Program-made: the position numbers and the translations under genes | Origin: Atopobiaceae bacterium | Lineage (GTDB): Bacteria; Actinomycetota; Coriobacteriia; Coriobacteriales; Atopobiaceae | Length of the DNA: 64,000 bases | Assembly: GCA_022483015.1 (NCBI GenBank) | Contig: JAKVOB010000001.1 | Span: 1,884,902-1,948,901, forward strand | Direction of reading: 5' to 3' | The notes under the pieces: generated by a model | What the model was told of the DNA's origin: nothing | Database searches by the model: none | Seen by the model: only the letters and a program-made list of their open reading frames with translations | Shown here: piece after piece, positions 1 through 64,000 of the stretch | Numbering within the stretch: position 1 is the first letter of the stretch | Layout: each line of letters opens with the position of its first letter

Positions 1-143
1 TGCAGGCGGCAAGGCGTCACGAGGCGGGCCTGACGCAGGGGGCTCACGGGTCGAATCCGACATGCAACGTCACCCGCATGGCACATCGTCCGACGTCCTC
101 GACCCGAAGCCGCCGAACGCTCACCCGCTCGCAGGTCGCGTCC

Positions 144-1388
144 CTACTGCACGAAGTAGCCGCTCCTCGGGAAGCTGCCAGCCACGTCCGGGAAGGCATC
201 CTCGGCATAGGCCACGAAGTAGTCGTCCGTCATCGACGAGATGAAGTCGACCGCCGCGAGGTCATGGTCGGACTGCCAGTCGTAGGTCTGCCCGTAATGC
301 GAGAGGTACGCGTCGAGCCGCGCGATGTGGTGCCGGAAGACCGGCGCCGACTCGTCGCCCGCCTCGAGGTCGGCGAGCACACGCTCGTACATGCGTGCGA
401 ACAGGTCCCGGAGCTCGCCGGAGCAGGCGTCGTTGACCTCGCTCGCGTTGTAGATCCTCTCGTAGTTCTCGCGCTTGGCACGTCGAAGCTCGCCAAAGCC
501 CTCCTCGCTCATCTGGATGCGGCCCGTCCCCAGGCTGTGCTCCACGATGTCGCAGACGAAGGCCGAGAGCGCCCAGGCGTTGTAGCCACCGCCGAGGCCG
601 TCGGCGAAGTCGTCCTCGCCCACCAGCCCGGCATGGATCGCGTCCTGACGGTCCTTGCCCACATAGGCGATGATGTCGGCGAGACGGACGACGCACCCCT
701 CGAGGGTCATGGGCCGGAGGTGCGAGATGGCCTCGGCGCCGGTGGCCCAGCAACGCTCCACGACCGCGTCGAAGCCGTCGGCGCCGTCGAAGCCCGCAAG
801 GTCGGAGGTGGAAAGGACCTGCTGCTCGAACTCCCCGTTATGGCAGATGGCGCCATCGAGGGTCTGGAGCGTGAGGTTGCGACCGTACAGCACGTCGAGC
901 ACACGGACGCTCTGCACGTTATGGAAGAACCAGCGGCCGGTGCGCCCATGGTAGGCGTCGTTCAGGAAGTGCTCGCCGGCGTGGCCGAAGGGCGTGTGGC
1001 CGATGTCATGGGCGAGCGCGATGGAATCGATGAGGTCGAGGTTGAGGCCGAGGGCCCGACCGATGTCCCGCGCCACGCGGCTCACGAGCTGCACGTGCAG
1101 GCCACGGCGGGTGATGTCGTCGTTCACACGGAACGAGAAGACCTGGGTCTTGCCGGAGAGCCGGTTGTACGCAGGGGTGTGCATGATCTTCTCGGCATCA
1201 CGGACGAAGGGTGGGCGCAGAGGCGAGTCCTCGTCACGCCGCGCATCGTCGCGACGGATGGCCGCGGTGTCGGGTGTGGCGGCCGTGCTCAGGAGGTCCC
1301 GCGCACGCGTGCGGGAGACCTGGGATGCGACGGACGGCGAGAGCTCGAGCGCGAGGCCCGGGGCCTTTCTGTTGATGCAGCGTGACAT
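144..1388 (-). CDS. dGTPase-like HD-domain phosphohydrolase
   Basis: A 414-residue HD-superfamily protein of the deoxyguanosine triphosphate triphosphohydrolase family, expected to hydrolyse dNTPs to the nucleoside and tripolyphosphate in the cytoplasm. Visible motifs: the RLSGKTQVF stretch near residues 76-84, a metal-ligand His near residue 98, the HD pair at 127-128 in ALAHDIGHTPFGHAGE, and the later RLADIIAYVGKD segment that supplies the last metal-binding Asp. The start is the ATG at 1388, with AAAGGA seven bases upstream; a TTG twelve codons further up lacks a better site. It is monocistronic, about 90 bp downstream of the gene at 1482-2939. Family assignment is firm; which dNTP is preferred cannot be read from sequence. 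Confidence 0.9.
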   Translation of the reverse strand: MSRCINRKAPGLALELSPSVASQVSRTRARDLLSTAATPDTAAIRRDDARRDEDSPLRPPFVRDAEKIMHTPAYNRLSGKTQVFSFRVNDDITRRGLHVQLVSRVARDIGRALGLNLDLIDSIALAHDIGHTPFGHAGEHFLNDAYHGRTGRWFFHNVQSVRVLDVLYGRNLTLQTLDGAICHNGEFEQQVLSTSDLAGFDGADGFDAVVERCWATGAEAISHLRPMTLEGCVVRLADIIAYVGKDRQDAIHAGLVGEDDFADGLGGGYNAWALSAFVCDIVEHSLGTGRIQMSEEGFGELRRAKRENYERIYNASEVNDACSGELRDLFARMYERVLADLEAGDESAPVFRHHIARLDAYLSHYGQTYDWQSDHDLAAVDFISSMTDDYFVAYAEDAFPDVAGSFPRSGYFVQ

Positions 1389-1433
1389 GGGGGAATCCTT
1401 TCGACTCCCTCCACTGTAGCCCAAGCGCAGGAC

Positions 1434-1454
1434 CTGTGAGGGGAACCCTCACAG
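1434..1454. terminator. Short hairpin between two minus-strand genes
   Basis: Nine-base perfect inverted repeat CTGTGAGGG / CCCTCACAG with a three-base loop, just downstream of the glutathionylspermidine-synthase-like gene and upstream of the dGTPase gene. It lacks a following T-run on the minus strand, so it may be a weak terminator or a processing hairpin. Confidence 0.4.
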
Positions 1455-1481
1455 AAGTGCCGCGCCGCTCCCCGTCGGGCC

Positions 1482-2939
1482 CTACTCGGCGCCGACCACG
1501 AGGCAACCGACGTTGAAGCGGCTCGTGAACTCGCCGATGGTGTTGGTGTAGCCGCAACGTGTGAAGACGCCCGCGAACCTGCCGCCGAACAGGTAGAGGC
1601 CCTCCATGTTGTTGGCGGGGGCGAAGTTGGTGGGGTCGGCCCAGTCGGGCACGCCGCCACCTGCGATCGTGGGCGTGGCGTACTGGTGCGCATAGGCCTG
1701 GACGACGCCACCGTCGGCGGCCGTGGCAGCGAGCACGCGAGACCACTCGTCGGCATCGACATCGAGCCCGGCCACCACGCCGGAGCCGTTGTAGCCACCG
1801 GCAGGCTTTGCGATCCAACGGTCCTTCTCGGCGTAGGGGGCAAGGTCCGCTCCAGGGGCAAGGCTCACCGTGTATGGCACGTGGGCATGGACGAACTCGA
1901 GCTCGTCGCCAGAGAGGATGTCTGCGGCGAGGTCCGACCAGAGCACCGAGAAGACCGTCTTGGTCGCCACGGGCCAGGTGCGGAAGCCGCCGACCACGCA
2001 GACGAGGCCCGCCTCCTGCGCCTCGACGAGCGCCTCGGCGCCGTCGCAGGGCTTCTCGGCGACCTCGCTCGGGACGGCCCTGCGCCACACGAGGTCGATG
2101 GGGCCCTCGTCGTCACGGAGCACGCGGCAGGTCCTCGGACCGTTGGCCCCGGGACGCTGGAACTCCACCATGCGCAGGTCATGGATGTCAGTGAAGCGGG
2201 CTGAGACGCCACGGTCGCGGAACTGGTCCACGAAGTCGGCGACCTCGTCTGCCGAGACGGACTCCGCGTAGTCGACGATGGCGAGCGACGGATGGTCGGG
2301 CTTCCTGCCGGTGCAGGAGATGTTGGCCCAGGTGGCATAGACGTCGAGGAGCTCGTCGACACAGGCGCCGGTGACGTCGAACAGCGAGACGGGCAGGTCT
2401 GGGTGACGGGACTCGAACTCGCGGTAGGTCTGGGAGAGCTGGACGGCATGGCTGACCTCGTCAGAGACCGTCATGCCAGCCGAACCGTCGGTGTTGAGCT
2501 CGCAGAACTGGTAGTCCCCCGTGTCCTCGTCGAAGAAGACGTCCACGCGGGCCAGGGGGATGAGGCGGTCGTAGCCCGTGGGGACGAGGGCATAGCGCTC
2601 GAGGGGGTCCGGGAGCGCGAAGGTCGCGCGGAGGGTGGCTCCTTCCGGGGTGTCCTCGAGGTAGCGGGCCGTGACCTTGTCCATGATGCGGCCCATGGTC
2701 TCGGCAGCGTCACGCAGGATCGAGACGGCGGCCTGGTCGAAGATCTTGGGGCTCATGGCCCAGGCGACGGCCTCGCCGTGGGAGCGCGCATGCGTGCTGG
2801 CCAGATAGGTCGAACCAGACTCACGGCCGTGGACGTCACCGCCGAGCTCACGGGCGATGGAGCAGAACTCATCCTCGAGCGCACGGCCGGAAAGCACAGG
2901 CCGATCCGAGGCGGATACGGCTACCTGGGCATCTGACAT
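1482..2939 (-). CDS. Glutathionylspermidine synthase-like ATP-grasp protein
   Basis: 485 residues resembling the C-terminal ATP-grasp synthetase domain family of glutathionylspermidine synthase (pfam GSP_synth). Recognisable segments are the ARVDVFFDEDTGDYQFCELN strand near one third of the protein, where Glu and Asn bind Mg-ATP, and the KPAGGYNGSGVVAG glycine-rich loop near the C-terminal third. There is no amidase domain, as in other bacterial stand-alone members. These proteins are ATP-dependent carboxylate-amine ligases; the true substrate in organisms without spermidine-glutathione metabolism is unknown. The start at 2939 has AAGGAG at ideal spacing. It is divergent from the TetR gene at 3228, with AT-rich promoter DNA between. 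Family is clear; reaction is inferred. Confidence 0.85.
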   Translation of the reverse strand: MSDAQVAVSASDRPVLSGRALEDEFCSIARELGGDVHGRESGSTYLASTHARSHGEAVAWAMSPKIFDQAAVSILRDAAETMGRIMDKVTARYLEDTPEGATLRATFALPDPLERYALVPTGYDRLIPLARVDVFFDEDTGDYQFCELNTDGSAGMTVSDEVSHAVQLSQTYREFESRHPDLPVSLFDVTGACVDELLDVYATWANISCTGRKPDHPSLAIVDYAESVSADEVADFVDQFRDRGVSARFTDIHDLRMVEFQRPGANGPRTCRVLRDDEGPIDLVWRRAVPSEVAEKPCDGAEALVEAQEAGLVCVVGGFRTWPVATKTVFSVLWSDLAADILSGDELEFVHAHVPYTVSLAPGADLAPYAEKDRWIAKPAGGYNGSGVVAGLDVDADEWSRVLAATAADGGVVQAYAHQYATPTIAGGGVPDWADPTNFAPANNMEGLYLFGGRFAGVFTRCGYTNTIGEFTSRFNVGCLVVGAE

Positions 2940-3227
2940 GGACGTACTCCTTAGGACAAGGACCGGTGGGGTGAGCCAGATATATCCAATTGCACAACGA
3001 GACATAGTATCAGGCGGGAGCGATTCCGCATAGGGTGCTCGCGAAGCCTGCATAACCTGGATACCCCCATGACATCAGGCATTCACAGACCGCCACCAGG
3101 TCTGGCAGGAGGCGCATCGAGGATCGATGCGGTGACGCCGCGCGCGAGGAGGGATGATGCGATGTTGGGAACAATTCATACGTACGCAGACATGACATCG
3201 GGACGCACGGAGGCGAGGGAGGCAACC

Positions 3228-3839
3228 ATGGAGAAGAGCCGTATGCGCAGTGGGCGCTCGCCCGACACGGAAGGTGCGGACGAGGCATGCCCCACCAAGC
3301 TGCTCATCGCTCGGGAGTTGAAGGACCTTCTCGCCCACCGCTCGCTCGACGACATCACGGTGAGCGAGCTCTCGGCCGCCTGCTCCATCACACGCCAGAC
3401 CTTCTACTACCACTTCGACGACATGCTCGACCTGGTGTGCTGGATCTACTCGAGCGAGGCCGACGCCGCCCTGGGGTCCGAGCGGACCCACGACACCTGG
3501 CAGCAGGGGCTCCTTGCCATCCTCGAGTACCTGCGGCGCAACCGCGCCTTCGTCCAGGCGACCTTCCATGCCGTCGACCCGGCGTTCACGCAGCGCTACC
3601 TCCGTGAGCAGACCAACCTGCTGCTGGCGGGAGTGGTCAGGGAGGAGGCGGCAGGTCTGCCCCTGTCTGCCGCCGACGCAGCCTTCATCGCGAGCTTCTA
3701 CTCGTACGGCTTCATCGGATGCGTGGTCGAGTGGATCGAGGGTGGCATGCGCGAGGAGCCCGAGCACCTGGTCCAGCGCGTGGCCCAGGTGACCCAGGGC
3801 ACCATCGACGGGGCCGTCCGCCGCCTGGCCGCGCGGTAG
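3228..3839 (+). CDS. TetR-family transcriptional regulator (next to oleate hydratase)
   Basis: 203 residues. The N-terminal helix-turn-helix (about residues 44-63, TVSELSAACSITRQTFYYHF) is typical of TetR, and the C-terminal part is an all-helical ligand-binding domain of the DhaS/TetR_C_8 kind. I chose the ATG at 3228 because GGGAGG lies five bases upstream; upstream ATGs in the same frame lack such a site. It ends 132 bp before the oleate hydratase gene on the same strand and is the obvious candidate for its regulator, perhaps sensing free fatty acid. That role is inferred from position only. A possible operator lies at 3906-3922. Confidence 0.88.
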   Translation: MEKSRMRSGRSPDTEGADEACPTKLLIARELKDLLAHRSLDDITVSELSAACSITRQTFYYHFDDMLDLVCWIYSSEADAALGSERTHDTWQQGLLAILEYLRRNRAFVQATFHAVDPAFTQRYLREQTNLLLAGVVREEAAGLPLSAADAAFIASFYSYGFIGCVVEWIEGGMREEPEHLVQRVAQVTQGTIDGAVRRLAAR

Positions 3840-3903
3840 GCGGCGGACGTACGGGCCGGACGTTCCCCTCGTCTGCCTCCACCTCTTTTACACCTTCGCG
3901 TCA

Positions 3904-3922
3904 TTGACAGGCTTGAAGTGTC
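3904..3922 (+). promoter_or_regulatory. Possible promoter and operator of oleate hydratase
   Basis: A consensus -35 hexamer TTGACA lies at 3904-3909, overlapping a small dyad GACA-N9-TGTC at 3906-3922. No good -10 is seen 16-18 bases downstream, so promoter status is tentative. The dyad is a possible site for the upstream TetR protein. Confidence 0.3.
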
Positions 3923-3971
3923 CAGAATGGGGCATCAACCTCGGAAGAGACAATCCGTCAAGGAGGATGCC

Positions 3972-5816
3972 ATGTATTACAGCTCTGGCAACTACGAGGC
4001 CTTCGCACGTCCGCGCAAGCCCGAGGGCGTCGACGGCAAGCATGCCTACATCGTCGGCACCGGCCTTGCCGCCCTCTCGGCCGCGGCATACCTGGTGCGC
4101 GACGCCCAGATGCCTGGCGACCACGTCCACATGCTCGAGGCCCGCCCGCTGGCTGGTGGCGCCTGCGACGGCTGGCACTACGACGACCGCGGCTTCACCA
4201 TGCGTGGCGGCCGCGAGATGGACAACCACTTCGAGTGCATGTGGGACCTCTTCAAGACGGTCCCGTCGCTCGAGCACGAGGGTCAGACCGTCCTCGACGA
4301 GTACTACTGGCTCAACAAGGACGACCCCAACTACTCCCTCTGCCGCGCCACCGAGCACGAGGGTGCCGACGCGCACACCGACAAGAGGTTCGGCCTGTCC
4401 GAGAAGGGCGCCAAGGAGATCGCACAGCTCTTCCTCACGCCCAACGAGCAGCTCTATGACAAGCGGATCGACCAGATCTTCGACGACGAGGTCTTCGACA
4501 GCAACTTCTGGCTCTACTGGCGTACGATGTTCGCCTTCGAGAACTGGCACTCCGCCCTCGAGATGAAGCTCTACATCCAGCGCTACGTCCACCACATCGG
4601 GGGCCTTCCCGACTTCACGGCCCTACGCTTCACCAAGTACAACCAGTATGAGTCGATGGTCCTGCCGCTCATCAAGTACCTCGAGGGCTTCGGCGTCGAC
4701 ATCCGCTACGGCGTGCGCGTGACCAACGTGGACTTCGACATCGTGCCGGCCACCGAGCACGCCCCGGCCAAGAAGGTCGCGCGCCGCATCACCGCACTCG
4801 AGGTACCCGAGGGCTGCGAGATGGACGACTCGGGTCGTCCCGCCGACCCGTCTGCCGCCACGACGACCCACATCGACCTCACCGAGGACGACCTCGTCTT
4901 CATCACCAACGGCGGCTGCGTCGAGAACTCCACCTTCGGCGGCCAGCACACGGCGGCCCCGATGAGGCCCGAGCTCCAGGAGGGCGGCGGCTGGGACCTC
5001 TGGAAGAGGATCGCCGCACAGGACCCCTCGTTCGGTCACCCCGAGAAGTTCTGCTCGGCCCCCGAGCGGTCCAACTGGATGAGTGCCACCGTGGAGACCT
5101 TGGACGAGGAGATCCTCCCCTACATCCAGCGGATCTGCCACCGCGACCCGCTGTCGGGGCGCGTGGTGACGGGCGGCATCGTGACCGCCCGCGACTCGAG
5201 CTGGCTCCTCTCGTGGACCATCAACCGCCAGCCGCAGTTCGCCGACCAGCCCAAGGACCACTGCCTCGTATGGGTCTACAGCCTGTTCACGGACAAGCCG
5301 GGTGACTTCGTGAAGAAGCCCATGCGCGATTGCACCGGCGCCGAGGTCTGCGAGGAGTGGCTCTACCACATCGGCGTGCCCGAGGACAGGATCGTGGAGC
5401 TGGCCGAGAGGCATGCCAACACGACGACCTGCATGATGCCCTACATCACCGCGTTCTTCATGCCGCGCGCCGCCGGCGACCGCCCCGACGTGGTGCCCGA
5501 GGGCGCCGTGAACTTCGCCTTCCTGGGCCAGTTCGCCGAGACCCCGCGCGACACGATCTTCACCACCGAGTACTCCATCCGCACCGGCATGGAGGCGGTC
5601 TACACCCTGCTCGACGTCGACCGTGGCGTGCCCGAGGTGTGGGGCAGCGTCTATGACGTCCGCTGCCTGCTCGACGCCACCACCAAGCTGCAGGACGGCA
5701 AGAAGCTCGGCGACCTCAAGCTCAACATGGTGGAGCGTACGGTGCTCGACGGCGTGGTCAAGAAGGTCGACGGCACCGACATCGGCAAGCTCCTGCGAGA
5801 GTACGGCCTGATCTAG
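3972..5816 (+). CDS. ohyA: Oleate hydratase (FAD-dependent fatty acid hydratase)
   Basis: 614 residues, the usual size of the family once called myosin-cross-reactive antigen. It adds water across the cis-9 double bond of oleate and linoleate to give 10-hydroxy fatty acids, using FAD as a structural cofactor, and is membrane-peripheral. Seen: N-terminal dinucleotide fold with YIVGTGLAALSAAAY at residues 26-40, the following LEARPLAGGACDGW strand, the MRGGREMDNHFECMWDL signature, and late family blocks such as GQFAETPRDTIFTTEYSIRT. The start at 3972 has AGGAGG at ideal spacing and skips an 18-codon upstream extension. In gut bacteria the enzyme detoxifies host unsaturated fatty acids. The gene follows a TetR regulator and ends at a strong hairpin. 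Confidence is very high. Confidence 0.97.
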   Translation: MYYSSGNYEAFARPRKPEGVDGKHAYIVGTGLAALSAAAYLVRDAQMPGDHVHMLEARPLAGGACDGWHYDDRGFTMRGGREMDNHFECMWDLFKTVPSLEHEGQTVLDEYYWLNKDDPNYSLCRATEHEGADAHTDKRFGLSEKGAKEIAQLFLTPNEQLYDKRIDQIFDDEVFDSNFWLYWRTMFAFENWHSALEMKLYIQRYVHHIGGLPDFTALRFTKYNQYESMVLPLIKYLEGFGVDIRYGVRVTNVDFDIVPATEHAPAKKVARRITALEVPEGCEMDDSGRPADPSAATTTHIDLTEDDLVFITNGGCVENSTFGGQHTAAPMRPELQEGGGWDLWKRIAAQDPSFGHPEKFCSAPERSNWMSATVETLDEEILPYIQRICHRDPLSGRVVTGGIVTARDSSWLLSWTINRQPQFADQPKDHCLVWVYSLFTDKPGDFVKKPMRDCTGAEVCEEWLYHIGVPEDRIVELAERHANTTTCMMPYITAFFMPRAAGDRPDVVPEGAVNFAFLGQFAETPRDTIFTTEYSIRTGMEAVYTLLDVDRGVPEVWGSVYDVRCLLDATTKLQDGKKLGDLKLNMVERTVLDGVVKKVDGTDIGKLLREYGLI

Positions 5817-5858
5817 GCGGCGCGACCCACCCGTCCTTCTCGGCAGTCACGTTGACGT

Positions 5859-5904
5859 AGCGCATCCGGCACCTTCTGACCCCCAGAAAGGTGCCGGATG
5901 CGCT
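5859..5904. terminator. Large hairpin between convergent genes
   Basis: A 15-bp perfect stem (AGCGCATCCGGCACC with its complement) extended by five further pairs after one bulged base, loop ACCCC. It lies between the convergent oleate hydratase and acetyltransferase genes and probably ends both transcripts. There is no clear T-run on either side. Confidence 0.65.
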
Positions 5905-5963
5905 ATCTCGATGCAGGGGCGGGTGCAGGGGCGGAAGCGGATGCAGGAGCGGGACGGCAGGCG

Positions 5964-6722
5964 TCAGTTGATCGAGAGGAAGCACTGCTCGTCGGCAGGG
6001 GTGAGCGAGAGGCCCAGCTTGTGCTGCAGGTTGATCGAGGCGACGTTGTCCGCGAAGATCTGGGCCCACGGGGTCCACCCATGGGAGAGGTGCTCGTCGA
6101 TCTTGGCCGACTCCAGCGCGGTGGCGTAGCCCTGATGGCGGTGTCCCTCGAAGACCTCGAGCATCCCCATGGACCCCTCGGCGTGGCTCCCGATGTAGCC
6201 CACGAGCTCGCCGTCCTCGAACCCGCCCGTGATCGTGCCCGCAGCGCAGCGACGCCGGATCTCCTCTATGGGGAAGAACTCCGGATGGGTGTAGTGGTCG
6301 CGGACCGTCTCGGCCCACTCCACGCCCAGCGTGCGTATCTCGAGGGCGGACGAGACCGGCAGGGGCGTCCCGGCCGTGTACGCGGCCACCGAGAAGAACT
6401 CGATACGGCCCTCGGGAAGTCCCCAGACCTTGCAGACCTCCTGCCCCAGGCCGGGACCCGCCAGCATCACGAACTCCCAAGCGGGATGTTCCTCGAGCAC
6501 ACGCCTGACCTCGGATGACGAGTCGGCCCAGATCTGGATGTCCCCGTTGTCGAGCGCGAGGCACACGCTGGCAGGCGTCGCCGCAAGCACATGGCCGATC
6601 CCACGCCGCAGCACCTCGGCCATGGGAAGGCACCAGCGAGGGCCCGCCTCGAGGGTCGCGAGGCCCTGCCTGTCGAGCTCGGACCGGTCGGCCGCGACAG
6701 GGCCGTGCGTGACATCTGACAT
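5964..6722 (-). CDS. GNAT-family N-acetyltransferase
   Basis: 252 residues. The C-terminal half is a GNAT fold: GELVGYIGSHAEGSMGMLEV (strands beta-4, partly) leads into the acetyl-CoA pyrophosphate-binding loop GHRHQGYAT around residues 193-201, followed by the INLQHKLG segment with the usual Asn/Leu pattern. The N-terminal half is a diverged lobe, as in two-domain GNATs of the FR47/GCN5-related group. The substrate cannot be told. The start at 6722 has GGAGG six bases upstream. It is convergent with oleate hydratase and lies about 90 bp downstream of the SGNH hydrolase on the same strand. Confidence 0.82.
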   Translation of the reverse strand: MSDVTHGPVAADRSELDRQGLATLEAGPRWCLPMAEVLRRGIGHVLAATPASVCLALDNGDIQIWADSSSEVRRVLEEHPAWEFVMLAGPGLGQEVCKVWGLPEGRIEFFSVAAYTAGTPLPVSSALEIRTLGVEWAETVRDHYTHPEFFPIEEIRRRCAAGTITGGFEDGELVGYIGSHAEGSMGMLEVFEGHRHQGYATALESAKIDEHLSHGWTPWAQIFADNVASINLQHKLGLSLTPADEQCFLSIN

Positions 6723-6813
6723 GAGGTTCCTCCAAGGACGGCGCAGTGGTCTGCGCACTGATGAGCTGCTGGTAGACCCTACTACAAGTGGGGCTCGCAC
6801 AACAGGGGCCGCA

Positions 6814-8271
6814 TCACACCAGCCGGAGCTGCTCGCCGGGCTGGCCGGTCATGGCGTCGGGCCCGCCGGGCTCATGACGGCCGCCCGCAGGCCGAGGCGA
6901 GCGACCCCTCTGGGCGGTCGCGGCCCCCGACGCACCTGGGACGTCATCTTGGCGAGAAGCACGGGCCGTGGCGGCACATGGGGTCACGTCGGCCTTTCCG
7001 CTCATGCCCGTCCCATGCCCCTTCCCACGCCTGCCGGCCACGGCCGCACCCGCGTCACGAACGCGCGCCCTGTGCCCCAGCGCGGCAAGCACGCGGTCGG
7101 CGACCTGCTCGGCACCGCGCGCGTCGGGATGGTCGAAGCCGTCTGCCAGAAGGAGCCGGTTCGCGTCCATGACGCCGCGCCCGTCCAGCAGGTACAGGTT
7201 GGCGTGGCGCGCGACCTCGTGCGTGATGATGCCGGGGACGTCCTCCCAGCAGCTGCCGGGGTGGCTCGGCCAGGCACGCTCGGCATGCCAGAGCGGCGTG
7301 ACCACCAGGCAGGGCACCTCGGGCCAGGCCCGGGCCACATGGCGCAGATAGGCCGCGACGTCACCGACGACCAGGCTGGCACCGCAGCGCTCGAAGCGGT
7401 AGTTGGCGCCCAGGGCCACGACGACATACGAGGGGGTGCCCACCGAGGCGAGCCCGGCCAGGGAGGTCTCCTGGAAGACCTGGCCGCCGATCCCCTGGTT
7501 CACGAGGTCACAACCGAGCCCGCTCGCCACGAGCGCAGGCCATGACCGCGCCGGGTCATCGGTCACGAACCCCTGCGCGATGGAGTCGCCCAGCACGAGC
7601 AGCGAGCCCGCCAGGCCCTGCGCGGACGCCACGGGCCTGATGAAGCTCCCGTTGCAGGCCACGTCGCGCACCTCGCACCCGCGCAGCGCGGGGAGCCAGA
7701 CACGGACGGAACGGCCGGGCACGAGGCCAGGCAGCGCCGAGCCGTGCCGTGGCGTTGCCGCAGGTGTAGGCATGCCGTCGCCCTCGCCGGCGCAGGCGAG
7801 CTCGAAGCGCACGAGCCCCTCTCCCTGGGAGGGCATGCGGCAGGCGAGGTGCGTGCCGTCGACGTCGCAGCTCAGCCCATCATGCGGGACGGCGACGTCG
7901 CGCTCGGCCGCACGGGCCCGCTCGACCGAGGCCACATGGGTGCCGTCGACCATCGCATCGACGAAGGCGAGCTGGGCCGTGGTGCCCTGCGGCTCGGGGT
8001 CGACCCGGACCTCGAGGGCGACCTGCGTGGCATCGGTCTCGAACGAGAGGGTCACACCCGAGGTGCACTGCGCCATCTGCGAGAAGAGTCCCGGATGCCA
8101 GGCCATGCAGCTCGAGAGCGCACGCCTCTGGCTGGGAAGGAGCCGCCACGGGCGCATCCAACCGTCCGCCAGCTCGTCCACGACCAGGGCACCATGGAGG
8201 AGGTCGCGCGACGAGCTCCGGACAGGCATGCCGTCCGGGACCTTGTGCGCGTCGCTGTTGTCGAGTGCCAT
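6814..8271 (-). CDS. SGNH/GDSL-type esterase or lipase-like hydrolase
   Basis: 485 residues. The SGNH catalytic domain occupies roughly residues 220-400: block I LLVLGDSIAQG with nucleophile Ser230, block II NQGIGGQ, block III VVALGANY with Asn290, and the acid-base pair in ADGFDHPDARG (Asp377/His381). The N-terminal 200 residues form an accessory beta-rich domain, as in carbohydrate-esterase-like members. Residues after about 400 are a low-complexity Gly/Ala/Arg tail that looks disordered. No signal peptide is evident, so it is probably cytoplasmic. The start at 8271 follows GGGGAG. It is divergent from the MATE exporter, sharing a 31-bp palindromic region. The hydrolysed ester is unknown. 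Confidence 0.82.
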   Translation of the reverse strand: MALDNSDAHKVPDGMPVRSSSRDLLHGALVVDELADGWMRPWRLLPSQRRALSSCMAWHPGLFSQMAQCTSGVTLSFETDATQVALEVRVDPEPQGTTAQLAFVDAMVDGTHVASVERARAAERDVAVPHDGLSCDVDGTHLACRMPSQGEGLVRFELACAGEGDGMPTPAATPRHGSALPGLVPGRSVRVWLPALRGCEVRDVACNGSFIRPVASAQGLAGSLLVLGDSIAQGFVTDDPARSWPALVASGLGCDLVNQGIGGQVFQETSLAGLASVGTPSYVVVALGANYRFERCGASLVVGDVAAYLRHVARAWPEVPCLVVTPLWHAERAWPSHPGSCWEDVPGIITHEVARHANLYLLDGRGVMDANRLLLADGFDHPDARGAEQVADRVLAALGHRARVRDAGAAVAGRRGKGHGTGMSGKADVTPCAATARASRQDDVPGASGAATAQRGRSPRPAGGRHEPGGPDAMTGQPGEQLRLV

Positions 8272-8386
8272 CGCTCCCCGTCCGTCGAGAGGTGCGCGCG
8301 GCGCACCGGGTTCCCCTCCATTCTTGCACGACCCCGCTCCCCGCGCCCCCATCGCGCCGTGCCATTCTCGTGCCGAAGCGCGGCCT

Positions 8387-8417
8387 TCGTGACACCTGTC
8401 GGCGGCACGTGTCACGA
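8387..8417. promoter_or_regulatory. Palindromic operator candidate between SGNH hydrolase and MATE genes
   Basis: Two perfectly complementary nine-base arms, TCGTGACAC at 8387-8395 and GTGTCACGA at 8409-8417, separated by 13 bases. The element sits 31 bp before the MATE start and about 115 bp from the divergent SGNH start. No regulator gene adjoins it; the binding protein is unknown. Confidence 0.5.
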
Positions 8418-8447
8418 TGGGGTCCCAAGACGACCAGAGAGGACCAC

Positions 8448-9830
8448 GTGCCACACCGCATCGCCCCGGCCACGGCAGACGAGAAGTACCAGCAGATGAC
8501 TTGCGCCCCCGTGGCACCCCTCATCGTGAGCCTGGCCATTCCGACCATCGTCTCGAACCTGGTCTCCACCATCTACAACCTCGCCGACGCCTTCTTCATC
8601 GGCCAGATCTCGACCTCGGCCTCCGGGGCCATCGGCGTGGCCTATGCCACCATGACGGCCATCCAGGCCGTGGGGTTCTTCTTCGGCCAGGGCGCGGGCA
8701 ACGCCATCTCGCGCGAGCTCGGCCGCCAGGAGGTCGCCAAGACCGGACAGATCGCCTCGGTGGCCGTGGCGAGCTCGTTCCTGGGCGGCATCGTGATCGC
8801 CGTGCTGGGGCTTCTCCTGCTCGAGCCGATCTGCACCGTCTGCGGGGCCACCGAGACCATCATGCCCTACGCCACGACCTACATCGGCATCATCCTGATC
8901 GGCGCCCCCTGGATGTGCACGAGCCTCGTCCTCAACAACCTGCTGCGCTTCGAGGGCAGCGCGACCTTCGCCATGGTCGGGCTCGTCTCGGGGGCCGTCC
9001 TCAACTTCGCCCTCGCGCCGGCCCTCATCTTCTGGGCGGGCCTGGGCATCGCCGGGGCGGGACTTGCCACCATCATCTGCCAGCTGGTCTCGTTCGTGAT
9101 CCTGGCCGCAGGCCTCAGCCGGGGCGGAGCCATACGCCTGTCGTTCCATGACGCGCGCCCCTCCGTCGGCCTCTACCGCACCATCGCGAGCTCGGGCATC
9201 CCGAGCCTCGCCCGTCAGGTGGTCCTGGGCGTCGCCACCATCTGCATGAACACCGCCGCACGTCCCTTCGGCGACGCCGCCATCGCGGCCATCGCCGTGG
9301 TGAACCGCGTCACGGGCATCGGCAACTGCGTGCAGATCGGCATCGGCCAGGGGTTCCAGCCCGTCTGCGGCTACAACTACGGGGCACGTCTCTACAAGCG
9401 GGTCCGTGCCGGGTACTTCTTCTCGGTGAAGGCATCGCTCGTGATACTCGCGGCATTCTGCGCGGTCGTCTTCGTGGTGGCACCGCAGATCGTGGGCATC
9501 CTGCGCAACGACCCCGAGGTGATTGCCATCGGCACGGCCACCCTGCGCTTCCAGTGCGTGAGCCTGCCGCTCACGGGGCTCGCCATGATCACCAACTTCA
9601 TGCTCCAGACCACGGGCAAGACCTGGCGTGCGAGCTTCCTGGGCATGGCACGCCTCGGCATCATCCTGGCGCCGACGGTCATGGTCATGTCTGCCTTGCT
9701 GGGCCTCCTGGGCGTCGAGCTCGCCCAGTCCGTCTCCGACCTGATCACGTTGGGGATCTCGATCCCCATGGCCGCCTCGCTGCTGCGCGAGCTGGCTCGT
9801 CGCGAGACACAGGCCAAGGCCGAGTCGTAG
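8448..9830 (+). CDS. MATE-family multidrug efflux transporter
   Basis: 460 residues with about twelve hydrophobic segments in two homologous halves, the MATE layout. The N-terminal family block PTIVSNLVSTIYNLADAFFIG and the mid-protein GQGFQPVCGYNYGAR are characteristic of the NorM/DinF-like cation-coupled antiporters that export drugs or metabolites across the cytoplasmic membrane. I chose GTG at 8448, with AGAGGA at good spacing; upstream in-frame codons read through the palindromic operator region. Substrate unknown. The gene appears monocistronic. Confidence 0.93.
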   Translation: MPHRIAPATADEKYQQMTCAPVAPLIVSLAIPTIVSNLVSTIYNLADAFFIGQISTSASGAIGVAYATMTAIQAVGFFFGQGAGNAISRELGRQEVAKTGQIASVAVASSFLGGIVIAVLGLLLLEPICTVCGATETIMPYATTYIGIILIGAPWMCTSLVLNNLLRFEGSATFAMVGLVSGAVLNFALAPALIFWAGLGIAGAGLATIICQLVSFVILAAGLSRGGAIRLSFHDARPSVGLYRTIASSGIPSLARQVVLGVATICMNTAARPFGDAAIAAIAVVNRVTGIGNCVQIGIGQGFQPVCGYNYGARLYKRVRAGYFFSVKASLVILAAFCAVVFVVAPQIVGILRNDPEVIAIGTATLRFQCVSLPLTGLAMITNFMLQTTGKTWRASFLGMARLGIILAPTVMVMSALLGLLGVELAQSVSDLITLGISIPMAASLLRELARRETQAKAES

Positions 9831-9872
9831 CCCCCTCCCCGATGCCGTCTAGCACGCCCGACGCCGCCCAGG

Positions 9873-9890
9873 CGTAACAAAACCGTTACG
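9873..9890. other. Small dyad downstream of the MATE gene
   Basis: CGTAAC-N6-GTTACG, six-base perfect arms, in the AT-richer spacer before the AAA ATPase gene. It could be an operator for that gene or part of a weak hairpin. There is no further support. Confidence 0.3.
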
Positions 9891-9980
9891 ACATTCACAA
9901 TATTCGGCCCTGCCGGCAATGCTAGAGTTTTCTATGAACAAGTTCATACAACCTTGTCGCATGAGAGGACGTGGGATCTC

Positions 9981-11174
9981 GTGCACGTCGCTCGGCATCA
10001 TTACCTCGATGAGCTCCTGCGCGTGCGAGACCTCGACCTCGTCAAGGTGCTCGTCGGCATGCGTGGTTGCGGCAAGACCACCCTCCTCCGTGACGTCATC
10101 GCGAGCCTCAAGGCTGACGGCGTCTCCTCAGACAACATCATCTACCTCGACTTCGAGGCACCTGGCCAGGACTGGCTCAGGGCCCCGCAAGCCTTGGTGC
10201 GCCACATCGCCAAGACCATGCCGCCAGAGGGCCGCGCCTACGTCTTCCTCGACGAGATCCAGCACATGCCCGACGTGCGCCTGGCCGTCCAGTACCTGCG
10301 CTCATCGCCGCGATGCGACGTGTTCGTGGCGTCCTCCTCCATGGAGCTCTTCCGTGGCGGCTCGTCCGTACGCGCAGACCCGGGAAGCGAGATCATCGAG
10401 GTCATGCCCCTCTCGTTCGCGGCCTATGCCGAGGCGGCTGGCACCCCCTCCACCCAGGCCGAGAAGAACGACGCGCTGCTGCGCTACCTGCGCTACGGGG
10501 GCTACCCCGGCCTCGCCGTCCTCTCGGACGAGGAAGTCATGCTCGCTGAGCTGAGGAAGGCCTACGAGAAGGTCCTCCTGCTCGACGTCGTCGGCGACGA
10601 CCCCCTCATTGGAGGCATGGTCAGCGTCCTCATGGAGGAGGTGGACCGCCCCATGTCGCTCAACCGCACCCGTCACCTGCTGCAGGGCCGTGGCCTCGCG
10701 GCCCCGGCAGAGCGGGTCTCGTCCATGGCCGCCGACCTCTGCGGCGCCTTCGCCTTCCATTACATCCGCCGCTATGACATGGTCCGCCGACAGTACCTCC
10801 CCACCCACGAGCGCTTCTATGTGGGTGCCCCCGGCATGCGCACGGCATGGCTGGGATTCCGCCCCGATGACATCGACCGCCTGATAGACAACGCGGTCTG
10901 TCTCGAGCTCCTCCGCCGGAACCGGTGGGTGAGCCGTGGACGCCGCTACGACAGCGAGGTCAGCTTCGTGACGAAGGACCCCGAGGGCACCCCCGTCTGC
11001 TGCCAGGTCTCGGTGGGGGTCCCCGACCGCAAGGTCCTCTCGCCGCTCCTGGCCATGGACAGCAAGACCACGCGCCGCACGGTCATCACCTTCGATGCCC
11101 CGCACGACATCGACCTGGGACGAGGCATCGAGCAGGTCGACGTGGTCGATTGGCTGCTCCAGGAGCGTGCCTAG
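9981..11174 (+). CDS. AAA-family ATPase (AAA_14/DUF4143-like group)
   Basis: 397 residues. Walker A GMRGCGKTT at residues 26-34, Walker B VFLDEIQ at 88-94, a sensor-like ASSSMELF strand and the LRYGGYPGL motif are typical of the widespread bacterial ATPases annotated as ATP-binding protein with a C-terminal DUF4143-like or nuclease-like half. Family members begin close to the HYLDELL motif, so I favour GTG at 9981; a TTG at 9954 would add nine codons but has no ribosome-binding site. Cellular role of the family is poorly known. It overlaps the convergent glycosylase gene by four bases. Confidence 0.85.
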   Translation: MHVARHHYLDELLRVRDLDLVKVLVGMRGCGKTTLLRDVIASLKADGVSSDNIIYLDFEAPGQDWLRAPQALVRHIAKTMPPEGRAYVFLDEIQHMPDVRLAVQYLRSSPRCDVFVASSSMELFRGGSSVRADPGSEIIEVMPLSFAAYAEAAGTPSTQAEKNDALLRYLRYGGYPGLAVLSDEEVMLAELRKAYEKVLLLDVVGDDPLIGGMVSVLMEEVDRPMSLNRTRHLLQGRGLAAPAERVSSMAADLCGAFAFHYIRRYDMVRRQYLPTHERFYVGAPGMRTAWLGFRPDDIDRLIDNAVCLELLRRNRWVSRGRRYDSEVSFVTKDPEGTPVCCQVSVGVPDRKVLSPLLAMDSKTTRRTVITFDAPHDIDLGRGIEQVDVVDWLLQERA

Positions 11175-11752
11175 GCATCGGCTGCGTCGCGCACCGGCCC
11201 GTAGGCACACACCAGGTCGCAGAGCCGCATCCGCGCGTTTGCCGGGCTCGTGGAGGGAAGTCCCACGCAGGGCATGCCAAGCCCGGGCTCCACCAGCCGA
11301 CGGTACAGCCGCGTGGCGGTCGCCCCCGTGCAGAAGACGCTCGTGATGGGTGCGCGTGCGAGAAGCCCTGCCAGGTCGTTGGGGACGGCATCGGCGATCG
11401 AGGCGTCGGACGCCCCGGTGATGGTGCAGCTCCGGAGCACGTCCCAGAGCGCCACGTGATGGGCCAGGCACAGGTCCCTGCGCTCGCCGTTGACCTCGCC
11501 CACCAGGTTGGGATCCATCGCGGCGCGGGAGAGTGCGACCCCATGGGCCCGGGCCACGTCCTCGCCAGGCACGGGTTCGCCCCAGAGCCCGGCGAGCACG
11601 GGCCAGAAGCGGTTCTGCGGGTTTCCGTAGTAGAACCCGACCTCGCGCGAGCGGGGGCTCGGCATGGTGCCCAGCACGAGCACGCGGCAGCGCGCGTCCA
11701 TGACAGGCGCGATGGTATGGGTCACCCGTCGGGGGTCCACAGAATCGGGCAT
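11171..11752 (-). CDS. DNA-deoxyinosine / uracil-DNA glycosylase family protein
   Basis: 193 residues of the UDG superfamily. The VLVLGTMPS motif A near residues 24-32 and the YYGNPQNRFWPVLAGL segment match the hypoxanthine (deoxyinosine) and mismatch-specific glycosylase branch, and PITSVFCTGATATRLYRR with GLPSTSPANA near the C-terminus supplies the second conserved motif. It should excise deaminated bases from DNA. It starts four bases after the glycerate kinase stop, so the two are probably one transcript. Confidence 0.85.
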   Translation of the reverse strand: MPDSVDPRRVTHTIAPVMDARCRVLVLGTMPSPRSREVGFYYGNPQNRFWPVLAGLWGEPVPGEDVARAHGVALSRAAMDPNLVGEVNGERRDLCLAHHVALWDVLRSCTITGASDASIADAVPNDLAGLLARAPITSVFCTGATATRLYRRLVEPGLGMPCVGLPSTSPANARMRLCDLVCAYGPVRDAADA

Positions 11753-11756
11753 GGGC

Positions 11757-12932
11757 CTAGAAGTCGCCCTCGATGGCGGCTGCCATGCGCCCGGCGTTGT
11801 AGCCCAGCATGAAGACCTGGAAGAACGAGCGCACGGTCTGACGGTACGCCGTGGCCGCGCCCTCCTTCATCTCGGTCTCGGTCTGCGGGGAGGGCGAGCA
11901 GGACACGACCACCTGGAGATGGAGCGCATCGAGCACGTCGAGCGATACGTCATCGGCGGCACCCACGACGGCCACGCACGAGACGCCGTGCTCGAAGGCA
12001 CGCCTGGCCACGCTCGAGACCACCTTGCCCTCGGCCGTCTGCGCGTCGAGGTGACCCTCGCCGGTGACCACGAGGTCGACGTCGCGCAGGAGCTTGTCGA
12101 AGCCGAGAAGGTCGAGCACGTAGTCACCGCCCCGCTCATAGACGGCGTCAAGCAGCACCTGGCAGGCCACGCCCATGCCGCCGGCGGCACCGCCCCCGGG
12201 AAGGTGCGTGATGTCGCGGCCAGCCACCTGCGAGAGCACCTGGGCATACGAGCGCATGCCCGCCTCGAGCTCCTCGACGGCCTTCTCGTCGGCTCCCTTC
12301 TGGGGACCGAAGATGGTGGTGGCACCCTTGGGTCCGATGAGCGGGCTTGCCACGTCGCAAAGCACATGGAAGGTCGCGGCCTTCGCCTTGGGATCGAGGC
12401 CGGAGGCATCGATGGAGTGCACGCGCACGAGGTCAGCCCCGCAGCCTTCGAGCTCGACGTCATTCTCGTCCAGGAACCGCACGCCCAGCGCGCGCATCGC
12501 GCCCATGCCCCCGTCGTTGGTCGCCGTGCCGCCCACGCAGATGAGCACGTCGTCCGCTCCGGCCTCGAGCGCCGCGCGGATGAGCTCGCCCGTGCCATAG
12601 CTGGTGGCGGCGTATGGGTCGAGCTCCGAGCGCTTGAGCAGCGAGAGCCCCGAGGCAGCGGCCATCTCGATCACGGCCCGACCGTCTGCCAGGCGGGCGT
12701 ACGAGGTCTTGAGGGGACGCCCGAGGGGGTCATGGACGTCGACGCCCATGAAGTCGCCGCCGACGCCGTCGACCAGCGCTGCCGCCGTTCCCTCGCCGCC
12801 GTCACCCACGGCGAGGGCCGTGCAGGTCGAGCGCGGGGAGACCTCGGCGAGCTCCTCCGTGAGGATCCGGGCCGTCTCCTGGGACGAGAGGGTCCCCTTG
12901 AACGAATCAGACGCGAACAACAGCTTTGTCAT
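11757..12932 (-). CDS. glxK: Glycerate kinase (GlxK/GckA class)
   Basis: 391 residues, the normal length for class-II glycerate kinases that phosphorylate D-glycerate with ATP and feed it into glycolysis. The start ASDSFKGTLSS is the family signature; others are AVGDGGEGT near residue 43, VCVGGTATNDGGMGAMRALG and LPGGGAAGGMG near residue 235, and VVTGEGHLDAQTAEGK. The start at 12932 follows GAGGAAGG. It heads a two-gene unit with the glycosylase gene. No glyoxylate or tartronate genes adjoin it, so the glycerate source is not apparent here. Confidence 0.95.
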   Translation of the reverse strand: MTKLLFASDSFKGTLSSQETARILTEELAEVSPRSTCTALAVGDGGEGTAAALVDGVGGDFMGVDVHDPLGRPLKTSYARLADGRAVIEMAAASGLSLLKRSELDPYAATSYGTGELIRAALEAGADDVLICVGGTATNDGGMGAMRALGVRFLDENDVELEGCGADLVRVHSIDASGLDPKAKAATFHVLCDVASPLIGPKGATTIFGPQKGADEKAVEELEAGMRSYAQVLSQVAGRDITHLPGGGAAGGMGVACQVLLDAVYERGGDYVLDLLGFDKLLRDVDLVVTGEGHLDAQTAEGKVVSSVARRAFEHGVSCVAVVGAADDVSLDVLDALHLQVVVSCSPSPQTETEMKEGAATAYRQTVRSFFQVFMLGYNAGRMAAAIEGDF

Positions 12933-12962
12933 CAGACGCCCTTCCTCGCAGTTGACCTAGTA

Positions 12963-13778
12963 CTATTCCCCCTCGGCTATCGGCGCGTAGGTGATCTTGC
13001 GCGTCTCGAGGCAGATGATGCCGATCTGGCCGAGGCCGGCTCCTGCCGCCGCCGCACAGTCCGTGGCGATGCGGTCGGGCTCATATCCCGTGTCGTCGCA
13101 GGCACCGACGTTGAGCATGAGGGCATGGCCCTCGTCATCCACATAGGGCTTCTCCACGCGATCGGCCAGGGGCACCACGTAGGGGGTGGGCGTATGGCCG
13201 GCCACCACCACGGGGCCGCTTCCGTTGGCATTGACCATGCCAGTGGGACGGCCCCAGAACTCCTCGCGGATCCAGAGGAGGTCCTCGGGGTCCTGCTTGC
13301 CCATCATGTCCTCGAGCGCGTGGGGGTCCCAGGCCGCGTTGCCGCCATCGGCGGCCAGGCGCGGGCGCGGGGCTCGGATGCCAGCGTGGCAGAGGACATA
13401 GTCCCTCTCGCCGGCGGTGACGACCTCATAGAGGGGAAGGCCGCGGACCCAGCCGACGATGGACTCGAAGGTCTCGGGCGGGAGCGACTCGAGGCCCTCG
13501 GCGGTGGTCGCGGCCCCGTTCATGGACCAGTTGAGCCAGGCGACCTCGTCCTTGGAGTCGGCGAGGGCGGTGAGCATGAGGTCCTCGTGGTTGCCCTTGA
13601 GGACATGGCAGTTGGGAAGCGAGCGGATGAGGCGGATGACGCCCAGGGGGTCAGGGCCACGGTCCACCATGTCACCCAGGACGTAGAGCTCGTCCGTCTG
13701 AGCCATCGAGACCTTCGAGAGGGCCGCGTCGAGCGCGGCGACATGGCCGTGGACGTCCGAGAGCACGTAGGTTGACAC
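12963..13778 (-). CDS. Metallophosphoesterase (PP2A/Ap4A-hydrolase-like)
   Basis: 271 residues with the full calcineurin-type metal-site series: SDVHGH at the N-terminus, GDMVDRGPDP, GNHED, CHAG and GHTPTP. This pattern is that of bacterial serine/threonine phosphatases and diadenosine polyphosphate hydrolases (PrpE/ApaH-like). The start is GTG at 13778, with GGGGAGG five bases upstream; the ATG at 13850 would add a 24-residue basic extension not seen in the family. It stands alone. Substrate not decided by sequence. Confidence 0.88.
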   Translation of the reverse strand: MSTYVLSDVHGHVAALDAALSKVSMAQTDELYVLGDMVDRGPDPLGVIRLIRSLPNCHVLKGNHEDLMLTALADSKDEVAWLNWSMNGAATTAEGLESLPPETFESIVGWVRGLPLYEVVTAGERDYVLCHAGIRAPRPRLAADGGNAAWDPHALEDMMGKQDPEDLLWIREEFWGRPTGMVNANGSGPVVVAGHTPTPYVVPLADRVEKPYVDDEGHALMLNVGACDDTGYEPDRIATDCAAAAGAGLGQIGIICLETRKITYAPIAEGE

Positions 13779-13907
13779 GGCCACCTCCCCTGTCTGGTCG
13801 GTCGGCAGGACCGCCCGACGAGTACGTTCGTTGGTCACACGATACCGCATGGATGTGGCAACGACGTCGACAAGGTCAGGCGGTCGAGAGGGACGCGAGG
13901 GCCCCGC

Positions 13908-14072
13908 GGGTCACCCCGGGCAGGCAACCTCAGCGCACCTCGCCGGTCACCCCGGGCAGGCAATGGTAGCAAGAACCCACGTTGCATGGCGAGAGTGACC
14001 CTGGGCCCCAGCAGCGCGGCCCTCGCGGGTCACCTAGGGCAGGCAACACAGGCGCCGGCCCACGTTGCCTGC
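13908..14072. repeat. Intergenic repeat cluster (three direct, two partial inverted copies)
   Basis: The gene-free stretch 13779-14159 contains three direct copies of a unit around GGGTCACCCCGGGCAGGCAA: 13908-13928, 13945-13963 and 14027-14047 (the last with CTAGGG for CCCGGG). Copies 1 and 3 also share a GGCCC-rich lead-in. Degenerate inverted copies occur at 13981-14005 (GTTGC...GTGACC) and 14064-14072 (GTTGCCTGC), so the region can fold extensively. Copies are unevenly spaced, unlike CRISPR. I see no open reading frame with a credible start. Confidence 0.65.
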
Positions 14073-14083
14073 GCATCTCGACC

Positions 14084-14123
14084 GAGAAGGACCGCAGGGC
14101 AGCCAGCGCCTGCGGTCCTTCTC
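14084..14123. terminator. 15-bp hairpin downstream of the aldo/keto reductase gene
   Basis: Perfect stem GAGAAGGACCGCAGG / CCTGCGGTCCTTCTC with a ten-base loop, 37 bp after the stop codon of the minus-strand aldo/keto reductase gene. A likely terminator, though without a T-run. Confidence 0.6.
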
Positions 14124-14159
14124 GTCAAGCCAGTCGCGGTACAAGCAGCGGGCCCGCCC

Positions 14160-15089
14160 CTACGGCAGCGGATGCCCTGCCGCACGGTAGAGCGCGTACC
14201 AGTCCTCGCGCGTGAGCCTCTCGGCCACGTCCACGCCGGCCACGACCTCGGCCAAGCGGTCGCGCTTGGTGGTGCCGCTGATGAGCTGCATGTGCGCGGG
14301 ATGCCTCAGCACCCAGGCGGCGGCCAGGGTGGTCGGCGTGCAGCCATACTTCTCGCCCAGGGTCACCAGCTGCTCGTTCAGGGGCCCGAACTCCTCGGTG
14401 TCGCCCACGAAGGGCCCACGCCAGCTGGGGCGCTGGAAGGGGGACCACGCCTGGATGGTCACGTCGTTGATGCGGCACCAGTCGAGCGTGGACTCGTCGC
14501 GGTCCGTCGCGCCCGGCCCCTCGGTGTTGACCTCGATGCCGTTGGCGACCATCTCGGCCACCGCGAGCGAGAACTGCATCTGGTCGGCCAGCAACGGCTG
14601 CTTCACGCAGGTGCGGAGCAGCTCGATCTGCGACGGCTTGTGGTTGGAGACGCCGAAGTGGCGCACCTTGCCGGCTGCCTCGAGCTCGTCGAAGGCGGCC
14701 GCGACCTCCTCGGGCTCCACCAGGGCGTCGGACCTGTGGATGAGGAGCATGTCGAGGTAGTCGGTACGCAGCCGCTTGAGGCTGTTGTCGACCGAGCTCA
14801 CGATCCAGTCATGGCTCATGTCATAGAAGCCGGGGCGGATGCAGCACTTGGACTGTATGAAGAGGTCCTCGCGATGGATGGACGAGTCCGCGCCGAGCAC
14901 GCGGCCGAACTTGCGCTCGCACTCCCCCTTGCCGTAGATGTCGGCGTGGTCGAAGAACGTGCAACCGTACTCCAGCGCCTGATGGATGAGGAGGTCGAGC
15001 TCCTCGTTGGTGGCCTCCTCGAGGTTCATGCAGCCGATGACGACCGCCGGGACCTCGATGCCGGAGCTTCCGAGCAGAACCTGTCTCAT
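14160..15089 (-). CDS. Aldo/keto reductase
   Basis: 309 residues, a (beta/alpha)8 NADPH-dependent oxidoreductase. Catalytic tetrad residues lie in FFDHADIYGKGE (Asp, Tyr), the Lys of the following strand, and MLLIHRSDA (His). The C-terminal SGTTKRDRL motif binds the nucleotide phosphate. Closest subgroup by motif is the YdhF-like one (MSHDWIVSSVDNSLKRLRTD). The ATG at 15089 has a strong GGGAGGGAG upstream; the frame stays open beyond it without coding signature. Substrate unknown. Confidence 0.92.
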   Translation of the reverse strand: MRQVLLGSSGIEVPAVVIGCMNLEEATNEELDLLIHQALEYGCTFFDHADIYGKGECERKFGRVLGADSSIHREDLFIQSKCCIRPGFYDMSHDWIVSSVDNSLKRLRTDYLDMLLIHRSDALVEPEEVAAAFDELEAAGKVRHFGVSNHKPSQIELLRTCVKQPLLADQMQFSLAVAEMVANGIEVNTEGPGATDRDESTLDWCRINDVTIQAWSPFQRPSWRGPFVGDTEEFGPLNEQLVTLGEKYGCTPTTLAAAWVLRHPAHMQLISGTTKRDRLAEVVAGVDVAERLTREDWYALYRAAGHPLP

Positions 15090-15237
15090 TGCGACTCCCT
15101 CCCTGTGGGTGCGCGGCCACGCATGCGGCACACGCGTTGTCGCATATCTCATGCCCGAGCCGTCGCCACCTATGCTGCGGCGTCGGCAAGCAGAGAATCT
15201 ACATGGCCGGCGGTCGCGGGCGAGAAGGACCGCGCCG

Positions 15238-15756
15238 CTACCCGCGACGCCGTCGTGCACGCCGCCGCAGCCGCCAGCGACGCCAGGCGGGCATGGAGCC
15301 GACCTCGACCACATGCCCTGGGAGCGGGTGGTTCCTCTCGCCAGGGTTGCCTGCCGAGACGACCACGTCGACCACCTGCCGCATGGTGGCGTCGACGTGG
15401 GCAGGCTTGAGCATGCACTCCCACACCACCACGACCGTCCAGCCGCCGAGGACGAGCGCCTCCTGGTCACGGTGGTCACGCGCCTGGTTGCGCGCGAACT
15501 TGGCCTCCCAGAACTCCGTGTTGGTCTTGGGGAGCGGCAGGTCACAGTGAGGGCAGCGATGCCAGAAGCAGCCGTTGACGAAGATGGCCACATGCCGGCC
15601 GGGATAGCACACGTCGGGGCGCCCGGCGGCCTTCCCCCAGTGGAGCCGGTAGCCGCCGAGGCCTGCCGCACGCAGACGTCTGCGCACCAGGAGCTCGGGC
15701 TTGGTGTCTGTGCCCTTGTTCGCCTGCATCACATGGCGCGTGGCCTCGCTGGTCAT
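15238..15756 (-). CDS. vsr: Very short patch repair endonuclease (Vsr)
   Basis: 172 residues. Vsr nicks 5' of the T in T:G mismatches made when 5-methylcytosine deaminates. The diagnostic core GRPDVCYPGRHVAIFVNGCF followed by WHRCPHC carries the catalytic Asp and the zinc-binding His/Cys set; the start MTSEATRHVMQANKGTDTKPE is typical of family N-termini. The C-terminal end is Arg-rich. Vsr genes normally sit beside a C5-cytosine methylase; here the nearest one is at 19586-20857, about 4 kb away with three unrelated-looking genes between, suggesting a once-contiguous module that has been split. GGGGGAG precedes the start at 15756. Confidence 0.92.
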   Translation of the reverse strand: MTSEATRHVMQANKGTDTKPELLVRRRLRAAGLGGYRLHWGKAAGRPDVCYPGRHVAIFVNGCFWHRCPHCDLPLPKTNTEFWEAKFARNQARDHRDQEALVLGGWTVVVVWECMLKPAHVDATMRQVVDVVVSAGNPGERNHPLPGHVVEVGSMPAWRRWRLRRRARRRRG

Positions 15757-15811
15757 CGAATCCGCGCTCCCCCATCCCGGGGCACCGCCAAGGCGGGCGG
15801 AGCCCAAAAGC

Positions 15812-15845
15812 GTGCAATACCGATAGTCGACTATCAGGGTTGCAC
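15812..15845. promoter_or_regulatory. 34-bp near-perfect palindrome between vsr and a diguanylate cyclase
   Basis: The core GATAGTCGACTATC at 15822-15835 is a perfect 14-bp palindrome, and the flanks extend it: GTGCAA at 15812-15817 pairs with TTGCAC at 15840-15845, giving 14 of 17 arm positions complementary with no spacer. Suitable for a dimeric regulator upstream of either divergent gene. No regulator is next to it. Confidence 0.5.
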
Positions 15846-15981
15846 GGTTCTCGCATGCCGACAACCGCCTCGCGCGACTCGCCGACCCGTCCCGCGCCTG
15901 GTGTTTCCAGGCGTCCGCCCGTGGGTATGTTGCAATCAACAGTCATACGGCACGGCCGACGTCCCAGACGCGAGGTGAGCG

Positions 15982-17049
15982 ATGAGCATTCAAGAGATCC
16001 TGACCAGCAACTTCGTCACCTTGTCGCTCATCGTGGGTCTCGGCGCCATCACCATCTCGAACCGGACGTTCGACAAGAGCACCACCAGGCACTTCATCTG
16101 GTTCATCGTCATCGTCCTGGTGCTGGACGTGTCCGACATGGCCGACTGCGCCCTCTCCTACCTCCCCGCCCCCACGGGATGGCGCTACCTCACCTCCGCC
16201 ATCGGCTACACGCTGCGCCCGGCCAGCGTGGCCATCGTCATCAGCATCTTCCTGCGCAGGAGGCGCCTCGGGCTCGCACTCTGGATCCCGGTCATCATGG
16301 TCGGCATCATAGCCTTCTCCAGCTACTCCACGCACCTCATGTACTGGTTCGACGACCACAACGCCTTCGAGCAAGGCTACCTGTGGGCCCTGCCCTACGT
16401 CGTGAGTTCCGCATATATGGCCCTGCTCATATACCTGAGCGTGAGGCTCCACTCAGCGGTCGGCTCCGCCGAGGTCTTCATCGTGGTCTACGTCACCTTC
16501 ATCTGCTTCCTGGCGACCATCCTCGAGCGGCAGACCAGTGCGCGCTTCCTCCTGGACGGCGCGATCATCGTCTCGTGCGCCCTGTACTACCTCTTCCTCT
16601 ATGTGCAGATCTACCAGCGCGACATCCTGACGGGCCTGCCCAACCGCCGGAGCTTCTACATCGACGCGGGTAAGACCGCAGGCGAGCGCAAGGTCATCAT
16701 CTCGTCTGACCTGAACGGCCTCAAGCTCATCAACGACACGAAGGGCCACCAGGCCGGTGACGAGGCGCTCAAGGCCCTCGCCCGGTCGATCACGTCCCAA
16801 CAGGGCAAGGCCTACACCACCTACCGCACCGGCGGCGACGAGTTCATGACCATAGGTAGGGGCAAGACCGTCGAGGAGGCTGACGCCCTCGTCGACCAGA
16901 TTCGCGCGACACTCACGGACGAGGGCATCATGGCCTCGTTCGGGTGTGCCCCCTACTCCCCCGGCGACTCGCTGGATGACGTCTGCAACGAGGCCGACGG
17001 CCATATGTACGAGGACAAGCGCCATTACCGCGGCACGACGCGTGGCTAG
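15982..17049 (+). CDS. Membrane diguanylate cyclase (GGDEF)
   Basis: 355 residues. About six hydrophobic segments fill residues 10-215, followed by a GGDEF domain with SDLNGLKLINDTKGHQAGDE and the intact catalytic GGDEF at 284-288. It should make c-di-GMP from two GTP at the cytoplasmic face. No RxxD inhibitory site precedes the motif (AYTTYRT instead), so product inhibition is probably absent. The start at 15982 has GAGGTGAG upstream. It is divergent from vsr and shares the palindromic region. The input sensed by the membrane part is unknown. Confidence 0.9.
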   Translation: MSIQEILTSNFVTLSLIVGLGAITISNRTFDKSTTRHFIWFIVIVLVLDVSDMADCALSYLPAPTGWRYLTSAIGYTLRPASVAIVISIFLRRRRLGLALWIPVIMVGIIAFSSYSTHLMYWFDDHNAFEQGYLWALPYVVSSAYMALLIYLSVRLHSAVGSAEVFIVVYVTFICFLATILERQTSARFLLDGAIIVSCALYYLFLYVQIYQRDILTGLPNRRSFYIDAGKTAGERKVIISSDLNGLKLINDTKGHQAGDEALKALARSITSQQGKAYTTYRTGGDEFMTIGRGKTVEEADALVDQIRATLTDEGIMASFGCAPYSPGDSLDDVCNEADGHMYEDKRHYRGTTRG

Positions 17050-17066
17050 GACGCGGAGCGCGAGCT

Positions 17067-17612
17067 ATGCCAGCTCTCTCGACCGGCACGCTCGAGCTTC
17101 TCGCGCTAGGTGGGCCCGGCCTCGTGCTGGTGCTCATCGCCCTAGCCATCTTCGGGCGGGAGCGCTCCCGCCGTCGTCGCTGCACGGCGACCGCCGAGGG
17201 GTCACTCTGCAAATACGACTTCCTCCACGAACCGCCGGCGCCCGTCTTCGAGTACGAGGTGGCCGGTGCGAGCTACACCAGGCTGCGGCCCTGGAGGTCG
17301 TCAGTCATCAAGGAATGGACGACCCACGGCGACGGCCCCTATGACCTCGACTTCGAGATATGGGCAGATGACAACGACTGCTGCCACCTGGACCATGGTC
17401 CCAGCTACGTCATGACCAACGAGAACGTGTCAAAGGCGCTCTGGGCCCTCGGCACGAGGATGGGCGTCCATTACGACCCGGCCGACCCATCGGTCTCATA
17501 CGTGGAGACGAAGTCGACGAAGCCCTCCGTCAATGGCCTCATCGTCCTCTATATGGGGCTGGGCCTTGTGGCGCTCGGCGTGGTGCTCTTCTTTGTCTTC
17601 GGCGGTGCATAA
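17067..17612 (+). CDS. Small two-helix membrane protein (DUF3592-like)
   Basis: 181 residues with one transmembrane helix at about 11-30, a soluble domain of mostly beta character from about 40 to 150, and a second helix at about 155-178. The layout, including a VSYVE-type strand just before the last helix, resembles DUF3592-type proteins, but the match is by architecture only. It follows the diguanylate cyclase by 17 bp on the same strand and is probably co-transcribed. Function unknown. Confidence 0.7.
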   Translation: MPALSTGTLELLALGGPGLVLVLIALAIFGRERSRRRRCTATAEGSLCKYDFLHEPPAPVFEYEVAGASYTRLRPWRSSVIKEWTTHGDGPYDLDFEIWADDNDCCHLDHGPSYVMTNENVSKALWALGTRMGVHYDPADPSVSYVETKSTKPSVNGLIVLYMGLGLVALGVVLFFVFGGA

Positions 17613-17716
17613 GGACCAGGCGAGAAGAACGCGAGGCTTTGACCTCACCGACCACAAGCTCCTCGTCGGAACTAACTAGCTATGCCTTAAGGCCATACCG
17701 TGCCATTCACATGCCC

Positions 17717-19537
17717 CTACCATATTTCAGCAGCCAGCGTCGCCATTACGTCAGCTCTATCTTTAACCTGATCATGCTGAAATTGGTTGGGGTAGCGACC
17801 CAATAGATGGTCCATCATTACAAAGGTCTTTACCGGACTCCCTATTTCACTGTTATTTGACCCATGCTCATACACGTGCTTCTTCTCTGCATATGTATGA
17901 TTCTTGGCAGCCGAATTATCATCGTCATATAGCAGTGCAAGATTGCCAATCGACCGTATCACCACATCGTTGTACTGATTCAACAGCTCTTCTGGTATGG
18001 CATCATATGAGCTCCCGTACCAATCCTGCAACGCATCAAGATCCTGCGGAATAATGTGCTCAACAGTCAAGCGATGCAATCCCCCAGCGTCTTTTTGGAC
18101 CACATCCCTTCGGCCGTCTCTCTCTCGAAGATGGTTTTCAATCATTCGGAGATAGTACTCAGCCACCCTCGGCTTAGCAGGAGCAAGCTCCGCAAACGCT
18201 GCCTTGAACTGAGTATCGTCAGCCATTTCATGCGTCTTTTGTGACACCAAATCAGATACAACCTTCAGAGACTCATACTCCTTAATTCTCTTTATGCAAT
18301 CAGCAAAAATAGTATCGAGCCTATTAGTCGATTTCTCACAAACTTGCATACGCACGAGCAGCTTTGTAAGTTCTTCTGCGAATTCAACAAGTTCCCGATC
18401 GAACCCCTTTCCTCTGTACTCGAAAAGGGCAGCAAACAGAGGAACGTACACTTGGTCTTGGTTAATTGCCGCAAGATCAGGAAGCAGCCGCTTATCCAAA
18501 TCGCCTACACCGGTCTTATAATTCTTGAGGCAAGCAAAGACCTCCGCGGCTTCCTTTTGTTGATGATAAAAGAAGTTAAAATCGCTCTTCGCAGTCTCAT
18601 GAAACAGATTCTTATATACGTCTGGAAGCTTGCGTTTTGGAACGCGGCTTCCGTTCTTGTAGTACAGGTAGCACGAATAAAATTGGACAAGGTTATCCGA
18701 CCCAACTTCATTCGAAACGCTATTCCACTTATTCAGGGCATCGCTTCCGGTTCTACACCAGCTGAGAAAGATATTCTTTATCCTATCCGCCGCAGTAAGA
18801 TCGAGCCCCTTTCCGTTGAGAGAATCAAACACCTGAAATGCGCTCATCGCATCTTCGCACTCAATAACAACAAGCTTCAGCTGCTTCGTGATTACGGTCA
18901 AGAGAAGGCGGTAGAACGAATAGACGCTTCGGTCCGCACCTAGATTTAGCCAATCATTTTTCAGGATTTCTATTTCCTTCGTAAAGAGTTCGTACGCCTT
19001 TTTTAGGCGCCTAGCTCCCGCATAGGCACCTGATCCAATATCAGATCCCGCAATACCGAGATAGTTCATATACCTTCGACCGGTATCGCCGTTTAGAATC
19101 AAACGAGGAGCAGGCATTGACGCATCATCAGATAAATCGGTTCCCTGTAGACAGCTTGTGACAACACCCAGCAGTCCGCGCAGGTTCTTCTGGTCGTCTT
19201 CACTTGCGACGTCCCGACTGACAGAATCCGCGATAGCCTTCATCAAGAGAGACAACGATGTAAGTCGTTGCTGCCCATCTACGACGAGCCTAACGTCAGA
19301 GCTATCAATCCCATAGTCAGTTAACTTAATACAAGCAGCCGTATATGAGTCTCGATCAAAAGTAGTCGTGACAATAGCACCAAGAAAGTGCACTTCACCA
19401 CTATCCGAATAGACCAAATCTTTTATATCGTCGAAAAGCGCTCCTGTTTCAGCATTAGTCCACGAATAGTCTCGCTGATAATCTGGAATGGCCAGATAGT
19501 GTTCCGTGAAAACACCAATGACTCTCTTGAACTCCAT
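17717..19537 (-). CDS. DUF262-DUF1524 protein, GmrSD-like type IV restriction candidate
   Basis: 606 residues. N-terminal DUF262: PDYQRDYSW at residues 18-26 and the nucleotide-binding VVDGQQRLTSL at about 85-95. C-terminal DUF1524 with the HNH-like TVEHIIPQ near residue 490. This fused arrangement is that of the GmrSD family, NTP-dependent nucleases that attack modified DNA, notably glucosylated hydroxymethylcytosine phage DNA. Base composition is very different from its surroundings: the 60 bases 18301-18360 hold only 25 G or C, while neighbouring housekeeping genes look about two-thirds GC. That is a strong sign of recent transfer. It is followed upstream on the same strand by a methylase and an endonuclease. 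Target modification unknown. Confidence 0.85.
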   Translation of the reverse strand: MEFKRVIGVFTEHYLAIPDYQRDYSWTNAETGALFDDIKDLVYSDSGEVHFLGAIVTTTFDRDSYTAACIKLTDYGIDSSDVRLVVDGQQRLTSLSLLMKAIADSVSRDVASEDDQKNLRGLLGVVTSCLQGTDLSDDASMPAPRLILNGDTGRRYMNYLGIAGSDIGSGAYAGARRLKKAYELFTKEIEILKNDWLNLGADRSVYSFYRLLLTVITKQLKLVVIECEDAMSAFQVFDSLNGKGLDLTAADRIKNIFLSWCRTGSDALNKWNSVSNEVGSDNLVQFYSCYLYYKNGSRVPKRKLPDVYKNLFHETAKSDFNFFYHQQKEAAEVFACLKNYKTGVGDLDKRLLPDLAAINQDQVYVPLFAALFEYRGKGFDRELVEFAEELTKLLVRMQVCEKSTNRLDTIFADCIKRIKEYESLKVVSDLVSQKTHEMADDTQFKAAFAELAPAKPRVAEYYLRMIENHLRERDGRRDVVQKDAGGLHRLTVEHIIPQDLDALQDWYGSSYDAIPEELLNQYNDVVIRSIGNLALLYDDDNSAAKNHTYAEKKHVYEHGSNNSEIGSPVKTFVMMDHLLGRYPNQFQHDQVKDRADVMATLAAEIW

Positions 19538-19585
19538 TACTCGCTCCTTCTGCTGCTCGGCAGAGCATTCAACGCAACACGGCCT

Positions 19586-20857
19586 TTACTCTAATTCCCT
19601 GATTGCTTTAGCAATAACATGTGGCATACCCACCACGAGGGCATTCCCCATGCAGAAGGCGCGATTGCCATCAGACATCCCGGTGTCCGTCCAACCCTTC
19701 GGAAACCCCTGCAGTTGGTCGAGCTCATCAGGGATAAGCCTCCTGTAGCGGCCATCAACCTCGACCACATGCTTAAACCGAGAGGGGCTCGTTCCTCCCT
19801 CGCCCGTCAGGATGGTCCTCGAGGGATTCGTAAGGAGATCAGGCCAAGCCATAGACCCTTCTGAGTAGTAATACTCGAAACCTGTCCGCTTGTTCTTGCG
19901 CTTCTCCCTCTTGCCGCCCTTGAGGTATTCCCATCGGGGAAGCTGCTCCTCAGGGACATAGAAAGACTCGGGCACCTCGTCCTCGGAGACCAGCACGTCC
20001 CCAAGTGTATGAAGCTTGCCCTTATATGCCTCTTCAATCTTGCAAGTGACGACCGTATTCCCGACCATGACGCCAGCCTCGGCAAAGGGAGTCAACTTGT
20101 GTCCCTTGTTGAAGTCCTCGCTGGCCGCATAGGGATCAGCGGGTATCGTCACCTTGACGTGCGGGGAGACCTCGCGCATCGGAAGCGCCCGAGCCATCAC
20201 GCCAGTCTCAAGCCTGGTCTCCAGGTCCCAATTCCCATTGCGCTCGGCGAAGATATAGACACGCTTCCTACGCTGGGACGAACCGTATTCTGCGCTATTG
20301 ATCACACGCCACTCGACGCAATAACCTAACGAAGCAAGGCAGCTCAGAATGATTGCAAAGTCACGCCCACGCTGAGCGACGGGACTCTTCAGCAGTCGAT
20401 CGACATTCTCGAAGAGACAGTACCTCGCATTGCCCTCACTCTTGGCCAATTGAATCTGCAGGAACCGATAGATGTCCCACCACAGGACACCCTTCTTGCC
20501 CTCGATACCCTTTGCCTGGTCAAGCGAGCGTGCCACCGAATAGTCCTGGCAGGGGAAGCCACCGACGACCATATCGACGTCGGGAATCTCCCTCGTCCCC
20601 GCCTCATACTCATCGAGTACCTTATTGATGTCCTCGTTGACGACAGACCCATCACCGAAGCGGGACTCATAGCACTCAGCCGCAAACTGCCGGCCCTTGG
20701 TTCCAGGTGGCTCCCACTGATTCGCCCAGACGGTCTTGTACGGGCCGGCCTTCGGCAGCTTCCACTCGGGATGCTCCTTGCTGTGGTAGCCCTCAAGGCC
20801 AAGCCTGAACCCGCCGACCCCCGCAAAGAGCTCGGCTACCTTTATCTCATCGGACAC
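19586..20857 (-). CDS. DNA (cytosine-5)-methyltransferase
   Basis: 423 residues with the ordered C5-methylase motifs: I (AELFAGVGGFRLGLEG near residue 8), IV with the catalytic Cys (VVGGFPCQDYS near residue 97), VI (ENVDRL), VIII (SSQRRKRVY), a target-recognition region in the middle, and the C-terminal LQGFPKGWTD and GNALVVGMP motifs. GTG at 20857 is chosen as start because GGAG lies four bases before it. It lies 73 bp downstream of the Sau3AI-like endonuclease gene on the same strand, making a type II system. If the endonuclease keeps the Sau3AI specificity, the methylated site would be GATC at C5 of cytosine; that is inference. Confidence 0.93.
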   Translation of the reverse strand: MSDEIKVAELFAGVGGFRLGLEGYHSKEHPEWKLPKAGPYKTVWANQWEPPGTKGRQFAAECYESRFGDGSVVNEDINKVLDEYEAGTREIPDVDMVVGGFPCQDYSVARSLDQAKGIEGKKGVLWWDIYRFLQIQLAKSEGNARYCLFENVDRLLKSPVAQRGRDFAIILSCLASLGYCVEWRVINSAEYGSSQRRKRVYIFAERNGNWDLETRLETGVMARALPMREVSPHVKVTIPADPYAASEDFNKGHKLTPFAEAGVMVGNTVVTCKIEEAYKGKLHTLGDVLVSEDEVPESFYVPEEQLPRWEYLKGGKREKRKNKRTGFEYYYSEGSMAWPDLLTNPSRTILTGEGGTSPSRFKHVVEVDGRYRRLIPDELDQLQGFPKGWTDTGMSDGNRAFCMGNALVVGMPHVIAKAIRELE

Positions 20858-20930
20858 GTTTCTCCAATCGCTGCTGTGTCCACGAACATGTGAGATCAAT
20901 AGTAGCCGATCAACGGGACAGGATCAAGCG

Positions 20931-22286
20931 CTAGCCTGGAAGGCTTGCCGCCCTTGCAATCTCCCCAGCAAGATAGTCCTGGTTCAACCAGAAGCACTTC
21001 TTACTCACAGGATTGCCGTGCGGCTGAGGGCTCGTGTCGGCAGCGTTCCTCCCGTGGGGCCTCACGTGACAACAACGGTTCTCGGATGACTTCACGGATA
21101 CCTCGGCATGACCCTCTCGCACGTTCTCGCGCATCTGGTCATAGCACCGCTTCGCCTCATCAAGGTCCACATCGGGCATTTGCCACAAGGTGACATCATG
21201 CAAGCGATAAACGCCTGATCCTTTAGATGTCTCTATGTAAACGACAAATAGAAAGGGATTCTGAAGGCGCCTGTTGAACTCTGAGTCTTTAAAGGGAATC
21301 TCTTCTATCTCAGAGTAATCGAGCGTCGAATAGAGCGGGACACTCTCCGTTGGTCGTCCGTTCGCATGAAGCCTCATCGTTCTTGGCTTGATGCCAGCCT
21401 TCTCGAACTCCTCGACCTTCGCATCCTGCGAGACTCCCAGGATGTGCTTCGTGATAAGTGCGCACGCGTTCTTGGGTTTGCGTCCACCGGCATGACCAAT
21501 CCCATACTTGGTGCAGAGCTCGTCCTCGGTCATGCCGATGTAGGGCAGGAACCTCTCTTGGACAAGAGAGAGTAGGTCGAGGCTCTTCTCGTTCTGGCTT
21601 CGCTCGATGCGCTCCCTCTTCTCGAGAAGCCCGTTCTCCATCGCTGTCATGTACGAGGCCTTGAGGGCCCACGCACGCGGTTTTGCAAGCACATCGGAGT
21701 AAGGTTGGCTCCTACGCACCGAAGAGTCCGCAGCCTTTGTACAAGCCTCGAGATAGAGGGTGTCAGAACCAGAAATATCCTCGGCATGCCCTGCACGGAC
21801 CTTCGCGACCACCGTCTCCCAGTCAGCCTTTACCTGTGGGATGTCTTCCTCTGGAATCTTCCAGACCTCAGCGAGAACGACTTGGTAATCGACAGGATTG
21901 GCGTCCTTCTCCCAAAGGTATGAGACGAGAAGAATCGAGGCTGCCTTGTTCATGAAGTGGCTTGTCTCGAACGTCTCGTTCACGACGTCGTCGTAGTTCA
22001 CCATGGTAATGACGAGGCGTTCCTTGGCAATGAGCTCATTCTTGGCATTGTGCTTCAGTGGCGTCGACTTGAGCTCGAGTCCGACCTTGTAGAAGTCCGG
22101 CCGGCCATCGCTGTTAATCCTATAGCCGAAGTAGTATTCCTCGAGCGCATTGCCGAAGGAGCCCCTCCTTCGCTTGGGGTCAGCCAGGCCATTCGAGGAC
22201 GTCATCTCGCGGAGGCTGTGCCCCACGAGCTTCTGAGCATACTCGACAATCGAGGTGATGCTCGTGTCGTCGTACTTCTCGTCCAT
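20931..22286 (-). CDS. Sau3AI/MutH-family type II restriction endonuclease
   Basis: 451 residues. The N-terminal domain carries the MutH/Sau3AI catalytic series GNALEEYYFGYRINSDGRPD then FYKVGLELKSTP, giving Asp64, Glu71 and Lys73 (D-x6-E-x-K). The C-terminal half, as in Sau3AI, would be a second MutH-like fold that acts allosterically. Length is close to that of Sau3AI. Sau3AI cuts before GATC and is blocked by cytosine C5 methylation, which fits the adjacent C5-methylase. The start at 22286 has GGAGG seven bases upstream. GC content is visibly below that of neighbouring core genes but above that of the DUF262 gene. Confidence 0.9.
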   Translation of the reverse strand: MDEKYDDTSITSIVEYAQKLVGHSLREMTSSNGLADPKRRRGSFGNALEEYYFGYRINSDGRPDFYKVGLELKSTPLKHNAKNELIAKERLVITMVNYDDVVNETFETSHFMNKAASILLVSYLWEKDANPVDYQVVLAEVWKIPEEDIPQVKADWETVVAKVRAGHAEDISGSDTLYLEACTKAADSSVRRSQPYSDVLAKPRAWALKASYMTAMENGLLEKRERIERSQNEKSLDLLSLVQERFLPYIGMTEDELCTKYGIGHAGGRKPKNACALITKHILGVSQDAKVEEFEKAGIKPRTMRLHANGRPTESVPLYSTLDYSEIEEIPFKDSEFNRRLQNPFLFVVYIETSKGSGVYRLHDVTLWQMPDVDLDEAKRCYDQMRENVREGHAEVSVKSSENRCCHVRPHGRNAADTSPQPHGNPVSKKCFWLNQDYLAGEIARAASLPG

Positions 22287-22367
22287 CCCGACCCCTCCGC
22301 TCGCGCCGTGTTTCCGTCTATAGTAGCTACGAACACGCACGTCTCGCCTATCTTTCGAGGAGTGGCA

Positions 22368-22796
22368 ATGGCAACCGATCTTCCCGTCACGCACGTCGCC
22401 GCCGCGATCATCGCCCACGAGGGGCGCGTCCTCGCCTGCCAGCGCTCCTATGGCGACATGAAGGACGGCTGGGAGTTCCCCGGCGGCAAGGTCGAGGCCG
22501 GCGAGACGTCCGCCGACGCCTGCCGCCGCGAGATCCGCGAGGAGCTGGGCTGCGAGCTCTCGGGCTGCTGGCTGTTCACCACCGTCGAGTACGACTATCC
22601 CGACTTCCACCTCTCCATGGACTGCTTCTGCTGCGGCCTTCCCGAGGACACGGAGCCCCACATGCTCGAGCACGAGAACATGCGCTGGCTCACGCTGGGC
22701 GAGCTCACCGACGTCGACTGGCTCCCCGCAGACCACGACCTCATGAGCCAGGTCGGCATGTTCTGGGACTCGCTCTTCTCGGAGATGCACCTGTAG
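22368..22796 (+). CDS. NUDIX hydrolase, MutT/8-oxo-dGTPase type
   Basis: 142 residues. The NUDIX box runs from GGKVEAGET through CRREIREELG with all consensus Glu and Gly residues (GX5EX7REUXEEXGU). The N-terminal THVAAAIIAHEGRVLACQR and WEFPGGK are as in MutT, which removes oxidised dGTP and keeps it out of DNA. The start at 22368 is set by CGAGGAG at good spacing. It is divergent from the restriction endonuclease. Confidence 0.92.
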   Translation: MATDLPVTHVAAAIIAHEGRVLACQRSYGDMKDGWEFPGGKVEAGETSADACRREIREELGCELSGCWLFTTVEYDYPDFHLSMDCFCCGLPEDTEPHMLEHENMRWLTLGELTDVDWLPADHDLMSQVGMFWDSLFSEMHL

Positions 22797-22931
22797 GCCT
22801 TCGCCGAAGCGCCCCATGCCGCATCGTGCCGGGACCGATACGTGAGCGGTGGGACCCTCCCCCGACATGACGGCTATCCTTGTCCCCACGTGCGCCATTG
22901 GGCGACGTGCGCAAGACGAGGGGAAGCACGT

Positions 22932-24125
22932 ATGACATCGAACAGCACCTATACCATGAACCTTCCCAGCTACACCGTGGGTGCGGATGCCTATTCGTCC
23001 GTCGCGCGGGTCACGCAGCGCTTCGGGACGAGCGCGGCACTCATCGGCGGGCACCACGCCATGGCAGCCGCCGAGGGACGCCTCCGCGAGGCGATCAAGG
23101 GCACGCCGCTGACGCTCACCTGCTCAGAGAACTACGGCGAGCAGGCCACGCACGCACACGCCGCGCACCTTGCCGCTCTCGACCAGGTCAAGGCAGCCGA
23201 CATGATCTTCGGCATGGGAGGGGGCCGCGCCATCGACACCTGCAAGGAGGTCGCCGCCATCCTCGACAAGCCGCTCTTCTCGTTCCCCACGGTCGCCTCG
23301 AACTGCGCCCCCGTCACCGCCATCGCCGTCTTCTACAAGGACGACGGCTCCCCCGACAAGTACTTCATCCCGCCCATGCCACCGGTGCACTCCTTCATCG
23401 ACACGGACGTCATCTCGCAGAGCCCTGACGACTACTTCTGGGCGGGAATCGGTGACGCGTTCTCGAAGGAGCCCGAGGTGGAGCTCTCGAGCCGGGACCT
23501 CACGCTTCCCAACACGCCCCTCATGGGCAGGGCCCTCTCGCACGCCTGCGGCCGCCCCCTGTTCGACCATTCCGTCGAGGCCCTCGCCGACAAGCGCGCC
23601 GGCAGGAACTCCTACGAGCTCTCGCAGGTGGTCCTCGACATCATCGTGAGCACGGGCCTCGTCTCCAACATGACGACCAACATGGACGGCCCCGACCCGT
23701 ACTACTTCAACTCCACCACGGCCCATGCGTTCTACAACGCCTACAGCGGCATGGGGGACAGGGCCGCCAGGCACCTCCACGGCGAGGTGGTCTCGTTCGG
23801 TGTCATGGTGCTCCGTGCCTTCGACGCCCGCCCGGACGAGCTTCGCGCCCAGGCCGAGAAGAACCACGAGCTGGGGCTCCCCGTCACCCTTTCCGCCCTC
23901 GACTGCTCCGAGGCCGACCTCGACGGCATCGTCGAGCGCGCGCAGACGACCAACGAGTGGGGCCGCGCCCCGTACGGCTACACCCCGGAGAGGTTCCGCC
24001 AGGCCATCCTGGATGCCGATGCCTTCGGCCGCGCCCTCGAGTCAGGCGACGACGACGCACAGGCGGCCGCGCTCGAGGCCGTGACGGCGCACAAGGCCAC
24101 GGAGAAGGCCCCGCGCAAGCTGTAG
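22932..24125 (+). CDS. Iron/zinc-containing alcohol (glycerol-type) dehydrogenase
   Basis: 397 residues of the group III, GldA-like dehydrogenase family. An N-terminal Rossmann-like domain contains the NAD-binding IFGMGGGRAIDTCKEVA near residues 97-113 and FPTVASNCAPVTAIAVFY. The C-terminal helical domain has metal-ligand candidates in GIGDAFSKEPE and TTAHAFYNAY, and HLHGEVVSFG. The subgroup resembles glycerol dehydrogenases; substrate is not decided. Start at 22932 behind GAGGGGAAG. It ends about 105 bp before a 23-bp inverted repeat. Confidence 0.9.
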   Translation: MTSNSTYTMNLPSYTVGADAYSSVARVTQRFGTSAALIGGHHAMAAAEGRLREAIKGTPLTLTCSENYGEQATHAHAAHLAALDQVKAADMIFGMGGGRAIDTCKEVAAILDKPLFSFPTVASNCAPVTAIAVFYKDDGSPDKYFIPPMPPVHSFIDTDVISQSPDDYFWAGIGDAFSKEPEVELSSRDLTLPNTPLMGRALSHACGRPLFDHSVEALADKRAGRNSYELSQVVLDIIVSTGLVSNMTTNMDGPDPYYFNSTTAHAFYNAYSGMGDRAARHLHGEVVSFGVMVLRAFDARPDELRAQAEKNHELGLPVTLSALDCSEADLDGIVERAQTTNEWGRAPYGYTPERFRQAILDADAFGRALESGDDDAQAAALEAVTAHKATEKAPRKL

Positions 24126-24229
24126 CGCAGCCCGGCCTCCCGATTCATCAGGCGTGCCCGAGGTGGGCTGCTCCCCCTCGGGTACGCCTGCACTCGTATG
24201 TCTGTCGCCTCGTCGGCACCCCCGCCGCA

Positions 24230-24289
24230 CACGTTCGTTCGATTCCGCGCCGCAAAGCCAAGAAACCGGCGCGGAATCGAACGAACGTG
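24230..24289. repeat. Perfect 23-bp inverted repeat (hairpin) in a 335-bp gene-free stretch
   Basis: Left arm 24230-24252 begins CACGTTCGTTCG and ends CGCGCCG; right arm 24267-24289 is its exact complement; the loop has 14 bases. It lies between the convergent dehydrogenase and nucleoid-protein genes, so it probably terminates both. Its arm sequence recurs at 24374-24398, so it may also be a mobile intergenic repeat. The remaining part of 24126-24460 shows no gene. Confidence 0.75.
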
Positions 24290-24373
24290 CAGAGGCAAGA
24301 CTCGAGCATGATTTCATAGGCGCAGGTATACGGCTTGTTCTTCTCGAGAAGGGCGATTCCATAGCCGAAAGGT

Positions 24374-24398
24374 CGGCGCGGAATCGCACTCATGTGCA
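24374..24398. repeat. Third, partial copy of the repeat arm
   Basis: Thirteen bases CGGCGCGGAATCG identical to the right arm of the hairpin at 24267-24279, followed by a diverged segment that again ends GTGCA. A solo half-copy 85 bp beyond the hairpin. Confidence 0.55.
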
Positions 24399-24460
24399 CG
24401 GGCCCCGTCTCCCCGACTGGCACGAGACGAGAAGGCCGCGGTCACATGCCCTGCAGCGCC

Positions 24461-25580
24461 CTAGCGGTTCTCGATCTTGCCGATACCCTTGAGCTCGATG
24501 GAGACCGTCCCGTCGGGCTGGCTCACGAACTCGATGTACTCGGGGCTCGCGGCATACTCGCTCGGGAAGATGACCTCGATGCCGGTGTCGGTGCGGATGC
24601 GGTGGCTCTTGGCGATGCGCCGGGCCACGGCAGGCCTCACCGGCACCTCATGGGGCAGGTCCTCCGAGGCCACGGCACGCTCGTAGTGCTCGGCGAGCTC
24701 AGGGGCGTCCTCGAAGACCTCGCGGCCCACGTCCTCGGGCTTGAACGACTCGTCCGCCTCGACGTGCCTGGTCACGTAGGCCTTGGCGCGGGAGACTGCC
24801 GCCGCGCTCGAGGCCACGGTCACCGGTGCCTCGTCGGCCACCTGCTCAACGATCTTCTCGACCGTGTCCATGACCTCCTTGGTGCTGGCCGCGCTCGAGC
24901 ACTGGAGAAGCCCGTCCGGCACGACGAAGGCCTTCTGGGCCTGCGATGGTGCGCTCGACGTCATGGAACTCGATGGAGAGGTCGGCGGCATCGATCAGCG
25001 CATAGGTGTCGACCTTCTGGGTCGGACTGGGCAGGATCGAGTCCTGGCGCACGATCTCGCAGACGGGACCCGCCTCGCCGCCGCGCATGTCGTCGCTGAA
25101 GAGCTGGCGGCGCGGGAGCAGGACGATCCCGATGCGCCGGCGCGGCTTGGCCGTGTAGGCGGCGTCGAGGTCGACGGCCGCGGGAGCCGCCGGGGCATCC
25201 TCAGCGAACGGGACCTCGGAGGCATCGGCGGCAGCGGCCTTGGGCTTGCTGGGCACGTCGGTGAAGTCGGCCACGAGCAGGTCGAGCGGGGTGTCGTCGT
25301 CGCCCTTGCGCAGCTCGTCGTAGAACCAGCTCGCCACCTGCACGGAGAGGTCGCCGAAGTCGCGCTGCCCCAGGAGGTAGGCCTTGACCTCACCGGCGAA
25401 GGCGCTCGCGTCCGTGAACTCGCCATGACGGTTCTCGGAGCTGGCGCAGAGCTTGCGAAGGTGGCGCTGCACGTAGGAGCGGCACGCGCGCTCGTCGAGG
25501 TCGAGCTCGGACTGCGACAGGTAGCACTCGCCGCTCTCGAGGTCGAGGACGTGCAGGATGGCATGGTTGATCTTGAGCAT
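24461..25580 (-). pseudogene. Frameshifted nucleoid-associated protein (YejK/NdpA family)
   Basis: The N-terminal part, from ATG 25580, reads MLKINHAILHVLDLESGECY and continues to PTQKVDTYALIDAADLSIEF, all typical of the NA37/YejK nucleoid-associated family. The reading frame then degenerates into a Gly/Arg-rich tail. The C-terminal part continues in a different frame, from about AQKAFVVPDGLLQCSSAAST to the stop at 24461 (KGIGKIENR), and fits the family end. One base gained or lost between about 24929 and 24960 explains the break. Codon usage in both halves is native and both remain open, so the lesion is recent, or a sequencing error, or less likely programmed. The upstream ribosome-binding site is weak. 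Confidence 0.82.
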
Positions 25581-25686
25581 GGACACCGTCTTTGTTCGCG
25601 TCGGTCGGATAGCCCACACAGGATAGCGCACGGCCGGGACGGACGGGTCGCCACGTCGGCCAGAGAGGGCCGCGGCCCCGAGGCGC

Positions 25687-26628
25687 TCAGTTGCTGACGC
25701 TCGCGTCGACCCCCAGCGACTCGGCATGGCGCTTGAGGCTGGTGAGGACCGATGACGACATGGCGGCATGCGGTATGGCCGGGATGCTGCTCGCAGGCCT
25801 GGAGCAGTTGACGTCAAGCAGGCCGGGCGCCAGCAGCTCGAGGTGCCGCACGCCCTCACCGACGAGCCAGTCGACGGTCACGCGCAGCTCGGAGGGGTCG
25901 TCGTTGAAGCCGTCTATGACGGGGATCCGCACCATGGCCTTCTGCGGGCACCGCACGAGCAGCCATTGCAGGTTGGCACGGACGATCCTGAGGTCGACGC
26001 CGGCCACCTGGGCAAGCCGGTTGCCGCCGATCGACATGAAGTTATAGAAGAAGGTCGAGACGAACGGCTCGACCTGGCGCACCGTGGCAGGATACACGTT
26101 GCCGCAGGTCTCGACGGCCACGTCCAGGCCGGCCTCGGTCAGGGCCTTGGCTAGGGGCAGGCACCATTCGGCATGCATGAGGGGCTCGCCGCCCGAGAGC
26201 GTGATCCCCTCCCAGTCGCTTCCGTACCTGTCGCGGTCGGCACAGGCCCGCTCGACGACCTGGGACACGGTGAGGCGCGTCTCGGGGATCGACAGGGCCC
26301 CGCTGGTGCAGGCATCCACGCAGGCATGGCAGTCGTGGCTCACGGTGGCCCTCGCGCAGTTCTCAGGCTCGAAGGTGAAGCTCCCGTTCGCCATGTGCAC
26401 GGCCCCCGTGGGACAGGCGAGGGCGCAGCGCCCGCACGAGGTGCACCGCCCGGCATCGAGGAGCACGACCGGCTCGGACGTGCTGGCCTCGGGACGATCG
26501 CACCACGGGCAGCGGAGGGGACATCCCTTGAGGCGGATGACCGTGCGCACCGAGGCGCCGCCGTGCGCGGTCAGGTATTCCATGCCCGCCAGGCTGATGA
26601 TGCCATCGTCGAGAGCGCTGTCGGTCAT
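25687..26628 (-). CDS. Glycyl-radical enzyme activating protein (radical SAM)
   Basis: 313 residues. The radical-SAM cluster motif CPLRCPWC (CX3CX2C) lies near residues 36-43, followed by an inserted pair of ferredoxin-type clusters, CTSCGRCALACP and CHACVDAC, as in activases of the larger glycyl-radical enzymes (PflA-like group with extra clusters). ITLSGGEPLMHAEW is the SAM-binding GGE motif. It would install the glycyl radical on a partner enzyme using SAM and an electron. No glycyl-radical enzyme is in this window, so the partner is elsewhere. Start at 26628 has GAGGAGG. Divergent from the Trk genes. Confidence 0.88.
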   Translation of the reverse strand: MTDSALDDGIISLAGMEYLTAHGGASVRTVIRLKGCPLRCPWCDRPEASTSEPVVLLDAGRCTSCGRCALACPTGAVHMANGSFTFEPENCARATVSHDCHACVDACTSGALSIPETRLTVSQVVERACADRDRYGSDWEGITLSGGEPLMHAEWCLPLAKALTEAGLDVAVETCGNVYPATVRQVEPFVSTFFYNFMSIGGNRLAQVAGVDLRIVRANLQWLLVRCPQKAMVRIPVIDGFNDDPSELRVTVDWLVGEGVRHLELLAPGLLDVNCSRPASSIPAIPHAAMSSSVLTSLKRHAESLGVDASVSN

Positions 26629-26728
26629 GTGGCACCTCCTCGACCTGTGATGACGACGTCTGCATGCAGCGGGTCGGCCACATGTGCTAGGTCGCATCAT
26701 AGCAGGTAGGCAAGCATAAGCCCACCCC

Positions 26729-26746
26729 GACGCCAAAAGGGGCGTC
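26729..26746. promoter_or_regulatory. Dyad between activase and trk genes
   Basis: GACGCC-N6-GGCGTC in the 218-bp divergent spacer between the activase gene and the Trk operon. A possible operator; nothing else supports it. Confidence 0.25.
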
Positions 26747-26846
26747 AAACACGCCCGCTCGTACGACCGACCCTTGCCAGCCTCGCGCGCTCGGCTATGG
26801 TAGGGGCATGGCATCGAGCCTGCAGCCAGCCGTCGGGAGGAGCCCC

Positions 26847-27290
26847 ATGGGTCTCAAGTTGCCTCGCCAGTCGCGCGCCATCGTGGTGGGATGCGGCATG
26901 TTGGGCGCCTCGCTCGCAGGCGGACTCTCCTCCTGGGGCTATGACGTCTGCGTCATCGACCAGGATGCCCGCTCGTTCCATCGCCTCTCGGACAGCTTCC
27001 AGGGTTTCACCGACATCGGCGACGGCACCAGCGCCGATGTCCTCGAGCGCAACGGCATCGAGGGTGCGGCCATGGTCCTGGCGCTCTCGTCGCGCGACGA
27101 CACCAACATCCTCACGGCCGAGCTCGCGAGCCGCATCTATGGCGTCCCCGAGGTCTTCGCCCGCCTGTTCGACGAGCACAAGGAGGTCGTCCTCGACGGC
27201 TTCGGCGTGAAGGTCCTCTGCCCGCGACGTCTGTGCGAGGATCGGTTCGCCGAGCTGTCGGGCATCCCCATCAGGGAGGTGCTGCAATGA
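26847..27290 (+). CDS. TrkA-N family potassium uptake regulatory protein (first subunit)
   Basis: 147 residues, essentially one RCK/TrkA-N Rossmann domain: AIVVGCGMLGASLAGGL with the GxGxxG nucleotide-binding loop near the N-terminus, then YDVCVIDQD with the acidic end of strand 2. There is no TrkA-C domain. It should bind NAD(H) or ATP and gate the TrkH channel encoded downstream. The start at 26847 is set by GGGAGGAG five bases upstream rather than the ATG at 26808. It overlaps the next gene by four bases (ATGA), so the two are translationally coupled. Confidence 0.9.
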   Translation: MGLKLPRQSRAIVVGCGMLGASLAGGLSSWGYDVCVIDQDARSFHRLSDSFQGFTDIGDGTSADVLERNGIEGAAMVLALSSRDDTNILTAELASRIYGVPEVFARLFDEHKEVVLDGFGVKVLCPRRLCEDRFAELSGIPIREVLQ

Positions 27291-27724
27291 GGTTCGTCGT
27301 CACGGGTCACAACGACCAGGCCTACTACCTCATCGGGGCCCTCGTCGACGCCGGCCACGACGTCACCGCCATCTGCGCGGACCACCGGCGCGCCGAGCGC
27401 TTCTCGGAGGACTACCCCATCGAGGTCATCCAGGGCAACCCCACCAAGGACTACGTCCTCGACGACGTGGACTTCGACGACGTCGAGGCCGTCATCGCCG
27501 CCATGGACGACGATGCCGACGGGCTCGTGGTCTGTCAGAGCGCGTCGCGCCTGCACCACGTCGAGAAGACCGTCTGCATCGTGGAGAACCCCCGGAACGT
27601 GCTGCTCTTCAAGCGCCTCGGCGTGCACGAGGTCGTCAGCGGCACCTATTGGCTCGCCCGCGCCATCGAGCGTGGCATGCAGGCCTCCGAGGTCCCAGGG
27701 ATGATCGGTGTCGATGGAGACTGA
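27287..27724 (+). CDS. TrkA-N family protein (second, degenerate subunit)
   Basis: 145 residues with a second TrkA-N-like fold, but the nucleotide loop reads VVTGHNDQAYYLIGAL, without GxGxxG, so cofactor binding may be lost or changed. Later features, such as AVIAAMDDDADGLVVCQSAS, keep the family pattern. It begins inside the stop codon of the first subunit (ATGA) and its end overlaps or abuts the TrkH frame, forming a three-gene trk operon. A pair of single-domain RCK proteins is a plausible equivalent of the tandem E. coli TrkA. Confidence 0.85.
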   Translation: MRFVVTGHNDQAYYLIGALVDAGHDVTAICADHRRAERFSEDYPIEVIQGNPTKDYVLDDVDFDDVEAVIAAMDDDADGLVVCQSASRLHHVEKTVCIVENPRNVLLFKRLGVHEVVSGTYWLARAIERGMQASEVPGMIGVDGD

Positions 27725-27779
27725 CCGGCTATCAGGTGGGTCATGGCCCGCGGCACGGGGCGGCGTCGAGGGGTCCCTC

Positions 27780-29324
27780 ATGGACGCCTTCGACCCCACG
27801 CCGGGACCTTCCTCCTCGCCCAAGGGGGACGACCCCTCCGGCCCCAGGCCCGTGGTGGGGCACGACCTCACCATGGGCTACCTCGGCGTCATGTCCATCC
27901 TGGTGGGCATCATCATCCTGCTGCCCCTGCTCCTGCTGCCGTTCTATCCCGAGGAGCTCTCGGTCGCCCGTTGCTTCCTGCTGCCTGGCCTCGGGGCCAT
28001 CGGCGTCGGTGCCCTTCTCGCCCGGCGCATCAAGGGGCGTCCGCACGGTCGCATGTACAAGGGGCAGGACGCGACCGTCATCGTGCTGACCTGGCTCGTG
28101 GCCATGAACGTGGGCGCGCTGCCCTTCGTGCTCACGGGGGACTACGACTTCTCGCAGGCCGTCTTCGAGACGATGAGCGGGCTGTCGACCACCACGCTCA
28201 CCGTGACCGACGTGGCGGCGGCCCCACACCTCATCCTCATGTACCGGAGCGTCCTGCTCTTCTTCGGCGGCATAGGGCTCGTCCTCGTGGTGGTGTCCGC
28301 CGTCTCGGACACCCACGGCATGCGGATCTATGGCGAGGAGGGCCACACCGACCGGCTCCTCCCCAACCTCGCGCGCTCGGCCCGGCTCATCATGGGCATC
28401 TACTGCCTCTACATCGGCGTGGGCACCATCGCCCTCACGTGTGCCGGCATGTCGGTCTTCGACGCGCTGAACCATGCCATGGGTGCCGTCGCCACAGGCG
28501 GGTTCTCGACCAAGGCCGACAACGTCGCCGCCTATGACAGCCCGCTCATCGAGGTCATCCTCATGGTCCTCATGATGCTCGGCGCGACCAACTTCATGCT
28601 CCATATGCGCCTGCTCAAGCGCCGCTTCGGGACCTTCTTCCGCGACATCGAGACGCGCACCTTCCTGGTCGCCACAGCCGTGGCCGTGGCGCTGGTCACG
28701 GCGATCCTGTATGCCACCGGCACCTGCCCCACGCTCGCGAGCGCCCTCAGGGTCGGTGCCTTCCAGGCGGTCTCGGCCGTCACGACCACCGGCTTCCAGA
28801 CCGTGCCCTCGCTTGCCGGCTGGCCCTCGGCCGCCATGCTCGTCCTCGTGGTGGTGATGGTCGCCGGCGCCGAGACCAACTCCACGGGCGGCGGCATCAA
28901 GCAGTGGCGCGCGGCCCTGCTCGTGCGCATGCTCGTGTGGGACATCCGTGACCACGTCACGCACCGTCGCTGCGTGCACTCCAACATGGTCGAGCGCTAC
29001 GACCGTCGTGTGCCCATAGGTGCCGAGGAGCGCCAGGAGGTCCTCGTCTTCGTCCTGCTCTATGTGGTCGTGCTCCTGGCAGGGACCTTCGTCTACACCT
29101 GCTTCGGCTACTCGTTGGAGGACTCCCTGTTCCAGTTCGCCTCGGCACTGGGCACGGTGGGCCTCTCGATAGGCATCCCGCTCGAGACCGCGAGCCCATG
29201 GCTGCTCTGGGCCACGACCATAGGCATGTTCCTCGGACGTCTCGAGATCTACCCCGTGCTCGTGGTTGCCACCCACGTGGCCCAGCGCGGCAACAAGATG
29301 CTCCGCCACCACGCGAGGCACTAG
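27780..29324 (+). CDS. trkH: TrkH-type potassium uptake channel subunit
   Basis: 514 residues from the chosen start. Four M1-P-M2 repeats with pore loops are visible, including MSGLSTTTLTV, MGAVATGGFSTKA, VTTTGFQTV and ALGTVGLSIG, each with the filter glycine or its equivalent. The protein transports K+ across the cytoplasmic membrane under control of the two upstream TrkA proteins. ATG at 27780 has GAGGGG six bases upstream and leaves a 30-residue cytoplasmic leader before the first helix; GTG at 27708, overlapping the previous gene, or ATG 27714 are alternatives. Confidence 0.92.
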   Translation: MDAFDPTPGPSSSPKGDDPSGPRPVVGHDLTMGYLGVMSILVGIIILLPLLLLPFYPEELSVARCFLLPGLGAIGVGALLARRIKGRPHGRMYKGQDATVIVLTWLVAMNVGALPFVLTGDYDFSQAVFETMSGLSTTTLTVTDVAAAPHLILMYRSVLLFFGGIGLVLVVVSAVSDTHGMRIYGEEGHTDRLLPNLARSARLIMGIYCLYIGVGTIALTCAGMSVFDALNHAMGAVATGGFSTKADNVAAYDSPLIEVILMVLMMLGATNFMLHMRLLKRRFGTFFRDIETRTFLVATAVAVALVTAILYATGTCPTLASALRVGAFQAVSAVTTTGFQTVPSLAGWPSAAMLVLVVVMVAGAETNSTGGGIKQWRAALLVRMLVWDIRDHVTHRRCVHSNMVERYDRRVPIGAEERQEVLVFVLLYVVVLLAGTFVYTCFGYSLEDSLFQFASALGTVGLSIGIPLETASPWLLWATTIGMFLGRLEIYPVLVVATHVAQRGNKMLRHHARH

Positions 29325-29382
29325 GGGCGCGAGGCCAGCGGCCGCTCCCCCTTGGTTTCGTCCTTGCAAACAGAACGCGACT

Positions 29383-29398
29383 GTCACGGCCTCGTGAC
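29383..29398. promoter_or_regulatory. Dyad upstream of the lactate dehydrogenase operon
   Basis: GTCACG-N4-CGTGAC, perfect six-base arms, 60 bp before the first gene of the dehydrogenase-Etf operon. A candidate operator; no regulator gene adjoins the operon. Confidence 0.3.
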
Positions 29399-29458
29399 GC
29401 ATCTGATGGCAGAGTGTTACCCAGACGAAACGAACGACGCAGGCGATAGGAGCAGCCC

Positions 29459-31063
29459 ATGGTGGAGATTCGGCCCTTCTCGTCGGACTTCGAGGAGTAC
29501 GTGCGCGACGAGTCACGCTCGAGCGGCAAGGCGACGAGCATCTCGTTCCCCACGGATGCCGACGAGGTCCGCGAGGTCGTGAGGCAGATGACGGCCTCGG
29601 GAACGCCCATCACGGTCCAGGGTGACCGCACCGGCCTGGCAGCCGGCGCGGTGCCTCTGGGCGGCCATGTGATGAGCCTCACCAAGATGGACCGCTTCCT
29701 CGGCCTCCGCAAGGACGAGGACGGCACCTATCACCTCACCGTCGAGCCAGGCGTGGTCCTCTCGGCGCTGCGCAAGCACCTGGCCGACAAGACCATCCCC
29801 ACCACTGGCTGGGACGAGGCCTCGCTTGCGGCCCTCGACGAGCTCTATCAGGGCCCCGAGCAGTTCTTCCCCACCGACCCCACCGAGACCTCCGCCTGCC
29901 TGGGCGGCATGGTGGCATGCAACGCCAGCGGCGCCCGGTCGTATCGCTACGGCCCGGTCCGCCCGCACGTGAGCGGCCTCACCGTGGTGCTCGCGAGCGG
30001 CGAGACCGTCGAGGTCGCACGGGGCGGCGCGTGTGCCCATGGCCGCACGCTCGAGCTCGACACGCGCGAGGGGACCCACCTCACGCTCGACCTCCCCACC
30101 TACCAGATGCCGCATGCCAAGAACGCCTCGGGCTACTACGCGGCCGACGACATGGACGCCATCGACCTGTTCATCGGCTCCGACGGCACCTTGGGCACCA
30201 TCGTGGCGATCGAGCTCTCGCTCATGGAGAAACCCGCCGTGGTCTGGGGCGTGAGCTGCTTCCTCGAGCACGAGGAGCAGGCCCTCGACCTCGTGGACGT
30301 GGCACGGCCCGGGCTGGGCCACGCCGCGGCCCTCGAGTACCTCGACGCCGGTGCCCTCTCGATCCTTCGCGAGCAGCGCGCCTCGAGCGCGGCCTTCGCG
30401 ACCCTCCCCGAGATGCCGGCCAACGCCGCCGTCTGCGTCTACGTCGAGCTCGACTGCGCCGACGAGGACGAGGCGTACGACCAGCTCTGGAAGCTCGGCG
30501 AGCTCATCGGGAAGGTGGGCGGCAGCGAGGACGACACCTGGGTCGCCCGCACGGAGACCGACCGCGAGGCCCAGCTCTTCTTCCGGCACGCCGTCCCCGA
30601 GAGCGTGAACATGCTCATCGACGAGCGCCGTCGCACCGACCCGACCATCACCAAGCTGGGAAGCGACATGTCGGTGCCCGACGAGCGTCTGCACGACGTC
30701 GTGGCGATGTACCGCTCCACGCTCGCCGAGGCCGGCCTCGAGTCCGCCGCCTGGGGCCATATCGGCAACAATCACCTGCACGTGAACGTGCTTCCCCGCG
30801 ACGCCGCAGACTTCCGGCGTGGCCACGACCTCTTCGAGCGCTGGGCCTCCGAGGTCACCGCCATGGGCGGGGCCGTCTCGGCCGAGCATGGCGTGGGCAA
30901 GATCAAGCGCGACTTCCTCCTGGCCATGTACGGCGAGAGGCACATACGAGAGATGGCGACGCTCAAGCTCGAGCTCGACCCGGCGGGGCTCCTCGGACGC
31001 GGGAACCTCTTCCCGCCCGAGCTGCTCCCGGCAGTCGCCCCATCAACGAGCGAGGAGGACTAG
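29459..31063 (+). CDS. FAD-linked D-lactate dehydrogenase subunit (LctD/GlcD-like)
   Basis: 534 residues. An N-terminal FAD_binding_4 (PCMH) domain covers about residues 30-210, with ITVQGDRTGLAAGAVPLGG and FFPTDPTETSACLGGMVACN; the C-terminal FAD-oxidase domain ends with GHIGNNHLHVN and AVSAEHGVGKIKRDFL, whose His and Glu residues line the 2-hydroxyacid site. In acetogens the same protein works with an EtfAB pair to oxidise lactate with NAD+ by electron confurcation from reduced ferredoxin. Here EtfB starts one base after the stop and EtfA follows, so the same complex is likely. Start at 29459 behind TAGGAG. Lactate is inferred; other 2-hydroxy acids (glycolate, 2-hydroxyglutarate) are possible. 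Confidence 0.88.
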   Translation: MVEIRPFSSDFEEYVRDESRSSGKATSISFPTDADEVREVVRQMTASGTPITVQGDRTGLAAGAVPLGGHVMSLTKMDRFLGLRKDEDGTYHLTVEPGVVLSALRKHLADKTIPTTGWDEASLAALDELYQGPEQFFPTDPTETSACLGGMVACNASGARSYRYGPVRPHVSGLTVVLASGETVEVARGGACAHGRTLELDTREGTHLTLDLPTYQMPHAKNASGYYAADDMDAIDLFIGSDGTLGTIVAIELSLMEKPAVVWGVSCFLEHEEQALDLVDVARPGLGHAAALEYLDAGALSILREQRASSAAFATLPEMPANAAVCVYVELDCADEDEAYDQLWKLGELIGKVGGSEDDTWVARTETDREAQLFFRHAVPESVNMLIDERRRTDPTITKLGSDMSVPDERLHDVVAMYRSTLAEAGLESAAWGHIGNNHLHVNVLPRDAADFRRGHDLFERWASEVTAMGGAVSAEHGVGKIKRDFLLAMYGERHIREMATLKLELDPAGLLGRGNLFPPELLPAVAPSTSEED

Positions 31064-31861
31064 ATGCATATCGTCGTCTGCGCCAAGGCCGTGCCCTCGA
31101 GCACCGAGGTGCGCATGGACCCCGTGACCAACACCATCGTGCGCGACGGGCGCCAGTCGGTCCTGAACCCGTTCGACGCCGCCGGCCTCGAGCTGGCACT
31201 CCATCTCAAGGACCGCTTCGGCGCCCACGTGACGGTGCTCTCCATGGGCATCCCCGACACCTGCCGGATCCTGCGCGACTGCTGCGCGAGGGGGGCCGAC
31301 GATGCCCTGCTCCTCTCGGACCGGGCCTTCGCCGGGGCCGACACGCTCGCCACCTCGTACGCCCTCTCGTGCGCCCTCGGGCGCGTGGACGACCTCGACC
31401 TCGTCATCTGCGGCAAGATGGCCGTCGACGGGGACACCGCCCAGATCGGCCCCGAGCTCGCGGGGGCGCTCGACCTGCCTTGCGTGACCGACGTGCGCGC
31501 GTGGACGGATGACGGCGACGCAGACCCCGCCCATGGCCGCATCGTGGTGCGCCACGGCACGGACGCCGGCGAGGAGGTCGTCTCGTGCGACCTGCCGGCC
31601 GTCATCACGGTCTCGAAGGACCTCGCCCCCCTGCGGATGCCGAGCATCGCCGGCATCCGCAGGGCCGAGGGCTGCCCGGTCGACGTGGCAGGTGCCGCGG
31701 ACATGCAGGCTGACCCCGCGCGCATCGGGCTCGACGGCTCGCCCACCCAGGTGGTGCGCTCCTTCGTGCCCGAACGGACCCAGAAGGCCACCGTGGTCGA
31801 GGGGACGCCTGCCGAGCAGGCACGCGCCCTGGCCGACCTGTTTGAGGGGAGCGTCCGATGA
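31064..31861 (+). CDS. etfB: Electron transfer flavoprotein beta subunit
   Basis: 265 residues. MHIVVCAKAVPSSTEVRMDP at the N-terminus and VICGKMAVDGDTAQIGPELA near residue 125 are the EtfB signatures; the latter region binds the second nucleotide, FAD in bifurcating Etfs rather than AMP. VDGDTAQIGP is the form seen in the bifurcating group. The gene begins immediately after the dehydrogenase stop and overlaps etfA by four bases, which points to 1:1 synthesis. The product would pass electrons between the dehydrogenase, NAD+ and ferredoxin. Confidence 0.93.
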   Translation: MHIVVCAKAVPSSTEVRMDPVTNTIVRDGRQSVLNPFDAAGLELALHLKDRFGAHVTVLSMGIPDTCRILRDCCARGADDALLLSDRAFAGADTLATSYALSCALGRVDDLDLVICGKMAVDGDTAQIGPELAGALDLPCVTDVRAWTDDGDADPAHGRIVVRHGTDAGEEVVSCDLPAVITVSKDLAPLRMPSIAGIRRAEGCPVDVAGAADMQADPARIGLDGSPTQVVRSFVPERTQKATVVEGTPAEQARALADLFEGSVR

Positions 31862-33036
31862 GCGGACTCGTCGTCGACCAAGAGAAGTGCGTGGGCTGTG
31901 GGCTGTGCGTCCGGACCTGCACCTCGGGAGGAATCGAGGTCACCGACCGGCTCGCCCGCGTGACGGACGGCTGCGTCTCGTGCGGCATGTGCGTCGACGG
32001 CTGCCCCACCGGCGCCCTCTCGATCCAGAAGGAGGCCGCAGGCACCGACCTCGCCAGCTACACGGACGTCTGGGTCTTCGCCCAGCAGGAGGCCGGCACC
32101 ATCGTGCCGGTGGCCTTCGAGCTGCTCGCCAAGGGCCGCGAGGTCGCCGAGGCCCGCGGCTGCCGCCTGGTGGCCGTGCTCGGCGAGGGCACGGACGCGC
32201 CCGACGACAACGACGCGCTGCTGGTCGCGGCCGGTGCCGACCTCGTCATCCGCTGCAGGGACGCACGCCTGGCAGACAATGACGCCGAGGTCTATGCGCG
32301 TTGGATCGAGGACCTCGTTAAGGAGCGCCGCCCCGAGGTCATCCTCTATGGGGCCACGCCGTTCGGCCGCGAGCTCGCCCCCAACGTGGCGGTGCGCCTG
32401 CGGACCGGCCTCACGGCCGACTGCACCGTGCTCGACGTCGACCGCGAGCGGGGACTCCTCCAGCAGACCCGCCCCGCCTTCGGCGGCAACCTCATGGCCA
32501 CCATCGTCTGCCCGGACCACCGTCCCCAGATGTCCACGGTGCGCCCCGGGGTCTTCTCGGCCGCCGACCCCGACCCCACGCACGAGGGCACCACGGTCGA
32601 CGTAGCCCTCGACGCGGACGTCACCTCTCGCATACGCGTGCTCGAGCGCATCCCGGCCGGCAGCGACGCCTCCATCACCGATGCCGACACCCTCGTGGTG
32701 GTCGGTCGCGGCATCGGGTCCAAGAAGGCGCTCCCCCTCATGCGCGAGCTCGCCGACCTGCTGGGCGGCAAGCTCGGCTGCACGCGGCCCCTCGTGGAGG
32801 CCGGGTGGCTTGACGCATCCTGCCAGGTGGGCCAGACGGGTGTCTCGGTGGCCCCGAAGCTCCTCGTGAGCGTGGGCGTGTCGGGCGCCATCCAGCACCT
32901 GGCCGGCATCGGCGGGGCCGAGCGCATCGTCGCCATCAACACGGACCCCTCCGCCGCCATCTTCGGCATGGCCCAGTACGCCGTCGTGGGCGACGCGAAC
33001 CAGGTGGTAGGCGAGCTGGTGAAGCGCCTCAGGTAA
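31858..33036 (+). CDS. etfA: Electron transfer flavoprotein alpha subunit fused to a ferredoxin domain
   Basis: 392 residues. Residues 1-60 form a two-cluster ferredoxin domain: Cys11, 14, 17, 21 and Cys39, 42, 45, 49. The rest is EtfA: VVVGRGIGSKKALPLMRELA and the FAD-binding QVGQTGVSVAPKLLVSVG with INTDPSAAIFGMAQYAVVGD. An N-terminal ferredoxin on EtfA is the hallmark of LctC in the Acetobacterium lactate dehydrogenase complex and of a few other bifurcating systems. It supplies the entry point for low-potential electrons. The first cluster lacks the usual proline after its last Cys. The gene overlaps etfB by ATGA. Confidence 0.93.
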   Translation: MSGLVVDQEKCVGCGLCVRTCTSGGIEVTDRLARVTDGCVSCGMCVDGCPTGALSIQKEAAGTDLASYTDVWVFAQQEAGTIVPVAFELLAKGREVAEARGCRLVAVLGEGTDAPDDNDALLVAAGADLVIRCRDARLADNDAEVYARWIEDLVKERRPEVILYGATPFGRELAPNVAVRLRTGLTADCTVLDVDRERGLLQQTRPAFGGNLMATIVCPDHRPQMSTVRPGVFSAADPDPTHEGTTVDVALDADVTSRIRVLERIPAGSDASITDADTLVVVGRGIGSKKALPLMRELADLLGGKLGCTRPLVEAGWLDASCQVGQTGVSVAPKLLVSVGVSGAIQHLAGIGGAERIVAINTDPSAAIFGMAQYAVVGDANQVVGELVKRLR

Positions 33037-33095
33037 GGCAGGCGCATGGGCTGGGTACGATATCCTCGACATCAGCGAGAGGAACAGGTGGCCCG

Positions 33096-33908
33096 ATGGC
33101 GTCCTCTGCCCAGCACATGACCTCCCTTGCACGGACGTCCGACCCGTCGGACGCCCGCTCTCGCATGCGGCGGGGGTTCACCCTGGCCGAGGTCCTCATC
33201 GTCGTCGCCATCATCAGCGTCCTCGTGGCCATAGCGCTGCCCACCTTCTCGACGCAGATCCAGGCCTCTCGCACCACCACCGACGACGACTACTGCAAGA
33301 GCGCCCAGGCCCTGTGCAAGGTGGGATGCGAGACGCTCTACGACGGCGACTACTCGCAGAAGACGGCCGCCGACTGGGTGGCCTATGCCGTCGCCCGCGG
33401 CATCCCCGAGACCGGCACGGCAGACTCCTCCACCAAGCTCACCGCGACGGTAGGTGCGGACTCGGTCACCTTCACCTACGGTGCCGGCAGCTCGAACCCC
33501 TTCGACCCCGACGCCGACGTGCCCACGCTCGGGTCTGACATCGCGAAGGCCCTCAGCACCCTCATCGGGACGGGAGCCGAGCTCAAGAGCCCCTCAAGCG
33601 ACACGGATCCCAGCACTGGCACCGTCTACCCCTATGTCGACATGGACTTCAACTACAACTACATGCAGATCGCGGGACAGAACGTCAAGAGCTACCTCAA
33701 GTCCGTCGGCCTCACCGACACCCAGATCGCAGAGGCCAAGGCCGGCAAGCTCACCGTCGTGTTCACCGGGAGCACGTCCAAGCTCACCGGCGTGAGCGGC
33801 TACTTCTATTCCAACGACGATGGGACCGTCACCGTGGTGAGCGCGAGCGGCAGCAGCCAGACGGTCCCAGGCGGTAACAAGACCAGGTACTACGCCTCGC
33901 TCATGTAG
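33096..33908 (+). CDS. Type IV prepilin-like protein
   Basis: 270 residues. A short basic leader ends in RRG, followed by FTLAEVLIVVAIISVLVAIA, with Glu at position 5 of the mature protein: a class III prepilin cleavage and methylation site and the hydrophobic assembly helix. The remaining 200 residues are a secreted, Ser/Thr/Asp-rich globular domain with two cysteines in CKSAQALCKVGC. No assembly ATPase, prepilin peptidase or platform protein is nearby, so it is an orphan pilin or minor pseudopilin using machinery encoded elsewhere. Start at 33096; an ATG at 33117 is also possible. It overlaps the convergent gene by eight bases. Confidence 0.85.
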   Translation: MASSAQHMTSLARTSDPSDARSRMRRGFTLAEVLIVVAIISVLVAIALPTFSTQIQASRTTTDDDYCKSAQALCKVGCETLYDGDYSQKTAADWVAYAVARGIPETGTADSSTKLTATVGADSVTFTYGAGSSNPFDPDADVPTLGSDIAKALSTLIGTGAELKSPSSDTDPSTGTVYPYVDMDFNYNYMQIAGQNVKSYLKSVGLTDTQIAEAKAGKLTVVFTGSTSKLTGVSGYFYSNDDGTVTVVSASGSSQTVPGGNKTRYYASLM

Positions 33909-34749
33909 CAGCAGGCCCCCGCACGCTCGCATAGGCCGCGTCGGCACGCCGCACCGCATCAGGCCGTGCCTCCAGCAGACGCCCGAAGGCCTCCCCCACC
34001 TCGGCAGGCACGTCCACGTGAGCCAGGTAGCCCTTCCCGTTGGGGCCATAGCCTCCGGCATCGTCCGTGAGGCGTGGCACCTCTCCCATGAGGAGCTCCA
34101 GGTAGCGATCGACGTCCCACATGCCGAGCGGTGGGTCAGCGACGGCAAGGCCACCCTCCCCCACCACCACGCTGACCTCGTAGGTGGCAAAGCTCACCGG
34201 CGTCACGTCAGGGGCGAACCTGCGTAGGGTCGCATCCATGCGCCTCTGCATCGTGGCGTCCTGCGCCATGATGATGCTGCTGCAGGGCACGTCCCTCTCG
34301 CGAAGCAGGTCGAGGAGGCAGGTGACGTTGTTGCCGCAGTTGGTCGAGGAGCGCTCGAGCAGGTCGGGCTCGAGGCCATGGCGCGCCTCAAGATAGGCGG
34401 CGAAGACGTCGGCCTCGGGCGCGTCGTCGGCAAAGGTGACGTCGGGCGCGAGCTCGCGCACCCGGGAACGGAAGGTCTGGGTGGTGTGGCCGGCGCCCCC
34501 CGCGATGACATAGGTCCGTGCCACGTCGTCACGCATGGCCTGGGCCAGCACATCGCCCCCGGCAAGGATGCTCCCGCCGAAGAGGACCATCACGTCCGCC
34601 TGCCCGTGACCGAGGAGGCGGTCGAGGGCAGTCCGCGTGAGCTCGGGGACGTCACGCATCCCGAGGAAGCGTGCGAGCACGTTCATGTCATGTGCGGCAG
34701 AGGCGCGCCTCGAGGGCGTCATGGCCTCGCGCAAGGCCGAGGATGGCAT
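33901..34749 (-). CDS. YdcF/DUF218-family protein
   Basis: 282 residues. VMVLFGGSILAGGDVLAQAM, a polar nucleotide-like loop, TYVIAGGAGHTTQTF, then the SSTNCGNNVTCLLDLL and SIIMAQDATMQRRMDATLRR motifs follow the YdcF (DUF218) pattern. E. coli YdcF binds S-adenosylmethionine, and other members affect envelope biogenesis; the role here is unknown. There is no membrane segment. The start at 34749 has AAAGGGG upstream. It is convergent with the prepilin gene and divergent from the sensor cyclase. Confidence 0.85.
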   Translation of the reverse strand: MPSSALREAMTPSRRASAAHDMNVLARFLGMRDVPELTRTALDRLLGHGQADVMVLFGGSILAGGDVLAQAMRDDVARTYVIAGGAGHTTQTFRSRVRELAPDVTFADDAPEADVFAAYLEARHGLEPDLLERSSTNCGNNVTCLLDLLRERDVPCSSIIMAQDATMQRRMDATLRRFAPDVTPVSFATYEVSVVVGEGGLAVADPPLGMWDVDRYLELLMGEVPRLTDDAGGYGPNGKGYLAHVDVPAEVGEAFGRLLEARPDAVRRADAAYASVRGPAAT

Positions 34750-34946
34750 CAAGCCCCTTTCTCCGTAAGCGACGTCCCCATCATACGCGACCCCCGCACG
34801 GCCGCCCGACACTACCGTTTACCTGCCATCATGATGCCATCACCCGGCAGCTCGGCCGTAGCGTCCCGCACGCGTCGTATAGTCGCATAAAGAGGGTGGC
34901 GCATTCGTGTCTCGTACCCGCAGGACCCAGCCCGAGGGGAGGCAGC

Positions 34947-36323
34947 ATGCTCAAGAAGGTCTTCACGGCCATCCACAGGCATGTCTCCTTCGCCGCCATG
35001 GCCATCGTGATCTGCGCAGGCGCGCTCGGGCTCGTCACCTACTACTACACCTCCTATGCCAGCGCCCACAAGATGAGCCAGATCATCCTCAACAACGAGG
35101 CCCAGAGCCTCCAGCGCAGCACCGCACGCACCCTCGACCAGGTCTACTGGCTCGAGGGGCTCGTGATAGGCGCAGACGGCGACGACGTCGACCTCGAGGC
35201 GTCAGCCGCCCAGCTCCTCCACGGGACCCAGGTGGAGTACGTGCTCCTTGCCCCAGGAGGCATCGTGTCCGACGTCTACCCCTCCGACACCTACCAGAAC
35301 CTCCTCGGCCTCAACCTCTACGCGAAGGACCAGGACACCTCTGACGCCCAGAACACGCGTGATGCCATCACCACCGGACCCTACGGGCTCTCGAACGGCG
35401 ACAAGGTCATCTCGAGCACGCTATCGGTGTGGATTCCCAACAGCAGCGGCGTGAGCAAGCTCTGGGGGCTCGTCTCGGTCACCATCAACTACCCCAAGAC
35501 CATCGAGGCCGCGCTCTCGTCCACCATCGGCGAGGAGGGCTACGCCTACGAGATCTACCCGGCGAAGACCTCCTCCGACGACGTCGACATCACCGTGTCC
35601 AACGGCTACGAGGACGGCAACGACGAGGAGACGACCCAGTTCTTCCTGAACCATGCCGAGTTCGTCCTCAAGGCCTATCCCAAGTCGGGATGGGTCAACC
35701 TCGACGTCATCGAGTACGCCGCCATCGCCGTCCTGATCGCCTCGGTCGTGGTCGGCCTCATCGCCCGGCACGTCCAGAACCACCTCGCGACGCTCCGCAA
35801 GGACGCGCAGTTCGACGAGCTGACGGGGTTGCTCAACCGACGTGCCGCGATGGAGGACGTCGAGTCGATGCTCAAGAGCAACTCGTTCGAGACGGGCGCG
35901 TTCATGATGCTCGACCTCGACCACTTCAAGGACATCAACGACACCCTGGGCCACCAGGCGGGCGACACGGCCCTGAAGCACGCCGCCATCGTGCTCAAGA
36001 CCTGCTGCCGAAGCTCGGACATCACGGGACGCATCGGTGGTGACGAGTTCATCGCGTTCCTCTCGTGCGCCGACACCACCACCTTCGTCGAGGACCGCGC
36101 GCGGACGATCTGCGACACGATGCGCATCATGATGCCCGCCAAGGACGGGACCTCCGTGCCGCTCTCGTGCTCCATCGGCATCGCACGGATCCCCGAGGAT
36201 GGCACCACGCTCACCGAGCTCTACGAGCATGCCGATGCGGCACTCTATGCATGCAAGAAGGCCGGACGCGACTCGTTCTCCTTCTACGACGAGGACGTGG
36301 CGGACGACCGGGAATCACGCTAG
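34947..36323 (+). CDS. Membrane sensor diguanylate cyclase (extracytoplasmic sensor + GGDEF)
   Basis: 458 residues. A transmembrane helix at about 15-37 and another at about 247-270 enclose an extracytoplasmic sensor of CHASE/Cache type (STARTLDQVYWLEGLVIGAD through EEGYAYEIYP). The cytoplasmic GGDEF domain has LDLDHFKDINDTLGHQAGD and catalytic GGDEF at 364-368. An RSSD sits exactly five residues before the GGDEF, the inhibitory I-site, so product feedback is expected. GGGGAGG precedes the start at 34947. The next cyclase follows after 29 bp. Confidence 0.92.
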   Translation: MLKKVFTAIHRHVSFAAMAIVICAGALGLVTYYYTSYASAHKMSQIILNNEAQSLQRSTARTLDQVYWLEGLVIGADGDDVDLEASAAQLLHGTQVEYVLLAPGGIVSDVYPSDTYQNLLGLNLYAKDQDTSDAQNTRDAITTGPYGLSNGDKVISSTLSVWIPNSSGVSKLWGLVSVTINYPKTIEAALSSTIGEEGYAYEIYPAKTSSDDVDITVSNGYEDGNDEETTQFFLNHAEFVLKAYPKSGWVNLDVIEYAAIAVLIASVVVGLIARHVQNHLATLRKDAQFDELTGLLNRRAAMEDVESMLKSNSFETGAFMMLDLDHFKDINDTLGHQAGDTALKHAAIVLKTCCRSSDITGRIGGDEFIAFLSCADTTTFVEDRARTICDTMRIMMPAKDGTSVPLSCSIGIARIPEDGTTLTELYEHADAALYACKKAGRDSFSFYDEDVADDRESR

Positions 36324-36352
36324 ACAGGGTCATCGCAAGGAGGGGGTCACCT

Positions 36353-37243
36353 ATGGATGCCGTAGGATCTCTCGCGTACTTCAAGGAGCTGCTCGACGAG
36401 CAGCACATCACCTATGACTACGCGCGCCTCGTCGACCCGGTCACGCTGACCGTGCTCGAGCACGACGAGACCGGCATCGACTACCCCAAGGGAGACAAGC
36501 TGGCGCGGTACTGGTCCGAGGACACCGTGAGCGACACGTCGATGGCGCTCTATGCCTGGCGCAAGGGGAACACGATCTCACGCGTGGACGAGATCGCGGA
36601 CGGCAAGCGCATCGTCGTCATCGCGCTCCCCACGAGCGTGAGGGGACATGCCTATGTGGTGGAGCTCATCCGCAAGCTCGAGGGGCTGGCCTTCGGCAAG
36701 GGGATCCCGTTCCTCGAGGGCAAGGTCCTCATCGAGCAGCTCTCGCAGCTCGAGCACGCTGCCGTCCTCGACGACCTCACCGGGCTGTTCAACCGCGCCT
36801 ACCTCTATCGCACCTTCCGTCAGGAGGTCGCATCGGCACGCGAGAAGGATAGGCCCCTCTCGGTGGTGTTCATAGACATCGACCACTTCAAGCAGGTCAA
36901 TGACACCTACGGCCACCTGACAGGCGACAAGGTCATCGCCACGACGGCGCATCGCATCCAGGACGAGGTCAGGGTCGGGTCGGACTGGGTCGCACGCTAT
37001 GGCGGCGACGAGTTCTTCATATGCCTGAGGGGTGCCGACGGAGCGGCCGCCAAGGCCTGCGCCAAGCGGATCTGCGATGCCTTCAGGGACAACCCCATCC
37101 AGGTGGGCGAGCGCGCGCTCGACGTGACGGTCTCTTGCGGCGTGGCCACCCTCACCGACGACGACATGACCGGCGACGCACTCATCGAGTTCGCGGACGA
37201 GCGCATGTACCAGCAGAAGGAGGCAGGGCGCACCAGCGCGTGA
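36353..37243 (+). CDS. Soluble diguanylate cyclase (GGDEF)
   Basis: 296 residues with no membrane segment. The first 120 residues form an uncharacterised domain (EHDETGIDYPKGDKLARYW...), then a short coiled linker QLSQLEHAAVLDDLTGLFNR and a GGDEF domain with FIDIDHFKQVNDTYGHLTGD and GGDEF at 217-221. The I-site position reads VGSD instead of RxxD, so feedback inhibition is probably missing, unlike the partner upstream. AAGGAGG before ATG 36353 is strong. Likely co-transcribed with the membrane cyclase; the convergent HD-GYP gene ends four bases away. Confidence 0.9.
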   Translation: MDAVGSLAYFKELLDEQHITYDYARLVDPVTLTVLEHDETGIDYPKGDKLARYWSEDTVSDTSMALYAWRKGNTISRVDEIADGKRIVVIALPTSVRGHAYVVELIRKLEGLAFGKGIPFLEGKVLIEQLSQLEHAAVLDDLTGLFNRAYLYRTFRQEVASAREKDRPLSVVFIDIDHFKQVNDTYGHLTGDKVIATTAHRIQDEVRVGSDWVARYGGDEFFICLRGADGAAAKACAKRICDAFRDNPIQVGERALDVTVSCGVATLTDDDMTGDALIEFADERMYQQKEAGRTSA

Positions 37244-37246
37244 GGC

Positions 37247-38503
37247 TCAGATGAGGTCGCGGGACCCCACGAGCGTGCGGGCCGCGCCGAAGCGGTCGTC
37301 GATGTCCTCGACGATCCTGCCGTCGATCTTGCCCTGGTCGACCATGCCCCTCATGATCTCGAGGGTCCTCGCATGCGTGAGGCCTGGCTTGTAGGGGCGC
37401 TCCTCGGTGAGGGCCTGGTAGATGTCGATGCAGGCCATGAGGCGCTCGAGGCCGTTGAGCTCGTAGCCGTGCTTGCCGAAGGGATAGCCCGAGCCGTCGA
37501 GCTTCTCGTGGTGGAAGGACGCCCAGCGGGAGAGGTCCTCGAAGCCACGTACCTGCGAGAGGATCTGCCACGAGTACCAGGCATGGTTCTGGATGTAGAC
37601 GTACTCCTCGCTGGTGAGCTTGGCGGGCTTCTCGAGCACGTCGCGGTCGATGACGAGCTTGCCGATGTCATGGAGGGCGCCCGCCAGGTAGTACTCCGAC
37701 TCGATGCGGGCACCCAGGCGATAATAGTGGGCCATGTCCCGGGCCTTCTCGGCGATGCCCATGCTATGGCTCGAGGTGAAGCGCGACTTGTAGTCGGTGA
37801 TGCGTGCGAAGATGACGGCCAGCCCCGTGAGCTCCTTGCCCGTGTACTCGCGCATGACATCGGGAATCGACGAGCGGAGCAGGTCGGGGATCCTGTCGTT
37901 GCGCAGGGTCGAGAGCGAGAGGTAGTCCATCCTCGCCGTGAAGGCATCCACGACCTTGGGCGTGAAGAACCTCCCCCGCTGCTGCGAGAGCATCTGGGTG
38001 AGCCTCTCGTACTTCTTGGGGGTCATGGACGAGAGGTCGCAGGTGACGTCCAGGACGTCCGTCAGATGGATGATCTGGGCATAGAGCGGGGTCTGCTCGG
38101 CCGGGACCTTGAAGGGACCCGTGCCGTCGGCGTTCTCGTGGTGATAGAGGATGACGTCCTCGATCCGCGAGTAGAACGGCATCTCGGACACGTTCCGCTC
38201 GCCGAAGCTGCAGTGGGGCCGGAGGTCGATGACGGCCGTGCCCGAAGGACCCCGCGAGCCGAGGATGTCGTTGCCAGCCTGGTACTCCGAGGTGATGTAC
38301 TCGGTGAGGGCGTTGTCATGCAGGGCGGCCGCACACGCGAGGTCGACGAGCTGGATGCCGTCAAGCCCAAGGCCCCGCCCCACCTGGACGGACAGGTAGG
38401 CGACGCGACGCGAATGGTAGGGCGTGGCACCCACCAGCTCGCCCTCGACCGCATCGAGGGCATATGAGAGCGCAAAGAGCAGGTCCGGCATGCTGATCTT
38501 CAT
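37247..38503 (-). CDS. Protein with two HD-GYP-like domains (c-di-GMP phosphodiesterase candidate)
   Basis: 418 residues carrying two HD-type domains. The second is canonical: GALHDIGKLVID near residue 275 and HHEKLDGSGYPFG near residue 334. The first has LHDNALTEYI near residue 62 and HHENADGTGPF near residue 121, a variant with GTGPF for GYP. HD-GYP proteins hydrolyse c-di-GMP to pGpG or GMP at a di- or tri-iron site. Placed tail-to-tail with two cyclase genes, it is the obvious opposing enzyme. The start at 38503 has GGGAGG. The first domain may be regulatory if its metal site is incomplete. Confidence 0.9.
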   Translation of the reverse strand: MKISMPDLLFALSYALDAVEGELVGATPYHSRRVAYLSVQVGRGLGLDGIQLVDLACAAALHDNALTEYITSEYQAGNDILGSRGPSGTAVIDLRPHCSFGERNVSEMPFYSRIEDVILYHHENADGTGPFKVPAEQTPLYAQIIHLTDVLDVTCDLSSMTPKKYERLTQMLSQQRGRFFTPKVVDAFTARMDYLSLSTLRNDRIPDLLRSSIPDVMREYTGKELTGLAVIFARITDYKSRFTSSHSMGIAEKARDMAHYYRLGARIESEYYLAGALHDIGKLVIDRDVLEKPAKLTSEEYVYIQNHAWYSWQILSQVRGFEDLSRWASFHHEKLDGSGYPFGKHGYELNGLERLMACIDIYQALTEERPYKPGLTHARTLEIMRGMVDQGKIDGRIVEDIDDRFGAARTLVGSRDLI

Positions 38504-38692
38504 GGACGCCCTCCCCTTCTGAAACGGCAGTTATATGGTACCCACTAATTCCCTCATCGCCTGTGGCGACTCGTGGGGCGACGTTTGCCGAACGCTTGCC
38601 ACCTCCCCCCCAGCCGCTCGTGGTGCAAAAGGCATTCTGGGGATACGATGGGTGCGAGCTTCCGCGTCTGCCACCGAGGGAGGTCGACACGC

Positions 38693-41458
38693 ATGAGGAC
38701 GCCTAGGACCCTTGCCATGGTCGTGCTTGCCTTCCTTGCGGCCTGCCTCTCGCTCGTCTGCGGTCCCGCGACATGCGCGCAGGCGGCCGAGGCCACGTCA
38801 TCCACGGACATGCCTCGCGTGCTCTACCTCAGCTCCTATGCCTATGAGTGGGAGAGCGTCCCTACGAAGCTCGATGCCGCACGAGAGACGCTGGGCGACG
38901 ACGCCCTCATCAACTACGTGTTCATGGACACCAAGCGCCGCACCTACGACGAGGCCGTCGGCGAGACCTACGCCAACGTCAAGGACCGCGAGGACGAGGC
39001 CGGGCCCTATGACTACGTGATGGCCGCGGACGACGATGCCCTCACGTTCGTCCTCCAGTACCGCGACGAGCTGTTTGCCGACGTGCCGGTGGTCTTCGAG
39101 GGGATCAACGACATGCATCTGGCAAACGAGGCCGCCACGGACCCGCTCATCACCGGCATCCGCGAGACCTTCCCCCTGGTCGACACCATCAAGCTTGCCA
39201 CGAGCCTCTACCCTGACGCGACCCACGTGCTCGGCATCACGGACGAGTCCGTCTCGGGCATCGGCTCGACCGAGCAGTTCGATGCCGCCTCGAACTCCTT
39301 CCCGGGGCTCACCTTCGAGACCCTCGACTGCTCGACGATGACCCAGGACCAGATCGCCGCCGAGCTCGAGAGCCGGGGCAAGGAGACAATACCGGTCCTG
39401 CTCATGATGACGACCGACGCCGACGGTAACCACTTCACCAGCACGGAGGCCGTGAGGTTCCTCTCGTCACACGTGAGCGTCCCCATCTTCAAGGGCGACG
39501 AGCTCGGCATCGGCGAGGGGATACTCGGCGGCATGGTCGTCTCGTACTCGACCATGTCGACCCAGGCCTCGCAGATCGTGCTCGACCTCATCAACGGCAC
39601 CGACATCAGCACCATCCCCGTACGCGACGCGACCGTGTCGTGCATCCTCGACAAGGACGTCATGGACGCCTATGGCATCTCGAAGACCCAGGTCGAGGCT
39701 GTCGAGGGGACCTCGGTCACCTACGTCAACGACGAACCGAGCATCCTCGACCGCTACGGCACCGTCCTCATACCCATGGGCATCGTCATCCTCGTCCTGG
39801 CGGCGAGTCTCGTCATCGCCCACCTGTCGGCGCTGAGGCGCAAGCACTACATGGCCGAGATCGACGAGCGCGACCTCATGCTCAACAGCCTCCTCGACAA
39901 CCTGCCGGGAGGGGTGGTCGTCTACCGCAGCGACGCTCACGGCATCACGCCCACCTACTACAGCGAGGGCATGGTCAAGCTGACCGGCCTCACGAAGGAG
40001 AGCTACGCAGAGACGATCGCCGAGGAGGGGGAAGGTACCTCCGACACGAGCAAGGACCTCGCATTCCTCACCGAGAGGCTCCGGGATTCCGCGATGAGGG
40101 ACGAGTCGCTGAACCTCAGGTGGCGCCTCCGCAGGAAGGACGGCATCACCGTCTGGTCGCTCCTCTCGGCCGTCTTCATGCGCATGGAAGGCGACGCCAC
40201 CGTCTACTACGCCGTCTTCGTCGACATCTCCGCCTCCGTGCTCGCCCACGACCGGGAGCTCGAGGCCCAGAGGTCCGACGCCGCGAACGAGGCCAAGACG
40301 CAGTTCCTCTCGACTGTGAGCCACGACATGCGCACACCGCTCAACGGCATGCTAGGCCTCTGCGAGCTCATGCTCGAGCGGGATGTGGACGAGGCCACCC
40401 GCCAGGACCTCGTGCAGCTCGACAGCGCCGGGCACTACCTGCTCGACCTCATCAACGACACCCTCGACATGAGCAAGATCGAGAGCGGTCGGCTCGAGCT
40501 GCATCCCAACGTGTGCAGCGGGAAGGAGGTGCTCGAGGGCGCCCTCAAGCTCCTCGCCCCCAGCATCACCAAGAAGGCGCTCCGCGTCGCCGTGCACACC
40601 GAGGGCGTCCCGTGGGACACGCTCTATGTCGACTCCAGCCGCATCCAGCAGCTCATCGTCAACATCGTCGGCAACGCGATCAAGTTCACGCCCGCGGGAG
40701 GGTCGATCGACCTCACGGTCGATCACCTCAGCTCCGCCGATGGCGTCCTCCATGACCGATTCACCGTGACCGACACCGGCATCGGCATGAGCGAGGAGTT
40801 CCTCCCCCACCTGTTCGACCCGTTCGCCCAGGAGAGCCAGGGCGGCAACACCTCCAACAACGGCACGGGCCTGGGGATGCCGATCTCAAAGCAGATCGTG
40901 ACCCTCATGGGCGGTACGATATCGGCCACGAGCAGGCTGGGACACGGCACATGCGTGACCGCGACCCTCGACCTCCCCCTGGCGACACCCGAGCAGATCG
41001 CCGCCAAGGAGAAGGAGCGAGGCGGCACGGACGGCACAGGTCCCAGCCTCGCCGGGAGGCGGATCCTCGTGGTGGAGGACAATGCGCTGAACGCCAAGAT
41101 CGCCAAGAAGCTGCTCGAGAACCAGGGCGCCGCCGTCGAGCTGGCCGCAAACGGCCAGCTCGGCCTCGATGCGTTCACAACCTCCGAGCCAGGCCACTTT
41201 GACGCCATCCTCATGGACTACCGCATGCCCATCATGGACGGGCTCGAGGCGACGAGGCGCATCCGCTCGTCGGACCACGCACAGGCGGCCACCATCCCCA
41301 TCGTGGCGATGACGGCAGACGCCTTCGGCCAGGAGGACGACGTGACCAAGGAGGCAGGCTTCGACGCCTTCCTCACCAAGCCCATCGACATCCGCGAGCT
41401 CGTCTCCACGATCAACGAGCTCGTCGAAGGCACCGGGAGCCGCCCGCGGCAGCCCTAG
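38693..41458 (+). CDS. Hybrid sensor histidine kinase with ABC-substrate-binding-like sensor
   Basis: 921 residues. Order: signal peptide (about 1-31), extracytoplasmic domain like ABC substrate-binding proteins of the PF04392 type (VLYLSSYAYEWESVPTKLDA onward, to about 345), one transmembrane helix (about 356-379), PAS domain (about 400-510), HisKA with SHDMRTPLNG and phospho-acceptor His544, HATPase (IVGNAIKFTPAGG, TDTGIGMS, GTGLGMPIS), and a C-terminal receiver with Asp842 (ILMDYRMP). No separate response regulator adjoins it, so phosphate may flow to an Hpt or DNA-binding regulator elsewhere. Start at 38693 behind GGGAGG. Ligand unknown. Its stop overlaps the convergent efflux gene by four bases. 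Confidence 0.93.
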   Translation: MRTPRTLAMVVLAFLAACLSLVCGPATCAQAAEATSSTDMPRVLYLSSYAYEWESVPTKLDAARETLGDDALINYVFMDTKRRTYDEAVGETYANVKDREDEAGPYDYVMAADDDALTFVLQYRDELFADVPVVFEGINDMHLANEAATDPLITGIRETFPLVDTIKLATSLYPDATHVLGITDESVSGIGSTEQFDAASNSFPGLTFETLDCSTMTQDQIAAELESRGKETIPVLLMMTTDADGNHFTSTEAVRFLSSHVSVPIFKGDELGIGEGILGGMVVSYSTMSTQASQIVLDLINGTDISTIPVRDATVSCILDKDVMDAYGISKTQVEAVEGTSVTYVNDEPSILDRYGTVLIPMGIVILVLAASLVIAHLSALRRKHYMAEIDERDLMLNSLLDNLPGGVVVYRSDAHGITPTYYSEGMVKLTGLTKESYAETIAEEGEGTSDTSKDLAFLTERLRDSAMRDESLNLRWRLRRKDGITVWSLLSAVFMRMEGDATVYYAVFVDISASVLAHDRELEAQRSDAANEAKTQFLSTVSHDMRTPLNGMLGLCELMLERDVDEATRQDLVQLDSAGHYLLDLINDTLDMSKIESGRLELHPNVCSGKEVLEGALKLLAPSITKKALRVAVHTEGVPWDTLYVDSSRIQQLIVNIVGNAIKFTPAGGSIDLTVDHLSSADGVLHDRFTVTDTGIGMSEEFLPHLFDPFAQESQGGNTSNNGTGLGMPISKQIVTLMGGTISATSRLGHGTCVTATLDLPLATPEQIAAKEKERGGTDGTGPSLAGRRILVVEDNALNAKIAKKLLENQGAAVELAANGQLGLDAFTTSEPGHFDAILMDYRMPIMDGLEATRRIRSSDHAQAATIPIVAMTADAFGQEDDVTKEAGFDAFLTKPIDIRELVSTINELVEGTGSRPRQP

Positions 41459-42669
41459 AGGCCCTTCACCTTGATGCCGGACCTCAGCAGCCAGACCCAG
41501 CCCGCCAGGGCCGCTCCCATGGACACGACGATGATGATGCCCAGGCCCGTGATGTAGTCCGGCCAGGGCAGCTGCGAGAGCAGCATGCCGACGCATCCCA
41601 CGGCGGTGCATACGAAGTTGATGGTCGACGATGCCGTCCCTGCACCATCGTCTGCCTGCGAGAGCAGGATGTTGACCGAGAGGGGCCTCACGGCCGCCTC
41701 GCATACGGCAAAGACGAGGAACGGGATGCAGAAGGCAAGCGGCGCGATGTGGCCGAAGGCCAGCATGGCAACCCCCGCCACCACGGACGCCCCCATCAGG
41801 CCGCCCAGGAACTGCCGCGGTCGCATCACCCGAGACGCGACCTCCCAGCTGAACGGTCCCAGCGCCGTGAAGAGCGCCACGACCGAGAAGTACAGGCTGT
41901 AGCCCATCTCGGAAAGGCCGAAGTAGGTGATGTAGATGTAGCTCGCGACCGAGATGTAGGCCATGAACCCCACGTTGTAGAGGCTCATGACGAGCAGGAA
42001 GGAGGTGAACCCCCTGTCCGAGAGGGTCTGCCTGAACAAGGCGACCGTGCCAGCACCAGACCCGGTCGCTCGCGACCCCTCAGGCAGCGTCTCATCGAAG
42101 AGCAGCGAGAAGACGCAGCAGGCCGCCCCTATGCAGGTGAGGGCCCAGAAGGTCATGTGCCAGCTGAAGGCCGAGACGATGAAGGCACCCAGGATGGGGG
42201 CCACCACCGGCCCCACGATGAACATGAGCTGGATGAACGAGAGCGCGAGCTGGCGCCTCTGGGGGACGATGGCATCCTTGGCGATGCTGTTGGTCATGGA
42301 GTCGGCGGCCCCCGCCCCCAGAGCCTGGATGATGCGCGCCAGGATGAGGACCTCGATGGTGGGCGACAGCGCACAGAGCGCGGCACCGAGCGTGTAGGCG
42401 ATGAGGCCGCCCACGAGCACCGGCTTGCGCCCACGCCGGTCGGAGAGCGGCCCGAAGACGAGGAGCCCGATCGCGAAGAAGAGGTAATAGCCGACCAGGG
42501 TGAGGTTGACCATCCCCTCCGTGGTATCGAGGTGCTCGGCCATGTGCGGGATCGCCGGCGTGTACATGTCGAGCGAGAGCGGCATCACGAGCGAGGTGCA
42601 GACCAGCAGGGCCAAGAGCCCCCTGTGTCCAAGCCTGTGCTGTGGCTCGAGCAGCCATGTGTCCTGCAT
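41455..42669 (-). CDS. MFS drug-resistance transporter (Bcr/CflA type)
   Basis: 404 residues with twelve hydrophobic segments. PLSLDMYTPAIPHMAEHL in the first helix and FGPLSDRRGRKPVLVGGL (the MFS motif A) near residue 72 are typical of the Bcr/CflA subfamily, proton-linked exporters of drugs or sulfonamide and peptide metabolites. The ATG at 42669 has GGAGGG about ten bases upstream. It is divergent from a MerR regulator, with a 23-bp dyad and a 19-bp-spaced promoter between, so it is probably induced by a compound sensed by that regulator. Confidence 0.92.
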   Translation of the reverse strand: MQDTWLLEPQHRLGHRGLLALLVCTSLVMPLSLDMYTPAIPHMAEHLDTTEGMVNLTLVGYYLFFAIGLLVFGPLSDRRGRKPVLVGGLIAYTLGAALCALSPTIEVLILARIIQALGAGAADSMTNSIAKDAIVPQRRQLALSFIQLMFIVGPVVAPILGAFIVSAFSWHMTFWALTCIGAACCVFSLLFDETLPEGSRATGSGAGTVALFRQTLSDRGFTSFLLVMSLYNVGFMAYISVASYIYITYFGLSEMGYSLYFSVVALFTALGPFSWEVASRVMRPRQFLGGLMGASVVAGVAMLAFGHIAPLAFCIPFLVFAVCEAAVRPLSVNILLSQADDGAGTASSTINFVCTAVGCVGMLLSQLPWPDYITGLGIIIVVSMGAALAGWVWLLRSGIKVKGL

Positions 42670-42711
42670 GATGCGATTCCCTCCGGTCGTCGGTACGGTC
42701 AGCGGCCATAA

Positions 42712-42741
42712 GGCTAGACTATCCCCTAAGGGGAGAGTCAA
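42712..42741 (-). promoter_or_regulatory. MerR-type promoter and operator for the efflux gene
   Basis: A 23-bp dyad at 42717-42739 (GACTATCCCCT-A-AGGGGAGAGTC, 10 of 11 arm pairs) lies inside a minus-strand promoter TTGACT (-35, 42736-42741) and TAGCCT (-10, 42711-42716 region) separated by 19 bases. The over-long spacer with a central dyad is the classical MerR target. Confidence 0.72.
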
Positions 42742-42757
42742 CGAGAGCGAGGGGACG

Positions 42758-43621
42758 ATGAGCGAAGTCACTGGGACCAGCAGGGGCGAGGGCCTCCTCT
42801 CGATCGGTGAGGTCTCTCGCATGAAGGGCGTCGGCGTGAAGGCGCTCCGCCACTACGAGCGCATCGGCATCCTCACACCGGCCTACGTGAACCCTGCGAC
42901 CGGGTACCGCTACTACTCTATGGGGCAGATGCCCACGGTCGACGTCATCGTCGTATGCGTCGACCTCGGGATTCCCCTGGCGCGGGTCAGGGAGTGCCAG
43001 CGCTCCGACGGCTCCCTCGACGCCGAGAGGCTCTTCTCGAGCAGCCTGGCACCCGCACGGGAACGCATACGCAAGGCGCAGCTCGCCCTGGAATCGCTCG
43101 AGGCATGCGAGGCCCATGTGGAGCACGAGGCCCACGCACGGGATGCGACCGCCCCCTACCGCCAGGAGATCGAGGGCACTTGGCTGATCGCGACGGCTTG
43201 GAGCTGTGACGAGTTCGACGCCCGCCGCTATGCCGCAGCCGTGACCCTGCTCACGCAGTTCGCACGTGACCACGGGCTCGCGCCGTTGGCGCGGCAGGGA
43301 ATCGTGTCCAACGCGACCATGACGGCCGGTACGGCTCGAATGGGAACGGGTTGGTCGGTGGTCCTCGAGGCGACAGGGCTCCCGGGCGAGAGGCACCAGT
43401 CGCTCCTGGGTCGCAGGGGTCAGGAGGTGCTGCTGCTCCGCCTTCCTGCCAGGACCTACGAGGCTCGTCGCGTGAGGGCTGCCACCTTGGGGAGGTGCTT
43501 CTCGGCCGCGCTGGCGCAGGTTCAGGACCGGGTCGACGAGCCGACGCTCGTGCTCGAGTCATGGGGGTTCGGCAACGGCACGCAGGAGAGCTGCTGCGAG
43601 GTGCTGACGGAGGCGCGGTGA
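42758..43621 (+). CDS. MerR-family regulator with effector domain
   Basis: 287 residues. The N-terminal MerR winged helix reads LLSIGEVSRMKGVGVKALRH then YERIGILTPAYVNPATGYRY, followed by the linker helix and a C-terminal GyrI/BmrR-like effector domain in the last 130 residues. Such proteins bind drugs and activate efflux genes. Its own start at 42758 follows GAGGGG, 88 bp from the divergent transporter start. Regulation of that transporter is inferred from the shared operator. Confidence 0.88.
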   Translation: MSEVTGTSRGEGLLSIGEVSRMKGVGVKALRHYERIGILTPAYVNPATGYRYYSMGQMPTVDVIVVCVDLGIPLARVRECQRSDGSLDAERLFSSSLAPARERIRKAQLALESLEACEAHVEHEAHARDATAPYRQEIEGTWLIATAWSCDEFDARRYAAAVTLLTQFARDHGLAPLARQGIVSNATMTAGTARMGTGWSVVLEATGLPGERHQSLLGRRGQEVLLLRLPARTYEARRVRAATLGRCFSAALAQVQDRVDEPTLVLESWGFGNGTQESCCEVLTEAR

Positions 43622-43766
43622 TGCTGCGGCCGGGAAGCCTGCGGCGCATGGCCCAGCAGACGGCGGCGCTGTACCAGGCCGTCGTGGATGCCATGCCACG
43701 CGCATGCCTCCCTTTCCGTCTCGCCTTTCTTTCCCGATGTTCCTCTCGCCCATCCTTGGTGGTTTA

Positions 43767-43788
43767 ATGGTTCAAACGGTTGGACCAT
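43767..43788. promoter_or_regulatory. ArsR-type operator overlapping the leader of the ArsR gene
   Basis: ATGGTTCAA at 43767-43775 and TTGGACCAT at 43780-43788 form an inverted repeat with eight of nine arm pairs and a four-base spacer, ending 12 bp before the ArsR start and reaching the ribosome-binding site. A probable autoregulatory operator. Confidence 0.6.
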
Positions 43789-43800
43789 AAGGAGATGGAC

Positions 43801-44163
43801 ATGCCCGACATGAAGCAGATGGTCGACACGATCGCCGACGAGTTCCAGCGCTGCCAGCCGGTCCTCACGGCCCTGGGAGACGAGAACCGCCAGCACCTCA
43901 TCCTCGAGATGATGCGCATGGGGAGCTGCCACGGCGTACGTGTGGGGCAGATCACCGAGAGGACCAACCTCTCGCGCCCGGCCGTGTCGCACCACCTCAA
44001 GATCCTGCGCGAGGCGGGCCTCATCAAGATGCGGCGCGAGGGCACCAAGAACTTCTACTACTTCGACACCGACCCTGCGGCCATGAAGGACCTCCAGGAC
44101 ATGCTGACCCACACACGCCAGGTCATGGCCCTCCTCCCCGGGAGGGGCGAGACCGATGACTAG
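43801..44163 (+). CDS. ArsR-family winged-helix regulator
   Basis: 120 residues. The core VGQITERTNLSRPAVSHHLK then ILREAGLIKMRREGTKNFYY is the ArsR HTH and wing. The usual metal-binding ELCVC motif of arsenic and cadmium sensors is absent; a lone Cys lies in MGSCHGVRVG, so it is probably not a classic metal sensor. The start at 43801 is set by AAGGAG seven bases upstream, rather than TTG or ATG slightly earlier. It overlaps the metallo-hydrolase gene by eight bases, making a regulator-enzyme operon. Confidence 0.9.
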   Translation: MPDMKQMVDTIADEFQRCQPVLTALGDENRQHLILEMMRMGSCHGVRVGQITERTNLSRPAVSHHLKILREAGLIKMRREGTKNFYYFDTDPAAMKDLQDMLTHTRQVMALLPGRGETDD

Positions 44164-44962
44164 GCTCCACGTCTTCCATACCGGCAGCGTCATCGTCGAT
44201 CGCGCCATCCCCTACCACGAGGACAGGCCGCTGGCCGCCCTAGGTGTGGGAAGGTCCGTCGACAAGAAGCTCACCCTGCCCGTCTCGTGCTACCTCATCG
44301 AGCACCCGCGGGGTAACATCCTCATCGACACCGGATGGAACACCCGCTATGCCTACGAGCGCCCGAAGCGGTTCGGGGGTGCCCTCGACCGCATCAGCGC
44401 CCCACTCGTCCTCGAGGGGGAGGGCATCGACTCCAAGCTCGCGGCCTGCGGCCTCTCCCCCACCGACATCGACTGCGTCTACCTCAGCCACCTCGACTTC
44501 GACCACACGAGCGGCATCGCCCTCGTGCGTGGCGCCCGACGCTTCATGACCGCCCGTGCCGAGGTCGCGGACGCCCGCCGTGCGCCACTTCGCTATGTGC
44601 GCTCGACCTGGGCGGACGTCGACATCGAGCCCTTCGACTACCAGGAGGGCGGCATCGGGCCCGTCGGCAGGAGCCTCGACGTCTTCGGCGACGGCAGCGT
44701 GGTCCTGGTGAGCACGCCCGGCCACACCCATGGTCATGCCTCCGTGCGGGTGGGCACGCCCGAGCGCTACGTCCTCCTGGCAGGGGACGCCGTCTACACG
44801 CAGCGGTCGGTACGCGAGCACATCATGCCCGGGTTCACCGTGGACGAGGCGGCTGCCAAGGCCTCGGTGGAGTGGGTCTGCGCGTGTGCGGCAGACCCTG
44901 CCTGCCTGACCGTGATCCCCAACCATGACCCGGACACCGAGGAGCAGGTCATCGACCTCTAG
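44156..44962 (+). CDS. MBL-fold metallo-hydrolase (lactonase-like)
   Basis: 268 residues. The metal motif reads SHLDFDHTSG, as in the N-acyl-homoserine-lactonase-like (AttM/AiiB) branch where the first HxHxDH can vary, followed by later metal ligands in STPGHTHGHASV, LLAGDAV and IPNHDPD. It hydrolyses a lactone, ester or thioester, unknown which. The gene starts within the ArsR coding end, and a nitroreductase follows after 49 bp, so the three are probably one operon for a reactive or xenobiotic compound. Confidence 0.87.
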   Translation: MTRLHVFHTGSVIVDRAIPYHEDRPLAALGVGRSVDKKLTLPVSCYLIEHPRGNILIDTGWNTRYAYERPKRFGGALDRISAPLVLEGEGIDSKLAACGLSPTDIDCVYLSHLDFDHTSGIALVRGARRFMTARAEVADARRAPLRYVRSTWADVDIEPFDYQEGGIGPVGRSLDVFGDGSVVLVSTPGHTHGHASVRVGTPERYVLLAGDAVYTQRSVREHIMPGFTVDEAAAKASVEWVCACAADPACLTVIPNHDPDTEEQVIDL

Positions 44963-45011
44963 GTTCTTCTTGCACCGACATCTTGCAACCACAGACACGA
45001 AGGGGCACGCC

Positions 45012-45671
45012 ATGGATCAGATCGAGCTCATGAGGAGCAGGCACGCCGTACGTCACTACCTCGACCACCCCATCGAGGCCGAGAAGCGCGTCGCATTGCA
45101 GGGATGTGTGGACGCCTGCAACCAGGAGGGCAGCCTTCACCTGCAGCTGGCCTTCGACGAACCGGAGGCCTTCACCTCCGGCATGGCCCACTACGGCAGC
45201 TTCGCCGGCGTGACCGACTATCTCGCGCTCATCGGCAGGAAGTCCACGGACCTGGAGGAGCGTGTGGGATTCCACGGCGAGAGGGTCGTACTTCTCGCCC
45301 AGGAGCTGGGCCTCAACACCTGCTGGGTCGTGCTCACCTATGGCAAGCGATCCGTCAAGGCCGACATCGAGGCCGGAGAGCAGCTGGTGGGCGTGATCGC
45401 GATGGGTTACGGCGAGACGCAGGGCATCGCGCACAAGAGCAAGCCCGCCGAGAGGCTCTACGAGATGCCAGCCGATGCCCCCGACTGGTACCGCCGGGGC
45501 ATCGAGGGCGCCACCCTGGCCCCCACCGCCATGAACCAGCAGAGGTTCCACATCACGCTCGACGGTGACGTCGCCCGCGTGGCCCGCGGGATGGGTCCCA
45601 ACACGAAGACGGACCTCGGCATCGTGCGTCACGACTTCGAGGCCGCGAGCGGCCACGGGCTCGAGGCGTAG
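45012..45671 (+). CDS. Nitroreductase-family FMN protein
   Basis: 219 residues. MDQIELMRSRHAVRHYLDHP is the nitroreductase FMN-binding start (the RxSxR-like motif appears as RSRHAVR); TCWVVLTYG and IEGATLAPTAMNQQRFHITL cover the other flavin contacts, as in the compact NfnB/FMR subgroup. The central helical insert is short. The substrate is not decidable. The start at 45012 follows GAAGGGG. It is last in the ArsR operon and ends before a 16-bp hairpin. Confidence 0.88.
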   Translation: MDQIELMRSRHAVRHYLDHPIEAEKRVALQGCVDACNQEGSLHLQLAFDEPEAFTSGMAHYGSFAGVTDYLALIGRKSTDLEERVGFHGERVVLLAQELGLNTCWVVLTYGKRSVKADIEAGEQLVGVIAMGYGETQGIAHKSKPAERLYEMPADAPDWYRRGIEGATLAPTAMNQQRFHITLDGDVARVARGMGPNTKTDLGIVRHDFEAASGHGLEA

Positions 45672-45711
45672 GGAGCCCTCGCAGGACGCCCGACGAGCAA
45701 GCAGACCAAAG

Positions 45712-45751
45712 AAGAGGAGAGGCACCCAGATAATCGGGTGCCTCTCCTCTT
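45712..45751. terminator. 16-bp hairpin terminator between convergent units
   Basis: Perfect stem AAGAGGAGAGGCACCC / GGGTGCCTCTCCTCTT with an eight-base loop, 40 bp after the nitroreductase stop and about 100 bp past the deoC stop. Its ends are A/T rich, so it is likely to act in both directions. Confidence 0.75.
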
Positions 45752-45857
45752 GAGTCGAAAGGCCATCATCCAAACCATGTGTCAGGACCGACATGCCTCA
45801 CGGGACCAGGCGGCGCCCCACACCCCGCCACCTGCCACACGGATGGTGCTAGACCCC

Positions 45858-46589
45858 TCAGTCAAGATCCCTAGCCTGCGCCGCCGTACAACCAAGCACC
45901 GTCGGGGTGGAACGGTAGCCCACGCCCATGCGGTCGATGCCCATGTCGATGAGCTCGAAGAAGTGCTCCTGGGTTCGGATGGCACCCGAGCCCTTGACGC
46001 GGATCTTGCCCGCGCCAGCCTCAATCATGGCCGCGACGACCTCGTTGGTGGCACCATGCTGCTCCCCGCCGGTGAAGAAGCCCGTGGAGCTCTTGACGAA
46101 GTCTGCGCCGGCCTCAACGGCACAGCGGGTCCCGGCCTTGACCTGTTCGATGGTGAGCGAGTCGGTCTCGATGATCACCTTCACGTTCGAGCCGTACGCA
46201 TGACAGACGTCGACGACCGCCTTTATGTCAGAGGTCACGAAGCCATAGTCGCCGGAGCGCAGACGGCCGTAGTTGGAGACGATGTCCAAATCCTCGATCT
46301 TGTAGTTCTTGCAGTACTCCTCGGCCTGAAGCACCTTGGAGGCCGTGGTGGACAGGCCGAACGGGAAGTCGCAGACCACACAGATGCCCGTCTTGGTGCC
46401 CTCGACCATGGGAGCCACGATGTCGAGCGAGGCAGGATTGATGCAGATGGTCTTGCACCCGAAGTCGATGCCCTCCTGGGCGTACTTCCTGATCTGGTCG
46501 ACGGTGAACTCGGGCTTCAGCACCGACTGGTCGACGTAGCTCGCGAGCTCGCGCTCGCTCATCTGCACTGCCTTCTTGGATGGCTTCAT
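45858..46589 (-). CDS. deoC: Deoxyribose-phosphate aldolase
   Basis: 243 residues, a class I aldolase that splits 2-deoxyribose-5-phosphate into acetaldehyde and glyceraldehyde-3-phosphate in deoxynucleoside catabolism. Seen: DQSVLKPEFT at the N-terminus, KTICINPAS, VCDFPFGLSTT, the VKVIIETDSL strand, and the Schiff-base Lys in ADFVKSSTGFFTGG, with KGSGAIRT near the end. GAGAAAGGA precedes the start at 46589. It is alone, without deoA or deoB beside it, and divergent from a GntR regulator that may control it. Confidence 0.95.
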   Translation of the reverse strand: MKPSKKAVQMSERELASYVDQSVLKPEFTVDQIRKYAQEGIDFGCKTICINPASLDIVAPMVEGTKTGICVVCDFPFGLSTTASKVLQAEEYCKNYKIEDLDIVSNYGRLRSGDYGFVTSDIKAVVDVCHAYGSNVKVIIETDSLTIEQVKAGTRCAVEAGADFVKSSTGFFTGGEQHGATNEVVAAMIEAGAGKIRVKGSGAIRTQEHFFELIDMGIDRMGVGYRSTPTVLGCTAAQARDLD

Positions 46590-46810
46590 GCCGCGTCCTT
46601 TCTCCTGGCCCCTTCCGGGGCATTGCCGATGACCTTGGTACCGGGTGATTCAGCCCTTTAGTATCGTTCCTTAGATACCTTGGCCATCTGCAGGATATCA
46701 GGCGCGGAGGAAGAGCCACTCCGGTCGAGAGAGAATCTCTGTTTGTATGGTACATAGGATATCTAGCAAGGTAGAATAGTCGTGACACCAGCAACCACGG
46801 AGAGGAATTC
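46590..46810. promoter_or_regulatory. Divergent promoter region, deoC and gntR-type gene
   Basis: AT-richer than its surroundings. It contains TTAGATACC at 46671-46679 and a related inverted GGATATCTAG at 46757-46766, possible half-sites for the GntR protein, and a small AGAGA-N3-TCTCT dyad near 46729-46741. No promoter hexamers stand out clearly. Confidence 0.35.
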
Positions 46811-47593
46811 ATGGACGCACTATCGGCGATCACCGCAGACCCACTCGACCATGCCTCGGCCACACCGCTCTACCTGCAGCTCGAACAACGCATCCTCCAG
46901 GTCATCGCCACGGGCGGCCTCGACGAGACCACACCGCTGCCCACCGACCAGGAACTATGCCAGAACCTCGGCCTCTCTCGCACAACCGTGAGAAGGTGCT
47001 ACCAGGACCTGGTGGACACCGGCAGCGTCGTGAGACGTAGGCACGAGGGGACCTTCGTCTGCCCTACCTCCACGCGACAGAACCTCGGGATGCTGCTCAA
47101 CTTCTCGGCTGAGATGGCTCGCGAGGGCAAGGAGGCCACATCGGAGGTCCTGGGGCTCCGCAGGCGCGCCTCGGATAGGGGGATCTCGAAGCGGCTCCAG
47201 GTCCCGGATGGCACCGAGGTCTGGGAGATTCGTCGCCTGAGGCTCGGCGACGGCGTCCCCATGCGCGTGGAGACCGCCTTCGTACCATGCTCCCTCTGCC
47301 CGACCTTGTCCGAGAGGGACCTCACGCACTCGCTCTATGCACGCATCTCGGAGGAGTCCGGTGCCTTGCCGGCGCGCGCCGAGGAGGCCTACGAGGCCAT
47401 CTGCCTCGACGCCAGAGAGGCCAAGGCCCTGGGGGCCACCACGGGCTCGCCCGCCTTCCAGGTCCTCAGGACCTCCTATGACACGCTGCTCCGTCCCTTC
47501 GAGACCTCCGTGCTCATCGAACCGGCCGACAGGAATCACCTACTCGTGAGCCTTGATGCAGATGGTCTCACATTGAGGAAATACTACGGCTGA
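46811..47593 (+). CDS. GntR/HutC-family regulator with UTRA domain
   Basis: 260 residues. The GntR HTH (TPLYLQLEQRILQVIATGGL through LGLSRTTVRRCYQDLVDTGS) covers about residues 18-75, followed by a UTRA effector domain (EVWEIRRLRLGDGVPMRVET ... SPAFQVLRTSYD). UTRA regulators usually sense phosphorylated sugars or related metabolites. Start at 46811 with GAGAGGA. It is divergent from deoC; control of deoC by a deoxyribose compound is a reasonable inference. Confidence 0.9.
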   Translation: MDALSAITADPLDHASATPLYLQLEQRILQVIATGGLDETTPLPTDQELCQNLGLSRTTVRRCYQDLVDTGSVVRRRHEGTFVCPTSTRQNLGMLLNFSAEMAREGKEATSEVLGLRRRASDRGISKRLQVPDGTEVWEIRRLRLGDGVPMRVETAFVPCSLCPTLSERDLTHSLYARISEESGALPARAEEAYEAICLDAREAKALGATTGSPAFQVLRTSYDTLLRPFETSVLIEPADRNHLLVSLDADGLTLRKYYG

Positions 47594-47650
47594 AGTCGCA
47601 GCCCTTGGCCTCGGGCATCCCGCGGCCCATATGCCGGGAACCAGCTGCGA

Positions 47651-48412
47651 TTACCCTGCCGCAGATATGACCTCGGCAAAGGCCTCCCCAGCCCAGGCAT
47701 CCTCCGGCGGGAGCCTCTCCGTGATCAGATAGGTGAACTCCTCGCAGGGCGCCACCAGATACGACCCCCTCCGGGAAAACTTTGACGAATCAGCGAGGAG
47801 CACGCGACGGCTGGCGTGCGCCATGGCCTCACGGGTCACCGCCAGCATCTCCGGCGAGGTCATCGTGGGACCGCGACGCCCGTCGAACCCGTCGCAGCCC
47901 GCGAAGACGATATCCGCGCAGACCTCCCGCGCCAGCTCGAGCGCACGTCCGCCAGTCGCGGCCCCCGCGCGGCCCACCACCTCACCGCCCGCGAGCACGA
48001 CTGCGCAGTCCCCCTGCGTGGCAGCGAGCCCCGCGACACGGATGCTGTTCGTGGCTACGGTGATGTCCCGTCGCAAGGGGAGTAGGCGTGCCAAGGCGAG
48101 CACCGTGCTGCCACAGTCCATCCAGACGACGTCGCCGTCACCTACAAGTTTGATGGCCTCGCGCGCGATGGCAAGCTTCTCGTGGGCATGGGAGGCCGTC
48201 TTCACCCCCACCTCCACCTCGGCTCCGAAGAGCACCTTCGCTCCCCCATGCGTCCGCATCACAAGACCAAGCGCCTCGAGATGTGCCAGGTCCTGGCGCA
48301 CCGTCTGGGGCGTCACTCCGAAGGAACCGGCAAGGGTCGCCACGTCGACCGTGCCATCCTGGAGCACGCGCTGATAGATGCAGTCCCTCCGCGCGTCAGC
48401 CGTCCGAGACAT
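47651..48412 (-). CDS. DeoR-family sugar-phosphate-responsive repressor
   Basis: 253 residues. An N-terminal DeoR HTH (VDVATLAGSFGVTPQTVRQD) is followed by the DeoR C-terminal sensor, a phosphosugar-isomerase-like fold with MDCGSTVLALARLL, TNSIRVAG, LAGGEVVGRAGAATGG and ADSSKFSRRGSY. The ATG at 48412 is preferred because the GAGGGG directly abutting the ATG at 48421 is too close to serve it. It is divergent from the hexulose-phosphate operon and sits at the edge of an array of five TTTCGTT heptamers. It probably represses that operon and itself. Confidence 0.9.
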   Translation of the reverse strand: MSRTADARRDCIYQRVLQDGTVDVATLAGSFGVTPQTVRQDLAHLEALGLVMRTHGGAKVLFGAEVEVGVKTASHAHEKLAIAREAIKLVGDGDVVWMDCGSTVLALARLLPLRRDITVATNSIRVAGLAATQGDCAVVLAGGEVVGRAGAATGGRALELAREVCADIVFAGCDGFDGRRGPTMTSPEMLAVTREAMAHASRRVLLADSSKFSRRGSYLVAPCEEFTYLITERLPPEDAWAGEAFAEVISAAG

Positions 48413-48433
48413 CGTCTCCATCCCCTCTCGACA

Positions 48434-48528
48434 AACGAAAAACGTGACGTTTCGTTTCTCAAAGTTTATACAAGAACGAAAGTTAATCTCACACGATTTC
48501 GTTCTACCGAACGATTATTCTTTTCGTT
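48434..48528. promoter_or_regulatory. Array of five AACGAAA/TTTCGTT heptamers (DeoR operator array)
   Basis: Copies: AACGAAA at 48434-48440 and 48475-48481; TTTCGTT at 48450-48456, 48497-48503 and 48522-48528. The first two form a perfect inverted pair, as do the next two, with the last extra. All lie in the 175-bp divergent spacer between the DeoR gene and the sugar-phosphate operon. Heptamers of this kind are typical DeoR-family sites. Confidence 0.75.
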
Positions 48529-48587
48529 TCTTCTGCGCGGTCGTAGATTGGAGCCAGCAAAGGACCTCCGTCAGAAAGGATCACACC

Positions 48588-49541
48588 ATGGAGACCATCT
48601 ACAAGATCAGCCCCTACTACGAGCCGCGGATGTGGGGAGGCGGCACGCGTCTGCGCGACGAGTTCGGCTATGTGACCGACGTGGCCCCCCTGGGCGAGGT
48701 CTACAACGTCGTTGCCCTCCCGGGACATGCCGACTGCGGCGTGCCGGAGCTGGGATGCACCCTCTCGGAGCTCTACTCGGCTCGCCCGGAACTCTTCGAC
48801 TGCGAGACGCAGGAGCTCCCCGTCCGCGTGAACATCCTCGACCCTATCGCCGACCTCTCGATCCAGATTCATCCTGGTGACGATTTCGCCAAGGGATACA
48901 ACGGTGGCCGCGGCAAGCCAGAGGCCTGGGTCATCCTCGACGCGCCCAAGGGCTCCCGTATCGAGTTCGGGCATCATGCAACGACCTTGGACCAGTTCAA
49001 GGACTGGACCGAGGCCCACCAGTGGGACGAGCTCCTTCGCTACCTCCCCGCCAAGAAGGATGCCTTCATCGACATCCCCACGGGGACCCTCCATGCCATC
49101 GGTGACGGCGTGCTCACCTACAACATCTCCCGCAACGCCGACTGCACGTTGCGCCTCTATGACTACGACCGCATCGAGCCTGCTACGGGTACCACTCGAG
49201 AGATCCAGCCCGAGGAGGTCTACGAGAACGTCAACATGCCCGACAAGCTCATCGACTTCGAGACCTATCCGGCGCGCGAGGAGCTGGGCGTGGACGTGAC
49301 GCGCTACACCGACCAACCCGGCCTCTACACGCTCATGCGCCTGCAGGTGAGCAAGGCTGGCCGCTTCCTCCACGACCGGTTCGCGTTCTACACGTGCGTC
49401 AACGGCTCCGGCACCGTGAACGGCGTCCCCGTGACGAAGGGCGAGACGATCCTCGTGCCGGCTGGTACGGGCTGGCTTGACCTCAAGGGCACGATGGACC
49501 TCTTCCTCGCCTCCTATCGCAACGACAACGTGGCGCGCTAG
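48588..49541 (+). CDS. Class I mannose-6-phosphate isomerase-like protein
   Basis: 317 residues, cupin-type phosphomannose isomerase of the short bacterial class. SPYYEPRMWGGGTRLRDEFG at the N-terminus, the metal-ligand IQIHPGDDFAK (Gln/His), the GKPEAWVIL segment (Glu), and the later IPTGTLHAIGDGVLTYNISR (His) are all present, with a C-terminal cupin. It normally interconverts mannose-6-P and fructose-6-P. It is first in an operon with hexulose-phosphate synthase and isomerase, so it may feed fructose-6-P into that pathway, or act on a related aldose phosphate. GAAAGGA precedes ATG 48588. A broken paralogue closes the operon. Confidence 0.88.
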   Translation: METIYKISPYYEPRMWGGGTRLRDEFGYVTDVAPLGEVYNVVALPGHADCGVPELGCTLSELYSARPELFDCETQELPVRVNILDPIADLSIQIHPGDDFAKGYNGGRGKPEAWVILDAPKGSRIEFGHHATTLDQFKDWTEAHQWDELLRYLPAKKDAFIDIPTGTLHAIGDGVLTYNISRNADCTLRLYDYDRIEPATGTTREIQPEEVYENVNMPDKLIDFETYPAREELGVDVTRYTDQPGLYTLMRLQVSKAGRFLHDRFAFYTCVNGSGTVNGVPVTKGETILVPAGTGWLDLKGTMDLFLASYRNDNVAR

Positions 49542-49564
49542 CGCCCAAGAAGAAGGGACCGATC

Positions 49565-50191
49565 ATGAAGCTCCAGATGGCAGTAGACAACGCAGACCTG
49601 AACCTCGCCCTTGAGTACGCACGGTGCACCCATGATGTCCTCGACATCTTCGAATGCGGTACGCCGCTGCTCATGCGGGAGGGCGTGCACGTGGTCCGTG
49701 CGATCAAGGAGGCCTATCCCGACCTCACCGTCCTTGCCGACTCCAAGATCATGGACGGAGGTGCCGTCGAGACGACTGACATCTGTGAGGCCGGTGCCGA
49801 CATCGTGACCGTGCTCGCCCTTGCTGATGACGCAACCGTGCAGGAGGTCATCGACACCTGTCACCAGTATGGAAGCCTTGCCATGGCCGACCTCATCTGC
49901 GTGACCGACATCCCCGCGCGCGCCCGTGAGCTCGTCACCATGGGCATCGACCTCATCGCCGTGCACACCGGGGTGGACCAGCAGGCGCAGGGTCGCACGC
50001 CCCTCGGCGACCTCAAGGAGCTCGTGGGCGCGGTCGATCCTGCCATGGCTGCCGTGGCAGGTGGCATCAACGCCACGACCGTCGCTGACTATGTCGCACT
50101 GAATCCCGGGGTCGTCATAGCGGGCGGCGCACTCTATGGTGCCCCTGACCTTCGAAGGGCTGTCATCCAGATGAAGGGGGCGCTGGTCTAG
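49565..50191 (+). CDS. hxlA: 3-hexulose-6-phosphate synthase
   Basis: 208 residues, an OMP-decarboxylase-fold (beta/alpha)8 enzyme. MKLQMAVDNADLNLALEYA at the start, FECGTPLLMREG, VLADSKIMDGGAVE with the Asp/Lys/Asp active set, and AVHTGVDQQAQGRTP with VAGGINATTV are the HPS pattern; the MDGG after Lys distinguishes it from most 3-keto-gulonate-6-P decarboxylases, though that activity is not excluded. HPS joins ribulose-5-P and formaldehyde to hexulose-6-P, reversibly. Start behind GAAGGGA. It abuts the isomerase gene with no intergenic base, as in ribulose-monophosphate gene pairs. Confidence 0.9.
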   Translation: MKLQMAVDNADLNLALEYARCTHDVLDIFECGTPLLMREGVHVVRAIKEAYPDLTVLADSKIMDGGAVETTDICEAGADIVTVLALADDATVQEVIDTCHQYGSLAMADLICVTDIPARARELVTMGIDLIAVHTGVDQQAQGRTPLGDLKELVGAVDPAMAAVAGGINATTVADYVALNPGVVIAGGALYGAPDLRRAVIQMKGALV

Positions 50192-50755
50192 ATGCAGATC
50201 AAGCAGATTGCGGCCGATGCGGCCGCAGAGCTCACCGACTGCCTGAGCCGTCTTGATGAGGCCGAGCTCGAGGCCCTGGAGGCCAAGGTTAAGTCTGCTC
50301 ATAGGGTATTCGTGGCCGGTACAGGTCGGTCGCTCCTCATGATTCGTGGGTTTGCCATGCGCCTCATGCACGCAGGACTCGACGTGTCTGTGGTGGGCGA
50401 GACGACCACGCCCGCCATCGAGCCGGATGACCTTCTCGTCATAGCCTCGGGCAGCGGGTCTACCTCGACCCTTGTGGCGATTGCCCGCAGGTGCAAGGAT
50501 GCGGGGGCACCGCTTGCCCTCATCACCACCAGGCCTGACTCCCCGATTGGCAACCTGGCTGACGGCATCGTCACGATTCCCGCCGTCTCGGGCAAGGTCG
50601 AAGGCGCCGCATCGATCTCGGTCCAACCTGGTTCCAACACCTTTGAGCAGGCTGTGCTTCTCGTCGGCGATGCCGTGGCAGCAGACATCATCGCGGCAGG
50701 TGGCCTGGCAGAAGGTAACGAGGAGCTCATGCGACGGCATGCCAACCTGGAGTAG
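50192..50755 (+). CDS. hxlB: 6-phospho-3-hexuloisomerase
   Basis: 187 residues, a single SIS domain. VFVAGTGRSLLMIRGFAMRL followed by MHAGLDVSVVGETTTPAI, then LLVIASGSGSTSTLV, are the PHI hallmarks. It interconverts 3-hexulose-6-P and fructose-6-P. It begins directly after the synthase stop and ends 72 bp before the broken second isomerase-like gene. Together with the synthase it can make ribulose-5-P from fructose-6-P, releasing formaldehyde, or fix formaldehyde; which way runs here is unknown. Confidence 0.92.
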   Translation: MQIKQIAADAAAELTDCLSRLDEAELEALEAKVKSAHRVFVAGTGRSLLMIRGFAMRLMHAGLDVSVVGETTTPAIEPDDLLVIASGSGSTSTLVAIARRCKDAGAPLALITTRPDSPIGNLADGIVTIPAVSGKVEGAASISVQPGSNTFEQAVLLVGDAVAADIIAAGGLAEGNEELMRRHANLE

Positions 50756-50827
50756 GGGCGCATGAGAAACAAGAGGCATCGCTTGGTACGAGGGCCTTCG
50801 TCCAACTCTCGCAAAAGGAGAAGAACG

Positions 50828-51767
50828 ATGAATCAGGTCTATCACATTCGTCCTGTGTTCACCGAGGCTATCTGGGGCGGCCAGCAGCTCATCGAGAAGT
50901 ACGGTTACAAGACGGACCTCAACAACATCGGCGAGAGCTACAGCGTCATCGCCATGAAGGACCATCTGGACTGCGAAGTCGCCGAGACGGGCGAGAAGCT
51001 TTCTGACTTCTAGGACGAGCACGACGACCTGTTCCAGAGCGGCACTCCCATCATGCCCGTGAGGGCGGCTATGGAGCTGCACGAATGCTCGCATGTCCGT
51101 GCAGCTCCATCCCAGCGACAAGTATGCCCTGGCTCACGACGGTCGTCTCGGAAAGCCGGATGGCGTCTATATCGTAGAAGGCAAGGGCACGGTCGAGTTC
51201 GGGCACTATGCCAAGACGCGCGCCGAGTTCAAGGACATGGCCGAGGAAGGCGCATGGAACAGCCTGCTCAGATACATCAACGTGAAGGCTGGCGACTTTC
51301 TGAACATGCCGTTCAACACCCTGCATGCGCTGGGAGCAGGCATCATCTACCTCGAGTTCTCCCAGAACGCAGACCTGACCTACCGGCTCTATGACTACAA
51401 CCGCACGCACCTGGATCCCAAGACCGGCAAGCCTCGCGAGATGCATCGCGAGAAGGTCATCGAGTGTGTGAACATCCCTGACGCAAAGACCAAGGTCGAG
51501 AGCCTCAAGACCGTCACGAATGACGGCTGCACGATCACCTCTCTCCACAACGAACCTGGTGTCTATACCTGCGGGAAGATCGAGGTCGCCGATAAGGGCG
51601 AGTATGAGCGTGACCAGTTCTACTTCCTGACCTGTATCGACGGGGCTGGCACGGTCAATGGAATCTCAATCAAGGGTGGCGAGACGTTGCTCGTGCCATG
51701 CGGTTTTGGCAAGGTCTCGCTCGAGGGCGACTTCGACCTCACGTATCTCACCTACCTGAGACCATAA
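50828..51767 (+). pseudogene. Disrupted second mannose-6-phosphate isomerase-like gene
   Basis: The start is intact (AAAAGGAG, ATG 50828; MNQVYHIRPVFTEAIWGGQQ) and the frame reads well to EKLSDF, where TAG at 51011-51013 stops it. The same frame continues as DEHDDLFQSGTPIMPVR, still family-like, so TAG replaces a sense codon. Near 51071-51097 the homology is replaced by an unrelated stretch and the frame shifts by one, after which SVQLHPSDKYALAHDGRLGK continues to a normal end at 51767. One nonsense change plus one frame change make it non-functional. It is closely related in layout to the first operon gene but too diverged to be a recent copy. Confidence 0.85.
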
Positions 51768-51853
51768 GAGAACGAGCGGCGATTAGTCCCACCGCATCAA
51801 AGGGTCGACGGACGGGCTGCTCTTGAGCGGCATCGGCCACAGACTTTCCGCCT

Positions 51854-51897
51854 GGGCACCCTGACTCGGACCTTCCCCCGTCCGTGCCAGGGTGCCC
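51854..51897. terminator. Hairpin terminator after the hexulose-phosphate operon
   Basis: Outer ten-base stem GGGCACCCTG / CAGGGTGCCC with an inner CGGAC / GTCCG stem in its 24-base loop. It lies between the operon end and the convergent TetR gene. Confidence 0.6.
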
Positions 51898-51939
51898 TCG
51901 TCATGTCTCGTTCCCCGCCAACAGGTCATGTGCGGCACA

Positions 51940-52506
51940 TCACCCCGCCGTCCCCCGCCAGGCACCCGGCACGCACGCGGCAAGGGCATCTGCCACGGCC
52001 GACTTGTCGTCCACGCAGCCCCGCTCGACCCAGCGGCGGAGCACCATCGTGAACCCGGCCTGGAAGAATACCAGGTAGTAGGTCATGAGCCCCTCGTCGG
52101 TGACGCCCGCTGCCTCGCAGCGCGGCCTCACCACCTGGTCCATGATCTGGTCGAGGCCCTGCCTGAGCGGGAAGTCATGACGTAGTGGCAGCGTCACCCG
52201 ATAGAAGTAGGCGTGGTCGGCCACGTGCTCCAGGAAGGGCACGAACGACTCCGCCGAGAGCGCCTCCACGCCCGTGGCCGGATAGCGCCCGAGAAGCTCG
52301 CCGTGCAGATAGTCCTCCATCTTTCCCAGCATGTCGGGGATGTCCTGGAAGTGTGCATAGAAGGTCGAACGGTTGACCTCCGCCGCCTCGCAGACGGCCC
52401 GGACCGTGAGACGCCTGGTCGGCGCATCACGCATGAGTGCGAGCGCACGTCCCTCGATGCGGGTCTCGGTCTGCCGATAGCGCGCGTTGTTCTTCCTGTT
52501 GGCCAT
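51940..52506 (-). CDS. TetR-family regulator
   Basis: 188 residues. An HTH of the TetR type, LTVRAVCEAAEVNRSTFYAH, sits around residues 33-53, followed by a helical C-terminal domain of the TetR_C_8-like kind. GGGGGAG directly before ATG 52506 fixes the start. It is divergent from the zinc-type dehydrogenase gene with about 100 bp between, and probably controls it. Ligand unknown. Confidence 0.88.
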   Translation of the reverse strand: MANRKNNARYRQTETRIEGRALALMRDAPTRRLTVRAVCEAAEVNRSTFYAHFQDIPDMLGKMEDYLHGELLGRYPATGVEALSAESFVPFLEHVADHAYFYRVTLPLRHDFPLRQGLDQIMDQVVRPRCEAAGVTDEGLMTYYLVFFQAGFTMVLRRWVERGCVDDKSAVADALAACVPGAWRGTAG

Positions 52507-52606
52507 CGCTCCCCCATTAACACGACACTTATCGTTATATTGCTGATCGTAGCGCTTCGCCGCCTCGCCCAGACTTGAGTCATACAAGCCGGCGAGAGGA
52601 GAGCGC

Positions 52607-53632
52607 ATGCGCGGAGCGATCTATCGAGGCAAGGAATCCGTCGAGGTACGGGACCTGTTGGACCCCGTCTGTGACGACCAGGGCGTCGTGGTGGCCAACG
52701 TGCTCGCAAGCGTCTGCGGGACCGACGCCGCCGTCTTCGCGCAGGGCCCCGGCACGGGCCACAAGGTCGACGTGGATGGCGAGTTCGGGCACGAGGTCGT
52801 CTCGCGCGTCATCGAGGTCGGGAACGACGTCCGCGACCTTGCCGTAGGCGACCGGGTCTATCCCTATCCCCTCCTCGCCAAGGACGACCCACGTCGCGCT
52901 GGCACGATGGGTGCCTTCTCGCAGGAGATGCTCGTCCCGCGCGCGCTTCTCGGCCGCTCCCTCTATAAGGTGCCGGACTCGATCGACGACCGCACCGCCT
53001 GCCTCATCGAACCGTTCACGGTAGGTTGCCGAGCAGCGCGGAGGGGGCGGCCCATGCCGGGCGAGAAGGCCGTCGTGTACGGCGCCGGCACCATCGGCAT
53101 CGCCGTCGCCATCGCGCTCGTACACTTCGGCGTGGATGACGTGCTCGTGTGCGACCGCTCCGACCTTCGTCTCTCGAAGACCGCTGACCTCGGGTTTTCC
53201 GTCTGCGACGTCGACAGGGAGGACCCGTACGCGGCCGCCTCGGAGATCTTCGGCACGGCGCCCGGACTCGCGGGCGCATCCGCGGACGTCGACCTCGTCA
53301 TCGACGCGGCCGGGAGCCCGACCGTCCTCGACGCCTTCATGGGCCAGGCCAAGATCGGGTCGCGCTTCGTCAGCGTGGCCGTGAGCAAGGGGCTGCGCCA
53401 GGTGGACCTGCTCGGCCTCACCTACGCGCAGAAGAGCATCATCGGATCGGGTGGCTACATGCCCGAGGACGTGGCCGACGTCATGGCCATCATGACAAGC
53501 GGCCAGTGGGACATCGCCTCGATCATCACGCACGAGTATCCCCTCGAGAGGATCGACGAGGCCCTGCGCCTCGCAGGCGATCCCTCGCGGGCCCTCAACG
53601 TGACCATCACGCTTGGGGACGTGCCCCGATGA
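52607..53632 (+). CDS. Medium-chain (zinc-type) alcohol dehydrogenase family protein
   Basis: 341 residues. Catalytic-zinc ligands are in ASVCGTDAAVF (Cys) and GEFGHEVV (His-Glu); the Rossmann motif is VVYGAGTIGIAVAIALVHFG near residue 145. The structural-zinc four-Cys loop is absent, replaced by YPYPLLAKDDPRRAG, so it belongs to a one-zinc branch (sorbitol/threonine-dehydrogenase-like). It should oxidise a polyol or secondary alcohol with NAD(P)+. GAGGAGAG precedes ATG 52607. It overlaps a membrane-protein gene by four bases. Confidence 0.9.
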   Translation: MRGAIYRGKESVEVRDLLDPVCDDQGVVVANVLASVCGTDAAVFAQGPGTGHKVDVDGEFGHEVVSRVIEVGNDVRDLAVGDRVYPYPLLAKDDPRRAGTMGAFSQEMLVPRALLGRSLYKVPDSIDDRTACLIEPFTVGCRAARRGRPMPGEKAVVYGAGTIGIAVAIALVHFGVDDVLVCDRSDLRLSKTADLGFSVCDVDREDPYAAASEIFGTAPGLAGASADVDLVIDAAGSPTVLDAFMGQAKIGSRFVSVAVSKGLRQVDLLGLTYAQKSIIGSGGYMPEDVADVMAIMTSGQWDIASIITHEYPLERIDEALRLAGDPSRALNVTITLGDVPR

Positions 53633-54126
53633 GGGCCTTCGTGAGGAACGGGCTCGACGCCCTCGCCAGGGCGAGCCGGGCCATATCCTCCCAGCGCACC
53701 GAGGCGAGCAGCCGCTCGCTCCACCTTGCCAGCCTGTCGACCACAGGAAATGCCGCCATCGGCATCGTGAAGGTCCTTCTCGGGCTGCTCGCACTCTCGG
53801 CCTTCGCCTGCGTGAACGGTCTCTACACCATCGCTGCGGTCACGTTCTTCGAGATCGGCAGCAACATCTACGGGTTGGCTGCCACCAAGGGTGGCGATGA
53901 CCTGCCGCTCCATGTGATACGAGCCATAGGCCTCGCGACATCGCTGGTCTCGCTCGTGCTCACGCAGACGGCGCTGCTCTCCATCGGCGGGACCGGGAGC
54001 CATGACCTCTCGTCGAGCGGTCTGCTCGGTCTGCTCGTCGGTTCCGCGGCAGCAGCCATCGCCATCTTCGAGATCGTGAAGTGCCGGCAGACGGCACATG
54101 ACCTCGGCACGCACGTGCTCGGATAG
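53629..54126 (+). CDS. Four-helix membrane protein of unknown function
   Basis: 165 residues with hydrophobic stretches near residues 40-60, 62-80, 92-112 and 130-150, after a 35-residue basic, Ser-rich N-terminus. The segment TTGNAAIGIVKVLLGLLALS recalls the first helices of cation-diffusion facilitators, but no histidine-aspartate metal site is seen, so I do not assign it. Its ATG lies in the stop codon of the dehydrogenase gene (ATGA), so it is translationally coupled to it. Confidence 0.75.
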   Translation: MRAFVRNGLDALARASRAISSQRTEASSRSLHLASLSTTGNAAIGIVKVLLGLLALSAFACVNGLYTIAAVTFFEIGSNIYGLAATKGGDDLPLHVIRAIGLATSLVSLVLTQTALLSIGGTGSHDLSSSGLLGLLVGSAAAAIAIFEIVKCRQTAHDLGTHVLG

Positions 54127-54188
54127 GCTCCATGCGGACGGCATCGCCGACCGTCGACAGATCAGACGACAAGACAAGGGAGAGAACA

Positions 54189-54560
54189 ATGACAAGGACC
54201 AACTATGTGACGCTCGTGCTGGGGACCATCGGAGGGGTGCTGTTCGCGCTCGGAATGTGCATGTGCATGATCGAGGAGTGGGGCACGTTCGCCCAAGGTG
54301 TGACCCTGGGCATCGCGGGGGCCGTGGTCCTCGTCGCGATGTGGCTCGTACGGCGCCACATGCAGGGCATGGCCTTCTCCGCGCCCGACACCCGCACCGT
54401 GCTCGCCGTGGCAGTTGGCGTCATCGGAGCGGCGCTGTTCGGCGTGGGTGTGTGTCTCTGCACCGCCTTCGGCAGGATCGGACTTGGCGTGGTGGTTGGC
54501 CTTGTCGGTATGGTGGTCCTTCTCGCCCTGGTACCGCTCACGAAGGGGCTCAAGGCATAG
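54189..54560 (+). CDS. Small four-helix membrane protein of unknown function
   Basis: 123 residues, almost entirely hydrophobic: helices near 6-26, 33-52, 70-92 and 95-117. The two halves look alike (TLVLGTIGGVLFALGMCMCM against AVAVGVIGAALFGVGVCLCT), an internal duplication of a two-helix unit with a conserved CxC. No family recognised. GGGAGAG precedes ATG 54189. It is 62 bp after the previous membrane gene and may be in its operon. Confidence 0.75.
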   Translation: MTRTNYVTLVLGTIGGVLFALGMCMCMIEEWGTFAQGVTLGIAGAVVLVAMWLVRRHMQGMAFSAPDTRTVLAVAVGVIGAALFGVGVCLCTAFGRIGLGVVVGLVGMVVLLALVPLTKGLKA

Positions 54561-54652
54561 GGCCCCTACTCGGCAGGCCGCGGCGACACGTCACCCGCAA
54601 GGCCCCTATACTGGGCTGCGACGGGAATCCGCACCGACCGAGGGAGCATGCC

Positions 54653-55774
54653 ATGCATCGCACAACAGCAGGGAAGCTTGTGGCCGTCCTTATCGGCTGC
54701 GCCTTCGCGACGGCCCTCACGGGCTGCGCCTTCAAGACCGATGGCACCACCGCGGCCACCACCTCGGCAGCCACCACCGACCAGGCCGAGGAGGCCATCT
54801 CGCCCGAGACCGAGCCGGCATCTGTGGATGCGACGACGGCCACGACGGATGCCACGACCGACCAGGCGACCACGGCAGCCACCACCTCCGATGCCGGCAC
54901 CTATACCGTCACTGGCGACTCCTCCCTGGTCCCCGCCGACCTCACGCGCATCCTCGCCTCGAGCACCTCGACCGAGGTCTCCGTGGCCTACATCGAGCTC
55001 GACCGTGACACCGTCTCCTCGACCGCAGCGGCGTCCGCAGGGACGTCAGCGGCCACGACGTCCGACACGACCCAGACAAGCGCTCGCTATTCCGTGAACG
55101 GCGACAAGAGGCTCGTCTCGGCCAGCATGATCAAGCTCGTGATCCTCGAGACGGTCTTCCAGCAGGCAGACGCCGGCACGATCAGCCTCGACGACGAGAT
55201 CACCATCCACGCCGCAGACATCGTGGGCGGCTCCGGCATCATCCAGAACATGGGCGGCGACGTCACACTCACGGTGGAGGAGCTCTGCAACTTCATGATC
55301 TCGTCCAGCGACAACGACGCCGCCAACGCCCTCATCGACCTGGTGGGCATGGACTCCGTGAACTCCGAGGCCTCGCGCCTGGGCCTCGCCTCGACCTCGC
55401 TCCAGCGCAAGATGATGGACACCGCGGCCGTGGAGCAGGGACGCCAGAACTACACCTCGGCCAATGACATCGCGACCCTGCTCGAGTCCATCGCCAAGGG
55501 CACCTTCGTGAACGAGGCGTACAGCAAGAAGGCCGAGCAGTACCTGCTACTGCAGCAGGACACCACCGGCCTGCGCGCCGGCATCCCCAACAACGTCACC
55601 GTGGCCTCCAAGACCGGCGACCTCGACCGCGTCTACAACGCCGGCGGCATCGTCTATACGTCGAAGCCCTACATCGTGGTCGCGATGGTGAACGACATGG
55701 CGGTCGACCAGGCGCGGAGCCTCGTGTCCAACATCGCCACGGCGACCTACGCGTCCCACGAGGCGCACTCGTAG
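54653..55774 (+). CDS. Beta-lactamase-fold lipoprotein (class A-like serine hydrolase)
   Basis: 373 residues. The signal peptide ends in a lipobox, ALTGC with Cys25, so it is a membrane-anchored lipoprotein. Residues 28-85 are a Thr/Ala-rich linker. The penicillin-recognising domain has all three motifs in order: SMIK (158-161), SDN (219-221) and KTG (320-322). It could be a true beta-lactamase or, more conservatively, a carboxypeptidase-like wall enzyme; an evident Glu166-type residue is not clear. AGGGAG precedes ATG 54653. Confidence 0.87.
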   Translation: MHRTTAGKLVAVLIGCAFATALTGCAFKTDGTTAATTSAATTDQAEEAISPETEPASVDATTATTDATTDQATTAATTSDAGTYTVTGDSSLVPADLTRILASSTSTEVSVAYIELDRDTVSSTAAASAGTSAATTSDTTQTSARYSVNGDKRLVSASMIKLVILETVFQQADAGTISLDDEITIHAADIVGGSGIIQNMGGDVTLTVEELCNFMISSSDNDAANALIDLVGMDSVNSEASRLGLASTSLQRKMMDTAAVEQGRQNYTSANDIATLLESIAKGTFVNEAYSKKAEQYLLLQQDTTGLRAGIPNNVTVASKTGDLDRVYNAGGIVYTSKPYIVVAMVNDMAVDQARSLVSNIATATYASHEAHS

Positions 55775-55858
55775 GGCAGCCCCGCCAGGTTGCGCCACCA
55801 CCGCCGAACCCTCATACTTGCAGGTAATCGTAGGTGCTGTTCAAGACGGGAGACTGAC

Positions 55859-56878
55859 GTGGCAAACATCCAAGACGTTGCGAAGCTCGCCGGCGTCTCG
55901 GCAGGAACCGTCTCGCGCTACCTCAATGGCTACAAGCTCAAGGCCGAGAACAACGAGCGCGTCGAGGGCGCCATCCGCGAGCTCGACTACCATCCCAACA
56001 ACCTCGCGCGCGGCCTCAGGTCGAACCGTACCAACTCCATCGGCCTGCTCATCAGGAACATGCGCAACCACCTTGCCGCCTCGATCGTGGCCCAGGTAGA
56101 GATCCAGATGGAGCTCCACGACTACAGCATCATCCTGTCAGGCTTCCTGAACGACCCGCGCGTGTTCGAGCGTAGGCTCGAGCTCATGCTCTCGCACAAG
56201 GTCGACGGAATCATCCTGTTCGAGGGCCAGTCCACCTGGCCGGGGTCACGGCTGCTCGAGGACGTGGGCATCCCCGTCATCTCGATCAACTCGCCCTATG
56301 AGCTCCCGAGCGTCAACTCGATCCTCGTGAGCGACCGCGAGAGCTCCGCCGAGGTCGTCACCCGCATGATCGAGTGTGGACACGACCAGGTCGGCATCAT
56401 CGCCGCGCCTCAGGACGAGTACGTCGCCTGCGAGCGGCTCGGTGGCGTCTATGACGCCTTCGCGCGCGCCGGGCTTCCCAAGGACCACGCGCACGTGCGC
56501 TTCGGGGACTTCTCACCCGAGAGCGGCTACAAGGCCATGCGTGGCTTCCTCGAGGAGGACCACCTCGACGCCGTCTTCGCATGCAACTACAAGATGGGCC
56601 AGGGGGCCCTGCAGGCGTCAGCCGAGCTTGGCCGACGCATAGGCGAGGACCTCTCGTACGTCACCTTTGACTACTTCGACACGAGCGACGTCTTCTACCC
56701 GGCGCTGACCACCGTCTGCCCACCCGTCGAGGAGATGGGCGACGTGGCATCGCACCAGCTGCTCGAGCACATCGGTGACGGGACCCTCGCGACCGGCGAG
56801 ACCGTCACCATCCCGCACAAGATCACCTGGCGCCATTCCATCGTGGGAGACGGGCTGGACCAGCAGACGGTCCGCTAG
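55859..56878 (+). CDS. LacI-family transcriptional regulator
   Basis: 339 residues. The HTH ANIQDVAKLAGVSAGTVSRY with the hinge helix NNLARGLRSNRTNSIGLL is followed by a periplasmic-binding-like sugar domain. The start is GTG 55859 behind GGGAGAC. It lies at the end of, and opposite to, the beta-glycoside PTS operon, whose first two genes carry 12-bp LacI-type palindromes (61415-61426 and 62686-62697). Control of the operon by this protein is a strong inference. No such palindrome is seen at its own promoter. Confidence 0.92.
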   Translation: MANIQDVAKLAGVSAGTVSRYLNGYKLKAENNERVEGAIRELDYHPNNLARGLRSNRTNSIGLLIRNMRNHLAASIVAQVEIQMELHDYSIILSGFLNDPRVFERRLELMLSHKVDGIILFEGQSTWPGSRLLEDVGIPVISINSPYELPSVNSILVSDRESSAEVVTRMIECGHDQVGIIAAPQDEYVACERLGGVYDAFARAGLPKDHAHVRFGDFSPESGYKAMRGFLEEDHLDAVFACNYKMGQGALQASAELGRRIGEDLSYVTFDYFDTSDVFYPALTTVCPPVEEMGDVASHQLLEHIGDGTLATGETVTIPHKITWRHSIVGDGLDQQTVR

Positions 56879-56898
56879 CCCAGCCACGACCCACGTCC

Positions 56899-57216
56899 CT
56901 AGGCCGCGTGCTCTGCGAGCGCGATGAACTTCTCGGCTAGGATCTGGAACGTCTCGGCACTCATGAGCTGGTCCTCGGCATGGATCAAGAGCAGCCCTGC
57001 CGGCACATGGTCGCCAGAGGCCTCCTGCTGGATGAGCTCCGCATGCTTCGCATGCCCCGCCGAGAAGAACCCGGCGCCCTCGGTGACCTTTGCCTTGGCA
57101 GCCTCCACGTCGCCCTCGGCGGCGAGGTCGATGGCCTCGATGAAGCTGCTGCGGGCAGCGCCCACGCTCGATATGATCTCGAAGCAGACGAGGTCCGTGC
57201 CCTCGATGTCGTCCAT
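56899..57216 (-). CDS. PTS lactose/cellobiose-family IIA component
   Basis: 105 residues, a three-helix IIA-Lac protein. FSAGHAKHAELIQQEASGD contains the phospho-accepting His, and LLLIHAEDQLMSAET is the conserved last helix. It takes phosphate from HPr and passes it to IIB. AAGGAGA precedes ATG 57216. It is the last gene of the operon, 85 bp after the DUF3284 gene. Confidence 0.93.
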   Translation of the reverse strand: MDDIEGTDLVCFEIISSVGAARSSFIEAIDLAAEGDVEAAKAKVTEGAGFFSAGHAKHAELIQQEASGDHVPAGLLLIHAEDQLMSAETFQILAEKFIALAEHAA

Positions 57217-57301
57217 GTTGTCTCCTTCACATGCGTCGCACGCCCTCAGGCGTGCGACGCGTTCTCTACGTTCATGGTCGTGGGGCCGGCCGAAGACCGT
57301 G

Positions 57302-57799
57302 CTAGTCCTCGGCAGCGGCCAGGGCGTCCATGCCATGCGAGGCGACCTCGCCGGCACACGCCTCGATCCCGTGGAGCACGCGCCTCATGCGCTTCTTGGC
57401 GCTGTGCCGCCAGGCGAGACCGACGAGCTTGTAGTTGAGGTCGTTGCACGTGGTCGAGCCCACGAAGCCCTCCTCGTAGGCGACCTCGATGCCGCCGCCG
57501 TCCGCAGGAGTGACCTCGTAGGCGACCGTGTTGGTGCCCTGCCCGGACACGATGCGTGCGGCATAGGCCGCAGGCGGCTCGAAACGCGTCACCTCGACGG
57601 AGGTGCGCTGGTCGTGGCCGAGCTTGTCGCGCAGCGACGTCTGGTAGGAGAAGCCGGTCCGCACGTCCGACGAGGTCGCCGGGATGCCGGCCGAATGGGC
57701 CGCATAGGCCACCGACCGCGCCACTGCCGAGAAGAACTGCTCGGCGCTCACATCGAGGTGCTCGATGACGACGATGCCCTTGTGCCCATGGCCGCTCAT
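57302..57799 (-). CDS. DUF3284-domain protein
   Basis: 165 residues. The start IVVIEHLDVSAEQFFSAVAR, the TSVEVTRFEPPAAYAARIVS strand and YEEGFVGSTTCNDLNYKL fit the DUF3284 family, a START-like fold usually encoded with lactose-family PTS genes in Gram-positive bacteria. Function unknown. Its start overlaps the preceding small membrane gene by four bases, and AGAGGGG lies nine bases upstream. Confidence 0.82.
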   Translation of the reverse strand: MSGHGHKGIVVIEHLDVSAEQFFSAVARSVAYAAHSAGIPATSSDVRTGFSYQTSLRDKLGHDQRTSVEVTRFEPPAAYAARIVSGQGTNTVAYEVTPADGGGIEVAYEEGFVGSTTCNDLNYKLVGLAWRHSAKKRMRRVLHGIEACAGEVASHGMDALAAAED

Positions 57800-57975
57800 C
57801 GACAACGCCCCTCTCGGGCAAGTGAGACTCCGCAGGCGACGACGATGACGAGGCCACCTATGATCATGGGGTAGTTCGCCCCTGCCCACGGCACGTCGAT
57901 GGTGCCCGACAGGACCACGAACAGGAACCCCACGCCCATGAGGAACGTCTTCCAAGGGCTTCTCGTTGAGAGCAT
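57796..57975 (-). CDS. Small two-helix membrane protein
   Basis: 59 residues with two hydrophobic segments (LMGVGFLFVVLSGTIDV and MIIGGLVIVVACGVSLA). AAGGGAAGGG lies before ATG 57975, and the stop overlaps the start of DUF3284 (ATGA), so it is real and coupled. No family recognised; it may accompany the IIC permease. Confidence 0.72.
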   Translation of the reverse strand: MLSTRSPWKTFLMGVGFLFVVLSGTIDVPWAGANYPMIIGGLVIVVACGVSLAREGRCR

Positions 57976-58003
57976 GTGACCCTTCCCTTCTTCTCCCCGC
58001 GCT

Positions 58004-58043
58004 GGCGTACGGCAGGCCTGCAGGACCAAGCCTGCCGTACGCC
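58004..58043 (-). other. Intercistronic 14-bp hairpin in the PTS operon
   Basis: Perfect stem GGCGTACGGCAGGC / GCCTGCCGTACGCC with a 12-base loop between the IIC gene and the next gene. No T-run follows on the minus strand. It is likely to be an attenuating or mRNA-stabilising hairpin that separates IIC-level from downstream expression. Confidence 0.6.
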
Positions 58044-58074
58044 TTGCGGACGGACTACCGGTCGGTGCTTCGGA

Positions 58075-59565
58075 CTACTCCTCGGCAGGCACTGCGGCCT
58101 CGAGGTTCGCGTTGCCGGCAGCGGCAGCGGCCTTCTCGGCCTCCTCGGCCTTGAGGGCCTCCTCGGCCGCCTGCTGGCGGTTGGCCAGCATGACGAAGGG
58201 CGTCCAGATGACGAATGCGATGCCCAGGTTCAGGAACGCGACCAGGGCGGCGGCGATGCTACCACCCGTGGCGAAGAACGCGTACAGGCCGACGGGCATG
58301 ATCCAGGGGACCTGGATGAAGACCGGCGGGATGATCCCGGCGTAGGTGAACGCCATGGCGACGCATGCCGTCAGAGGGGCGACGACGACCCAGGGGATCA
58401 GGTAGAGCGGGTTCAGCACGATGGGCATGCCGAAGATGACCGGCTCGTTGATGTTGAAGATGCCCATGGGAGCTGCGATCTTGGCGATGGCCCTGGAGTC
58501 CTCACGCTTCGAGAAGAGGAAGACCGCGATGAGCATGGCCAGGGTGATGCCGGAGCCACCCATCATGGTGTAGGCGTCGAAGGAGCCGCGCGTCCACATG
58601 TAGGGCATCTGGGCGACGTCGTGCGTGGCGTTCCACACGTCGAGGTTGGCAAGGAGCGCCGGCGTGTAGACGCCCTCGATGATTGGCGAGAGGACGTTGG
58701 AGCCGTGGATGCCGAAGAACCAGAGCAGCTGCATGAGGAACTCGACGAGCACGACGCTGAAGACGCTCTGCGACAGGCCCAGGAGCGGCTGCTGGATCCA
58801 CTCGGTGATGAGGTCGTTGGGATAGGCCCCGAAGAAGACGACGCAGAGCTGCGTGATGACGCCGGCCACATAGATGGCGATGATGCCGGGGATCATGGCC
58901 GTGAAGGCGTTGTTGACCGCGGGCGGGACCGAGTCAGGCAGCTTGATGGTGATCTTGGCCTGCATGAGCTTGACGTAGATCATGGTGCAGCCCAGGCCGA
59001 AGATGAGGGCCGTGAACAGACCCGTCGCGCTGGTGAGCACGGTCGAGATCGTACCTGGGGCGATCACGTTCTGGAGCGTGACCACGCCATCGACTGACAC
59101 GGCATCGAGGCCGGCGGCCTGGAGGGTGCCCAGAGCGCTCTCGCTCACGTTCTCAAGCGCGTAGTCGAACGTGGTCGAGAAGTTCATCGTCGCAACCACG
59201 GACGCGAACGAGATGACACCTCCCGCGATGGGGTTCACGTCATAGGACTTCGACAGGTGATACCCCAGGGCGAACGCGAAGCATACCGCGAACACCGAGA
59301 TCGAGCCGTTGTAGACGTTCGCGTTGACGTTGATGAACTGGGCCATCGACTCGACGAACGCATTGCCCTCTCCCCACCAGATGTTCGGCAGGTCGCGCAC
59401 GAAGACGTTGAGCAGCACCGCGATCGAGCCGACCATCGTGACTGGCATGATCGAGATGAAGCCATCGCGGATGGCGACGAGGTGGCGCTGGCTGCCCACC
59501 TTGGTCGCGATCGGCATGAACTTGGTCTCCATCCAGTTCATGAATCCTTGCATGTGTGACGACAT
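58075..59565 (-). CDS. PTS lactose/cellobiose-family IIC permease
   Basis: 496 residues with about ten membrane segments. RDGFISIMPVTMVGSIAVLL near residue 33 and the glycine-rich FGIHGSNVLSPIIEG and IFNINEPVIFGMPIVLNPL motifs are typical of the cellobiose/diacetylchitobiose IIC family. The last 30 residues are an Ala/Glu-rich cytoplasmic tail. The start at 59565 has AGGGAG. It imports and phosphorylates a beta-linked disaccharide together with the IIA and IIB proteins in this operon. Sugar not fixed by sequence. Confidence 0.94.
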   Translation of the reverse strand: MSSHMQGFMNWMETKFMPIATKVGSQRHLVAIRDGFISIMPVTMVGSIAVLLNVFVRDLPNIWWGEGNAFVESMAQFINVNANVYNGSISVFAVCFAFALGYHLSKSYDVNPIAGGVISFASVVATMNFSTTFDYALENVSESALGTLQAAGLDAVSVDGVVTLQNVIAPGTISTVLTSATGLFTALIFGLGCTMIYVKLMQAKITIKLPDSVPPAVNNAFTAMIPGIIAIYVAGVITQLCVVFFGAYPNDLITEWIQQPLLGLSQSVFSVVLVEFLMQLLWFFGIHGSNVLSPIIEGVYTPALLANLDVWNATHDVAQMPYMWTRGSFDAYTMMGGSGITLAMLIAVFLFSKREDSRAIAKIAAPMGIFNINEPVIFGMPIVLNPLYLIPWVVVAPLTACVAMAFTYAGIIPPVFIQVPWIMPVGLYAFFATGGSIAAALVAFLNLGIAFVIWTPFVMLANRQQAAEEALKAEEAEKAAAAAGNANLEAAVPAEE

Positions 59566-59611
59566 GAACACTCCCTTCAAACTCCCCCTGAATTACCGAA
59601 CAGATACGCGC

Positions 59612-59917
59612 CTAGTTCTTGCCGAGCAGCGTGAGCGCCTGGTCAAGGACCTTGGAGCCGTCCATCATCCCGTAGGTGGCCATGTCGATGACCTGAACGG
59701 GCTTGTTGGGATCGAGTGCCTGCATCTTGGTGAGCAGGAAGCGGACCTGGGGACCGATGAGCATGCAGTCGGCCTTCTCGAGCTCGGGAGCCGCATTGGC
59801 CTCGGCGACGGCCCAGATCTCGGCATCGACCCCGCGCTTCTCCGCCTCCTTCTGCATCCTCGTGACCAGGAGACTCGTAGACATCCCGGCTGAGCACACG
59901 AGCAGTATCCGTACCAT
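59612..59917 (-). CDS. PTS lactose/cellobiose-family IIB component
   Basis: 101 residues. MVRILLVCSAGMSTSLLVTR has the phosphorylated Cys8 and the P-loop-like CSAGMSTS. The rest, ADCMLIGPQVRFLLTKM, is the family core. It receives phosphate from IIA and transfers it to the sugar in IIC. It lies 46 bp upstream of the IIC gene. The start at 59917 has GGGAG about eleven bases upstream. Confidence 0.94.
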   Translation of the reverse strand: MVRILLVCSAGMSTSLLVTRMQKEAEKRGVDAEIWAVAEANAAPELEKADCMLIGPQVRFLLTKMQALDPNKPVQVIDMATYGMMDGSKVLDQALTLLGKN

Positions 59918-59998
59918 GTGAAACAACTCCCTTCGTCTGGTGCCACCTGTGTGGCACATGGTCAAACGCGAGGCCCGAGGCATCGGGCCCTTCGAGCC

Positions 59999-61363
59999 CT
60001 ACTCGGCAAGTCGTGCCGCGGCCTCAGCCGCAGCCTCCTTGCCCACGAACTGCGGAAGATAGGCCGCATGTGCCTTGATGAGCTCGTCCACGACCTGGTT
60101 GGCCAGGGCGTCCGAGGGGCACAGCGGGTTCATGTCGAGCGCGGCCACGGCCAGGTCGCGGTCACCCGTGACGGCGGCCTTGACGACCATGCGCTCGAAG
60201 CCCTTCATCATCTGGACCGAGCCGGCGATCTGTGGCTTGAGCTGACCCGTCGAGAGGGGCTCGGCTCCCCCGGCCGTGATGCGGCTCGCGACCTCGACGG
60301 CAGAGTCGTCGGGAAGTCCCTCGATGGTGCCGGCGTTGCGGACGTTCACGTACTGGATGTCGCCCGTGTCGTTGTGGATGGAGTTGATGAGGCTGCAGGC
60401 TGCGTCGCTGTAACGGGCCCCGCCGCGCTTCTCGAGCTGCTTGGGCTTGACGTCGAGGTCCTTGTTCTCATAGAGCTTGAAGAGGTCCTTCTCGAGCCCG
60501 GCGACGACCTCGCCGCGGACGCGGCCCTCCTTGAACTCCTCGAGCTCCTCGGCGAGCTGCTCCTTCGTGAAGAAGTAGTAGTTGTGATACGGGCAGGGAA
60601 TCGCATGGATGCCACGGATGAAGGCCGGCGAGAAGGGCAGCGACACGAAGTTCTTCATGGAGAGGGCCTCGTCGGCGGAGATGTTCGCGTAGCGCTCCAC
60701 GGCCTCGTCGATCACCGAGACGCCGTCGACGCGCACGTCGGTGGCATAGACGAAGTGATTCACTCCCTGGAGCTCGAGCGTGAGGTGGCTCTCGTCCACG
60801 CCCATGACCTTGGCCATGCCCGCGACCATGTTGATGGGCACGTTGCACAGGCCGATGGCCCTCGTGAAGTCGGTGTAGTCGAGGACGGCCTCCTCGATCA
60901 TGCCCGAGGGGTTGGTGAAGTTGATCATCCAGGCCTCGGGGCAGAGCTCCTGGACCTCACGCACGAAGCCGAGGATCACCGGTATCGTCCTGAAGGCCTT
61001 GAACATGCCACCCGCGCCGTTGGTCTCCTGGCCGATCATGCCGTGCGAGAGCGGGATGCGCTCGTCGAGGATGCGGGCTGGGAGGCGCCCCACGCGGATC
61101 TGGCTGGTCACGAAGTCGGCACCGTCGAGGGCGGCGCGGCGGTCCTCGGTGAGGACGACCTTCATGGGAAGGCCGGCATGCTCGACCATGCGCTGGGCAA
61201 GGGCACCCACGCTGGCGAGCTTCTCGCGACCCTCGGGGATGTCCACGAGCCAGAGCTCGCGTACCGGCAGTGAGTCATAGCGCTTGATGAAGCCCTCCAC
61301 GAGCTCGGGGGTATAGCTCGATCCCCCGCCGATGGTCGCGATCTTGAGTGCGTCCTGTGACAT
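59999..61363 (-). CDS. 6-phospho-beta-glucosidase, glycoside hydrolase family 4
   Basis: 454 residues. GH4 enzymes use NAD+ and Mn2+ and hydrolyse phosphorylated disaccharides by an oxidation-elimination route. Seen: KIATIGGGSSYTPELVEGF (NAD fold) at the start, NFTNPSGMIEEAV, the metal-ligand Cys in IGLCNVPINM and His in LQGVNHFVYA, and the typical C-terminal region. The LicH/CelF-like subgroup acts on cellobiose-6-P. It follows the mupG-like gene by 121 bp, carries its own palindromic operator, and precedes the PTS genes. Confidence 0.95.
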   Translation of the reverse strand: MSQDALKIATIGGGSSYTPELVEGFIKRYDSLPVRELWLVDIPEGREKLASVGALAQRMVEHAGLPMKVVLTEDRRAALDGADFVTSQIRVGRLPARILDERIPLSHGMIGQETNGAGGMFKAFRTIPVILGFVREVQELCPEAWMINFTNPSGMIEEAVLDYTDFTRAIGLCNVPINMVAGMAKVMGVDESHLTLELQGVNHFVYATDVRVDGVSVIDEAVERYANISADEALSMKNFVSLPFSPAFIRGIHAIPCPYHNYYFFTKEQLAEELEEFKEGRVRGEVVAGLEKDLFKLYENKDLDVKPKQLEKRGGARYSDAACSLINSIHNDTGDIQYVNVRNAGTIEGLPDDSAVEVASRITAGGAEPLSTGQLKPQIAGSVQMMKGFERMVVKAAVTGDRDLAVAALDMNPLCPSDALANQVVDELIKAHAAYLPQFVGKEAAAEAAARLAE

Positions 61364-61414
61364 GTCGCTGCTTCCTCTCCTCTGGGGGCCGGCCCTTGTG
61401 CCCGCCCATGGTAT

Positions 61415-61426
61415 TGAATCGATTCA
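61415..61426. promoter_or_regulatory. LacI-type operator before the GH4 gene
   Basis: Perfect 12-bp palindrome TGAATCGATTCA, 52 bp before the GH4 start, matching the second site at 62686-62697 in 11 of 12 bases. Likely bound by the LacI protein encoded at 55859-56878. Confidence 0.75.
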
Positions 61427-61484
61427 TTCACGTTCGAAGTAACGGGCCGGTGGGCGCGCTCCCCCAGTCCGGCCCTGGGATGCG

Positions 61485-62571
61485 TCAGACGAAGAACCCG
61501 AAGTGCTTCCACGAGTCCAGGAGGTCCAGGAGGATGCACTCCTGCGGGGCCAGGTGGGCCACGACGTTCTTGCTGCCGTCGTTGGGCATCGGGCTCAGCG
61601 CAAGCTGGAGCTCCCCCTTGTAGCGCGTCGAGCGCTCGTTCACGACGATGACGCTGCCCGGATGGATGTCATGCGTGTTGTGGGGCGCGATGTCGGCGTC
61701 GGCGTAGGCGATGCGGCACTGCGTGCTCCTGGCCGCGTAGTCCGAGAAGTCGCCGCGGACCATGTGAGGATAGTCGAGCATGATGGCCCTCTCGACCTCG
61801 GTCGGGTCGTCCTCGAGCTCCACGTGGAACATGATCCGTGAGGGGTCGACCGAGCCGAGGCCCTCGAGGTCCTTTCTCGCTCGGGAAGCAGTTCGCCACC
61901 ATCACGTCGTCGATGAGGCCGAGGGCGAAGAGGTGACGCGCCTGGAGGCTCATCGGCATCCCGCGGTGGCACTCGAGCGTGCAGAGGCCGTTGCGCACGG
62001 GCCAGGGGCCGAAGGCCGTCCGGTCCGGTGCCGAGATGAAGGCGGCGAGCTCGAGGCCATAGCGCTTGACCTCACGCGACGACTCCATGAACCGCTCGAG
62101 GCCCAGGCCGCTGAACCGCTGGGGATAGTAGTTGTGGCAGGCCATGAGCCGGTCGGTGTTGGGGTCGTGGCGCATGACCGCATCAAGGGTGCCGTCACAG
62201 GTGCTCGCGTTGAGCTCGATCGAGAGACCCTGGGGGTTCCTGGTCATCTCGGCCACGGCCGCGGCGTCGAACGCCTCGTCGAGCCTGATGGCGTCGGCAT
62301 GGACCTCCGAGAAGAACGACAGGTCCGAGTAGTCGATGCCAAGCTTCTCGAAGGTCGAGGGCGCGACGTCGAGGCAGACCTCCATGCCGTTCTCGTGCGC
62401 GAGGTCATCGAGGGCGGTGAACTCGCTCATGACGCGCTCCTTGGGGGCGTTGGCCGAGAGCAGGCAGCTGAAGACGCGCGTGAACCCGTGCTGGGCGGCG
62501 GCCTCGATATAGGCCGCGTCCTTCTCGGGCGTGGAGTTCTCAGGATAGATCGAGATGCCGAGCTTGTGCAT
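61485..62571 (-). pseudogene. Frameshifted MupG-like (DUF871) 6-phospho-N-acetylmuramidase
   Basis: MHKLGISIYPENSTPEKDAA at the N-terminus, the TIM-barrel residues SIELNASTCDGT and CHNYYPQRFSGLG, and the C-terminal MFHVELEDDPTEVER to the end are DUF871/MupG family. The frame breaks after NCFPSEK: a run of three A on the coding strand (TTT at 61873-61875) seems to have one base too many, since removing one restores KDLEGLGSVDPSRIM and the remaining family domain. The enzyme in staphylococci releases MurNAc-6-P from a phosphorylated muropeptide disaccharide. It is first in the operon. Either a very recent frameshift or a sequencing error in a homopolymer. Confidence 0.82.
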
Positions 62572-62685
62572 GAACCTCTCCTTTTGGGTCGGGTCGGTGG
62601 TGATGCGAGGCGTCTGGCCTTGGGTCTGTCTCTGGCTCCTGCGTGAGGGCAGGCGGGCGATCCTGCAAGGTCTGCACTTCTAAAC

Positions 62686-62731
62686 TGAATCGTTTCAAGT
62701 GAATAGTACTCTGCAGACCTGCACCGCACAA
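62686..62731 (-). promoter_or_regulatory. Promoter and LacI-type operator of the beta-glycoside operon
   Basis: On the minus strand a -35 TTGTGC (62726-62731) and -10 TACTAT (62703-62708) are 17 bases apart. The palindrome TGAATCGTTTCA lies at 62686-62697, five bases after the -10, hence over the start of transcription, the place for a repressor. The site is the same type as that at 61415-61426. Confidence 0.72.
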
Positions 62732-62881
62732 CTCGTCATTCTTTGAGATGGCATCACTCTTACAGCATTTACCAGGACTTTTACTTATCCAACGCAGTTT
62801 GCTCATGTCAGATGCATCCACGAACGGTGCATCGGTGTAACTTGAACGGTAATTGAACTTATGCGGGCGATTCAAAAGCAG

Positions 62882-62915
62882 GACGCGCCCACAAGCTCTC
62901 GCCTGCGGGCGCGTC
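62882..62915 (-). terminator. Rho-independent terminator of the LPxTG gene
   Basis: Nine-base stem GACGCGCCC / GGGCGCGTC with a 16-base loop, followed on the minus strand by CTGCTTTT. It lies 21 bp after the stop of the surface-protein gene. Confidence 0.72.
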
Positions 62916-62935
62916 ATGTGCGTGCGACCTCTCCC

Positions 62936-64000
62936 CTACCTTTCGCTGTTCGACCTGCGAGTGACCAGGCGAGCAAGGGTGACCAGGGCGATGCCGACGA
63001 TTGCGAGGAGGGACGCTGCCGCCGGGCCTTGGTCCCCTGTCTTAGGCAGGGCCGTCGTGGGGGTCGCAGGGGTCTTGGGAGATTCGGCTGCAGGGGTGGC
63101 CGTGGTCTCGGGAGCGGCGACCTCAGAGGTCTCGGGCGTATCTGCCACAGTGGTCACGGGAGTCTCGACCGCAGGGGTGGTCGAGGTCTCGGGCGTCGTG
63201 GCCTCAGGCGTCACGGGAGTCGTCGGAGCCTCGGGCGTGGTGACCTCAGGAGTCTCAGGGGTGGTCGGAGTCTCGGGCGTATCAGGGGTGGTAGGGGTCT
63301 CCCCGTCCCCGCCCTCAGGTGACGTCGGGGTCTCGGGAGTGTTCGGGGTATCCGGCGTAGTCGGGGTGTCAGGGGTCTCGGGAGTGTTCGGGGTATCCGG
63401 CGTGGTCGGGGTCTCGGGCGTGGCCGGGGTATCAGGAGTCTCGGGCGTGGTCGGGGTCTCGGGCGTGGCCGGGGTATCAGGAGTCTCGGGCGTGGTCGGG
63501 GTATCCGGCGTGGTCGGGGTATCCGGCGTGGTCGGCATCTCAGGCGTGGTCGGGGTATCAGGCGTCTCGGGTGTGGTGACCTCAGGAGTCTCGGGAGTGG
63601 TCGGCGTCGTCGGAGTCTCAGGCGTGGTCGGCGTCGTCGGGGTGTCAGGAGTCGTCGGAGTCTCAGGCGTGGTCGGGGTGGTCGGGGTGTCAGGAGTCGT
63701 CGGAGTCTCAGGAGTGGTCGGGGTGTCAGGAGTCTCGGGCGTGGTGACCTCAGGAGTCTCGGGAGTGGTCGGCGTCGTCGGAGTCTCAGGCGTGGTCGGC
63801 GTGGTCGGGGTCTCAGGGGTCGTCGGAGTCTCGGGCACAACGAGCTTCTTGCCCTTATAGGCCCACATATGTCCCTCGCCCCTTGACTCGACGGACTTGG
63901 CGACGACGCATCCGTTGTAGTCTCCGCAGACGATGCTCACGTGGGCATTCGGGGCAACGACATGGCCCGTGAACGAGTTGGAGGATGACGTGACCTCGGT
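62936..64000 (-). CDS. LPxTG-anchored surface protein with Thr/Pro repeat stalk (5' end outside window)
   Basis: Open from the window edge; at least 354 residues. The visible N-terminal part, SFTGHVVAPNAHVSIV then CGDYNGCVVAKSVESRG, resembles the end of choice-of-anchor A domains, the exposed head. A stalk of about 230 residues follows, made of PETPTTP- and PDTPTTP-type units with Glu and Asp, and some PEVTTP. The end is a sortase signal: LPKTGDQGPAAAS, a hydrophobic helix and a basic tail RRSNSER. It would be covalently linked to peptidoglycan and act as an adhesin or coat protein. The GTG at 63940 is only an internal codon, not the start. Confidence 0.9.
   Translation of the reverse strand, partial: TEVTSSSNSFTGHVVAPNAHVSIVCGDYNGCVVAKSVESRGEGHMWAYKGKKLVVPETPTTPETPTTPTTPETPTTPTTPETPEVTTPETPDTPTTPETPTTPDTPTTPTTPETPTTPDTPTTPTTPETPTTPTTPETPEVTTPETPDTPTTPEMPTTPDTPTTPDTPTTPETPDTPATPETPTTPETPDTPATPETPTTPDTPNTPETPDTPTTPDTPNTPETPTSPEGGDGETPTTPDTPETPTTPETPEVTTPEAPTTPVTPEATTPETSTTPAVETPVTTVADTPETSEVAAPETTATPAAESPKTPATPTTALPKTGDQGPAAASLLAIVGIALVTLARLVTRRSNSER

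Follow-up and report, generated by a model that had tools for sequence, protein, structure and literature searches.

The window, a stretch of 64,000 nucleotides from the genome of a gut-type anaerobe of the Atopobiaceae, carries genes for 3-hexulose-6-phosphate synthase (HPS) and 6-phospho-3-hexuloisomerase (PHI) directly behind a gene for a ManA-type isomerase (ManA1). We put at about 50% the probability that these genes form a DeoR-controlled operon whose three enzymes act in series between an aldohexose-6-phosphate and ribulose-5-phosphate (Ru5P), mainly in the reverse RuMP direction. In such a chain, the ManA-type cupin isomerase would interconvert an aldose-6-phosphate and a 2-ketose-6-phosphate (fructose-6-phosphate or a close relative), PHI would shift the carbonyl to C3 to give 3-hexulose-6-phosphate, and HPS would split this product into Ru5P and formaldehyde. 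A sugar phosphate sensed by the DeoR-family protein would induce the operon. The order of the steps is taken from known chemistry, and we infer the substrate, the net direction and the inducer. The enzymes are known already; what is new is their combination in a module whose isomerase can be exchanged.

Layout of the operon and identity of its products

Four genes lie on the plus strand between 48588 and 51767: ManA1 (48588..49541, 317 aa), HPS (HxlA; 49565..50191, 208 aa), PHI (HxlB; 50192..50755, 187 aa) and a second, broken ManA-type gene, ManA2 (50828..51767). They are separated by gaps of 23, 0 and 72 bp, an operon-like spacing. Divergent from them, on the minus strand at 47651..48421, is the gene for a DeoR-family transcriptional regulator, which exceeds the cut-offs of PF00455 and PF08220; its nearest NCBIfam models are SrlR, AgaR and GlpR, each matched under its own cut-off. 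This is the gene order given in the preliminary description, with every gene in its place. The stretch covered by that description starts at 48434 and so takes in the intergenic region between DeoR and ManA1 (48422..48587). Five ACGAA/TTCGT sites, arranged in inverted pairs, fall at 48435-48527 in this gap, against a mean of 0.27 per stretch of equal length in the window, and the ACGAAA/TTTCGT inverted repeats (I2, I3 and I4) are clustered there. We infer that the inverted pairs are likely the DeoR operators. A sigma-70 promoter scan of 47500-52700 found none.

By sequence, the HPS gene product is a true HPS and the PHI gene product a true PHI. Both exceed the cut-offs of the curated equivalog models, HPS with a score of 216.9 to TIGR03128 (cut-off 200) and PHI with 207.8 to TIGR03127 (cut-off 160). 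The solved chain nearest to HPS is 3f4w, a putative HPS, which lies well above the chains of 3-keto-gulonate-6-phosphate decarboxylase (KGPDC). Positions 112, 139, 169 and 192 of KGPDC are those that discriminate the two enzymes; the equivalent residues here (D109, V137, A165 and G188) are HPS-type at all four, and neither the DxKxxD nor the HxGxDxQ motif is disrupted. The placement of HPS in the tree discussed below agrees with this assignment, and for PHI the structure matches are B. subtilis YckF and MJ1247. The preliminary description had named KGPDC activity as the identity that would overturn its reading. The HPS-type active-site residues make that identity unlikely and, taken with the pairing with PHI, lead us to reject it.

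ManA1 is a class I phosphomannose isomerase (PMI)-type cupin protein of a distinct subfamily. It is a clear match in sequence and fold to B. subtilis ManA (1qwr), with a predicted structure of pLDDT 88.8 that superposes on 1qwr at TM 0.89-0.90. The metal-binding and catalytic residues reported in Bacillus M6PI (PMC4718643) are kept as Q93, H95, K110, E112 and H169, and ManA1 has the class I fold, the metal ligands and the catalytic Gln, Lys and Glu. Unlike class I PMI, however, it scores 70.6 against the manA equivalog TIGR00218, below the cut-off of 116.2, and it has Asn (N179) in place of a conserved Glu (E264 of S. typhimurium PMI), as do all ManA1-type sequences that are aligned across this position. 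The motif reads NISRNAD in all ManA1-type homologues covering it and LETQQSSD or similar in canonical ManA. E264 is among the sites mutated in the crystal series of the Salmonella enzyme. The change from Glu to Asn in the active site could mean a different reaction, and annotation of the subfamily as mannose-6-phosphate isomerase may be wrong. A canonical phosphoglucose isomerase (PGI) and a canonical ManA are encoded elsewhere in the genome, and a dedicated isomerase is thus redundant unless its substrate or its control differs.

The HPS and PHI genes had been described as flanked by two ManA-like genes. ManA2 is dead, with a TAG at codon 62 followed by a frameshift ahead of the conserved SVQLHP metal-binding motif, so the flanking pair amounts to one working isomerase. 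The ManA2 fragment matches TIGR00218 below its cut-off, and its GC3 is 0.51, compared with 0.73-0.88 in neighboring genes.

Recurrence of the module and exchange of its isomerase

Scanning 84,980 species genomes for ManA1 yielded ten loci, two of which stop at a contig edge. HPS and PHI directly follow ManA1 in four of the eight loci with enough downstream DNA, namely in three Bacillota MAGs (L030, Lachnospiraceae; L033, Erysipelotrichaceae; L035, Eubacterium) and in Olsenella KGMB02461 (L037); a DeoR gene lies just upstream in three of these four. The linkage is thus not unique to this strain, and the association of a ManA-type isomerase and a DeoR regulator with HPS-PHI, as first described, is real and conserved. 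Both gene types are rare: among 296 sampled Coriobacteriia, only six have full-signature HPS genes and two have ManA1-type genes. The linkage of half of the informative loci is therefore beyond chance. No single operator common to all versions was found: the window has ACGAAA-type repeats, whereas L030, L033 and L035 have ATCGCAAGT repeats.

ManA1 occurs without HPS in the other four loci (L031, L032, L034 and L036), and in some Erysipelotrichaceae it stands alone. In Olsenella KGMB02461, a deletion that took the end of ManA1 and the start of HPS has joined the two into one gene (possibly an assembly error). A second ManA1 of Faecalicoccus (L099) is preceded by a DeoR gene and followed by a 26-residue HPS remnant, the sole such case; no HPS remnants were seen after the other solitary ManA1 genes. 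Since it recurs in Bacillota and in Olsenella, the arrangement is common to different phyla; given this fusion and this remnant, it has broken down repeatedly. No paper describing the linkage was found in the open-access literature, to which the search was confined to the exclusion of subscription papers; within that limited scope, the earlier impression that it had not been described holds.

The isomerase next to HPS is not always ManA1. The HPS of the window forms a clade with those of two other genomes (G002 and G181) with 100/100 support, and the neighbor of HPS within this clade is ManA1 in two cases and a cupin glucose-6-phosphate isomerase (cupin PGI; PF06560) in the third, the coriobacterial G181, where it is the gene before HPS. 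Two different isomerases that share one type of substrate thus occupy a single position. Another coriobacterial genome (G178) has a cupin PGI before HPS as well as a phosphotransferase system (PTS). A block of SgrR, a ptsG-like EIIBC, cupin PGI, hxlB and hxlA is found on a Salmonella plasmid and in E. coli KE47; among the 5,426 complete genomes of E. coli, 132 have it. To judge from reading of the translations, G217 encodes a mannose-type PTS, HPS, PHI, DhaK and DhaL, and the HPS-PHI pair of G203 is flanked by leuC and leuD. Sugar-type regulators or PTS genes are found beside the module in G178, G217, KGMB02461, E. coli and Salmonella; the window operon has neither a PTS nor a transporter as a neighbor. 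The HPS tree places the ManA1-linked sequences together with those of E. coli/Salmonella, G181 and G203 in one clade (95/90), and the HPS of HxlR-type plasmid hxlAB pairs in a separate one (99/98). The HPS of G178 and G217 are not members of the sugar-linked clade, and the PHI tree gives a weaker picture than the HPS tree. As part of the best explanation, the odds seem to us roughly balanced that the window operon belongs to a broader module, spread horizontally, in which a ManA1-type enzyme or a cupin glucose-6-phosphate isomerase takes the isomerase slot, often beside a PTS.

Pentose phosphates and competing explanations

Family searches of the genome found neither glucose-6-phosphate dehydrogenase (zwf, PF00479) nor 6-phosphogluconate dehydrogenase (gnd, PF00393), a check that the preliminary description had proposed; RpiA (PF06026) is absent as well. 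This lack does not account for the module. Of ten genomes (its own and nine relatives), none has zwf and eight are without gnd, HPS-negative ones included, and all ten have transketolase and transaldolase-family genes. A missing oxidative pentose pathway is therefore rejected as a sufficient explanation, and the module cannot be read simply as a replacement for that pathway. Given the same gap in the relatives, and the canonical PGI and ManA, neither pentose rescue nor a need for a sole fructose-6-phosphate isomerase explains the operon.

Several other functions can be weighed against sugar breakdown. The strongest of these, though in our view rather unlikely, is formaldehyde detoxification or assimilation, in which HPS and PHI would fix formaldehyde on Ru5P to give fructose-6-phosphate and the isomerase would feed the mannose or glucose phosphate pools. 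The known form of HPS-PHI in bacteria has a regulator of the HxlR type or another small winged-helix protein (on Staphylococcus, Leuconostoc and Priestia plasmids), and thermodynamics favor fixation. Yet the regulator adjacent to the window operon is of the DeoR family and not of the HxlR type, the HPS belongs to a different clade from the HxlR-linked enzymes, and detoxification needs no dedicated isomerase where PGI and ManA exist. It is improbable, if worth considering, that the operon serves catabolism of a non-standard hexose phosphate, with ManA1 acting on a sugar phosphate other than mannose-6-phosphate (for instance of the allose or altrose type) and PHI and HPS finishing the route to Ru5P and formaldehyde. 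The redundancy of ManA1 with the canonical enzymes, its score under the manA equivalog cut-off, the Glu-to-Asn change throughout its subfamily and the PTS-linked versions of the module in other genomes all agree with this, but the solitary ManA1 of some Erysipelotrichaceae and the want of a transporter beside the window operon speak against it. Very improbable is a role of HPS as the missing UlaD (3-keto-L-gulonate-6-phosphate decarboxylase) of ascorbate breakdown: a ula-like operon at about 262-271 kb (UlaC, A, B, G, F and E) is without UlaD, a ribulose-phosphate 3-epimerase is the sole other HPS match that the genome contains, and HPS and KGPDC share promiscuous activity, but HPS has the HPS-type residue at each of the four discriminating positions and stands beside PHI at a great distance from ula, and G110 shares the UlaD-less operon, its extra 349-aa gene included, and has no HPS match at 1e-20 (a threshold that a divergent UlaD could escape).

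We favor the sugar-driven reverse chain because of the sugar-type regulators, the PTS neighbors and the split between HPS clades. Counted in its support are the HPS and PHI equivalog matches with HPS-type residues, the linkage across phyla, the metal and catalytic residues kept in ManA1, and the two isomerases for one kind of substrate found in a single slot of a fully supported HPS clade. Counted against it are the presence of canonical PGI and ManA, the absence of an adjoining PTS, the position of the G178 and G217 HPS outside the sugar-linked clade, the weaker PHI tree and the active-site change in ManA1. The equilibrium of HPS lies toward condensation, so that cleavage would need removal of formaldehyde; a formaldehyde sink was not identified in this analysis, and this too is counted against the reverse chain.

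Relation to known systems

The E. coli and Salmonella block resembles the window in having a cupin-superfamily sugar-phosphate isomerase beside PHI and HPS, and its HPS is 49-50% identical to that of the window and belongs to the same clade. It differs in its PF06560 isomerase, its PTS, its SgrR-family regulator and the placement of hxlB before hxlA. We found no published function for the block as annotated from SgrR to hxlA. The uropathogenic locus c3405-c3410 (PMC2831201) was considered as a possible published account of the hxl locus in E. coli and is rejected, as the CFT073 stretch beside amiC/argA, equated with c3405-c3410 from its gene content, has a different PTS cluster, MalY and KpsF/GutQ, and no hxl genes. 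The HxlR-hxlAB detoxification operon of Bacillus and other Bacilli shares with the window the adjacent HPS and PHI in the same order, but has another regulator family, no isomerase and an HPS of a different clade. The archaeal reverse RuMP pathway, which makes Ru5P without the oxidative pentose phosphate pathway, uses the same two reactions in the same proposed direction, and zwf and gnd are absent here too. Unlike that system, this genome has transketolase and transaldolase-family genes, and HPS and PHI are not its only source of pentose phosphate; nor does the family in general draw its pentoses from the module, since HPS-negative relatives also lack zwf.

The recurrence of the module in unrelated gut bacteria, at times with a different isomerase, suggests a sugar-driven role. 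A bolder proposal, which we hold to be doubtful, is that it represents a widespread and undescribed catabolic route of gut bacteria, in which a cupin isomerase of the ManA1 or PGI type, PHI and HPS would break down one particular hexose phosphate into Ru5P plus formaldehyde, and the ManA1 subfamily would have a new specificity, of which the Glu-to-Asn change is the mark. HPS and PHI in non-methylotrophs are usually taken as formaldehyde detoxification. Their repeated pairing with two kinds of hexose-6-phosphate isomerase, with sugar regulators and with PTS genes, seen in Coriobacteriia and Bacillota as well as in E. coli and Salmonella, speaks for a function driven by sugar. If the reverse direction is true, these gut bacteria would produce formaldehyde from sugar.

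Neighborhood of the window module

Adjoining the DeoR gene in the window is a segment (45858-47593) that carries deoC, on the minus strand, and a divergent GntR/UTRA regulator; deoC, encoding deoxyribose-phosphate aldolase, scores above the TIGR00126 cut-off.

Other arrangements of HPS and PHI

In one Coriobacteriia genome (G217, contig C1, locus L049, 6573-12367), genes for a mannose-type PTS, HPS, PHI, DhaK, and DhaL are consecutive, and the dihydroxyacetone kinase adjoining HPS-PHI could indicate a formaldehyde or triose link. HPS and PHI also occur within a leucine biosynthesis cluster in another genome of the class (G203, contig C13, locus L048, 8304-11833). The inserted pair has a leuC-like gene on one side and a leuD-like gene on the other. 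Olsenella KGMB02461 encodes an in-frame ManA1-HPS fusion (L037, 10001-11023), in which ManA1 residues 1-176 are joined to HPS from about residue 40; either a deletion or an assembly error would account for it. In a distinct HUMPS/OMPDC-family group from Coriobacteriia (loci L008-L024), the KIMDxG motif is replaced by KIFHSG, KIVNSG, or KVFHGG, a signature matching neither HPS nor KGPDC.

An ula operon without UlaD

The source genome (G000, contig C1) holds an ascorbate-type ula operon at about 262-271 kb (loci L101 and L102), comprising UlaC, A, B, G, F, and E together with transaldolase and a split transketolase. The same operon type is found in G110 (L105) and G178 (L107), and UlaD is absent from the operon at all of these loci. 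A conserved 349-aa gene sits between UlaB and UlaG, and its product is a possible candidate to supply the missing decarboxylase step.
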